This document shows, piece by piece, positions 1-41,509 of a DNA stretch of 41,509 nt. The position numbers and the translations under genes are program-made. Each line of letters begins with the position of its first letter. The first letter of the stretch is position 1. The notes below the pieces were generated by a model, which was given only the letters and a program-made list of their open reading frames with translations, was not told where the DNA came from and made no database searches. This DNA is from Bacteroidales bacterium (GTDB lineage Bacteria; Bacteroidota; Bacteroidia; Bacteroidales; UBA1715), in assembly GCA_012519815.1 (NCBI GenBank), contig JAAYPM010000075.1, positions 1 to 41,509 of the forward strand. Reading direction: 5' to 3'.

Positions 1-333
1 ATCCTCAATGGGGTGGTTCAGCTGCATTTAGTTTATAATGAAAAAGGTGAATTATTGTCTTTTTATCTTACCAAAGGAAACGTTGATGATAGAAACCCCA
101 AACATATTAAGAAAATGACAGATAAAATATTACTTCGAAACAGAGTTATGATCGAAACAATTAATGATGAGTTGAAAAATCTTTGCCAAATAGAACACAC
201 CAGACACAGAAGTATCAACAATTTTATTATGAATATTTGGAGTGGCTTGACTGCTTACTGTTTCTTTCCTAAAAAACCATCTTTAAATATCGAAAAGGTC
301 AAAGATGATCAATTACTTTTAGGATGTGCTTAA
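1..333 (+). pseudogene. IS982-family transposase remnant (C-terminal part, internally deleted)
   Basis: The readable frame runs from the window edge to the stop at 331-333. It contains segments typical of IS982-family DDE transposases: LHLVYNEKGELLSFYLTKGN followed by VDDRN, and IETINDELKNLCQIEHTRHR near the end. In the family as I recall it, about 50 residues lie between the KKMT and DKILLR segments, including a DKGY-type motif. Here the two are fused near position 120, so a catalytic block is missing. Just before LHLV, the expected GWF lies in a different frame (around 9-18), which suggests a second small deletion. This is a dead copy. The 5' part lies outside the window. Confidence 0.8.
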
Positions 334-347
334 ACCGAACTCAGGTT
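333..347 (+). repeat. Possible outer end of the IS982 remnant
   Basis: Immediately after the transposase stop lies AACCGAACTCAGGTT, with AACC and GGTT as inverted ends. Its position suits the terminal inverted repeat of the element, but the matching left end is outside the window, so the call rests on position only. Confidence 0.3.
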
Positions 348-406
348 AAGATAGCAAAAATATACATTTAGAATTTATAAAAAACACACGCCACATATTG
401 TAAATC

Positions 407-1691
407 TTACATTGGAATTTGGTCGGCATTAGTTTCTGTGAAAGAAATAGTGTAATTTCCATTATCGCCAACAAAAGCACCAAGTTTTATATAAAAATAT
501 GATTCTGAACCACTTGTATTACTCATGGAACCAGTAATAGTTTGTCCCCTATTACCATCAACATTACCAAGAAGTGTTTTATTTGTATCATACACATTAA
601 AATGTAATTCTGTATTTGAAGCTTCTGGACTAACTTCCCATTCTACTTTTTTTCCATCATATATAGTTACTTTAAAAAACTCATAATCCCCATCATTGTT
701 ATTTGCAGCATCTATCAAAATTGTGCCTGTTACAGAGGTTGGGAATGAAGTAATTTCTCTTGCATCTTCAAATGTATCATCAGGCTCATTATCATCATTT
801 CCGTTACATACGGGAGTAAATGTATAGCTACCACTTGATTTATTGTTATTTACATACCCATCCCATCCAGATACACGTACATAAAACTCATCATCTTTTG
901 AAATAAATGTATAGGTAAGATCTGCCCCTACTGTAGAAGTTCCTTTTGTTCCCAATTCTTTTTTATCAGAGCCATATATGTGAATTTTATCCATATAAAT
1001 CGTCAGATACATTTGTTAAAGTAAAGGTATATGAATTCCATATGCCGGGTGTAGGATTTGTAAATTTATAATAATCATTTTCATACATTGATACAATTAC
1101 GCCATTATAAGAAGTGTTGTATTCAAGAGAATTTGCTGCTGTTTCTATAGTATGATTCGGAGCAAAATCGTCGTTAGCATTCAAGTTAGAAACAGTAAAA
1201 GAATAATTACCACTTGAATTATGATCATTTACATATCCGTCCCATCCACTAAAACGCACATAATACTCAACTCCGGGAGTAGCAAATGTATATGTTAAAT
1301 CTTGCCCCTTAGTTTTAGTACCAAACGTTGCTAAACTAGCACCATCAATACTATATAATTCCATATGTATATATAAATCAGCAGATACATTCGTAACAGT
1401 AATTTGTATTTTATCATATGTATCACTGCCATGTGCAGGAATTATTTTAAACCAATCGTCATCGGTTTCACCGTCAATTTTTGCATTATATGTAGTATTT
1501 AATTCTATTAAAAATGCTGTTGAACGTTCGTTATTTGGTTCATATTCATCAACAAATTTTACAATATCATCATCATTTTCTTTTGGCTCAGGCTCATCTT
1601 TTTTTCCACAAGAAGCCATTGCAAACAAAATAGTTACTAATATAATTGATAGCAACGAGCATTGTTCTCTTATTTTTGTTTGATTTTTCAT
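407..1691 (-). pseudogene. Lipoprotein with three PPC-like repeats, frameshifted
   Basis: The gene starts at 1691 with a type II signal peptide and a lipobox-like MASC (Cys28), followed by a charged linker (GKKDEPEPKENDDD). Three related beta-rich units follow, opening with DEYEPNN, DDFAPNH and DNEPDD. Each has a D-x-(W/Y/F)-(F/Y)-K element, and the first two also carry an FYVRVSGWDGYVN-type strand. This resembles bacterial pre-peptidase C-terminal (PPC) domains, and no catalytic domain is visible. The frame breaks inside unit two: after LTNVSDDLY it runs into a stop at 987-989, while the other frame continues from about 1000 down to 407. A change of two bases in the short TATAT tract near 991-998 would rejoin the halves into about 425 residues. 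It may be a true pseudogene, a phase-variable tract or a sequencing error. The natural product would be a surface-anchored lipoprotein of unknown role. Confidence 0.75.
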
Positions 1692-1818
1692 AATAAAATA
1701 TTTTAGGATTTACTTTTTCTATGAGTTTATGTTGCGTAAAAATACTCATACATATTTGTATTTACAAATATTTTATATTAAAAAAGTGTTTTTTACGAAA
1801 TCAAGCACATTACAAATA

Positions 1819-4767
1819 TTATATTTTTGCGTATTCTGTTGGTGTTTTTCCATATTGTTTTACAAAGCAACTACTAAAGTAATTTGGGTCAGAAAAACCC
1901 GACATATATGCTATTTCAGATATTCTATATCCTCCAGCTTTAATTAACGAAGCGGCATACGACAGCCGCATTTGTTTTATATAATCAATAGGGGAAATAT
2001 TAAGTAGTAGTTTTATTTTTCTATATAATTTTGACCTGCTCATTCCCGCATCAGAAGCAAGTTGTTCAACAGAATATTCGGGATTAGAAAAATTTTGAAG
2101 CAATAATTCTTTAAATCGCACAAGTAATTCCTCATCATGTGTTTCTGGTTTTTCTGTGAGTTCCCATATAGAACCTGGCAATTCATATTTTTTTTGTAAA
2201 CGTGCTCGTGTTTTTAGTAAATTCACAATACGTGCAGCTAAATACATTGAATTAAATGGTTTTACTATATAATCATCAGCTCCAGCTTCTAAACCTTCTA
2301 TATAAGACGTTTCTATGCTTATTGCGGTTAGTAAAATTATGGGTATATGTGCAGTTGCTTCGTGTTTTTGTAGTGCATTGCACATATCTATTCCATTCAT
2401 TTTTGGCATTTGAATATCAGATACAATTATATCAGGAATATGTGTTTTTGCAAATTCTAATCCTTCAACACCATTTTGTGCAGTGCTTACTTTAAAATAT
2501 GGCGATAAATCCTTTTTTAAATTCTCTCTAATCGCCTCATTATCTTCTACTAACAAAACATGTTCGTTATCAGAATGTATTGTAATAGCACTATTTTTAT
2601 TTTTTTGATATTGTTGTATTATCGTTTCTTTTACCGAAGAAGTATCCACCAATTTTTTATCACCAATTGGTAATGTAATTGTTACTGTTGTTCCTTTATT
2701 TGGAGCACTCTGAATATATAATGTACCATTATTAAGCGAAATAAACTCTTTACAAATCATAAGCCCCAAACCACTACCTTTTTCATTATGTGTGCCATAG
2801 GTAGATTCTATTTCAAGCGAATTATTAAGATTATGAATTATATGTTGCGGCATACCTACCCCAGAATCTGTTATTGTTATTTCTACATGTGTATCTGACA
2901 CCGTATTTTTAATTTCAATATTTCCTAACTCTGGTGTAAATTTTATAGAATTATGAAGTATATTTCTTAAAGCAGTTTCAATCATAGTTTTATCGGCATG
3001 TATAACCGTAGATTCTACAATTGTTTTTTGAACTGAAATTTTTTTATGCGCGATATCTGTTTTAAACAGCTCTTCTAATTTTTGCATAAGTTCATCTAAA
3101 TAAAAATGAGTTTTTGCAACAGAAATATTTGATGTTTGTGTTTTTGACCACTGCAATAACTGTTCTAACAAACTATAAATTGATTGTGCAGATTCATGTA
3201 CAAGATGTGTATAATGATATTTATCTGAATCATCAATTTTATTAAAATCTGCATATAAAATTTTGGTAAAACCCAACAAACCCGAAAATGGATTTTTTAA
3301 ATCGTGAGCAATAATAGAAAACAATTTATCTTTTGTTTTGTTGGTTTTTGTAAGTTCATTATTTGCTGTTTGCAGATTTTCTGATTGTTGTACTAATAGT
3401 GTGTTTTGTGCAATTACCGCTTCTTTTTTAGTAAATAATTCTTTATTTGTAAGGGCTAATTCTTTGGTTTTTTCTTCTACAAGTTTTTGTAAATACACAT
3501 TTCTTTTTCGTATAGAACGTGTTTTTAAAACATATATAAGAATAATAATTGTTAAAATACTTACAATATTTATTGTTTTAAACCACCATGTTTTCCACCA
3601 AGGCGGCAATACAATAATTGTTAGTTGTGTTTGATTATTTTGCCAGGAACCGTCGGTATTCATAGTTCGCACCATAAATGTATATGTTCCGTCAGATAGA
3701 TTTGTGTATGTTGCAATTCGTTGATTCTCGTCGGCATTAAACCATGTTTTGTTAAAACCTTGTAATTTATATTGATATTTTATGGCATCTGCCGATATAA
3801 AATCTAAGGCAGCAAATTCTATATGTATTACATTATCAAAATGTTGCAAAACAATAGTATCTGTTAAATACACAGGTTTAGTAATATATGTGGCGGCATT
3901 AGTTGGTTCGTGTAATTGTATTTTTTTATCAAAAATTTGTATAGACTGTATAATTGTTTTTTTAGGTGGAGTTTTAGATTTTAATTTTGCAGGATTCACA
4001 AACGATAAGCCGTTAATACCACCAAAATAAATAGTACCATCTGAATCTTTTAATATAGAACTCCAATTAAATGTACCTTCTTGAAGTCCATCTTTTGAAT
4101 TAAAAAATTTTGTAGTATTTGTTTCAATATTATATACATATACACCCAAATTACTTGTAATCCACACATTGCCGTAAGCATCGCTTACAATAGCATTAGC
4201 CACAGTATTTTCTTTTATTTGCAAAGGTATTTCTTGAAATGTTTGTGTTTCAAAATCTTGTAAAAGAAAAATTTTACCCGAGCGTGAAGCAAACCATAAC
4301 TGCCCTTTTTCGTCTTCGTGTATATCATGAATTATTTGTGGATTATGTGATTTGGTATCAAAACATATTTCTTTATACTCGTTAAAATTTCCTGAATCAA
4401 ACACAAACACCCCATGAAATTCATGGCACACCCATATTCTATGTTTAGAATCGCAAAATAATTTAATAATGTTATTTGGTTCACCCTTTTTATGTACTTG
4501 TAAAATATCATAAAGAAACACATCTTTATCAGGAAAATATACATCTAATCCAGTACCTAAAGAACCTAACCATACTGCACCAGTGGTATCTTGCACAATT
4601 GTCCACACATTTGTAATGCGCATTTCTGGAGTAGAAGGCTTGGTTGAACTATAATGTTTAAGCAAAGTAAAATTAGGCGAAAATAAAAACAGCCCTTCAC
4701 TCCATGTTCCAATAGCAATAATGCCATTTTGTAAAACATGTGCAGATTTAATTACTTGCGGATATGT
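1819..4767 (-). pseudogene. Hybrid two-component system sensor/regulator, C-terminal part (split by insertion)
   Basis: This fragment carries, in order: the last beta-propeller blades of a periplasmic sensor (IGTWSEGLFLF and similar), a Y_Y_Y-type beta domain, one membrane helix (after WWKTWWFKT), a coiled linker, and a HisKA domain with the H-box SIIAHDLKNPF. An HATPase domain follows (N-box LHNSIKFTP, G-boxes DSGVGMP and GSGLGL), then a receiver domain with phospho-Asp in IIVSDIQMPKMNG and the KPF lysine, and a C-terminal AraC-type helix-turn-helix (EIAYMSGFSDPNYFSS). This is the standard architecture of Bacteroidota hybrid systems that sense a ligand in the periplasm and activate genes directly. 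It lacks its own start: the natural N-terminus is at 9746-10954. The codons upstream of 4767 belong to the inserted DNA. Read through AACCGTT, the frame joins exactly to the other half. Confidence 0.9.
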
Positions 4768-4774
4768 AACCGTT
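4768..4774. repeat. Left copy of 7-bp flanking direct repeat AACCGTT
   Basis: This is identical to 9746-9752. The two copies lie where regulator coding sequence stops on each side of the island, and collapsing them restores the regulator frame. It is a candidate target-site duplication. Confidence 0.7.
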
Positions 4775-4786
4775 ATCGGTAATGGC
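4772..4786. repeat. Left arm of 15-bp inverted repeat GTTATCGGTAATGGC
   Basis: It matches the reverse complement of 9616-9630 at 14 of 15 positions (GTTATCGGTAGTGGC). It overlaps the left direct repeat by three bases. This pair may mark the ends of the restriction-modification cassette proper, with the 9633-9743 element as an extra piece on the right. Confidence 0.6.
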
Positions 4787-5023
4787 GTTTGACCGCTCCG
4801 AAACAACATCAACGGACAAACTTTGCCAACGCTTCGCAAAATTAAAAGAGGTGCAACCAACCGCACAAATCCAACGCATTGCACCACATTTAATTTTGCT
4901 CCAACGCTCCCAAGCCCACCCACCACCCCAACATTTTTTGACAGGAATTTCAACTAAAAATTTTGGCAATCGAAACATAATGATTAAATTTGCTAAAATT
5001 GTCAAGGTAAAAATTTCAAGAAG
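4787..5023. other. Non-coding left flank of the island with CCAACGC-type repeats
   Basis: This is a C-rich, G-poor stretch on the + strand with recurring CCAACGC motifs (about 4825, 4871, 4911) and CCAACCGCACAAA at 4857-4869. The last motif recurs exactly at 9544-9556 in the right flank, and AATCCAACGC occurs at 4868-4877, 9510-9519 and 9585-9594. It must also hold the promoter of the controller gene, but I see no clear -33/-7 pair. Confidence 0.5.
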
Positions 5024-5350
5024 ATGAAAGAAACATTTGGAGCATACATTCACAAACTTAGGTCTGACAACGGCTTGACTTTGACCAAACTTGCGGCTGC
5101 ATTGGACATTGACCAATCTACACTTTCAAAAATTGAAAATGGGAAAAGAAATGTACCCGAAGAAATATTGCCCAAACTTTCAGCTTTTTTTAATCTTGAC
5201 TTGAAAAAATTAGAACACGAATATTTAAGTGAGAAAATTGCAGAGCTGATTTATCCGCAAGAAGAAACCAAAGCGATATTTAAAGCAGCCGAAGAAAAGG
5301 CAAAATATTTCAGAACAATAAAAACGCAACAAGGTACAATTGAGTTTTAA
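5024..5350 (+). CDS. Xre-family HTH regulator (putative R-M controller)
   Basis: This is a 108-residue protein with an N-terminal HTH_3 fold at about residues 7-62: LRSDNGLTLTKLAAALDI, then the recognition helix DQSTLSKIENGKRN. The acidic and lysine-rich C-terminal half has no recognised domain. It is the first gene of the restriction-modification operon, two bases before the methyltransferase start. Small Xre proteins in this position act as controller proteins that time endonuclease expression after entry into a new host. That role is inferred from position, because the protein is longer than classical C proteins (about 80 residues) and no C-box operator was identified. The start is the ATG after CAAGAAG. 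Confidence 0.85.
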   Translation: MKETFGAYIHKLRSDNGLTLTKLAAALDIDQSTLSKIENGKRNVPEEILPKLSAFFNLDLKKLEHEYLSEKIAELIYPQEETKAIFKAAEEKAKYFRTIKTQQGTIEF

Positions 5351-5352
5351 CT

Positions 5353-6408
5353 ATGGTAGGAGCATCATTATTTTCAAGTGCAGGCATAGCGGAAACTTAC
5401 TTTGATGAAGTAGGAATAAACATTGTTGCCGCTAACGAATTGGTTCAAGAAAGAGCCGATTTGTATCAGGCATTATACCCAAATTCTAAAATGATTTCAG
5501 GTAGTATTTTGGACGAAAATGTTTTTAAAAAACTTGTAAAAATCACACCTGAAAAGTTAGATTTTTTGATTGCATCGCCACCTTGTCAAGGAATGAGCGT
5601 TGCAGGGAAAAACAGAAGTGTTGAGCAAATGCTCAATGACGAAAGAAATTATCTTGTTTTCAAAATCATTGATTTTATCAAACTAAAATCGCCTGACTTT
5701 GTGCTGATTGAAAATGTTCCTACATTTTTCAAATTAGTTTTACCCTACGAAAATCAACAACTAAAAGTCGTTGAAATTTTAAATCTTCTTTTTGGCAAGG
5801 AATACAACATTGAAGCAAATGTTTATGACGCAGCGGAATTTGGCGTTGCTCAAAGACGAACAAGAGCAATCATAAAATTGTATCGAAAAGGTAAAAAATG
5901 GGGACAACCCATAAAATCTGAAAAGCAAATAACGGTAGAAGAAAAAATCGGCTTTTTACCAAGTATTGAAGCAGGAGAAAAATCAAATGTAAAATGGCAC
6001 TTTGCCCGAAAACATTCGGACAGACACGTTCAATGGATGAAGCACACACCAACAGGACAAACTGCGTTTAAAAACAAGAAATATTTCCCTGTAAAACCAA
6101 ACGGAGAAAAAATAAAAAGCTATAATACATCGTACAGACGAATTAATTGGGACGAGCCTGCACCAACAATTACAATGCGAAATGATGCAATCAGTTCGCA
6201 ACTCAACGTGCACCCGGGCAGAAAATTGAAAAACGGAACGTATTCTGATGCAAGAGTTTTGACACCGTTAGAGTTGATGTTGTTGTCGTCTTTGCCACAA
6301 GATTGGAACATTCCCGACAATACACCCGAATTACTTATCCGAAAATGTATTGGGGAATGTATTCCGCCTTTACTTGTTAAAAAGATTGTTGCCCAAATAA
6401 ACAAATAA
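5353..6408 (+). CDS. DNA (cytosine-5-)-methyltransferase
   Basis: This 351-residue protein has the C5-methyltransferase motifs in order: motif I (LFSSAGIAETYF, cofactor binding), motif IV PPCQG with catalytic Cys78, motif VI ENV (120-122), motif VIII QRR (167-169), motif IX (RVLTPLE region) and motif X (GECIPPLL). Between VIII and IX lies a target-recognition region ending in PAPTITMRNDA. It transfers a methyl group from S-adenosylmethionine to C5 of cytosine in the host recognition site and protects it from the linked endonuclease. It starts two bases after the controller gene, and the endonuclease gene follows after one base. The recognition sequence cannot be read from the protein. Confidence 0.95.
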   Translation: MVGASLFSSAGIAETYFDEVGINIVAANELVQERADLYQALYPNSKMISGSILDENVFKKLVKITPEKLDFLIASPPCQGMSVAGKNRSVEQMLNDERNYLVFKIIDFIKLKSPDFVLIENVPTFFKLVLPYENQQLKVVEILNLLFGKEYNIEANVYDAAEFGVAQRRTRAIIKLYRKGKKWGQPIKSEKQITVEEKIGFLPSIEAGEKSNVKWHFARKHSDRHVQWMKHTPTGQTAFKNKKYFPVKPNGEKIKSYNTSYRRINWDEPAPTITMRNDAISSQLNVHPGRKLKNGTYSDARVLTPLELMLLSSLPQDWNIPDNTPELLIRKCIGECIPPLLVKKIVAQINK

Positions 6409-6409
6409 T

Positions 6410-7858
6410 ATGACTTTAAGGATTGATAGTAAGAAGTGGATTTTATACAGACACACAAGAGATTTTGATAAACTTTGTGTGGTTGCTGAATTTTTAAAGT
6501 CGTACACGAAAACAGGAATTTCAACAGACGAAAAAACGCAGTTAAATTTAAAATTGCGTGAATTGGGATTGTACAGCGAGCGAAATCCCGAATTACCGCT
6601 TGATGCGATAAATCATAAAATTAATCAGCTTTCATATTATATGTTTGGCTATCAAGCCAAAGTTGAAGGACAAGACAGGTTTTTATTTAGTCCACTTGGC
6701 AACTTGTTTTTGAAACACGTTGAAGATAAAGAGAAAACGGCTAAAATATTTCTTACAATGCTTTGGGCTGTTCAATATCAACACCCACATAGCGGGACAG
6801 ATAGCGAATTTCAGCTTTATCCGTTTCGGTTGATTTACAAATTACTTTCAGAGCCAAAACTTTCAAATAAACTTTACGCTTTTGAAGTGGCTTATTCGAT
6901 TGTTTTTCTGAAAGAAGCAACCAAAACAACTTACAAAGAATTAGTAAACGAATTATTAGAATTACGCAAACTTTCTGATGATGAACTTGCTCAAAAATTT
7001 CAAGAAGACAGACACGCATTAGTAAATTCGGCTTACGAATGGGATTATTACGTTTCAAATTTGTTTGAAAGTGCAGGTGTTTTGAACAAAAAAGACGGTG
7101 TTGTGATTACCAAATTGCAACACGGCAACACAAACACTTTCCGAAAAATAACACGAAACGAAGTTTCAATTCCTGAAAATTTGAAATCGTTAATTGAACA
7201 ATTAGAAAATGAATATTCGTTTTTAGAGAAACCTTTATTGCTCAACGACCCCGAACGCTTGAAGTTGGACGTTATCAAAGAAATTTACAGTTTCTATCCA
7301 AAAACACTTTTGGTTGAAATTGGCGAAGCCATTGACGATTTTAAATTTGAATTGCTTAATCTTCCAAAACTTATTGAACAATACGCAAACAATAATGACG
7401 GAGCGGAAGCCTATCTTTTTGAAGATGCTTTGGCAGACGGCTTCAATATGTTCTACAACGTAGAAGCAAATAAAATTAGCGGAGCAGGAAACACCGATTT
7501 AGAGTGTTTATACATTCCAAGAAAGAAGAAATTTACTGTTGAAGCCAAATCAACCAAAAACAAACTTTCAGGCATAAATGCAGGAAGATTAGCAGGACAC
7601 CGTGAAAAAATTGGTGGAGCTTACACAATCGTTGTAACGCCAAGATATGTACCTGCCGTTCTTCAAGATATTCGTACAAGTCCAATCGTAATTATTAGGG
7701 CAAATACTTTTTCCGAGTATTTGTACAACTGTATTGACAATGATATACGAGAAATAGACTACGAAGATTTTGATAGCATTATCGTCAATAATCTTGGAAA
7801 AGACATCAGTAAAAACATTTCAGATTTAACGATTTCAAGGTTCGCAACCCAAAAATAA
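6410..7858 (+). CDS. Type II restriction endonuclease (PD-(D/E)xK, AlwI-like)
   Basis: This 482-residue protein lies between two DNA methyltransferase genes. Near the C-terminus, Asp363 in GAGNTDLEC is followed by Glu378-Ala-Lys380 in FTVEAKS, a typical D-x(14)-ExK metal-binding core on adjacent beta strands. The N-terminal half has a helical region with SPLGNLFLKH, FLTMLWAVQYQHPH and YPFRLIYKLL. From memory these resemble the AlwI-type endonucleases, which recognise asymmetric sites and cut outside them. The pairing with two methyltransferases of different chemistry fits an asymmetric site, in which each strand needs its own enzyme. Family assignment is moderate, and the endonuclease role from motif and context is strong. 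Confidence 0.85.
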   Translation: MTLRIDSKKWILYRHTRDFDKLCVVAEFLKSYTKTGISTDEKTQLNLKLRELGLYSERNPELPLDAINHKINQLSYYMFGYQAKVEGQDRFLFSPLGNLFLKHVEDKEKTAKIFLTMLWAVQYQHPHSGTDSEFQLYPFRLIYKLLSEPKLSNKLYAFEVAYSIVFLKEATKTTYKELVNELLELRKLSDDELAQKFQEDRHALVNSAYEWDYYVSNLFESAGVLNKKDGVVITKLQHGNTNTFRKITRNEVSIPENLKSLIEQLENEYSFLEKPLLLNDPERLKLDVIKEIYSFYPKTLLVEIGEAIDDFKFELLNLPKLIEQYANNNDGAEAYLFEDALADGFNMFYNVEANKISGAGNTDLECLYIPRKKKFTVEAKSTKNKLSGINAGRLAGHREKIGGAYTIVVTPRYVPAVLQDIRTSPIVIIRANTFSEYLYNCIDNDIREIDYEDFDSIIVNNLGKDISKNISDLTISRFATQK

Positions 7859-7865
7859 ACTTGCT

Positions 7866-8627
7866 ATGATTACAATTACAAGAGAAGACAATATGAATTT
7901 AATGGCAAGGTATCCTGACAATTATTTTGACCTTGCAATCGTTGACCCACCTTACGGAATTTTAAATAAAACCAAACGAGGCGGAGACCATAAATTTAAT
8001 ATGGACGAATACAGTCAATGGGATGTAAAACCCGATGACGAGTATTTTAATGAACTGTTTCGTGTTTCAAAAAATCAAATTATTTGGGGAGGAAATTATT
8101 TCGGACAACTTTGGGCAAGAAGTCCATACAACAAAGGGTTTATCATTTGGGATAAAAAACAACCTGAAACATTAAATAATTTTTCAATGGCTGAAATGGC
8201 TTGGAGTTCACTTGACAAGCCATCAAAAATTTTTGAGTTCAGCGTTAGAAAGAACAGAAACAAAATCCACCCGACACAAAAACCTGTTGAGCTTTACGAA
8301 TGGCTTTTGAAAATGTACGCCAATCAAGGCGACAAAATTTTAGACACACATTTGGGAAGCGGAACGATTGCGATTGCTTGTTACAATGCAGGATTAAGTT
8401 TAACCGCTTGTGAAATCAGCGAAACATATTATTTGAGTGCATTAGAAAAAATTAAAGAAGTTGTTCCTAAAACTGCAATTCATACAAATGATGCTGACGC
8501 TTTTTCTTTAACATTTCCCGAACAAGAAACATCAAAAAACGGAATGCATAAATTGTACAAAGAGCACGTTGAGCAATTACGACTTTTCAAAGAAGAACGA
8601 GCAAAGTATTATGCAATGGCGAAGTAA
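7866..8627 (+). CDS. DNA adenine (or N4-cytosine) methyltransferase, DPPY type
   Basis: This 253-residue amino-methyltransferase has catalytic DPPY at residues 27-30 and the cofactor motif DTHLGSGTIAIAC in the C-terminal half, preceded by HPTQKPVELYEWLL. Catalytic motif before cofactor motif is the beta-class order. DPPY favours N6-adenine methylation, but N4-cytosine is not excluded. It lies seven bases after the endonuclease gene. With the m5C enzyme upstream, it probably protects the second strand of a non-palindromic site. The protein is short and has almost no separate target-recognition domain, which is usual for small phage-like members. Confidence 0.93.
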   Translation: MITITREDNMNLMARYPDNYFDLAIVDPPYGILNKTKRGGDHKFNMDEYSQWDVKPDDEYFNELFRVSKNQIIWGGNYFGQLWARSPYNKGFIIWDKKQPETLNNFSMAEMAWSSLDKPSKIFEFSVRKNRNKIHPTQKPVELYEWLLKMYANQGDKILDTHLGSGTIAIACYNAGLSLTACEISETYYLSALEKIKEVVPKTAIHTNDADAFSLTFPEQETSKNGMHKLYKEHVEQLRLFKEERAKYYAMAK

Positions 8628-8638
8628 AAAATGAATAA

Positions 8639-9511
8639 ATGCTATTACAACAAAAGACATTAGAGAAATTAAGAAATCTTATTAACGAAGAAACAGAATA
8701 TCGTTCGGGACCTAAACTCGTTGAGTTTTTCAATAATTTTGGTTCAAACGACACTTATAACAGAGGCGGAGGCTTTCCTTCTCGTTGGATTTATACTGAT
8801 GAGAAGCTTTCAAAAATCAACGGAACACCTGAACTTGATAAATGTATTCGTGAACTTTTCGCACCTGTAAATTTTATTGGACGTTTTGCAGAACTTGACA
8901 AGTTTCTAAAAGAATTTAATCAATATCTTGCTTTTGATGGTTGGCAAGTAATTAGAAGCGGAAAGGAAATTACATTTACCAAAGCAGGAAAAATTGATTT
9001 TGAAGAAAAAGTAGAAGTTAAAGAAGATGATTTTCTCAAAAAAGAGTTTAGCGAAATTTCATTAGACAAATTAGGTTTGGACACAATCATAACCGAAACT
9101 CTTAATCTTAGGTTTGAAGAGATTAAAATATGCTTGAATAACAAAGCACCTCTATCAGTGATTTTTTTATCAGGAAGTACTTTAGAAGGAATATTGTTAG
9201 GTATAGCTTCAAAATTTCCAAAAGAATTTAACCAAGCCAAAACATCGCCAAAAGACAAAGAGGGAAAAGTAAAACCATATCACGAGTGGACACTAAGTAA
9301 CTTTATTGACACAGCTCACGAACTTGGTTTGCTTAAAGAAGATGTGAAAAGCTTTAGTCATTCATTACGAAATTTTAGAAATTATATCCACCCATACGAA
9401 CAAGTAAGTTCAAGGTTTAATCCTGACGAACATACTGCAAAAATCTGTTGGCAGGTTTTAAAAGCAGGTATTTATCAACTGACAAAAAACAAAATTAATG
9501 GACAGAACTAA
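8639..9511 (+). CDS. R-M-linked protein with HEPN-like C-terminus
   Basis: This is a 290-residue protein without a firm family match. The N-terminal part (1-120) has the pattern SGPKLVEFFNNFG, GGGFPSRWIYTD and CIRELFAPVNFI, ending in a small beta unit (GWQVIRSGKEITF). After a charged linker, the C-terminal helical region contains IFLSGSTLEGILLG and LRNFRNYIHPYEQ. Arg244-Asn245 and His251 fit the R-x(4-6)-H pattern of HEPN RNases. It is the last gene of the operon, 11 bases after the methyltransferase. The HEPN resemblance and the location in a defence cassette suggest a back-up abortive-infection effector or an RNA-binding accessory. This is inference. No start-codon conflict was seen. Confidence 0.6.
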   Translation: MLLQQKTLEKLRNLINEETEYRSGPKLVEFFNNFGSNDTYNRGGGFPSRWIYTDEKLSKINGTPELDKCIRELFAPVNFIGRFAELDKFLKEFNQYLAFDGWQVIRSGKEITFTKAGKIDFEEKVEVKEDDFLKKEFSEISLDKLGLDTIITETLNLRFEEIKICLNNKAPLSVIFLSGSTLEGILLGIASKFPKEFNQAKTSPKDKEGKVKPYHEWTLSNFIDTAHELGLLKEDVKSFSHSLRNFRNYIHPYEQVSSRFNPDEHTAKICWQVLKAGIYQLTKNKINGQN

Positions 9512-9632
9512 TCCAACGCTTTTGGTAGCACATTTGCATTTTTCCAACCGCACAAAGCCAAACAAAAAATGCAAAAGAGCCACCAATCCAACGCACAACA
9601 AACGACCGAATAATTGCCACTACCGATAACAA
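9512..9632. other. Non-coding right flank of the island
   Basis: No gene is supported here. The stretch holds CCAACCGCACAAA (9544-9556) and two AATCCAACGC motifs shared with the left flank in the same orientation. It ends with the right arm of the 15-bp inverted repeat. The A-rich, C-rich, G-poor strand bias matches the left flank. Confidence 0.5.
9616..9630. repeat. Right arm of 15-bp inverted repeat (GCCACTACCGATAAC)
   Basis: This is the reverse complement of 4772-4786 with one mismatch. It separates the restriction-modification flank from the 9633-9743 repeat element. Confidence 0.6.
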
Positions 9633-9743
9633 GGGTTTTGCAAGAGAGCGGGTTTCGTGCTTCGTATCAAACTTTTTCGTAAATTTGAACATTCGTGCTT
9701 CGTATCAAAGGTAGTACTAAAAATCCGCTCCCTCGCCAAGCCC
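9633..9743. repeat. 111-bp structured repeat: 19-bp imperfect inverted ends around two 18-bp direct repeats
   Basis: The outer arms 9633-9651 and 9725-9743 are inverted copies (15 of 19 positions match). Inside are two exact direct copies of TTCGTGCTTCGTATCAAA (9654-9671 and 9692-9709). The element sits between the cassette and the right direct repeat AACCGTT. It may be one end of the mobile unit, a transposase or recombinase binding site, or a small nested element. It is not part of the original regulator. Confidence 0.6.
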
Positions 9744-9745
9744 CG

Positions 9746-9752
9746 AACCGTT
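9746..9752. repeat. Right copy of 7-bp flanking direct repeat AACCGTT
   Basis: This is identical to 4768-4774. It lies at the last regulator codons (Thr-Val) before foreign sequence begins. Confidence 0.7.
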
Positions 9753-10954
9753 TTTATAATTGTGTTATTTTTTGTGTCAAACAGCTGAAATCCACCACCA
9801 TCGGTGCCAATTAAAAGTAAATCGTTATGTAATTTTGTTATAGATAAAACAGATTTACTTGAAAGTTGGTGCGGTTTATTTGAGTGTGCGGTATAGGTTG
9901 TAAATATATTTTTTCTTTTAATATATATATCTATACCCGAAGCATAATTTCCTATCCAAACATTTTGCTCATCATCAACATACATTGAAATAATTCCATT
10001 TCCCGACAATGCACCAATTGTGGCAGTATGCATTACAACTTGTTGTTCTAAAGTTTGTGGATGTATAATTCTAATTCCTCCTCCGTCGGTTCCTACCCAC
10101 AAATATGTTTGCGAATCATGATGCACTAAATGAATTTCGGTAACATCTTTTATATGAGTGTTTTTTAAAGAATACTGAAAGGTTTTATTTAAGGTTATAT
10201 CATAATAAAACAAGCCATTAAATTTTGTTGCTAACCAAATTTTATTATCATAATATAAGATTTTTCCTCCTCGCCATTTTATATCTTTCGTAAAATCTTT
10301 TAAATACACATGTTCGGTAACATGCTCTGTTTCTTTATTATAAGAGACAAACTTATTTGTTCCTGCACAAAACATCCATATTATTCCCGTTTCATCTTGC
10401 GTAAATCCCGAAATTGCATTTATATCATTTTTAGGATTTAAAGGATATATTCGTGTAAATGTTTGTAATACAGGATTAAAAATATTAGCACCATCGCGTG
10501 TACCAATCCAAAATGTAGAATCTGAATCTTTAAAAATATCTAAAATACAATTATTTGAGATGCTTTGATTGTTGTTTTGATCTGTTCTATATACCGTAAA
10601 TGTTTCGGTAAAACGGTCTAAAATCCATAAGCCGGCACATTCTGTTCCAACCACAATTGAACCATCGGGCAATTCAGAAAGTGCAGAAATTCCAGTTCCT
10701 GACAATACAATATTATTTGATGTAATAGAAAAACTTGTAAAGTCGTAGCCATTATATCGAAATAAAAATCCATCTAAGGTTCCAAACCACATGAAACCAT
10801 ATGAATCTTTAAAAATAGCAGTAATATTTGGGCTGGGCAAGCCGTCTTTTAAAGTAATATTCTCAAACGTAATTTCCTGAGAACTACCACTATGTGCTGC
10901 ACAAAAGAAGAAAACTAAAAAACTAAAAAATATATGTTTACAATACCGGTTCAT
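9746..10954 (-). pseudogene. Hybrid two-component system sensor/regulator, N-terminal part (split by insertion)
   Basis: The first 403 codons of the regulator start at 10954 with a signal peptide (hydrophobic FFSFLVFFFCAA). Then come the propeller blades typical of Bacteroidota hybrid systems: ITLKDGLPSPNITAIFKDS, GFMWFGTLDGFLFRYNGYDF, FWIGTRDGANIF, LWVGTDGGGIRI, VWIGNYASGIDIY and LLIGTDGGGFQLF. Past codon 403 the frame runs into inserted DNA and stops at about 9620. With 1819-4767 it would make a 1385-residue protein, a normal length for the family. As it stands it could yield only a secreted sensor fragment with no kinase or DNA-binding part. A tRNA gene lies upstream. Confidence 0.88.
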
Positions 10955-11033
10955 TTTTATTTATTTAGTTACATAACTCACAAAACGGCAGCGTGCTAAA
11001 AAGCATAATAAAACCAACACTGTATGTATATCG

Positions 11034-11105
11034 TAGTCCCGCCGGGAATCGAACCTGGATCAATTGTTTAGGAAACAACTATTCTATCCGTTGAACTACG
11101 GGACC
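11034..11105 (-). tRNA. tRNA-Arg (anticodon CCU)
   Basis: Read from 11105 downward, the sequence folds as a cloverleaf. The acceptor stem is GGTCCCG/CGGGACT with discriminator A, the D arm lies near GTTCAACGG, and the anticodon stem GTTGT/ACAAT encloses the loop TTCCTAA with anticodon CCT. The T arm carries GGTTCGATTCC, with one A-C mismatch in its stem. The 3' CCA is not encoded. It reads AGG arginine codons. Confidence 0.92.
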
Positions 11106-11122
11106 AATATTGCAAACATAGA

Positions 11123-11144
11123 GTGTTTCAGATATCTGAAACAC
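11123..11144 (-). terminator. Palindrome after sdhB, probable terminator
   Basis: A perfect 22-bp palindrome (GTGTTTCAGAT and its complement) lies a few bases after the sdhB stop and before the tRNA gene. On the minus strand it can form a nine-pair stem with a four-base loop, followed by a modest T-rich stretch. It probably ends the sdhCAB transcript, although the weak T tract leaves some doubt. Confidence 0.55.
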
Positions 11145-11150
11145 AAATAT

Positions 11151-11912
11151 TTAATCTTGTAATTTTGCAACTAAAAACTCACGATTCAATCGTGCAATAT
11201 TTGCAATAGAAACACCTTTTGGACATTCAACCTCGCAAGCACCAGTATTGGTACAATTTCCAAATCCAAGTTCATCCATTTTTGCAACCATAGCTTTTGC
11301 CCGTCGAGCCGCTTCTACTTTGCCTTGTGGCAACAACGCTAATTGTGAAACTTTTGCAGCCACAAACAACATTGCCGAACCATTTTTACAAGTAGCCACG
11401 CAAGCCCCACATCCAATACACGAAGCCGCGTCCATAGCCTCATCAGCATGTTCTTTTGAAATAGGTATTGCATTTGCATCGGGCACACCACCAGTGTTTA
11501 CCGAAACAAATCCTCCTGCTGCCATAATTTTATCAAACGCACTTCTATCAACAATTAAATCTTTAATTACAGGAAACCCTGCCGAACGCCATGGTTCAAT
11601 AGTAATTGTTTCACCATCTTTAAATTTTCGCATATGCAATTGGCAGGTAGTAACATCTTCATCAGGCCCGTGTGCATGTCCATTTATATACAAATTACAC
11701 ATGCCACAAATACCCTCGCGGCAGTCATGGTCAAATGCTATAGGCATTTCATCTTTTGCAACCAATTGTTCATTAAGAACATCCATCATTTCAAGAAACG
11801 AGCTATCAGGAGATATGTCTTGTAATGAATATGTTTCAAAGTGACCTTTTTCTTTTGGTCCTTTTTGTCGCCACACTTTAATAGTGAGATTTAGTCCTTT
11901 TTTTTCATCCAT
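11151..11912 (-). CDS. sdhB: Succinate dehydrogenase/fumarate reductase iron-sulfur subunit
   Basis: This 253-residue subunit passes electrons between the flavoprotein and the membrane cytochrome. The plant-type 2Fe-2S site is [15 protein letters not shown]. The ferredoxin-like half has [15 protein letters not shown] and, further on, [15 protein letters not shown], which supply ligands for the 4Fe-4S and 3Fe-4S clusters. It is the last gene of sdhCAB, 43 bases after sdhA. The sequence type is that of the menaquinone-linked Bacteroidota enzymes with a single five-helix cytochrome, which work as succinate dehydrogenase or fumarate reductase depending on growth conditions. The direction in this organism cannot be read from sequence. 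Confidence 0.95.
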
Positions 11913-11955
11913 TGTTATATTCTTTATTGTTCATGTAAGAACATTATTGACTCAA

Positions 11956-13893
11956 TTATTTATAGTTACGTTGGTTAAGTTTACAATATTCAAACGTAAG
12001 AGGTTCTTTATGAAATTTTGGTTCTTTATCAACATCAGTAAATTCCCATACACCTGCATACGCAAATTTTTTATCATCTCGTAAAGCTTCACCCTCTTCA
12101 GTTTGATGTTCCACACGGAAATGCCCACCACATGATTCTTCTCTATGAAGAGCATCGCGAGCCATAAGTTCGCCAAGTTCAAGATAATCGGCAACACGGT
12201 TAGCTTTTTCAAGTTCTTGATTAAGTTCATCGGCAGAACCGGGGATTTTAACATCTTTCCAAAATTCCTCACGTAATTTTTGTAATTCTGTAATTGCAGT
12301 TTCAAGTCCCGCTTTATTACGAGCCATACCAACATGCTCCCACATAATTTGTCCAAGTTTTTTGTGGAAAGTATCTACAGATTTTGTTCCCTTAATACTC
12401 ATTAATGAATTAAGATGATTTTTAACCTCATTTACTGCATTTACAAACGGTTCCGATTGTACTTCCATGCGAGGTGTATGAATTTCATCAGCTAAATAAT
12501 TTTGGATAGTATATGGCAACACAAAATAGCCATCAGCCAATCCTTGCATAAGAGCAGATGCACCTAATCGGTTTGCTCCATGGTCAGAAAAATTAGCTTC
12601 ACCAGCTGCAAATAAACCTGGTATAGTTGTTTGCAGTTCATAATCAACCCAAATACCACCCATAGTATAATGTATAGCAGGATAAATCATCATAGGTGTT
12701 TCATACGGATTTTGGTCGGTAATTTTTTCATACATTTGAAATAAGTTTCCGTATCGAGCCTCCACAACATCTCGTCCAAGACGCTCTATTGCATATTTAA
12801 AATCAAGATATACAGCATCACCACTTTCAACACCAAATCCTGCATCGCATCGTTCTTTTGCAGCACGAGAAGCCACATCACGAGGCACTAAATTACCAAA
12901 TGCGGGATATCTTCGTTCAAGATAAAAATCACGATTTTCATCAAGAATATCTTGTGGTTTTAATTTTCCTGCACGAATAGCTTCCGCATCTTCTTTTCGC
13001 TTTGGTGTCCACACACGTCCGTCGTTACGTAGTGATTCAGACATAAGCGTAAGTTTAGATTGAAATTTGCCATGAACAGGAATACATGTTGGGTGAATTT
13101 GTACATAACAAGGATTTGCAAAATGTGCTCCACGTTTATATGCTTTCCAAATAGCACTTCCATTTGACCCCATAGCATTTGTTGACAAGAAAAACACATT
13201 TCCATATCCACCAGTAGCAAGTACCACGGCATGTCCAAAATGTGCATCTATTTCACCAGTAACCATGTTTCGTGTAACAATTCCTCTACATTTACCATCT
13301 ACAACAATTATATCCATCATTTCGGTACGAGTGTACATTTTAACCGTTCCTTTTCCAATTTGGCGGCTAAGAGCACTATATGCACCTAATAATAATTGTT
13401 GTCCTGTTTGTCCTTTTGCATAAAACGTACGAGAAACTTGAGCACCTCCAAACGAACGATTATCAAGCAAACCTCCATAATCACGAGCAAAAGGCACACC
13501 TTGAGCCACACATTGGTCAATAATACTATTGCTTACCTGAGCTAAACGATACACATTTGCTTCGCGAGCACGATAATCGCCTCCTTTTACTGTATCATAA
13601 AATAAACGAAAAACGCTATCGCCATCATTTGGGTAATTTTTAGCTGCGTTAATACCACCTTGTGCTGCAATAGAGTGTGCACGGCGTGGGCTATCTTGAT
13701 AGGCAAAACATTTTACATTAAAACCAAGCTCTCCAAAAGAAGCTGCAGCTGCACCACCAGCCAAACCTGAACCTACTACAATAATATCAAGTTTTCGTTT
13801 ATTTGCAGGATTTACTAATTTTTGATTATTTTTATAATTATCCCATTTTTCGGCAATGGTGCCTTCGGGTATTTTACTATTTAATTGAGTCAT
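11956..13893 (-). CDS. sdhA: Succinate dehydrogenase/fumarate reductase flavoprotein subunit
   Basis: This 645-residue catalytic subunit has the N-terminal dinucleotide motif [14 protein letters not shown] and the covalent-FAD segment [17 protein letters not shown], whose His carries FAD in the family. Substrate-site sequence is seen in HPTCIPVHG and in the C-terminal capping region ([31 protein letters not shown]). It interconverts succinate and fumarate at the cytoplasmic face. It lies between sdhC (34 bases upstream) and sdhB. Length and motifs are intact. Confidence 0.96.
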
Positions 13894-13927
13894 ACTATCA
13901 AATTATTTAAAAAACTGAAACTAAGAT

Positions 13928-14647
13928 TTAGGATAAAGGGAAAAAGAAATATTGCCCAATTGCAATAGTACAGAAGCCAAGTCCAATTACCCAAGCAATA
14001 ATTACACTTGCTTTTTGTAAACGAGGAATCCATATTTTATTACTAAAGCCAACTGAATGAAATGCCGACCAAAATCCGTGTGATAAATGAAATGCAAGAG
14101 CAACACCACCTATAATATATGCAATTATAACCCATGGTATTTGAAAGGTTGCATGAACCAAAGCATATGCGTTATGCCCTGTGGTTATTTCACCAAAATA
14201 CGAAAACGTTGCATCTGTTAATAAAGGGTCTCCAGTAAATTTCATAGGAGTCCAAAAATGAGCTAAATGAATTACTAAAAAAGCTACTAATGCAATACCT
14301 AAGACAAACATGTTTTTTGATGCCCATTCAACATCAGGAGTTTTGTTTCCCGAAGCGTATTTTGCAGACCCACGTGCTCGCATATTTTGCAAAGTCAAAA
14401 TTAACGAATACACAATGTGTATTATAAAACCAACAAATAAAATTGGCTCTATAATTTTTATCATAGGATTTGTCCCCATGAAATGAACACCAGCATTAAA
14501 CATTTCGCCCTCGTTTGTACCCATAAGTGGGTCTAACAGTAAAAATGAATTAACGGTAAGGTGAACGAGTAAAAAAAGAATAAGAAACACACCAGAAGCA
14601 CTCATGATCAGTTTCCTTCCAATTGAATAGCTAAAAACATTCGCCAT
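13928..14647 (-). CDS. sdhC: Succinate dehydrogenase cytochrome b subunit (b558 type)
   Basis: This 239-residue membrane protein has five hydrophobic segments and conserved histidines in helix contexts (FLLVHLTVNSF, GFIIHIVYSL, FLVIHLAHFW, LAFHLSHGFW) that would bind two haems. It anchors SdhAB and exchanges electrons with menaquinone. It is the first gene of the operon. The start MANVFSYSIGRKLIMSASG is well placed, with an N-terminal cytoplasmic tail. Confidence 0.94.
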   Translation of the reverse strand: MANVFSYSIGRKLIMSASGVFLILFLLVHLTVNSFLLLDPLMGTNEGEMFNAGVHFMGTNPMIKIIEPILFVGFIIHIVYSLILTLQNMRARGSAKYASGNKTPDVEWASKNMFVLGIALVAFLVIHLAHFWTPMKFTGDPLLTDATFSYFGEITTGHNAYALVHATFQIPWVIIAYIIGGVALAFHLSHGFWSAFHSVGFSNKIWIPRLQKASVIIAWVIGLGFCTIAIGQYFFFPLS

Positions 14648-14696
14648 AATCTGTATATTGATTTAAAATTAATAAATATAAAAAAGCATATTGCTG

Positions 14697-14704
14697 CAAA
14701 AATA
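14697..14704 (-). promoter_or_regulatory. Possible -7 box upstream of sdhC (TATTTTTG)
   Basis: On the minus strand TATTTTTG matches the Bacteroidota -7 consensus TAnnTTTG, about 50 bases before the sdhC ATG. A TTTG box at the usual -33 spacing is not evident, so support is partial. Confidence 0.35.
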
Positions 14705-14838
14705 GGTTTTTTTTAATGATTTTTTGTGTATATACTCACAAAAATTGTGTTTTTATTTATTGATATATACAAAAACAATAAAAACCATCTTTATTTTATG
14801 TATTACGTTACACCACATCACATCTTTCATGTACATTT

Positions 14839-15573
14839 TCACAACAAACCTATATAAGTAAGCATTCGTCCTGTTTCACCATCACGGCGATACGAAAAAA
14901 AGTAATCGGGCTGCGAAAATGTGCCAATTCGTGTATTTACAATGCGTCCTATATCAGAACCTACCAAAGCATCTTCAACAATTGTGTTAAGATTAAGGTA
15001 ATATTTATCATGTAAAGTTTTAAAATATTCTTCGGGAAATATATCAAGAAATTCTGCACCAACTTCGTAGTAATCTTGCTGAATCATTGGTCCAATATGA
15101 GCCACTAATAATTCAGGATTTACATATGCCCCAAGTTGTGCAATTGTTTTTTGAATTATATTTTGTTGTGCACCTCTCCACCCACAATGAATAGCTGCAA
15201 TTATTGAAAAATCCTCATCATGAATTACAATTGGAGCACAGTCGGCAGTAGCAATTGTAAGTAAAATGCCTCGTTCTTGAGTAAAAAACGCATCACCTTC
15301 TGTGTTATTTGTAAAATCAGCATCAACCATATGAACAATATCAGAATGCATTTGCTGCATATATACAACCTTGAAACCAGGAGCCACAGCGTTAAATAAA
15401 GCATTTCGGTTTTTTTGCACTCGCTCTATTGAATCGGCGGTATTTCTTCCAACATTTAAACTATAAAAATTTCCTTTGCTACATCCACCATTTCGAGTAG
15501 AAACACCTGCTACACATAGCGGATTTGAAACTAATTCAAGATATGATATCGATTTATTATTTTGAAATTTCAT
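14839..15573 (-). CDS. pgeF: Peptidoglycan editing factor PgeF (YfiH/laccase-domain family)
   Basis: This is a 244-residue member of the multicopper-polyphenol-oxidase-like family, now viewed as a peptidoglycan editing/purine nucleoside enzyme. Its metal-site motifs are VSTRNGGCSKG, TIATADCAPI and AAIHCGWRG, the last two bearing the Cys and His zinc ligands. I chose the ATG at 15573 (MKFQNN) over the upstream ATG at 15603, because the extra ten residues (MYIYPENKHY) are not family-like. It is divergent from the legionaminic acid operon. Its specific substrate is not readable. Confidence 0.88.
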   Translation of the reverse strand: MKFQNNKSISYLELVSNPLCVAGVSTRNGGCSKGNFYSLNVGRNTADSIERVQKNRNALFNAVAPGFKVVYMQQMHSDIVHMVDADFTNNTEGDAFFTQERGILLTIATADCAPIVIHDEDFSIIAAIHCGWRGAQQNIIQKTIAQLGAYVNPELLVAHIGPMIQQDYYEVGAEFLDIFPEEYFKTLHDKYYLNLNTIVEDALVGSDIGRIVNTRIGTFSQPDYFFSYRRDGETGRMLTYIGLL

Positions 15574-15693
15574 GTAATGTTTATTTTCAGGATAAATATA
15601 CAAAAAAATTAGAAGAGTATTGTAAAAAAAGAAAAAAACTAATTAAAATGCGAAAACTAATCAGAATTTTTCGTCAGTGAAATAAATAAGTAG

Positions 15694-15701
15694 TATTTTT
15701 G
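15694..15701 (+). promoter_or_regulatory. Possible -7 box of the legionaminic acid operon (TATTTTTG)
   Basis: TATTTTTG fits TAnnTTTG, 49 bases before the legB ATG in the divergent intergenic region. A weak TTTTTCG lies about 22 bases upstream in the -33 position. No other promoter candidate is visible for the seven-gene operon. Confidence 0.35.
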
Positions 15702-15750
15702 AAAACATACTGATATTTTTATTTTTTACTAATAAACATACATAGTTTAT

Positions 15751-16728
15751 ATGAAACATGTGTTAGTTACTGGAGCCGATGGATTTATTGGATCACATCT
15801 TACAGAAATGCTTTTAGAACAAGGATTTTTTGTACGAGCACTTGCATATTACAATTCATTTAATGATTGGGGCTGGTTGCAAGATATACGCCATAAAAAT
15901 CTTGAAATTATTTCGGGTGATATTCGCGACCCATATTTTTGCAAACACAGCATGGCTTCTATTGATACCGTGTTTCATTTAGCAGCATTAATTGCTATTC
16001 CGTATTCATATATTGCTCCCGATAGTTATGTAGCAACAAACATTTCGGGTACATTGACTATTTGTCAAGCGGCAAAAGAACAGAATGTTAAAAGAGTTCT
16101 TATTACCTCAACATCAGAAGTATATGGCACAGCACAATATGTTCCTATTGATGAAAATCACCCAAAACAACCACAATCCCCTTATTCTGCTTCAAAAATT
16201 GGTGCCGATGCAATTGCCTTAAGTTTTTATCATGCGTTTAATCTTCCGGTTACTATTGTTCGTCCGTTTAATACCTACGGACCGCGACAATCGGCACGAG
16301 CCATAATTCCAACTATAATTTCACAAATAGCAAGCGGTATAAAAGAAATAAAGGTGGGTGATGTAACTCCCACACGCGATTTTAATTATGTACTTGACAC
16401 TTGTCGGGGATTTATTGAATTAGCACAATGTGAAGCCGCTATTGGCGAAGAAGTAAATATTTGCACGGGCAAAGAAATTTCAATGCACGATACCCTTTTA
16501 CGCATTGCTCACATTATGAATGCCGATGTAAGGTTTATAGAAGACAAGGCACGAATTCGACCAAAAAACTCTGAGGTATTTCGGTTATTAGGCAATAATG
16601 AAAAAATTAAAAAACTAACAGGATTTACTCCAAAATATTCTCTTGAACAAGGCTTACACGAAACAATACAATGGTTTTCGCTCCCGGAAAATTTAAAAAA
16701 ATATAAGGCAGATATTTACAATGTATAA
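15751..16728 (+). CDS. legB: NAD-dependent nucleotide-sugar 4,6-dehydratase, LegB-like
   Basis: This 325-residue extended short-chain dehydrogenase has the Rossmann motif GADGFIGSHL, Ser/Thr before SEVYGT and the catalytic YSASK. It probably removes water from a GDP- or UDP-GlcNAc donor to give the 4-keto-6-deoxy sugar, the first committed step toward legionaminic acid. It is the first gene of the operon and overlaps the aminotransferase gene by eight bases. The order of the following genes (aminotransferase, acetyltransferase, NeuB-, NeuC-, PtmE- and NeuA-like) sets its role. On its own it could not be told apart from other dehydratases and epimerases. Confidence 0.85.
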   Translation: MKHVLVTGADGFIGSHLTEMLLEQGFFVRALAYYNSFNDWGWLQDIRHKNLEIISGDIRDPYFCKHSMASIDTVFHLAALIAIPYSYIAPDSYVATNISGTLTICQAAKEQNVKRVLITSTSEVYGTAQYVPIDENHPKQPQSPYSASKIGADAIALSFYHAFNLPVTIVRPFNTYGPRQSARAIIPTIISQIASGIKEIKVGDVTPTRDFNYVLDTCRGFIELAQCEAAIGEEVNICTGKEISMHDTLLRIAHIMNADVRFIEDKARIRPKNSEVFRLLGNNEKIKKLTGFTPKYSLEQGLHETIQWFSLPENLKKYKADIYNV

Positions 16729-17863
16729 ATCAATAATTAATTTCATACAAAATCTTTATAACACAAAGGAATATATTCCTCTGCACGCTCCCGTTTTTAT
16801 AGGAAACGAAAAAAAATACTTAGAAGAATGTATTCATTCTTCCTATGTTTCGAGTGTAGGGAGTTTTGTTGATACATTTGAGCGTATGATTGAGGATTAT
16901 ACAGGTACACAAAAAGCAGTAGTGTGTGTAAATGGTACAAATGCTCTCTATCTTGCATTGCATATATGTGGGGTAAAACAAGAACATGAAGTTTTAACAC
17001 AAGCATTTACGTTTATTGCTACTTGTAACGCAATTGCATATACTGGAGCACAGCCTGTTTTTATTGATATTGACGCAGACACCTTAGGAATGTCGCCGAC
17101 AGCTCTCCGTAAGTGGTTAGAAACACATACTCACATGGTAAAAGGTGCGTGTGTAAATACATCAACAGGAAAAATTATTAAAGCATGCGTTCCAATGCAT
17201 ACATTTGGACATCCTGTTAAAATTGATCAAATTATACAGATTTGTAATGAATTTTGTATTGATGTAATTGAAGATGCTGCGGAAAGTTTAGGAAGTTTTT
17301 ATAAAAATAAACATACTGGTACATTTGGTAAAATAGGTATTCTTAGTTTTAATGGAAATAAAACAATTACCACTGGTGGTGGAGGCATGTTATTATGCAA
17401 CGATGCAGATATTGGAGTAATCGCAAAACATTTAAGTACGCAAGCAAAAGTTCCACATGCATGGGAATTTACTCACGATGCTATTGGATTTAATTATCGT
17501 ATGCCAAATATAAATGCGGCATTAGGGTGTGCACAAATGGAAAATCTTGCTATGTATATTGCAAATAAACGAGAGACTGCACATGCATATAAAACGTTTT
17601 TTGAAACAATTCCTGACATCACGTTTTTTAGCGAGCCAAATGATTGCAAATCAAACTATTGGCTTCATGCAATTTTATTTGCAAATGCTACATATCAAAA
17701 AGAATTTTTAGAATATAGTAATAAAAACGGTGTTATGACACGTCCTGCATGGACATTAATGAATAGATTACCTATGTTTGCACATTGTCAAACAGATGGA
17801 CTTTCTGTATCAAACGATATTGAAAAACGATTAGTAAATATTCCAAGTAGTGTGCGATTATGA
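16721..17863 (+). CDS. legC: PLP-dependent sugar aminotransferase, LegC-like
   Basis: This 380-residue DegT/DnrJ/EryC1-type aminotransferase has the pyridoxal-phosphate lysine in SFNGNKTITTGGGGML, preceded by the cofactor-binding IEDAAESLGSFY. It would transfer an amino group from glutamate to C4 of the 4-keto sugar made by LegB. The N-terminus (PLHAPVFIGNEKKYL) fits the LegC subfamily as I know it. It overlaps legB at the start and legH at the stop (ATGA), indicating translational coupling. Confidence 0.87.
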   Translation: MYKSIINFIQNLYNTKEYIPLHAPVFIGNEKKYLEECIHSSYVSSVGSFVDTFERMIEDYTGTQKAVVCVNGTNALYLALHICGVKQEHEVLTQAFTFIATCNAIAYTGAQPVFIDIDADTLGMSPTALRKWLETHTHMVKGACVNTSTGKIIKACVPMHTFGHPVKIDQIIQICNEFCIDVIEDAAESLGSFYKNKHTGTFGKIGILSFNGNKTITTGGGGMLLCNDADIGVIAKHLSTQAKVPHAWEFTHDAIGFNYRMPNINAALGCAQMENLAMYIANKRETAHAYKTFFETIPDITFFSEPNDCKSNYWLHAILFANATYQKEFLEYSNKNGVMTRPAWTLMNRLPMFAHCQTDGLSVSNDIEKRLVNIPSSVRL

Positions 17864-18495
17864 AACAAAAACTCATACTTATAGGAGCTGGTGGTCATAG
17901 TAAATCATGTATTGATGTAATAGAATCAACGGAATTATATGAAATTCTTGGAATTCTTGACCTTCCTCATCTTGTTGGAAAATCGGTATGTGGGTATTCA
18001 GTTATTGGAACAGATGATGATATTCCAAAATATGCACAAAAAGGAGTATTGTTTTTTATAAGTATTGGGCAAATTGTTCATGCCACATTACGTTTGCAAC
18101 TGTATAATAAAGTTCTTGAAGCAGATGGCTCATTTGCCACAATATGTGCAAAAACCGCACATGTTTCTCGATATGCTCGCATAGGTGAAAACACTATTAT
18201 TATGCATAATGCTGTAGTAAATGCCGATGTTACAATAGGAAATTCATGTATCATAAACACCTTTGCAAATATAGAACATGAGGTAACAATCGGTAATTTT
18301 TGTCATGTTTCTACGGGAGCTATGATAAATGGAGGAAGCAACGTTGGAGATTTTTCATTTATTGGAAGTCAATCTGTGATAGCACAAGCTGTTACAATTC
18401 CTACACATACAATAATTGGTGCAGGTGCTGTTGTGTTGCAAACTATTACTTCACAAGGAGTATATGTTGGAAATCCCGCTAAAAAAATAAGATAA
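17860..18495 (+). CDS. legH: Sugar O/N-acetyltransferase, PglD/NeuD-type (LegH-like)
   Basis: This 211-residue protein has an N-terminal nucleotide-sugar-binding Rossmann-like part (LILIGAGGHSKSCIDVIE) and a C-terminal left-handed beta helix made of hexapeptide repeats (NTIIMHNAVVNADVTIGNSC onward, HEVTIGNFCHVSTGAMINGG). Such enzymes acetylate the C4 amino group from acetyl-CoA, the third step of the pathway. It starts within the legC stop and ends two bases before legI. An O-acetylating NeuD-like role is the main alternative, but the operon otherwise lacks the required N-acetyltransferase, which favours LegH. Confidence 0.8.
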   Translation: MKQKLILIGAGGHSKSCIDVIESTELYEILGILDLPHLVGKSVCGYSVIGTDDDIPKYAQKGVLFFISIGQIVHATLRLQLYNKVLEADGSFATICAKTAHVSRYARIGENTIIMHNAVVNADVTIGNSCIINTFANIEHEVTIGNFCHVSTGAMINGGSNVGDFSFIGSQSVIAQAVTIPTHTIIGAGAVVLQTITSQGVYVGNPAKKIR

Positions 18496-18497
18496 CT

Positions 18498-19499
18498 ATG
18501 CAAAACACCATTATTATTGCCGAAGCAGGAGTAAACCATAATGGCTCTCTAAAAATAGCAAAACAACTTGTTGATGTTGCTGTTGCGGCGGGTGTTGACT
18601 ATATCAAATTTCAGACATTTAATACCAATAAACTTGTTTCAAAAAACACAGAACAGGCAGAATATCAAAAAAATCAAACAAAAACACAATCACAAGACGA
18701 AATGCTTGCAAAACTTGAATTAAGCAAAAAGCAGCATTATGAACTCAAAGCATATTGCGATTCACAACACATTCAATTTTTATCAACTGCATTTGATTTA
18801 GAAAGTATTGATTTTTTAGCCGAACTTCAAGTAAATGTATGGAAAATTCCATCGGGAGAAATAACAAATGCACCGTATCTTATAAAAATAGCGCAACAAA
18901 AACAGCCCATTATTATGTCAACGGGCATGTGTACTATGCACGATATTGAAAATGCATTACACCTTCTTATTTCACACGGCGTTTCAAAAAAACATATAAC
19001 ACTTTTGCATTGCACAACGGCATATCCAACGCCTTTTAACGAAGTAAATTTACGAGCAATGCAATCAATTGCAAATCATTTTGGGGTATCGGTAGGATAT
19101 TCAGACCACACACTTGGCATTGAGGTATCTTTAGCCGCCGTGGCAATGGGTGCATGTGTAATTGAAAAACATATTACGCTTGATAAAACAATGTATGGTC
19201 CTGACCATGCAGTTTCTATTGAACCAGATGAATTACATGCAATGGTTCGGGCTATTAGAAATATTGAAATTGCATTAGGAAGCAATAAAAAAATAATAAC
19301 TGCTACTGAATCAAAAAACAAACATGCTGCAAGAAAAAGTATTGTTGCAGCACAATACATACAAAAAAACGATATTTTTACCGAAAACAATATAACAACA
19401 AAGCGTCCAGGTTCAGGAATATCGCCTATGAAATGGAATGAAGTTATAGGGAAACGTGCACCTCAAGATTTTAATCCTGATGAATTAATTATACTATGA
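18498..19499 (+). CDS. legI: N,N'-diacetyllegionaminic acid synthase (NeuB family)
   Basis: This 333-residue protein has the NeuB TIM-barrel (IIAEAGVNHNGS, VDYIKFQTFN, KIPSGEITN, SVGYSDHTLG, ACVIEKHITLDK) and a C-terminal antifreeze-like SAF domain (KKIITATES onward, ITTKRPGSGISPMKW). It condenses phosphoenolpyruvate with the 2,4-diacetamido hexose released by the NeuC-like enzyme to give the nine-carbon acid. Sialic and pseudaminic acid synthases share the fold. The neighbouring LegB/LegC/LegH set argues for legionaminic acid. Its stop overlaps the next start (ATGA). Confidence 0.88.
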   Translation: MQNTIIIAEAGVNHNGSLKIAKQLVDVAVAAGVDYIKFQTFNTNKLVSKNTEQAEYQKNQTKTQSQDEMLAKLELSKKQHYELKAYCDSQHIQFLSTAFDLESIDFLAELQVNVWKIPSGEITNAPYLIKIAQQKQPIIMSTGMCTMHDIENALHLLISHGVSKKHITLLHCTTAYPTPFNEVNLRAMQSIANHFGVSVGYSDHTLGIEVSLAAVAMGACVIEKHITLDKTMYGPDHAVSIEPDELHAMVRAIRNIEIALGSNKKIITATESKNKHAARKSIVAAQYIQKNDIFTENNITTKRPGSGISPMKWNEVIGKRAPQDFNPDELIIL

Positions 19500-20650
19500 A
19501 AAAATTGTGTGTAATTACCGGAACTCGTGCTGAATACGGCTTGTTAAGTGGTGTTATGCAACTAATTCGCGATAGCAAAACAGCAGAATTACAGCTTATT
19601 GTTACTAATATGCACCTTTCCAAAGAGCATGGGAACACCTATCAAGAAATTGAAAACGACGGATTTATCATTCACAAAAAAGTGTATATGAATGCCTCTT
19701 CAGATAGCCCACATGCTATTGTACATTCAATGGGGCAAGCACTATCTGGTTTTGCAGATGCATTTACCGATTTACAGCCAGATATTATAATTGTATTAGG
19801 TGATAGATATGAAATGCTTGCTGCCGTTTCTGCTGCCTTATTATTTTCAATACCAATTGCACATATTCATGGTGGCGAAATAACAGAAGGTGCAATTGAT
19901 GATTCAATTCGACATGCAATTACAAAAATGAGTAATCTTCATTTTACCGCAACAGAATTGTATAGGAAACGGGTAATTCAACTTGGCGAACATCCAGATA
20001 CTGTGTTTTATGTTGGTTCATTAGGAGTTGAAAATAGTAAAAAAACAACATTGCTATCAAAACAGGAACTCGAAAAAATGTTGTCTTTTGAATTAACTCC
20101 ACAAACAATAGTGGTAACCTATCACCCTGTAACGCGTGAGCCATTATCTGCACACCAACAAATACAAGCTTTGCTTGATGCTCTTGAAAAACTTAAAACA
20201 GTTCGCATTATTTTTACCTTTCCTAATTCTGATGCTGAACATAGTAGTATTCGTGATGCAATTATTTTATTTGCAAAAAAACACGCACACCGCTCTCTTG
20301 TTGTTCAATCGTTAGGTATGATTCGTTATTTATCTACTCTTCAATATATTGGAGCTGTGGTTGGTAATTCTTCAAGTGGCATTATTGAAGCTCCATCTTT
20401 TGGAATACCTACGGTAAATATTGGTTCTCGACAAAAAGGAAGAATAGGTGCAACAAGCATTATGCATTGTGATACAAATACAGAATCAATATATACTGCT
20501 ATTCAAAATGCATTGTCGCCTGAATATAAATCCCTTGCAAAACAAACTGTAAATCCATACGACAAAGAAAATACAGCACAAGCTATTTTTTCTACCATTA
20601 CTACTGCCATGCAAAATCTGCATAATTCAAAATCGTTTTATACTATATAA
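19496..20650 (+). CDS. legG: NDP-sugar hydrolysing 2-epimerase, LegG/NeuC-like
   Basis: This 384-residue GT-B fold protein starts KKLCVITGTRAEYGLLSGVM, a signature of NeuC-type hydrolysing 2-epimerases. Further motifs are VLGDRYEML, IAHIHGGEITEGAIDDSIRH and, near the C-terminus, GNSSSGIIEAPSFGIPTVNI. It releases the nucleotide while inverting C2, giving the free 2,4-diacetamido-tetradeoxymannose used by the synthase. It is translationally coupled to legI and ends one base before ptmE. Confidence 0.88.
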   Translation: MKKLCVITGTRAEYGLLSGVMQLIRDSKTAELQLIVTNMHLSKEHGNTYQEIENDGFIIHKKVYMNASSDSPHAIVHSMGQALSGFADAFTDLQPDIIIVLGDRYEMLAAVSAALLFSIPIAHIHGGEITEGAIDDSIRHAITKMSNLHFTATELYRKRVIQLGEHPDTVFYVGSLGVENSKKTTLLSKQELEKMLSFELTPQTIVVTYHPVTREPLSAHQQIQALLDALEKLKTVRIIFTFPNSDAEHSSIRDAIILFAKKHAHRSLVVQSLGMIRYLSTLQYIGAVVGNSSSGIIEAPSFGIPTVNIGSRQKGRIGATSIMHCDTNTESIYTAIQNALSPEYKSLAKQTVNPYDKENTAQAIFSTITTAMQNLHNSKSFYTI

Positions 20651-20651
20651 T

Positions 20652-21695
20652 ATGAAAGATTACTCTAACTATATCATTCCTCACACAAGCACTATTCGTG
20701 ATGCATTACGTGCTATTAATAAAATTTACACACAAGCGCTTACGCTCTTTGTGGTTGATAATAACACACGAGTAATAGGAACTATTACTGATGGGGATAT
20801 TCGACGTACGTTAATTGCAAACGGAAAACTTGAAGATTCTGTTCAAACAGCAATGCAAAAGAATTTTCAATATGTTAAAAATCAATCTATTGACATAAAA
20901 CGAATACAAATGTTAAAAGAAAAAGGAATTGTTCTTTTGCCTTGTATTGATGATGATGGAAAAATAATTTCTCTATATAACCTTAAAAAGAAACATTCAA
21001 TTTTACCCATAGATGCGGTACTTATGGCTGGAGGCAAGGGAGAACGACTACGTCCACTCACAGAACATACTCCTAAACCTCTTTTAAAAATTGGAGATAA
21101 AACCATTATTGACCACAATGTTGATAGACTTATTTCATATGGAATAGAACATATTTCGGTAACAGTAAATTATCTAAAAGAACAGATTGAACATCATTTT
21201 ACAACACCTCGAGACACGATAAAAGTACATTGTGTTCGCGAACCAGAATTTCTTGGAACTATAGGTTCTGTATCGTGTATTGATACGTTTTATAATGATA
21301 CTGTTTTAATTATGAATTCTGATTTGTTTACCAATATTAATTATGAAGATTTTTATATGCATTTTATAGAAAACAATGCTGATATGTCTGTGGCAGCTGT
21401 TCCCTATTCGGTTTCTATTCCATTTGGTATTTTTGATGTTGAAGGACAAAACATTCAGGGAATTACAGAAAAACCAACGTATAATTATTATTCAAATGCG
21501 GGCATGTATCTTATAAAAAAAGAATTATTACGTTTAATTCCAAAACATACGTTTTTTAATGCTACCGATTTTATTGAGCTATTGCTTTCTCATAAAAAAA
21601 ATATTATTCGATTTCCTATAGTTGGTTATTGGAAAGATATTGGATCGCACCAAGATTATCAAAAAGCACAAGAATTAGTAAAACATATATCGTAA
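20652..21695 (+). CDS. ptmE: Nucleotidyltransferase with N-terminal CBS pair, PtmE-like
   Basis: This 347-residue protein has a CBS pair at residues 1-115 (SNYIIPHTSTIRDALRAINK, GTITDGDIRRTLI) fused to a sugar-1-phosphate nucleotidyltransferase domain starting DAVLMAGGKGERLRPLTEHT, with the KPLL and NSDLF elements. In Campylobacter, PtmE activates glucosamine-1-phosphate as the GDP sugar for legionaminic acid. The same CBS-transferase layout and position suggest that this pathway also starts from a GDP-linked amino sugar. The nucleotide specificity is inferred, not visible. The CBS pair may sense adenine nucleotides. Confidence 0.82.
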   Translation: MKDYSNYIIPHTSTIRDALRAINKIYTQALTLFVVDNNTRVIGTITDGDIRRTLIANGKLEDSVQTAMQKNFQYVKNQSIDIKRIQMLKEKGIVLLPCIDDDGKIISLYNLKKKHSILPIDAVLMAGGKGERLRPLTEHTPKPLLKIGDKTIIDHNVDRLISYGIEHISVTVNYLKEQIEHHFTTPRDTIKVHCVREPEFLGTIGSVSCIDTFYNDTVLIMNSDLFTNINYEDFYMHFIENNADMSVAAVPYSVSIPFGIFDVEGQNIQGITEKPTYNYYSNAGMYLIKKELLRLIPKHTFFNATDFIELLLSHKKNIIRFPIVGYWKDIGSHQDYQKAQELVKHIS

Positions 21696-21699
21696 TTAT

Positions 21700-22392
21700 A
21701 TGACAAAAAAACACACCGCACTTGTGCTCATTCCAGCACGTGAAGGAAGCAAAGGAATACCTCATAAAAACAGCAAGTTATTAGCTGGTAACCCACTTGT
21801 GTCATACACACTTGAACAGGCATTAGAAATTGCAAATCCTCACAATATTTGTGTTTCTACCAATGACCCTGCAATTATTTCAATTGCACAACAATATGGA
21901 ATTTCGGTTCCATTTATTCGCCCCGAACACTTAGCAAACGATACTGCAACAACAGAAGATGTTATATTGCATGCACTTGATTTTTATGCAAAAAAAGGAA
22001 AAAAATATGATGTTGTAATAGTATTACAAGTAACTTCGCCACTTAGAAAAACAACGCATATACAAGAAGCATTCGCTTTATATTCAGACAGTATTGACAT
22101 GATTGTGTCGGTTAAAAAAAATACTACCACACATTTACTGTGCAAAGAAAACAAACAAGGCTTTCTTGAAAATATACAACACACACACACAACACGAAGA
22201 CAAGACAGTGAATTGCATTATGAATATAATGGGGCTATATATATTATAAATGCACAATCAATTCAAAACAAAGGTCTTACGGCATGCTCTAAACGAATAA
22301 AATATTGTATGCCTGATGAGTATTCAATAGATATTGATACCGAATTAGATTGGGAAATTGCAGAATATTTAATGCAAAAAAATCGTAATTAA
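21700..22392 (+). CDS. legF: CMP-legionaminic acid synthetase (NeuA family)
   Basis: This 230-residue cytidylyltransferase has LIPAREGSKGIPHKNSKLLA at the N-terminus (CTP-binding arginine and lysine), VVIVLQVTSPLRKTTHI in the middle, and a C-terminal DEYSIDIDTELDWEIAE. It activates the nonulosonic acid with CTP as the last soluble step before a transferase. It is the last gene of the seven-gene cluster, and 83 bases separate it from the next gene. No transferase or transporter for the product lies in the window. Confidence 0.88.
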   Translation: MTKKHTALVLIPAREGSKGIPHKNSKLLAGNPLVSYTLEQALEIANPHNICVSTNDPAIISIAQQYGISVPFIRPEHLANDTATTEDVILHALDFYAKKGKKYDVVIVLQVTSPLRKTTHIQEAFALYSDSIDMIVSVKKNTTTHLLCKENKQGFLENIQHTHTTRRQDSELHYEYNGAIYIINAQSIQNKGLTACSKRIKYCMPDEYSIDIDTELDWEIAEYLMQKNRN

Positions 22393-22475
22393 TGTAATGT
22401 TACTTTTACAAAACAAACATTATAAGAAATAAAAAAAAATAGTAGTTTAGCGGTAAATTTTAAATAGAACAAATT

Positions 22476-23675
22476 ATGGCAAAAGTTTTAATTATTGGTG
22501 CTGGCGGAGTGGGACGAGTTGTTGCTCATAAATGCGCACAAGTACCTGAAGTTTTTAGTGAAATAATGCTTGCAAGTCGCACAAAATCAAAATGCGACGA
22601 AATTGCAAATTCTATTACAACACAAACTATTAAAACAGCACAAGTTGATGCCGAAAATACAGCTGAACTTGTAGCTCTCATTCGTAGTTTTAAACCCGAA
22701 TTAGTAATTAATGTAGCATTGCCATATCAAGATTTGCTTATTATGGATGCTTGCTTAGAGACTGGCGTACATTATTTAGACACAGCCAATTATGAACCAA
22801 AAGATGAAGCAAAATTTGAATACAGCTGGCAATGGGCATATTTTGATAAATTTAAAGAAAAAGAACTCACAGCTATTCTTGGTTGCGGTTTTGATCCCGG
22901 ACAAACTCAAATATACACAGCATATGCTGCAAAACATTATTTTGATGAAATTCATTATCTTGACATTGTTGATTGTAATGGTGGAGATCATGGAAAAGCA
23001 TTTGCAACAAATTTTAATCCCGAAATTAATATTCGCGAAATCACACAAAATGGTAAATATTGGAAAAACGATGCATGGGTTGAAACAAAACCGCACGAAA
23101 TTATGCGTCCGTTAACATATCCAAACATTGGGGTGCGAAATTCATATCTCATGTATCACGAGGAATTAGAATCACTTGTAAAAAATTTTCCTACCTTAAA
23201 GCAAGCTCGCTTTTGGATGACATTTAGCGATGAATATCTTACTCACTTACGAGTAATTCAAAATATTGGAATGGCAAGTATAGAGCCTATTATGTACAAA
23301 GGAGTGGAAATTGTGCCTCTTCAATTTTTAAAAGAAACACTGCCAAAACCCGAAACATTAGGAGAAAATTATACTGGCGAAACATCAATTGGTTGCCGTA
23401 TAAAAGGTGTTAAAAATGGCAAAAGCAAAACAATATATATATGGAACAATTGCAGTCATCAAGCTGCGTTTGACGAAACAGGAGCACAAGGAGTGTCATA
23501 TACAACTGGGGTGCCTGCAATGCTTGGAGCGCTAATGCTTATTACAGGAAAATGGAAAAAACCAGGAGTTTTTAATGTGGAAGAGTTTAATCCTGACCCG
23601 TTTATGGAGAAAATCGGAACATATGGTTTACCATGGGAAATTAAAGAAAATATTGATTTAGAATTTGAATATTAA
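22476..23675 (+). CDS. Carboxynorspermidine/carboxyspermidine dehydrogenase
   Basis: This 399-residue saccharopine-dehydrogenase-family protein has the N-terminal motif VLIIGAGGVGRVVAHKCA and the conserved LGCGFDPGQTQIYTAYA and DIVDCNGGDHGKAF segments. It couples aspartate semialdehyde with a diamine (putrescine or diaminopropane) to form carboxyspermidine or carboxynorspermidine using NADPH. The decarboxylase gene follows after three bases, giving the two-step alternative spermidine route that replaces the S-adenosylmethionine decarboxylase pathway in many Bacteroidota. Which diamine is used cannot be told here. Confidence 0.9.
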   Translation: MAKVLIIGAGGVGRVVAHKCAQVPEVFSEIMLASRTKSKCDEIANSITTQTIKTAQVDAENTAELVALIRSFKPELVINVALPYQDLLIMDACLETGVHYLDTANYEPKDEAKFEYSWQWAYFDKFKEKELTAILGCGFDPGQTQIYTAYAAKHYFDEIHYLDIVDCNGGDHGKAFATNFNPEINIREITQNGKYWKNDAWVETKPHEIMRPLTYPNIGVRNSYLMYHEELESLVKNFPTLKQARFWMTFSDEYLTHLRVIQNIGMASIEPIMYKGVEIVPLQFLKETLPKPETLGENYTGETSIGCRIKGVKNGKSKTIYIWNNCSHQAAFDETGAQGVSYTTGVPAMLGALMLITGKWKKPGVFNVEEFNPDPFMEKIGTYGLPWEIKENIDLEFEY

Positions 23676-23678
23676 ACC

Positions 23679-24812
23679 ATGTTACATGATTTTGATTCAA
23701 TCCCCAGCCCTGCATTTATTCTTGAAGAAGAAAAACTAATAAAAAATTTAGAACTTCTTTCGTATGTAATGCAAAAAGCTGACTGCTCTATAATTCTTGC
23801 CCTAAAAGGATATGCATTATGGAAATCATTTCCGCGTATTCGGACCTATTTGCAAGGAGCCACCGCAAGTTCGCTCAACGAAGTGCGTTTGTGTAATGAA
23901 TATATGGGAAGCAAAGCACATACATACGCACCGGCCTATGCACCTCATCAAATAAAAGAAATTGCCGAGCAAAGCAGTCATATTTCTTTTAACTCGCTTA
24001 TTCAATATGAGTTATACAAAAACATTTGCAACAGCCATAATGTTCAAATGGCATTACGAGTTAACCCAGGATACAGTGATATCGCAACAGAAATGTATAA
24101 TCCGTGTTCTCCTGACTCTCGCTTAGGAATACCTGCCAAAGAATTACATAAAATACCCGATGGAATTACAGGATTACATTTTCATGCTTTATGTGAATCT
24201 AATTCATACTCACTCGAAAAAGTTCTTCAATCATTTGAAAAAAATTTTGGACACCTCCTTTCTCAAATTTCATGGATAAATATGGGGGGTGGACATTTAA
24301 TTACGCATAAGGACTATAATGTTGAGCATCTTATTAGTTTGCTCAAATCATTTAAACTAAAACACAATGTAGATATTATTCTTGAGCCCGGCGGAGCTGT
24401 TGTGTGGCAAACGGGAGTTTTAAAAGCACAGGTGTTAGATATTGTTTCGTATGGGAGCACAGCAACCGCAATACTTGATGTTTCGTTTGCAGCTCACATG
24501 CCCGACACACTCGAAATGCCTTACCGACCAACAGTAACGGGAGCAGAACAAGAATATAAAGAAGGATTGTTTGCATATCGCTTAGGCGGACAAACATGTT
24601 TAGCTGGTGATTTTCTTGACCCATATTATTTTTCATCAAAATTACATCCTGGAGATACTATCATTTTTGAAGATATGATGCATTATACTATGGTTAAAAC
24701 CACTATGTTTAATGGAGTTCATCATCCATCAATATATATACTGCACACAAATGGAACAAAAGAATGTGTGCGGGATTTTACCTATCTTGATTATAAAAAT
24801 CGCATGGGATAA
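23679..24812 (+). CDS. nspC: Carboxynorspermidine decarboxylase
   Basis: This 377-residue alanine-racemase-fold PLP enzyme has the cofactor lysine in ILALKGYALWK, followed by MALRVNPGYSD, GLHFHALCESNSYSLE and INMGGGHLITHKDYN, and the C-terminal GGQTCLAGDFLDPY (catalytic Cys and Asp from the partner subunit in this fold). It removes CO2 from the product of the preceding dehydrogenase to yield spermidine or norspermidine. Spacing to the upstream gene is three bases, so they are surely co-transcribed. Confidence 0.92.
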   Translation: MLHDFDSIPSPAFILEEEKLIKNLELLSYVMQKADCSIILALKGYALWKSFPRIRTYLQGATASSLNEVRLCNEYMGSKAHTYAPAYAPHQIKEIAEQSSHISFNSLIQYELYKNICNSHNVQMALRVNPGYSDIATEMYNPCSPDSRLGIPAKELHKIPDGITGLHFHALCESNSYSLEKVLQSFEKNFGHLLSQISWINMGGGHLITHKDYNVEHLISLLKSFKLKHNVDIILEPGGAVVWQTGVLKAQVLDIVSYGSTATAILDVSFAAHMPDTLEMPYRPTVTGAEQEYKEGLFAYRLGGQTCLAGDFLDPYYFSSKLHPGDTIIFEDMMHYTMVKTTMFNGVHHPSIYILHTNGTKECVRDFTYLDYKNRMG

Positions 24813-24892
24813 AATAAAGCGAAATGTAATGTGCGTTTTTAAGAGAAATGCAAAAAAACTCGTATCAAGTTCTATAAATTACCGTAATATAA

Positions 24893-24900
24893 TATCTTTG
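24893..24900 (+). promoter_or_regulatory. Possible -7 box before the FtsE-like gene (TATCTTTG)
   Basis: TATCTTTG matches TAnnTTTG exactly, 29 bases before the ATG at 24929, in a 116-base AT-rich gap after nspC. The -33 region is not a clear TTTG. Confidence 0.4.
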
Positions 24901-24928
24901 TTCAATAAAAATATACAAAGACAAAAAC

Positions 24929-25639
24929 ATGACAGATACAGTGAAAATATTCTTTGATTCCGTTGATGTTGGCTATTATACGCAAGAACCTCTATTACAC
25001 TCAGTTACTTTATCGGTTAAGGCTGGGGAGTTAGTGTATTTAATTGGCAAAACAGCATCTGGTAAATCAAGTTTATTAAAAACTATGTATGCAGAAATAC
25101 CTCCGCTTGCAGGAAAATGTGTTATGGCTGAATTTGATTTACAAAAAATTCGTCGTTCTAAAATTCCTTATTTGCGAAGAAAAGTGGCGGTAATTTTTCA
25201 AGACTTCCAATTACTCAACGACCGGTCGGTACAAGATAATTTATTATTTGTGTTAAAAGCAACTGGCTGGAAAAAAAATAAAATAATGTTGGCACGTGTC
25301 GAAGAGGTGCTTGCACAAGTTAATTTATTAGGAACACAATTAAAAATGCCTCATCAACTATCTGGTGGAGAGCAACAAAGAGTTGTAATTGCACGATCGT
25401 TATTAAACAATCCTGAAATTATTTTGGCTGATGAACCTACAGGAAATCTTGACCCTGAAAGTTCCGAAGAAATATTTAAACTTTTGCACCATATTGCACA
25501 AACGGAATGTGCGGTGTTTTTAGTTACTCATAACTATCAATTAGTCAAAAAATACCCAGCGCGAACATTTCGATGTGAAGATGGTTTGATTTCTGAAATA
25601 CAAGAAACAGAAATTGATTTTAATTCACTTTTGGATTAA
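24929..25639 (+). CDS. ftsE: FtsE-like ABC transporter ATPase
   Basis: This 236-residue ATP-binding subunit has Walker A GKTASGKSS, Q-loop VIFQDFQLL, signature LSGGEQQRV, Walker B IILADEPTGNLD and H-loop LVTHNYQL. Length and the QDFQLLNDRSVQDNL segment are typical of FtsE, which with FtsX signals to peptidoglycan hydrolases at the division site. No ftsX is next to it. A LolD-type ATPase is an alternative. The N-terminal VDVGYYTQEPLLHSV strand is usual for Bacteroidota FtsE-like proteins. Confidence 0.8.
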   Translation: MTDTVKIFFDSVDVGYYTQEPLLHSVTLSVKAGELVYLIGKTASGKSSLLKTMYAEIPPLAGKCVMAEFDLQKIRRSKIPYLRRKVAVIFQDFQLLNDRSVQDNLLFVLKATGWKKNKIMLARVEEVLAQVNLLGTQLKMPHQLSGGEQQRVVIARSLLNNPEIILADEPTGNLDPESSEEIFKLLHHIAQTECAVFLVTHNYQLVKKYPARTFRCEDGLISEIQETEIDFNSLLD

Positions 25640-25681
25640 TCTATATTTTTACATTTCATAAAATTATTTAATACTAAAAAA

Positions 25682-27136
25682 ATGGACAATACGTCGAAAG
25701 ACCAAAAAATAATTGATGATTTAGAGAAGAGTGAATAAAAATATGGTTTTTCATCAGATTTAAAATCAGAAGTTTTTCCTCCGGGATTAAACGAAGATGT
25801 AATTCGTAAAATTTCTGCAAAAAAAGAAGAGCCTGAATTTTTACTTGAATGGCGACTCAAGGCTTATAGGCATTGGCTAAAAATGGAACACCCTTCATGG
25901 GCACACATCAACCTCCCTCCTATTGATTATCAAAGCATTAGTTATTACGCTCAACCAAGTGACAAGGCAAAATATGAAAGTTTAGATGAGGTTGAACCTG
26001 AAATTCTTGAAACATTTAATAAATTAGGTATTCCGCTCGAAGAACAAAAAATTTTAGCAGGAGTTGCTGTTGACGCAGTTATAGATAGCGTATCGGTACA
26101 TACTCAATTTCGCGACAAACTTGAAAAAATGGGCATTTTATTTTGTTCATTTAGCGAAGCTGCACGCGATTATCCTGATTTAGTTAAAAAATATTTAGGA
26201 TCTGTGGTTCCATATACCGACAATTATTACGCAGCTCTTAATTCTGCTGTATTTAGCGATGGTTCATTTGTGTATATACCTAAAAATGTTCGTTGCCCTA
26301 TGGAGCTTTCAACCTATTTTCGTATTAATGCAATTAATACAGGGCAATTTGAACGCACGCTTATTATTGCCGAAGATAATTCCTATGTAAGTTATCTCGA
26401 AGGCTGCACAGCTCCAATGCGAGACGAAAATCAATTACACGCAGCAGTTGTTGAACTTATTGCTCTTGACAATGCCGAAATTAAATATTCTACCGTGCAA
26501 AATTGGTATCCTGGCAATAAAGAAGGAAAAGGGGGAATTTATAATTTTGTAACAAAACGTGGATTATGTAAAGGTAATGGCTCAAAAATTTTGTGGACAC
26601 AAGTTGAAACTGGTTCGGCAGTTACGTGGAAATATCCAAGTACCATTTTAAAAGGAAACAACTCTGTTTCAGAGTTTTATTCAGTAGCGGTTACAAATAA
26701 TTTTCAACAAGCTGATACTGGAACTAAAATGATTCATATTGGAAAAAACACAAAAAGCACCATTATTTCTAAAGGTATTTCGTTAGGAAAAAGCAGTAAT
26801 GCATATAGAGGATTGGTGAGAATAGCAAAAACTGCAGAAAACGCACGAAATTTTTCACAGTGCGACTCCTTACTTATTGGTTCTCAATGCGCTGCTCATA
26901 CCTTTCCTTATATTGATGTACACAATAATACAGCAATTGTTGAACATGAAGCTACTACTTCAAAAATTGCCGACGACCAAATTTTTTATTGTAATCAACG
27001 CGGGTTAAAAACAGAAGATGCTATTGCACTTATTGTAAACGGATTTGCAAAAGAAGTTTTAAATAAACTTCCTTTGGAATTTGCTATGGAAGCACATAAA
27101 CTTATTGCTATTTCTATGGAAGGAAGTGTGGGATAA
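25682..27136 (+). pseudogene. sufB: SufB, Fe-S cluster scaffold subunit, with in-frame stop at codon 19
   Basis: The full frame from the ATG at 25682 covers 484 residues, the usual SufB length. After MDNTSKDQKIIDDLEKSE there is a TAA at 25736-25738, and the frame then continues with [20 protein letters not shown], the conserved SufB N-terminus. Most relatives have Tyr at the stop position (EYKYGF), so one base change explains it. The remainder is intact: [38 protein letters not shown], and [18 protein letters not shown] near the end. The first downstream ATG (25883) would remove 67 residues. SufB is the scaffold of the SufBCD complex and is essential where it is the only system, so a sequence error or readthrough is as likely as true loss. 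Confidence 0.85.
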
Positions 27137-27217
27137 TGAAACTTTTTACTACAAAATAGTAATAGAATTACATAAAATATGACAAATAAAATACTAAGGG
27201 TATAAATAGAAAAAAAT

Positions 27218-27955
27218 ATGTTAACAATAAAAGATTTACACGTATCGATAGATGGGAAAGAGATTTTAAAAGGTGTTAATTTAACCGTAAATCCCGGAGA
27301 AATTCACGCAATTATGGGTCCAAATGGCTCAGGCAAAAGTACACTCTCGAATGTAATTGCCGGGCGAGATGTTTTTGAAGTAACACAAGGAGAAATATCT
27401 TTTTTAGGAAAAAACATATTGCCTCTTACCCCCGAAGATCGTGCCTGCGAAGGTATATTTCTTGCGTTTCAATATCCTGTTGAAATTCCGGGTGTGAGCA
27501 TGACAAATTTTATGAAAGCAGCTATTGAAGCTAAACATGCTTATCATGGCACTACACCTCCTTCGGCAGGAGAGTTTTTGCAAATGATTAAAGAAAAGCA
27601 ACAATTAGTTGGAATGTCGCAATCTCTTACCGGACGTGCGGTAAATGAGGGATTTTCGGGGGGTGAAAAAAAGAAAAACGATATATTTCAAATGGCTATG
27701 CTCGATCCAAAACTTGCAATTTTAGATGAAACTGATTCAGGACTTGATATTGATGCTCTTAAAACTGTTGCAGAAGGCGTTAATACGCTTAAAACTAACG
27801 ATAAAGCATTTATTGTTATTACGCACTATCAACGATTGCTCGATTATATTATTCCTGATTTTGTACATGTTTTACATGATGGAAAAATTGTTAAATCTGG
27901 AGATAAATCACTTGCTTTAGAACTCGAAGAAAAAGGCTATGATTGGATTAAATAA
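27218..27955 (+). CDS. sufC: SufC, Fe-S assembly ATPase
   Basis: This 245-residue ABC-type ATPase has Walker [10 protein letters not shown], the SufC-specific signature [15 protein letters not shown], Walker [17 protein letters not shown] and H-loop [12 protein letters not shown]. It drives conformational change of the SufB-SufD pair during cluster assembly. It lies 81 bases after sufB and 28 bases before sufD, in the usual sufBCD order. Confidence 0.96.
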
Positions 27956-27983
27956 CATTATTCTTTTTATTAAATAGTTATGT

Positions 27984-29192
27984 ATGCAAACAATTACATC
28001 ATATATACATCACATTCAACAACAATCAAATAACACACAAGCAAAACAATTATTTGCTGAATATGAGGCGTTTCCTATTCCTACAAAACGCTTAGAAGAT
28101 TGGAAGTTTAAAGATACTCAGGATTGGTTTACATCATTATATACATTTACACCTCCATCAAAAATAACACAACAACAGCTTGATGCGGCAATTGAATCAC
28201 TACAATTTGATGCACTTTTAGTATTTGAAAATGGACTATATCATAATTCATTTTCTCGTCCTAATTCAATTGCATCTGCAATTACAAATGATTTTGAGGC
28301 AGATATTCCGCATTGTACAAATAAATTTGAATGCGCCTCGCTCATTGGAGCACAGTCAGGAGCAGCAATACATGTAGCAGCAAAGCACGAAAAACAGCAT
28401 GTTCTTATTGTGTCTTTTTTTCAGGGCAATCAATCATATTCATTGCAAAAAAATAGAATATATGTACATGCAGATTCGCACATTATTATTACCGAACTTC
28501 AAATTTCTTTGTCAGACGAACCTATTCGTATAAATCATAGTGTTTCTATCAAATGTATGCAAAAAAGTAGTTGCGAATATACCTCTGTTCAGCATTTAGG
28601 TTCTAAAACAGAGCTTATTCAAACAATTTCATGTTTGCAAGAACAGGAGTCAACATGCACTATTTCAAATTTCCCTATTTCGGGAGCGTATGTGCGAACA
28701 AATGTTTATGTAGATAAAATTGCTCCACATTCACATGCATTTTTACATGGTTTTTTCTTTCCAGCAGCACAAGAACATTTTGAAACATATGTAGAAGCTA
28801 TACATAATGCTCCTGAATGTGAAACACATCAATTATACCAAGGCATTGCAAAAGATACTGGCATTGGCGTTTTTTCAGGTAAATTACATGTAGCTCGTGA
28901 AGCTCAAAAAACAAATACCACACAAAACAATAAAAATATTTTATTATCAAAAACAGCTAAAATACACAGTAAACCTCAACTCGAAATTTATGCTGATGAC
29001 GTAAGTTGTACGCACGGAAGTACTACCGGACAAATTGATAATGAAGCCTTATGGTATATGCAAACACGAGGAATTTCAAGAGAAGCAGCAACCAAATTAT
29101 TGCTCAAAGGTTTTATAACTGATGTGATTTCAAAAGTATCCAATGAATCGGTTAAAAACGCCATTATGAAGGCATTAGAAAACAAACTATAA
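27984..29192 (+). CDS. sufD: SufD, Fe-S assembly subunit
   Basis: This 402-residue protein has the SufD/SufB-type beta-helix core and the C-terminal motif SKPQLEIYADDVSCTHGSTT, with the Cys and His used in the complex, then MQTRGISREAATKLLLKGF. The N-terminal third is variable and helical, with the common PTKRLEDWKFKDT segment. It partners SufB on SufC. No sufS desulfurase or sufE/sufU gene follows. The next gene is folE after 128 bases, so the desulfurase must be elsewhere. Confidence 0.93.
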   Translation: MQTITSYIHHIQQQSNNTQAKQLFAEYEAFPIPTKRLEDWKFKDTQDWFTSLYTFTPPSKITQQQLDAAIESLQFDALLVFENGLYHNSFSRPNSIASAITNDFEADIPHCTNKFECASLIGAQSGAAIHVAAKHEKQHVLIVSFFQGNQSYSLQKNRIYVHADSHIIITELQISLSDEPIRINHSVSIKCMQKSSCEYTSVQHLGSKTELIQTISCLQEQESTCTISNFPISGAYVRTNVYVDKIAPHSHAFLHGFFFPAAQEHFETYVEAIHNAPECETHQLYQGIAKDTGIGVFSGKLHVAREAQKTNTTQNNKNILLSKTAKIHSKPQLEIYADDVSCTHGSTTGQIDNEALWYMQTRGISREAATKLLLKGFITDVISKVSNESVKNAIMKALENKL

Positions 29193-29320
29193 GTCCTTAT
29201 TTTTTAGATATAAAATAACAAAAACATGAGTTTTTCAAAAAATAGTGGCATAATACAATATCTTCTTTATTTTTGTCAAAAAACTCGATATATAAATAAT
29301 ATCAAGAAACTATCATAATT

Positions 29321-29956
29321 ATGGATACTTATACACACGGTGCTGAAGAATCAAAAGGCCACGCATATGTTCGCATTGATAGATATAATGACGATTCAAT
29401 AGAGCGTCTTACGAAACTTTACACCTCTGTTTTACAGGAAATTGGCGAAGATCCAAATCGAGAAGGACTTTTAAAAACGCCACTACGAGTTGCGAAAGCC
29501 ATGCAATTTTTAACACAAGGCTACGATGCAGACCCCGAAGCTATTCTCAAATCAGCCATGTTTAAAGAAGAATACCAGCAAATGGTGTTAGTAAAAGATA
29601 TTGAAATTTATTCCACCTGCGAACATCATATGTTGCCATTTATTGGCAAAGCACATGTTGCATATATTCCAAACGGTTACATTACTGGACTGAGTAAAAT
29701 TGCTCGCATTGTTGATGTATTTGCACGGCGATTACAAGTGCAAGAACGATTAACAGTACAAATACGCGATTGTATTCAAAACACACTCAACCCATTAGGA
29801 GTAGCTGTTATTATTGAAGCTCATCATTTATGTATGCAGATGCGTGGCGTTCAAAAACAAAATTCTGTTACCACAACTTCAGCATTTACTGGAGCATTTA
29901 CAAAAAAAGAAACACGTGAAGAATTTATGCACTTAGTAAGTGCAAAGTTACACTAA
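29321..29956 (+). CDS. folE: GTP cyclohydrolase I
   Basis: This 211-residue protein has the zinc site and catalytic motifs of type I enzymes: [19 protein letters not shown] (Cys and His ligands), [20 protein letters not shown], and [17 protein letters not shown] (second Cys ligand). It converts GTP to dihydroneopterin triphosphate, the first step toward folate or other pterins. It stands alone between sufD and fabD, with its own intergenic regions on both sides. Confidence 0.96.
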
Positions 29957-30001
29957 ATCAACAAAATACAATTATAATTTATTTATTAAAAATTACAAAT
30001 T

Positions 30002-30892
30002 ATGACAAAAAAAGCATATGTATTTCCAGGTCAAGGAGCTCAATTCGTAGGAATGGGTAAAGATTTATACGAAAATTATCCTGTTGCAAAAACCATGTTT
30101 GGAAAAGCAGATGACATTCTTGGATTTAGAATTACAGATTTAATGTTTGCTGGAACCGATGAAGATTTAAAACAAACAAAAGTTACGCAACCTGCTATAT
30201 TTTTACATTCTGTTATTTTAGCAAAAGTTCTTGGCGATTCTTTTACTCCCAATGCAGTCGCAGGACATTCACTTGGTGAATTTTCGGCACTTGTGGCAGC
30301 AGGAGCACTCTCGTTTGAAGACGGACTTGTATTAGTATCAAAACGTGCATTAGCTATGCAAAAAGCATGTTAACAAAATCCTTCTACAATGGCTGCAATT
30401 CTTAATTTAGAAGATTCTGTTGTTGAAGAAGTTTGTGCAAGTATTGACGATGTTGTAGTAGCAGCTAATTACAACTGTCCCGGACAATTAGTAATATCAG
30501 GTTCAAATGCTGGAATTGATAAAGCATGTGAATTATTGCTTGCAAAAGGAGCAAAGCGTGCACTTAAACTTCCAGTTGGAGGAGCATTTCATTCCCCACT
30601 TATGGAGCCTGCTCGTGTTGAATTAGAAACAGCTATTGCACAAACAAATATTCAATCGCCTATTTGCCCTATTTACCAAAATGTAGATGCATTACCACAA
30701 ACTGATGCGGCAGTAATTAAACAAAATTTAATTTTACAATTAACCGCTCCTGTTCGTTGGACGCAAACAGTTCAAAATATGCTTGCCGATGACATTACCT
30801 CATTTATTGAAGTTGGCCCTGGGAAAGTATTACAAGGCTTAATTAAAAAAGTAAATAGAGATGTTGAAGCAATAAGTGCTGTTATAGAATAA
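30002..30892 (+). pseudogene. fabD: Malonyl-CoA:ACP transacylase FabD with in-frame stop at codon 124
   Basis: Ignoring one TAA at 30371-30373, the frame encodes 296 residues of a complete FabD. It begins YVFPGQGAQFVGMGK, has the active-site serine in VAGHSLGEFSALVAAGAL, and then KRALAMQKAC, the stop, and QNPSTMAAILNLED. It continues to GGAFHSPLMEPA (catalytic His) and EVGPGKVLQGLIKK. Relatives usually have Glu or a similar residue at the stop, so GAA to TAA would explain it. The two halves are in the same frame. FabD loads malonyl groups onto acyl carrier protein and is essential. The break is therefore suspect as a sequence error, or the gene is non-functional with another copy elsewhere. 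Confidence 0.85.
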
Positions 30893-30903
30893 ATAATCTC
30901 TTT

Positions 30904-30930
30904 CTTTTCTCCTGAATTTCAGGAGAAAAG
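30904..30930 (+). terminator. Rho-independent terminator after fabD
   Basis: A perfect 12-bp stem (CTTTTCTCCTGA, loop ATT, then its complement) lies 12 bases after the fabD stop and is followed by a T-rich ATTTTATTT. It separates fabD from dtd. The dtd ATG lies 19 bases after the hairpin, so the dtd promoter must overlap or read through it. Confidence 0.75.
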
Positions 30931-30948
30931 ATTTTATTTCACTGTCCT

Positions 30949-31401
30949 ATGAGAGCCGTAATTCAAAGAGTTTCCAAAGCTTCTGTTACTATTAATTCAA
31001 ACGTAACAGCACACATTAATACAGGTTTTGTAGTACTTTTAGGTATTGAACAAAACGATACAAGCGAAGATGCTGTATGGCTTTGTAAAAAAATTGCTCA
31101 ATTACGAGTTTTTAATGATGAAAACGGACATATGAATCGTTCATTACATGATGTACAAGGAGATATTCTACTTATTAGTCAATTTACCCTTTTTGCAAGC
31201 ACAAAAAAAGGTAATCGTCCATCATTTATTCGTGCGGCACAACCGCAAATAGCAATTCCCTTATATGAAACATGCATTCATGAACTTCAAAAACACATTT
31301 CGGGCACCGTATATACAGGCGAATTTGGTGCAGATATGAAAATTGAACTATGCAATGACGGTCCGGTAACTATATGTATTGACACAAAAAACAAAGAATA
31401 A
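30949..31401 (+). CDS. dtd: D-aminoacyl-tRNA deacylase
   Basis: This 150-residue protein starts MRAVIQRVSKASVTI and has the two family motifs, SQFTLFAST and the C-terminal NDGPVTICIDT (Gly-Pro of the active site). It frees tRNA from wrongly attached D-amino acids and from glycine on tRNA-Ala. Full length, with start and stop clear. Confidence 0.96.
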   Translation: MRAVIQRVSKASVTINSNVTAHINTGFVVLLGIEQNDTSEDAVWLCKKIAQLRVFNDENGHMNRSLHDVQGDILLISQFTLFASTKKGNRPSFIRAAQPQIAIPLYETCIHELQKHISGTVYTGEFGADMKIELCNDGPVTICIDTKNKE

Positions 31402-31457
31402 CGCCCACTCAAAGGAGCAAAAAACATACATTCAATGCACATTTATAAAGAAATGTT

Positions 31458-31465
31458 TATATTTG
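31458..31465 (+). promoter_or_regulatory. Possible -7 box before the SPOR-domain gene (TATATTTG)
   Basis: TATATTTG fits TAnnTTTG and lies 26 bases before the ATG at 31492. No clear -33 element is present. Confidence 0.35.
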
Positions 31466-31491
31466 TTTAACTATTAGTAATAAAACAACAT

Positions 31492-31968
31492 ATGCGATTT
31501 TCACTTTGTCTTTCTTTACTGTGTGCTGTTCAAATACTGTGTGCACAAGTATCCATAGAAAACGATTCTATTAGCGCACAAAAAATATTTAATAATTTGG
31601 CAGAAACAGTAGCCGAACAAGGCACAATAACAATTAATCAAGACCCTCAAATAACCGAACTTATAAGCAGGCACGTAGCTATAAATAATGCAAGCGAATC
31701 AAAAATAAGTGGATGGAGGATTCAAATATATAATTCTACCGGCAAAGAAACACGTGCAGATGCACTCGCGGTACGAAATCAATTTCTTGCAAAATATCCT
31801 GATTTAGAAGCATATATCATTTATCAGCCACCAATTTTTAAAATTAGAATTGGTAATTTTAGAACTCGTGAAGAAGCCTATTACTATTATACAAAAATCA
31901 TTAATGATTATGCAGCATCATATTTAATAAAAGATCAAATATTTTTACCAAAACTATTCGAAAATTAA
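31492..31968 (+). CDS. Secreted SPOR-domain protein
   Basis: This 158-residue protein has a signal peptide (LCLSLLCAVQILCAQ). After a short helical region, the C-terminal half (about 73-150) matches a SPOR fold: GWRIQIYNSTGKETRADALA, FKIRIGNFRTREEAYYYYTK. SPOR domains bind denuded peptidoglycan at division or cell-wall remodelling sites. No other domain is seen. It stands alone between dtd and the yceD operon. Confidence 0.82.
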   Translation: MRFSLCLSLLCAVQILCAQVSIENDSISAQKIFNNLAETVAEQGTITINQDPQITELISRHVAINNASESKISGWRIQIYNSTGKETRADALAVRNQFLAKYPDLEAYIIYQPPIFKIRIGNFRTREEAYYYYTKIINDYAASYLIKDQIFLPKLFEN

Positions 31969-32031
31969 TTGATATTACTAAACAAAAAGCCATGCATACG
32001 TGGTGGTAAAAAAAATAAATCGCAAATATTT

Positions 32032-32059
32032 TTTGTTTCACCATATTTTTCTATTTTTG
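32032..32059 (+). promoter_or_regulatory. Probable promoter of the yceD-rpmF-plsX-fabH operon
   Basis: TTTG at 32032-32035 and TATTTTTG at 32052-32059 match the Bacteroidota -33 and -7 elements with a 16-base gap, slightly short of the common spacing. The yceD ATG is 17 bases further on. This is the best promoter match in the window. Confidence 0.45.
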
Positions 32060-32076
32060 CGTGCTAAATTTTTTGT

Positions 32077-32598
32077 ATGGAGCAAAAAAAAATTCAATGT
32101 AAAATACCTTTTCAAACAATACAAGAAGGTACACATGAATTTACATTTATAATAAAGAAATCGTTCATTGAACAATATGAAATAGAAGAAGTTCTTGATG
32201 CAAACGTAACTGTTACGGTTGTTTTTCAAAAAAAGACACGATTACATCATGTAAACTATTCAATTAAAGGGACAATAACTGTTCCGTGTGATAGATGTTT
32301 AGATGACTGTGTTGTTGAGATTGAAATGCAAGATTCGCTTATAGTAACAACAGCATCAGATAATCAAGATTCAACAGATGCAGATGATATTTACTACATA
32401 AAACCTAATGAAACAGAAATAAATATAAGTAATCACATTTACGAATCAATTATTTTAGCACTTCCTCTACAAAGAATTCATTCCGAAGGCATGTGTAATA
32501 AAGAGATAGAAAAGCATATACTTTCAAATGAACATACAAAACAAAAAAATAATAATGAATCTATATGGGATTCATTGCAAAACATATTTGACAATTAA
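32077..32598 (+). CDS. yceD: YceD/DUF177 family protein
   Basis: This 173-residue protein has the DUF177 core TVPCDRCLDDCVVEIEMQDS with paired cysteines, and a C-terminal acidic region. The family is almost always encoded before rpmF, as here (12 bases), and has been tied to 23S rRNA processing or accumulation in plants and bacteria. The precise action is unknown. Confidence 0.88.
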   Translation: MEQKKIQCKIPFQTIQEGTHEFTFIIKKSFIEQYEIEEVLDANVTVTVVFQKKTRLHHVNYSIKGTITVPCDRCLDDCVVEIEMQDSLIVTTASDNQDSTDADDIYYIKPNETEINISNHIYESIILALPLQRIHSEGMCNKEIEKHILSNEHTKQKNNNESIWDSLQNIFDN

Positions 32599-32610
32599 AA
32601 AATAATAACA

Positions 32611-32802
32611 ATGGCACATCCAAAACGAAAAACGTCGAAAACACGAAGAGACAATAGACGTACACATGATAGTCTAAAACTGCCAACTTTAAGCAAATGT
32701 CCTACAACAGGCACTGTTCATCGTCGGCACACAGCATACGAATTTGAAGGAAGTTTATATTATAACGGAAAACTTGTTTTTGACAAAAATCAGAACGCAT
32801 AA
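32611..32802 (+). CDS. rpmF: 50S ribosomal protein L32
   Basis: This 63-residue basic protein begins AHPKRKTSKTRRDNRRTHDS, the standard L32 start, with the short beta unit LSKCPTTGTVHRRH and GSLYYNGKLVF. Only one cysteine remains, so it is a zinc-free form, common in Bacteroidota. The yceD-rpmF-plsX-fabH order links ribosome and lipid synthesis genes in many bacteria. Confidence 0.96.
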   Translation: MAHPKRKTSKTRRDNRRTHDSLKLPTLSKCPTTGTVHRRHTAYEFEGSLYYNGKLVFDKNQNA

Positions 32803-32816
32803 TAAATCTCAATAGC

Positions 32817-33758
32817 ATGAGAATAGGTATTGATGCTATGGGGGGCGATTTTGCTCCAAAACCAGCAGTTTTAGGTGCTATTGCAGCAAGTATAGAATTA
32901 CAAAATCTTGGTACTGTAGTTTTATATGGTGATTCTTCCAAAATTGAACCAATTTTAAAAGAACACAATTGTAATACTGCCAATATTGATGTTTTTCATA
33001 CATCTGAAACAATTGCCATGGGCGATCACCCTGCAAAAGCATTTCAACACAAACAAGATTCGAGCATTACCGTAGGATTTAAACATTTACAAAGCAGAAA
33101 AATTGATGCATTTTGCAGTGCGGGAAATACTGGCGCAATGATGATAGGCTCAATGCATACAATTAAAGCAATACCTGGAATAATCCGCCCCTGCCTTGCA
33201 AGTCCTATACCAAAAATCTCTGGTAAAACAACAGGAACATTGTTAGATGTAGGATTAAATTCAGACTGCAAACCAGACGTACTTTATCAATATGGCATTT
33301 TAGGAAATATTTATGCCAAAACATATTATGACATTGAAACTCCAAATATATGCTTGCTCAATATTGGCGAAGAAGAAGAAAAAGGAAACTTGCTCACCAA
33401 AGCAACATATGAACTCATGAAAGATGGAATTCATTTTAAATTTGGCGGCAATATCGAAAGTAATAATCTTTTTACCGATAAAGCAGATGTAGTTGTATGC
33501 GATGGATTTACTGGAAATATTATTCTAAAACAAATTGAATCGTTTTATTCTATTGCACACGAATTACATTTATCTCATCCGTATATAGAAAATTTAAATT
33601 ATGAAAATCATGGAGGAACCCCTGTTTTAGGTGTAAATGCTCCTATAGTTGTAGGACACGGTGCCTCAAATGAAATTGCAATAAAAAATATGATATTACA
33701 AGCATATCGTATTACTATAATAAAATTACCAGAAAAAATTAAACAAGCTCTTCAATAA
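32817..33758 (+). CDS. plsX: Phosphate acyltransferase PlsX
   Basis: This 313-residue protein starts MRIGIDAMGGDFAPKPAVLG and contains FCSAGNTGAMM and VVVCDGFTGNIILK, typical of PlsX. It makes acyl-phosphate from acyl-ACP for PlsY in phosphatidic acid synthesis. It follows rpmF by 14 bases and its stop abuts the fabH start (TAATG overlap). Confidence 0.96.
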   Translation: MRIGIDAMGGDFAPKPAVLGAIAASIELQNLGTVVLYGDSSKIEPILKEHNCNTANIDVFHTSETIAMGDHPAKAFQHKQDSSITVGFKHLQSRKIDAFCSAGNTGAMMIGSMHTIKAIPGIIRPCLASPIPKISGKTTGTLLDVGLNSDCKPDVLYQYGILGNIYAKTYYDIETPNICLLNIGEEEEKGNLLTKATYELMKDGIHFKFGGNIESNNLFTDKADVVVCDGFTGNIILKQIESFYSIAHELHLSHPYIENLNYENHGGTPVLGVNAPIVVGHGASNEIAIKNMILQAYRITIIKLPEKIKQALQ

Positions 33759-34747
33759 TGAAAACAATACATGCAGCTATAACAGGAGTTCACGGTTGGG
33801 TTCCTCAAGATGTTATTACAAACGACGACTTATCTAAAATGGTTGACACAAATGACGAATGGATTACTTCGCGAACAGGAATAAAACAACGTCATATTTT
33901 AAAAGATCCTACAAAAGCCACATCAGATATGGCTGCCGAAGCAGTTAAAGGATTACTTAAAAAAACAAAGACAAATCCTGCTGATATTGAACTAATTATT
34001 GTTGCAACAATTACTCCCGACATGATGTTTCCTTCATGTGCAGCATTAACCGCAACAAAAGTTGGAGCTGTAAATGCATTTGCATTTGATTTGAATTCGG
34101 CATGTAGTGGTTTTTTATTTGGACTTGAAACTGCTGCAAAGTTTATTGAATCAGGCACATACAAAAAAGTAATTTTAGTTGGTGCCGATAAAATGACATC
34201 TCTTACTGATTACACAAATCGAAATACATGTATTCTTTTTGGAGATGCGGCTGCGGCTGTGCTTCTTGAACCAAACACCGAAGGAAATGGTGTTATTGAT
34301 TCTGTTCTTCATGTTGATAGCACAAACTGGGAATATCTCTGTTTAAAAGCAGGTGGTTCATTAAAACCTGCAACGCATGAAACTGTTGATGCGGGAGAAC
34401 ATTTTATTTATCAAGACGGGCAGCCTGTTTTTAAAATTGCAGTAAATAGCATGGCAAACACTGCCCGTGAAGTACTCGAACGAAATTCACTCACAGGAAA
34501 AGATGTAAACTTTCTTATTCCACACCAAGCAAATAAACGTATTATTGATGCAACCGGACACTATTTAGGATTAAAACCTGAGCAAATTTGTGTTAATATC
34601 GAAAATTATGGAAATACAACTGCTGCAACTATTCCTTTATGTATGTGGGATTTTGAACATGCCTTTAAAAAAGGAGATAATATAATTCTTGCAGCATTTG
34701 GTGGCGGTTATAGCTGGGGTGCGTTGTACCTTAAATGGGCATTATAA
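33758..34747 (+). CDS. fabH: 3-oxoacyl-ACP synthase III (KAS III)
   Basis: This 329-residue enzyme has the Cys-His-Asn triad in LNSACSGFLFGLE, LIPHQANKRIID and ENYGNTTAATIPL. It condenses acetyl-CoA (or a branched starter) with malonyl-ACP to begin fatty acid synthesis. The first base of its ATG is the last base of the plsX stop, so the two are coupled. FabD, which supplies malonyl-ACP, lies 3 kb upstream in a separate unit. Confidence 0.96.
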   Translation: MKTIHAAITGVHGWVPQDVITNDDLSKMVDTNDEWITSRTGIKQRHILKDPTKATSDMAAEAVKGLLKKTKTNPADIELIIVATITPDMMFPSCAALTATKVGAVNAFAFDLNSACSGFLFGLETAAKFIESGTYKKVILVGADKMTSLTDYTNRNTCILFGDAAAAVLLEPNTEGNGVIDSVLHVDSTNWEYLCLKAGGSLKPATHETVDAGEHFIYQDGQPVFKIAVNSMANTAREVLERNSLTGKDVNFLIPHQANKRIIDATGHYLGLKPEQICVNIENYGNTTAATIPLCMWDFEHAFKKGDNIILAAFGGGYSWGALYLKWAL

Positions 34748-34791
34748 CATTTGTACTTGAGAGTTTCGCATATTAAAAAGTGTCAAAAATA

Positions 34792-35454
34792 ATGAGAAAA
34801 CAACTAATAACCTTACTATTTTTGATTTGTGGGCTTATTTCCAAAGCACAACAAAAAAGTGAAACCTATTACAAAGACTATTACTTAACTAAAGAAGTAA
34901 ATAAAAAAAAGGCAAAATTTAAAAAAATAGAAACCAAAAACACAAACGAACTAATTAACATTCAAATCTTTAATCTTTCAAACAATTGCCTGGTAAAAGA
35001 GGAAAATTATAAAGGAAATAATCCAACGGGAATATGGATAACCTATTCTGAAAATTGTTCGATTGAAACAAAAAGAGACTTCTCAAAATTGATTTATTCA
35101 AAAAAACAGATTGACACTTTGTTTAATAATGTAATTGAAGATAGCAATCCTGACAATTATGAAAAAGCACAATATGGAGACAATGAAAATGCAATCTTTC
35201 AATACATAAAATCTCAATTAAAATACCCAAGTGAAGCGATAGATGCAGGAATAAGTGGAATGGTTATTCTTCAATTTATAATAAATCCTGATGGCTCTAT
35301 TAAAATGGTTTCAATTGTTCAATCTGCTCACGCTTTTCTCGACTATGAATCTTGGGAATTAATTGAAAATATGCCAAAATGGAATCCAGCAAAAAAGAAC
35401 GGACAAGCAATTGCCTCTTACTACAATGTGCCAATAACATTTAGATTGAAATAA
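34792..35454 (+). CDS. Secreted protein with TonB C-terminal domain
   Basis: Taking the ATG at 34792 (MRKQLITLLFLICGLISKAQ, a signal peptide), the product is 220 residues. The last 90 match the TonB C-terminal domain: IKSQLKYPSEAIDAGISGMV, INPDGSIKMV and MPKWNPAKKNGQAIASYYNV. The middle holds a short GNNPTGIWITYSENCS motif as in MORN-like repeats. It lacks the N-terminal membrane anchor and proline-rich spacer of a true TonB, so it is one of the many Bacteroidota periplasmic proteins that carry this domain alone. Partner unknown. An upstream GTG (34780) is a less likely start. Confidence 0.8.
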   Translation: MRKQLITLLFLICGLISKAQQKSETYYKDYYLTKEVNKKKAKFKKIETKNTNELINIQIFNLSNNCLVKEENYKGNNPTGIWITYSENCSIETKRDFSKLIYSKKQIDTLFNNVIEDSNPDNYEKAQYGDNENAIFQYIKSQLKYPSEAIDAGISGMVILQFIINPDGSIKMVSIVQSAHAFLDYESWELIENMPKWNPAKKNGQAIASYYNVPITFRLK

Positions 35455-35475
35455 AGAATACTCCCAAAAATTATT

Positions 35476-35545
35476 TTGTCGTATTTACTAAATATTTTTA
35501 ACCGCAGAGTGCACAAAGAATGTACGCAAAGAGTGATTGTGTTTT
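35476..35545. repeat. Left copy of 70-bp direct repeat flanking the KilA-N gene
   Basis: It begins TTGTCGTATTTACTAAATAT, contains ACCGCAGAGTGCACAAAG and ends near ATTGTGTTTT. It is repeated at 36741-36819, where a 9-bp TACGCAAAG unit is present twice. The sequence lies in the non-coding gap after the TonB-domain gene. It looks like a dispersed genomic repeat. Confidence 0.85.
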
Positions 35546-35795
35546 TGCTATATATCGCATTCCGTTAAGAATGATAAAAAACTATGTTTTGAAACAACAA
35601 TTATGCGGATAGACCGCACACTCAACTAAGGAGTGAAATAATGATGAGTGCTGAATGAAAAAAAATGCCATTCTACATTAAGCATTCATCATTCACCATT
35701 AAAAAGTGCGGCACTTTTTTGTTTCTTTTTTTGCTGTTGAAAAAAAGAAAAAAAATTGTTGTTATAGTTTGATTTTTAACCGTCTATATTATTAT
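35546..35795. other. Non-coding gap with two hairpins
   Basis: No gene is visible. An imperfect inverted repeat (35641-35657 with 35683-35699, 14 of 17 positions) surrounds an A-rich loop. It resembles GTGAATGATGAATG-type intergenic repeats. A terminator-like hairpin follows at 35701-35719. Confidence 0.5.
35701..35719. terminator. Hairpin AAAAAGTG-CGG-CACTTTTT, possible bidirectional terminator
   Basis: An eight-pair stem with a three-base loop and T/A tracts on both sides lies between the convergent TonB-domain (+) and KilA-N (-) genes, so it could stop transcripts from both. Confidence 0.5.
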
Positions 35796-36608
35796 CTATT
35801 TTAAAAATTTATGATTATTAACTCGCTCTAAAATGTTCATTTGTTGTATGGCAATGTAGTTGAGTTTTATCAATCTTTGTTGTTGTGGTATATTTTCGTT
35901 AATGAATACTGCATTAATATTCTCTAAATTTGAAAGACAAATAAGTTGATTGATAGTAGCATTATCTCGCATATTGCTTTTTTGGTCAGGGTTTGCTTCT
36001 CGCCATTGTTTTGCCGTAATTCCAAACAATGCAACATTTAAAACATCTGCTTCATTTGCATAAATAATTGACGTTTCTTTCGGGGTTAATTCTTTAGGTA
36101 TCAAATTTTGTTTGATTGCATCTGTGTGAATGTGATAATTGATCTTTGCTAATTCTCGTTTTGCCGACCATCCCAAATGTTTTTGTTCTTCCTCTTTTAA
36201 CCGCTGAAATTCAGTAATTAAATAGAGTTTGAAAGGCACACTGATGGCAGAGCCAAACTCAAAAGCAATGTCTTTGTGTGCATAGGTTCCACCATATTTT
36301 CCTTTTTTTACAATAATACCAATGGCATGGGTTTTTTCAATCCACTCGGAAGCACTCAAGGTAAAACTCGGTAAGCCAGCCTCTATTTTAAAGTGGTCAG
36401 ATTCCACCACTTTAAATTTAGGATTATGAATTTGTTCCCAAGTACTTAAAAATTCGAGTGCATAACGAGTTCTAAGCCAGTTTTTAATAATATCGGCAGC
36501 ACGACTTTCGCTTTCTTTAGCATTAGCCATATCGGTAAGCGATATGTAATCTCTTTCTGCTACTGTAACAATAGTTATTTCGGCGTTTTTAACTTTAATT
36601 TTTGCCAT
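35796..36608 (-). CDS. KilA-N domain protein
   Basis: This 270-residue protein has an N-terminal KilA-N DNA-binding domain (about 18-125): YISLTDMANAKESESRAADI, IKNWLRTRYALEFL, WIEKTHAIGIIVKKGKYGGT, YAHKDIAFEFGSAISVPFKL. The C-terminal half is helical (EEQKHLGWSAKRELAKINYH, TAKQWREANPDQKSNMRDNA) and appears to be the usual partner region of Bacteroidota KilA-N proteins. The family is found in phages, viruses and bacterial accessory DNA, and its cellular role is unclear. It lies alone between two 70-bp direct repeats, which suggests that it arrived or duplicates as a unit. Confidence 0.85.
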   Translation of the reverse strand: MAKIKVKNAEITIVTVAERDYISLTDMANAKESESRAADIIKNWLRTRYALEFLSTWEQIHNPKFKVVESDHFKIEAGLPSFTLSASEWIEKTHAIGIIVKKGKYGGTYAHKDIAFEFGSAISVPFKLYLITEFQRLKEEEQKHLGWSAKRELAKINYHIHTDAIKQNLIPKELTPKETSIIYANEADVLNVALFGITAKQWREANPDQKSNMRDNATINQLICLSNLENINAVFINENIPQQQRLIKLNYIAIQQMNILERVNNHKFLK

Positions 36609-36947
36609 AAAATTTTTAAAATATTTTTTTCTTCTCCTAATTTTTTTAACTTCTTTCTGTCATTTAACGTACTATTATAGTCATTGCAATTTCTTTGTAA
36701 AGATACTAAATCTCATCTCAATTTCAATACCGTGCGTTTGTTGTCGTATTTACTAAATATTTTTAACCGCAGAGTGCACAAAGAATGTACGCAAAGTACG
36801 CAAAGAGTGATTGTGTTTTATTTTAAAAAAACCATATTTTAAAACTCAGCCTACGCAAAAAAACACACATATAATACCATGTTACATTATGGTAAATCAC
36901 TGTCCTAAAATTGGGAAGCTTACAGTAAAAACTTAAAAGTTATTTTA
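36609..36947. other. Non-coding gap holding the right 70-bp repeat
   Basis: This covers the KilA-N upstream region, the second repeat copy (36741-36819) and an AT-rich tail with a small TACCAT/ATGGTA inverted pair near 36875. No gene was seen. Confidence 0.5.
36741..36819. repeat. Right copy of the direct repeat (with extra 9-bp unit)
   Basis: It matches 35476-35545 throughout except for a tandem duplication of TACGCAAAG. The two copies are in the same orientation, about 1.2 kb apart, with the KilA-N gene between them. Confidence 0.85.
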
Positions 36948-37427
36948 CTACTTAGATTCTACTATAACAAATTTCCCATTTTGTTCTTTTAAATAACCTT
37001 TTTCAATATAATTTGGAATATCAAATTTGCGGATATATTCTTTTTGTTTTCCTTCATTAGCATTTTCATAATACATGATTAGGTATTCTAAAGCAATATT
37101 TCTAAATTTTTTATCCATTACTTCAATATTTTGATAAAAACTACAATTATACAATAGTAAAAGGGATTGATAAACTTCTAACATTGCAGGAGGATAATTC
37201 CATTTATTTGCCATTATAAGAGAGTATGGTAAGATTGCTGCTATTGGTTTATTACCAAAATAATACAAGCTAATCAATTTATATTCATTAATTCCACCAT
37301 TATTAATAATAATATTAATTAGACTGTCTTCAGAAACTCCTTCTGGTAGATAATATTTAAAATCTTCTTGTGCATTTATTAAATACATATTAAAAAATAA
37401 TATAACACAGACAAATATTTTTTTCAT
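36948..37427 (-). CDS. Small secreted protein of unknown function
   Basis: This 159-residue protein has a clear signal peptide (MKKIFVCVILFFNMYLINAQ). The mature part is helical with repeated Tyr/Leu-rich stretches (ISLYYFGNKPIAAILPYSLI, LEVYQSLLLLYNCSFYQN), resembling short Sel1/TPR-like helices, but no family was recognised. It faces the KilA-N gene's upstream region and has no operon partner. Confidence 0.65.
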   Translation of the reverse strand: MKKIFVCVILFFNMYLINAQEDFKYYLPEGVSEDSLINIIINNGGINEYKLISLYYFGNKPIAAILPYSLIMANKWNYPPAMLEVYQSLLLLYNCSFYQNIEVMDKKFRNIALEYLIMYYENANEGKQKEYIRKFDIPNYIEKGYLKEQNGKFVIVESK

Positions 37428-37671
37428 ACCGTTCTAACGTAATTTTAAGTTTCTCCTTGGTCTTCGATTAATTTTATATTGAACTTGTTTTACATACCCT
37501 TTATCAAAGGTATTAAAAATTATTTTTTTATAGGATATACTGCTTGATTAATTTATTGGAATATTCACTTGATTCTTTATAAAAATTATGGATTACATAA
37601 AAAAGTTCTGTAATTTTATCTTTCAAGACAAAAAATCAACAAATTTCTCTATTACGTAATTGTACTTTTAT

Positions 37672-38799
37672 ATGGAAAATCGTCTTCGTATTATTCACAT
37701 TATACCAAATCTTAAAAAAGGAGGAGCAGAACGTCTTGCAATAACTATTTGCAATGCTCTTGCCCATGAAAAAGAGGTTAAAGTAAAGCTCATAAGCTTT
37801 TCATCACAAAACGAATACGACAAACTTATTTCAAATAATATTTGGGAAATTATACCAAGCGATTATATACCGTCTGTAACAAAAAAACCATATATAAACA
37901 TACAAAATCTACAAGCATTTATTAATGATTTTGCACCTCATATTATTCACACACATTTGTGGAAAGCTGAAATAGTAAGTCGGCACATTCAATATCCAAA
38001 CGCCAAATGGTTTTCGCATGTGCACGATAATATGCCGCAATTAAAAAAATTAAAATTGCCAATTACCAAAAAAAACATAACAAATTGGTATGAACGCAGT
38101 ATTATGATTCCAAAATACAAAGCTACAAAAACACATTTTATAACAATTTCGCATCATACATTTAATTATATTCAAAATAATATTCCCGAAGAACTCAAAA
38201 AAAATGTTCATTTACTCCATAATGCAATAGATGTTCAAAATTTTGTTCGCCCCCCTGAACATAAAAAAAACAATACTACCCTACAACTTGTAAGTGTTGG
38301 GAGTTTGGTTCGAAAAAAAAATCATGCGTTTCTTATTCGTGTAGTACAAGAACTGAGAGTATTACATATTGATTGTGTGTTGCATATTTTAGGTGAAGGA
38401 CCGCAAAAGCCACATATTGAACAGCTTATACAAAAACATTCATTGCAAAACCACATACAATTGCATGGAAATGTTGATGTTGAAACATTTTACTGGAATG
38501 CTGATATATATGTACATTCGGCACTATATGAACCATTTGGACTTGTATTAATTGAAGCAATGGCAGCAGGTTTACCAGTTGTGTGCCTTAACGGAAAAGG
38601 AAATGCTGACATAATACAACATTCTGTAAATGGTTTTATGGTTCCTAAACAAAATGCCAAAGTTTTTGCAGAACATATACGTAATCTTTGGGAAAACAAA
38701 CAATTATATTCAGACATAAGTCGCCAAGCATACGAATCGGCACAACAGTATTCAATACACGATTATATAAAAAAACTGCTTGTATTATATCAGAAATAA
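37672..38799 (+). CDS. Glycosyltransferase family 4 protein
   Basis: This 375-residue GT-B transferase starts at the ATG at 37672 (MENRLRIIHIIPNLKKGGAE). The N-terminal domain has the usual NLKKGGAERLA acceptor-side loop. The C-terminal donor domain has LVSVGSLVRKKNHAF, ILGEGPQKPHIEQLI and EPFGLVLIEAMAAGLPVV with the E-x7-E motif. It transfers a hexose or related sugar from a nucleotide donor onto a surface glycan or lipid. The acceptor is unknown. It stands alone and is not next to the legionaminic acid genes. Confidence 0.88.
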   Translation: MENRLRIIHIIPNLKKGGAERLAITICNALAHEKEVKVKLISFSSQNEYDKLISNNIWEIIPSDYIPSVTKKPYINIQNLQAFINDFAPHIIHTHLWKAEIVSRHIQYPNAKWFSHVHDNMPQLKKLKLPITKKNITNWYERSIMIPKYKATKTHFITISHHTFNYIQNNIPEELKKNVHLLHNAIDVQNFVRPPEHKKNNTTLQLVSVGSLVRKKNHAFLIRVVQELRVLHIDCVLHILGEGPQKPHIEQLIQKHSLQNHIQLHGNVDVETFYWNADIYVHSALYEPFGLVLIEAMAAGLPVVCLNGKGNADIIQHSVNGFMVPKQNAKVFAEHIRNLWENKQLYSDISRQAYESAQQYSIHDYIKKLLVLYQK

Positions 38800-38992
38800 A
38801 TCAATATTTACATTCATATACTGTTTTTGTTTTTTACATCTCTCGCAAAAAATGAGTGCAAGTCGAGTGTTTTTTTTACATTTGTATAATTAATGAACTA
38901 CGTATTGTACAAAGTCTATAGAATATACATACAGGTATATTTTTAAATTAAAATGAGAAAAATAATTCAAAAAAATAAATACTAATCACGCT

Positions 38993-39724
38993 ATGATAAA
39001 AAAACACATACCAAACATACTTACTATATGTAACATGATTTGTGGCGTAATTGCAACATTAATAGCAATAGTAGGATTAGTGCCCCTTACATATGCTGCA
39101 ATTTTTGTGTTAATTGGGGCATTATGTGATTTTTTAGATGGATTTACTGCTCGCTTATTACATGCATATTCAGAAATTGGCAAGCAACTTGACTCGTTTG
39201 CCGACCTTATTACCTTTGGGTTTGCTCCTGCGGCAATAGTTTTTGCAAGTATGCAACATGCTATTTTTGGAGGAAACATAAGCGAAATTTCAGAACTAAT
39301 AAACACCGCTTTTTTATATAAAATATATTTAACAACACCTTTTTTGTTGCTCATTTTTTCTGCTATTCGGCTTGCAAAATTTAACATAGACACACGGCAA
39401 ACACACAATTTTATAGGATTACCTACTCCAGCAAATGCTTTGTTTTTTTGCGGATTTATATTTATTGATATAACAACTATTTCCCCTGTAATTATATCAA
39501 TCAGTATTATTCTTTTTTCGTATCTTCTTATTTCAGAAATACCTATGTTTTCGTTAAAAATAAAATCATTATCATTTAAAAAAGCACCTATACAGTTTAT
39601 TTTTATACTACTTTCTGTGATTTTTATAGTGTTTTTTAAATTACGAGCATGTTCATTTATAATACTTATTTACATATTTATATCAATCATTGATTGGTTG
39701 TTAAAAAAACAAAAAATTACATAA
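38993..39724 (+). CDS. pssA: CDP-diacylglycerol-serine O-phosphatidyltransferase
   Basis: This 243-residue membrane protein has the CDP-alcohol phosphotransferase motif D-x2-DG-x2-AR-x8-G-x3-D-x3-D, seen as CDFLDGFTARLLHAYSEIG followed by KQLDSFAD. Several hydrophobic helices follow. The N-terminus IPNILTICNMICGV is typical of PssA, which makes phosphatidylserine, the precursor of phosphatidylethanolamine. The end overlaps the region upstream of map by a few bases. Confidence 0.92.
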   Translation: MIKKHIPNILTICNMICGVIATLIAIVGLVPLTYAAIFVLIGALCDFLDGFTARLLHAYSEIGKQLDSFADLITFGFAPAAIVFASMQHAIFGGNISEISELINTAFLYKIYLTTPFLLLIFSAIRLAKFNIDTRQTHNFIGLPTPANALFFCGFIFIDITTISPVIISISIILFSYLLISEIPMFSLKIKSLSFKKAPIQFIFILLSVIFIVFFKLRACSFIILIYIFISIIDWLLKKQKIT

Positions 39725-39726
39725 TT

Positions 39727-40593
39727 ATGAAATTATTACCTAACGATCCATGTTGGTGTGGAAGCGGAGTGAAATACAAAAAATGCCATAAAAAATTTGA
39801 TTTAGAAACAGAAACATATCGCAAACAAGGATACATAATTTTTCCGCCAAGTTTATTAAAATCCAAACAAGATATTGAAGGAATGAGAGCTTCTGGCGAC
39901 ATTACACGTGGTATTCTTGACATGCTCACAGATGAAATAAAAGAAGGCGTTTCCACACAAAAAATTGACGATTTAGTAAGAGAATATACTTATGATCATA
40001 ATGCAATACCAGCAACTCTTAACTATAAAGGATTTCCAAAATCGTGTTGCACATCTATAAACGAATGTGTGTGCCATGGAATACCCGATAGCAATCGCAT
40101 GCTTAAAGATGGGGATATTATTAATGTTGATGTTACAACTATTTTAAATGGATATTATGCTGACAGTAGCCGCATGTATTCGGTAGGCACCCTTTCTGAA
40201 AATGCAGCAAATATTGTACGAGTAGCAAAAGAATGTTTAGACATTGGTATTGAGCAAGTTAAACCATACAGTCGCCTCAATAACATAGGCGATGCGATTG
40301 AAGAACATGCAAAAAAACATGGATACAGCATTGTAAGAGATTTATGTGGGCATGGCGTTGGAAAAGAATTTCACGAAGAACCCGAAATTCTTCATTATGC
40401 ACAACCAAAACGCAAAGGAATATTACTTGTTCCGGGCATGACGTTTACTATAGAACCAATGCTTAACGAAGGCACACATAAATGCAAATTTTTACGAGAC
40501 GGGTGGACTGTAGAAACAGCTGATAAAAAACTTTCTGCTCAATGGGAACACACATTAGTTGTTACCGACGAAGGATATGAAATACTTACATAA
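39727..40593 (+). CDS. map: Methionine aminopeptidase with N-terminal SEC-C motif
   Basis: This 288-residue protein starts at the ATG at 39727. Residues 1-20 hold a SEC-C zinc motif (CWCGSGVKYKKCH), which in SecA and other proteins binds the ribosome or partner proteins. The catalytic domain has HGIPD, INVDVTTILNGYYADSSRMY (two metal Asp), HGVGKEFHEEP, FTIEPML and WEHTLVV, supplying the usual D-D-H-E-E metal ligands. It removes the initiator methionine co-translationally. A longer start at 39694 overlaps pssA coding sequence and is not needed. Confidence 0.94.
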   Translation: MKLLPNDPCWCGSGVKYKKCHKKFDLETETYRKQGYIIFPPSLLKSKQDIEGMRASGDITRGILDMLTDEIKEGVSTQKIDDLVREYTYDHNAIPATLNYKGFPKSCCTSINECVCHGIPDSNRMLKDGDIINVDVTTILNGYYADSSRMYSVGTLSENAANIVRVAKECLDIGIEQVKPYSRLNNIGDAIEEHAKKHGYSIVRDLCGHGVGKEFHEEPEILHYAQPKRKGILLVPGMTFTIEPMLNEGTHKCKFLRDGWTVETADKKLSAQWEHTLVVTDEGYEILT

Positions 40594-40617
40594 CATTGCA
40601 CCAAAAACACACAATAA

Positions 40618-41455
40618 TTGTCAAGTATCTATATCCATATTCCATATTGTAAAAAACTCTGTTATTATTGCGATTTTTATTTTAGTTTGCAATTAAACAC
40701 AAAACAAGATTACATTGCAGCTGTGTGCAAAGAACTTGTTTTACAGAAAGGTTTTTTTTCTGACACAACAACAATCAACACAATTTATTTTGGTGGAGGA
40801 ACGCCTTCAGTTCTTTCAATACACGAAATAAAAACAGTATTACACACCATTGCTACACTTTGGACGATTTCTGAAGACGCAGAAATCACCTTTGAATGTA
40901 ATCCCGATGATATTACAAAAGAATATTGTCAAGAATTATTACACATTGGTATAAATAGAATAAGTGTAGGTATTCAATCATTTTTTGACAAGGAATTGTT
41001 AGCATTAAATCGCAGACATACAGCAAAACAAGCTATATCAGCTATACAATTAATTAAAGATTCTGGTTTTAAAAACTGCACCATAGATGTAATATACGGA
41101 CTCCCCTTGCAAACGCTTGCAACATGGAAAAAAACCCTTGAAATAGCAGCAGATTTATCTATACAGCACATATCAGCCTATGCATTAGGCGTAGAAGAAA
41201 AAACCGCTTTATATTCATTTGTATCAAAAGGAAAAATCATACTACCTCAGGAACAAACAATTATAGAGCAATTTACCTATCTTACAGAGTGGGCACAAAA
41301 AAATAATTTTGAGCATTACGAAATATCAAATTTTGCAAAACCTGGATTTTACTCACAACACAACTCATTATATTGGGAACAAAAACCATATTTAGGAATT
41401 GGAGCATCGGCACATTCATATGATGGAAACGTTCGATATTGGAATATTGCACAAA
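40618..41455 (+). CDS. hemW: HemW-like radical SAM protein, truncated by contig-end artefact
   Basis: The N-terminal 279 residues of an anaerobic-coproporphyrinogen-oxidase-like protein start at TTG 40618, directly after an in-frame TAA, so no upstream start exists in frame. The radical SAM cluster motif is IPYCKKLCYYCDFYF (C-x3-C-x2-C), followed by YFGGGTPSVLS, ISVGIQSFFDKELLALNRRH and YGLPLQTLATW. HemW is thought to bind and deliver haem. Normal length is about 375 residues. After RYWNIAQN the sequence turns into the reverse complement of 41254-41311, so the last residues (YFFVPTL) and the stop are not real. Confidence 0.88.
41254..41311. repeat. Inner arm of a perfect 58-nt inverted repeat
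   Basis: The reverse complement of this segment of hemW is found, without mismatch, at 41452-41509, the very end of the window. The inner arm is genuine coding sequence (QTIIEQFTYLTEWAQKNNF). Confidence 0.95.
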
Positions 41456-41509
41456 ATTATTTTTTTGTGCCCACTCTGTAAGATAGGTAAATTGCTCTAT
41501 AATTGTTTG
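41452..41509. repeat. Outer arm of the 58-nt inverted repeat at the window end
   Basis: This is the exact reverse complement of 41254-41311 with a 140-base spacer. It interrupts hemW at a GCACAAAATT/AATTTTGTGC-like microhomology. It is most likely a chimeric or fold-back read at the contig end rather than genomic DNA. Confidence 0.9.

What the first reader, a model, noticed from the sequence alone, without database searches (positions are those of the whole stretch)
41254..41509. Perfect 58-nt fold-back at the end of the window
41452-41509 is the exact reverse complement of 41254-41311, with a short palindromic microhomology at the switch. It destroys hemW. Such inverted ends are typical of chimeric amplification products or assembly ends, so the final 58 bases should not be annotated as biology.
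Basis: seen in the sequence. Interest (0 to 1): 0.5.

Follow-up and report, generated by a model that had tools for sequence, protein, structure and literature searches.

The report
Chimeric fold-back at a contig end
The last 58 bases of this contig are a backwards copy of bases about 200 positions earlier, a sequencing or assembly artefact that cuts the ordinary gene hemW, whose other end lies at the start of another contig of the same genome.

Summary
41452-41509 is the exact reverse complement of 41254-41311 (58 of 58), with 140 nt between. The next exact inverted repeat in the window is 19 nt. The window is a whole contig, C16 of a 146-contig draft genome. hemW, a radical-SAM gene, runs intact up to the switch. 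Its missing C-terminal domain starts at base 4 of another contig, C126. All 11 relatives measured put exactly 60 nt between the two pieces, and six related genomes have the next C126 gene downstream of hemW. So the contig breaks over a gap of roughly 50 nt, and the final 58 bases are not part of the gene. The same artefact recurs in this assembly. C4 has a 36-nt terminal fold-back that contig C52 contradicts by reading straight through, and C20 is a perfect 8052-base palindrome. Terminal fold-backs of at least 18 nt occur at 2 of 148 readable contig ends and 0 of 14,800 interior control points. A junction microhomology of about 5 nt fits snap-back priming during amplification or library preparation.

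The parts
40618..41451 (+). 5' part of hemW (HemN-like radical SAM protein), genuine sequence, coded up to the switch point; start codon not verified
   Evidence: TIGR00539 275.6 bits, cut-off 205.4, model positions 2-271 of 361; PF04055 Radical_SAM; 55-59% identity to same-family relatives over the aligned stretch
41254..41311 (+). first arm: genuine hemW coding sequence, the template of the copy
   Evidence: exact match to the reverse complement of 41452-41509; in frame with hemW
41312..41451 (+). spacer of 140 nt between the arms: genuine hemW coding sequence
   Evidence: aligns to relatives up to ..RYWNI
41452..41456 (+). microhomology at the switch (CAAAA); could be read from either strand
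   Evidence: forward strand ..TTGCACAAAA against template strand ..ATGCTCAAAA (sequence)
41452..41509 (-). second arm: chimeric reverse copy ending at the last base of the contig; should be trimmed and not annotated
   Evidence: the frame is stopped at 41479-41481; hemW continues in contig C126 instead
39694..40593 (+). type M24 metallopeptidase with SEC-C motif (map, methionine aminopeptidase) upstream of hemW; genuine neighbour used for the gene-order check
   Evidence: PF00557, PF02810; found upstream of hemW in 6 of 21 related loci

Best explanation
The final 58 bases are a chimera, not genome sequence. During amplification or library preparation a single strand ending near 41456 folded back, its 3' end (..CAAAA) annealed to the complementary short stretch beside 41311, and it was extended for at least 53 bases using its own upstream sequence as template. 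Coverage was too thin to carry the assembly across the true hemW sequence here. The contig therefore became a dead end and kept the chimeric read as its last 58 bases. The true gene goes on for about 50 nt that are missing from the assembly and then into contig C126. Shown here: the exact fold-back, its flush position at the contig end, the split of hemW between C16 and C126, the expected 60-nt distance, and other fold-backs in the same assembly. Inferred: snap-back priming, low coverage, and a de Bruijn assembly with k of 127.
For: Exact 58-nt arms flush with the contig end. HemN_C at C126:4-198, and no C-terminal match after position 271 in C16. A gap of 60 nt in all 11 relatives computed (11 of the 21 loci). 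The polysaccharide flippase next to hemW in C126 also lies downstream of hemW in 7 of 21 related loci, from six genomes, and map upstream in 6 of 21; three loci hold all three genes. Terminal fold-backs of at least 18 nt: 2 of 148 readable ends against 0 of 14,800 interior pseudo-ends; of at least 15 nt: 3 of 148 against 4 of 14,800. C52 reads through the place where C4 folds back, with an open frame. C20 is a perfect 8052-base palindrome whose central gene is cut at the centre. Four pairs of contig ends overlap by exactly 127 nt and four by 23-26 nt, as expected of a k=127 graph whose other breaks are low-coverage dead ends. Published MDA chimeras are mostly inverted, with short complementarity (PMC1855051, passages; PMC4595205, passages). 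Perfectly mirrored contigs were reported in single-cell assemblies and called likely assembly artefacts (PMC12755884, one passage).
Against: No reads were available, so the chimera was not seen read by read. No contig that reads straight across 41451 was found; C126 starts about 50 nt further on, so the link is by protein and gene order, not by overlap. The distances here (140 and 86 nt) are shorter than the 250-300 nt peak reported for MDA chimeras, and the method used to make this genome is unknown.
Confidence: 0.96

Rival explanations
1. The chimera was made purely by the assembler, by joining a path to its own reverse strand through a short shared k-mer, with no chimeric molecule behind it.
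For: The assembly has a fully palindromic contig, and mirrored contigs have been called assembly artefacts (PMC12755884).
Against: The shared stretch at the switch is only 5 nt (8 of 9 with a mismatch), far below the 127-nt word suggested by the end overlaps. A graph assembler needs a read that spans the switch. Early rounds with small words could still contribute.
Confidence: 0.1
2. The fold-back is a real inverted duplication in some cells of the sampled population, made in vivo by template switching at a replication fork, with intact hemW in the others.
For: Short microhomology and a nearby inverted copy are also what in vivo template switching leaves (recalled). Nothing here excludes a minority variant.
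Against: The copy stops exactly at the contig end; fold-backs of this kind sit at contig ends in this assembly and not at interior control points; C4's fold-back is contradicted by C52; hemW is uninterrupted in the relatives.
Confidence: 0.02
3. It is a functional inverted repeat, such as a hairpin end of a linear replicon, a phase-variation site or a transposon end.
For: It lies at the end of a contig and is perfect.
Against: Both arms and the spacer lie inside the coding sequence of hemW, whose remainder is on another contig; hemW of 14 related loci has no exact inverted repeat over 14 nt.
Confidence: 0.01

Closest known systems
Inverted chimeras of multiple displacement amplification (PMC1855051; PMC4595205)
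   Same: Two nearby segments joined in inverted orientation, with a few complementary bases at the junction. The papers report 85% inverted (406 of 475) and overlaps mostly of 5-8 nt; here about 5 nt.
   Different: Distances here are 140 and 86 nt, below the reported 250-300 nt peak. Whether this genome was made by MDA is not known.
Inverted-repeat chimeric reads from library preparation (PMC10908179)
   Same: Reads that switch to the opposite strand beside a short inverted repeat after single-strand pairing and end repair (abstract and passages).
   Different: That study is of human tumour DNA and variant calls, not of contig ends.
Palindromic contigs in single-cell assemblies (PMC12755884)
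   Same: Contigs whose first half is mirrored exactly in the second, judged very likely assembly artefacts (one passage); C20 of this assembly is exactly such a contig.
   Different: C16 carries only a 58-nt beginning of such a mirror.

Membership tests
Fold-back (inverted) chimera artefact | second segment is the reverse complement of a nearby upstream segment | tested here: met
   58 of 58 matches, 140 nt apart
Fold-back (inverted) chimera artefact | short complementarity at the switch | tested here: met
   CAAAA, 5 nt exact, 8 of 9 with one mismatch (sequence)
Fold-back (inverted) chimera artefact | the interrupted gene continues elsewhere in the same genome | tested here: met
   hemW C-terminus at the start of C126; about 50 nt between the pieces are not in the assembly
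Fold-back (inverted) chimera artefact | similar chimeras elsewhere in the same assembly | tested here: met
   C4 left end, C20 whole contig, weakly C102 left end
Fold-back (inverted) chimera artefact | few or single supporting reads | not testable with these tools
   no reads held
MDA chimera in particular | genome amplified by phi29 polymerase | not testable with these tools
HemW (HemN-related radical SAM protein) | Radical SAM domain followed by a HemN_C domain | tested here: met
   PF04055 in the window part; PF06969 in C126; TIGR00539 above cut-off
Hairpin telomere or other functional inverted repeat | lies at the true end of a replicon or outside coding sequence | tested here: not met
   inside hemW, which continues in C126

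The most novel reading that the evidence does not exclude
A minority of cells of this Bacteroidales population carry a real inverted duplication inside hemW, made in vivo by template switching at a 5-nt microhomology.
Probability: 0.02. Interest if true: 0.2.

Novelty: not a real feature. Interest (0 to 1): 0.05.

Why it matters
It matters only for annotation. The last 58 bases (41452-41509) should be trimmed, hemW should be annotated as partial at a contig end rather than as a pseudogene or a shortened protein, and C16 and C126 can be treated as neighbours. The same assembly has at least one further fold-back end that another contig contradicts (C4) and one wholly mirrored contig (C20) whose genes would be counted twice.

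Tried and rejected
A functional inverted repeat (hairpin end, invertible segment, terminator) was rejected because both arms and the spacer are hemW coding sequence that continues on C126, and hemW of 14 related loci shows no exact inverted repeat over 14 nt. An explanation by the fixed overlap of a de Bruijn graph, in which the arm length equals the word length, was considered and dropped: the word length read from end overlaps is 127, not 58. The end is therefore a dead end with a chimeric tail, not a graph overlap. A search of the same genome for the C-terminal half of the esterase that is cut at the centre of C20 found only a paralogue on C139 (36% identity), and the family search gave no match at a contig end, so C20's continuation was not shown. 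C102's 15-nt terminal inverted repeat is too short to call: 4 of 14,800 interior control points reach 15 nt. A paper search for dead-end and fold-back terms with an assembler's name found nothing. One paper on chimeric reads that I wanted is not held. In one search the translations of three relatives (L004, L005, L008) came out short because those loci lie on the other strand; they were left out of the reading of that alignment and handled on the right strand.

Full report
What was claimed and what is there. A direct comparison gives 58 of 58 matches between 41254-41311 and the reverse complement of 41452-41509. The repeat finder extends it to 65 nt at 97%. The next longest exact inverted repeat in the 41.5 kb is 19 nt. 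The window is a complete contig, C16 of a draft genome of 146 contigs and 2.26 Mb, 94.9% complete, so the copy ends exactly at a contig end. Its hemW relatives are from Bacteroidales or wider Bacteroidota (record titles, for example Bacteroidales bacterium UBA1715).

The gene that is cut. The frame from 40618 is HemW, a HemN-related radical SAM protein: TIGR00539 275.6 bits against a cut-off of 205.4, positions 2-271 of 361, and PF04055. It aligns to relatives up to ..RYWNI at 41448. After the switch the frame reads the opposite strand and stops at 41479-41481.

Where the rest of hemW is. A search of the same genome with the HemN_C family gives one match, at bases 4-198 of contig C126, 38.1 bits against a cut-off of 24. 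Its first codons read straight into a HemW C-terminus with a stop at 238-240. In all 11 related loci for which I computed it (11 of 21 loci), exactly 60 nt lie between the codon matching window 41446-41448 and the codon matching the first of C126. The first three of these, and perhaps about five more, are present in C16, so roughly 50 nt are missing from the assembly. Next on C126 come a polysaccharide flippase, a dUTPase and a nucleotidyltransferase. The flippase lies downstream of hemW in 7 of 21 related loci, from six genomes (two of the loci, L007 and L028, appear to be the same record, with equal contig length). It was not found in the other 14 loci as fetched. The M24 peptidase that precedes hemW in the window precedes it in 6 of 21, and three loci hold all three genes. 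C16 and C126 are therefore most likely neighbours and hemW is whole in the organism. This link rests on protein alignment and gene order, not on overlapping DNA.

The same artefact elsewhere in the assembly. I read both ends of 82 of 146 contigs, 164 ends; 16 ends (eight contigs) were masked, leaving 148. Terminal inverted repeats flush with the end: C16 right (58 nt, spacer 140), C4 left (36 nt, spacer 86) and C102 left (15 nt, spacer 88). At 18 nt or more that is 2 of 148, against 0 of 14,800 interior pseudo-ends. At 15 nt or more it is 3 of 148 against 4 of 14,800, so C102 alone would prove little. For C4 there is a direct contradiction: contig C52 reads the same gene, a membrane fusion protein by recalled likeness, straight through with an open frame where C4 turns back. 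C20 is the extreme form, a perfect 8052-base palindrome of two 4026-base halves, with a carbohydrate esterase gene (CE2_N domain) cut at its centre. The three nearest relatives have an open frame of 362-375 aa for that gene where C20 has 191. I did not find the missing half of that gene elsewhere in the genome.

How it most likely arose. Four pairs of sampled ends overlap by exactly 127 nt and four by 23-26 nt. I read this as a de Bruijn assembly with a word of 127, in which other breaks are places where reads overlap too little. At such a dead end a single chimeric read can supply the last bases. The junction has a 5-nt match, CAAAA, and 8 of 9 with one mismatch. A strand whose 3' end folds back on itself and is extended gives exactly this structure. 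Published MDA chimeras are 85% inverted, 406 of 475, with up to 21 complementary bases (PMC1855051, passages). A larger study gives overlaps mostly of 5-8 nt, peak 6, and a distance peak of 250-300 nt (PMC4595205, passages); the distances here are shorter. Library preparation without MDA also makes inverted chimeric reads (PMC10908179, abstract and passages). A study of single-cell genomes removed exactly mirrored contigs as likely assembly artefacts (PMC12755884, one passage). Which step made this one cannot be told from the assembly.

What remains open. Without reads I cannot count the molecules behind the fold-back, and a minority real inverted duplication is not formally excluded; I give it 2%. 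Everything else points to an artefact.

Noticed in passing
L159 (contig C20 of the same genome), 1-8052: A whole contig that is a perfect palindrome (4026 + 4026), so all its genes appear twice in the assembly; the esterase gene at the centre is truncated.
   Followed up: partly
L160 (contig C4), 1-158, and L122 (contig C52 right end): A second terminal fold-back, 36 nt with an 86-nt spacer, contradicted by C52, which reads straight through the same gene.
   Followed up: yes
window 1-333: The left end of the contig lies inside a DDE transposase gene (PF13612, PF01609), a usual place for a contig to break.
   Followed up: no
window 11123-11144: A short perfect palindrome (19-nt overlapping exact arms) just downstream of the minus-strand ORF 11151-11912; possibly a terminator.
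   Followed up: no
contig-end pairs C2/C128, C40/C33, C48/C11, C68/C122 of the same genome: Ends that overlap by exactly 127 nt, suggesting the assembly word length.
   Followed up: yes
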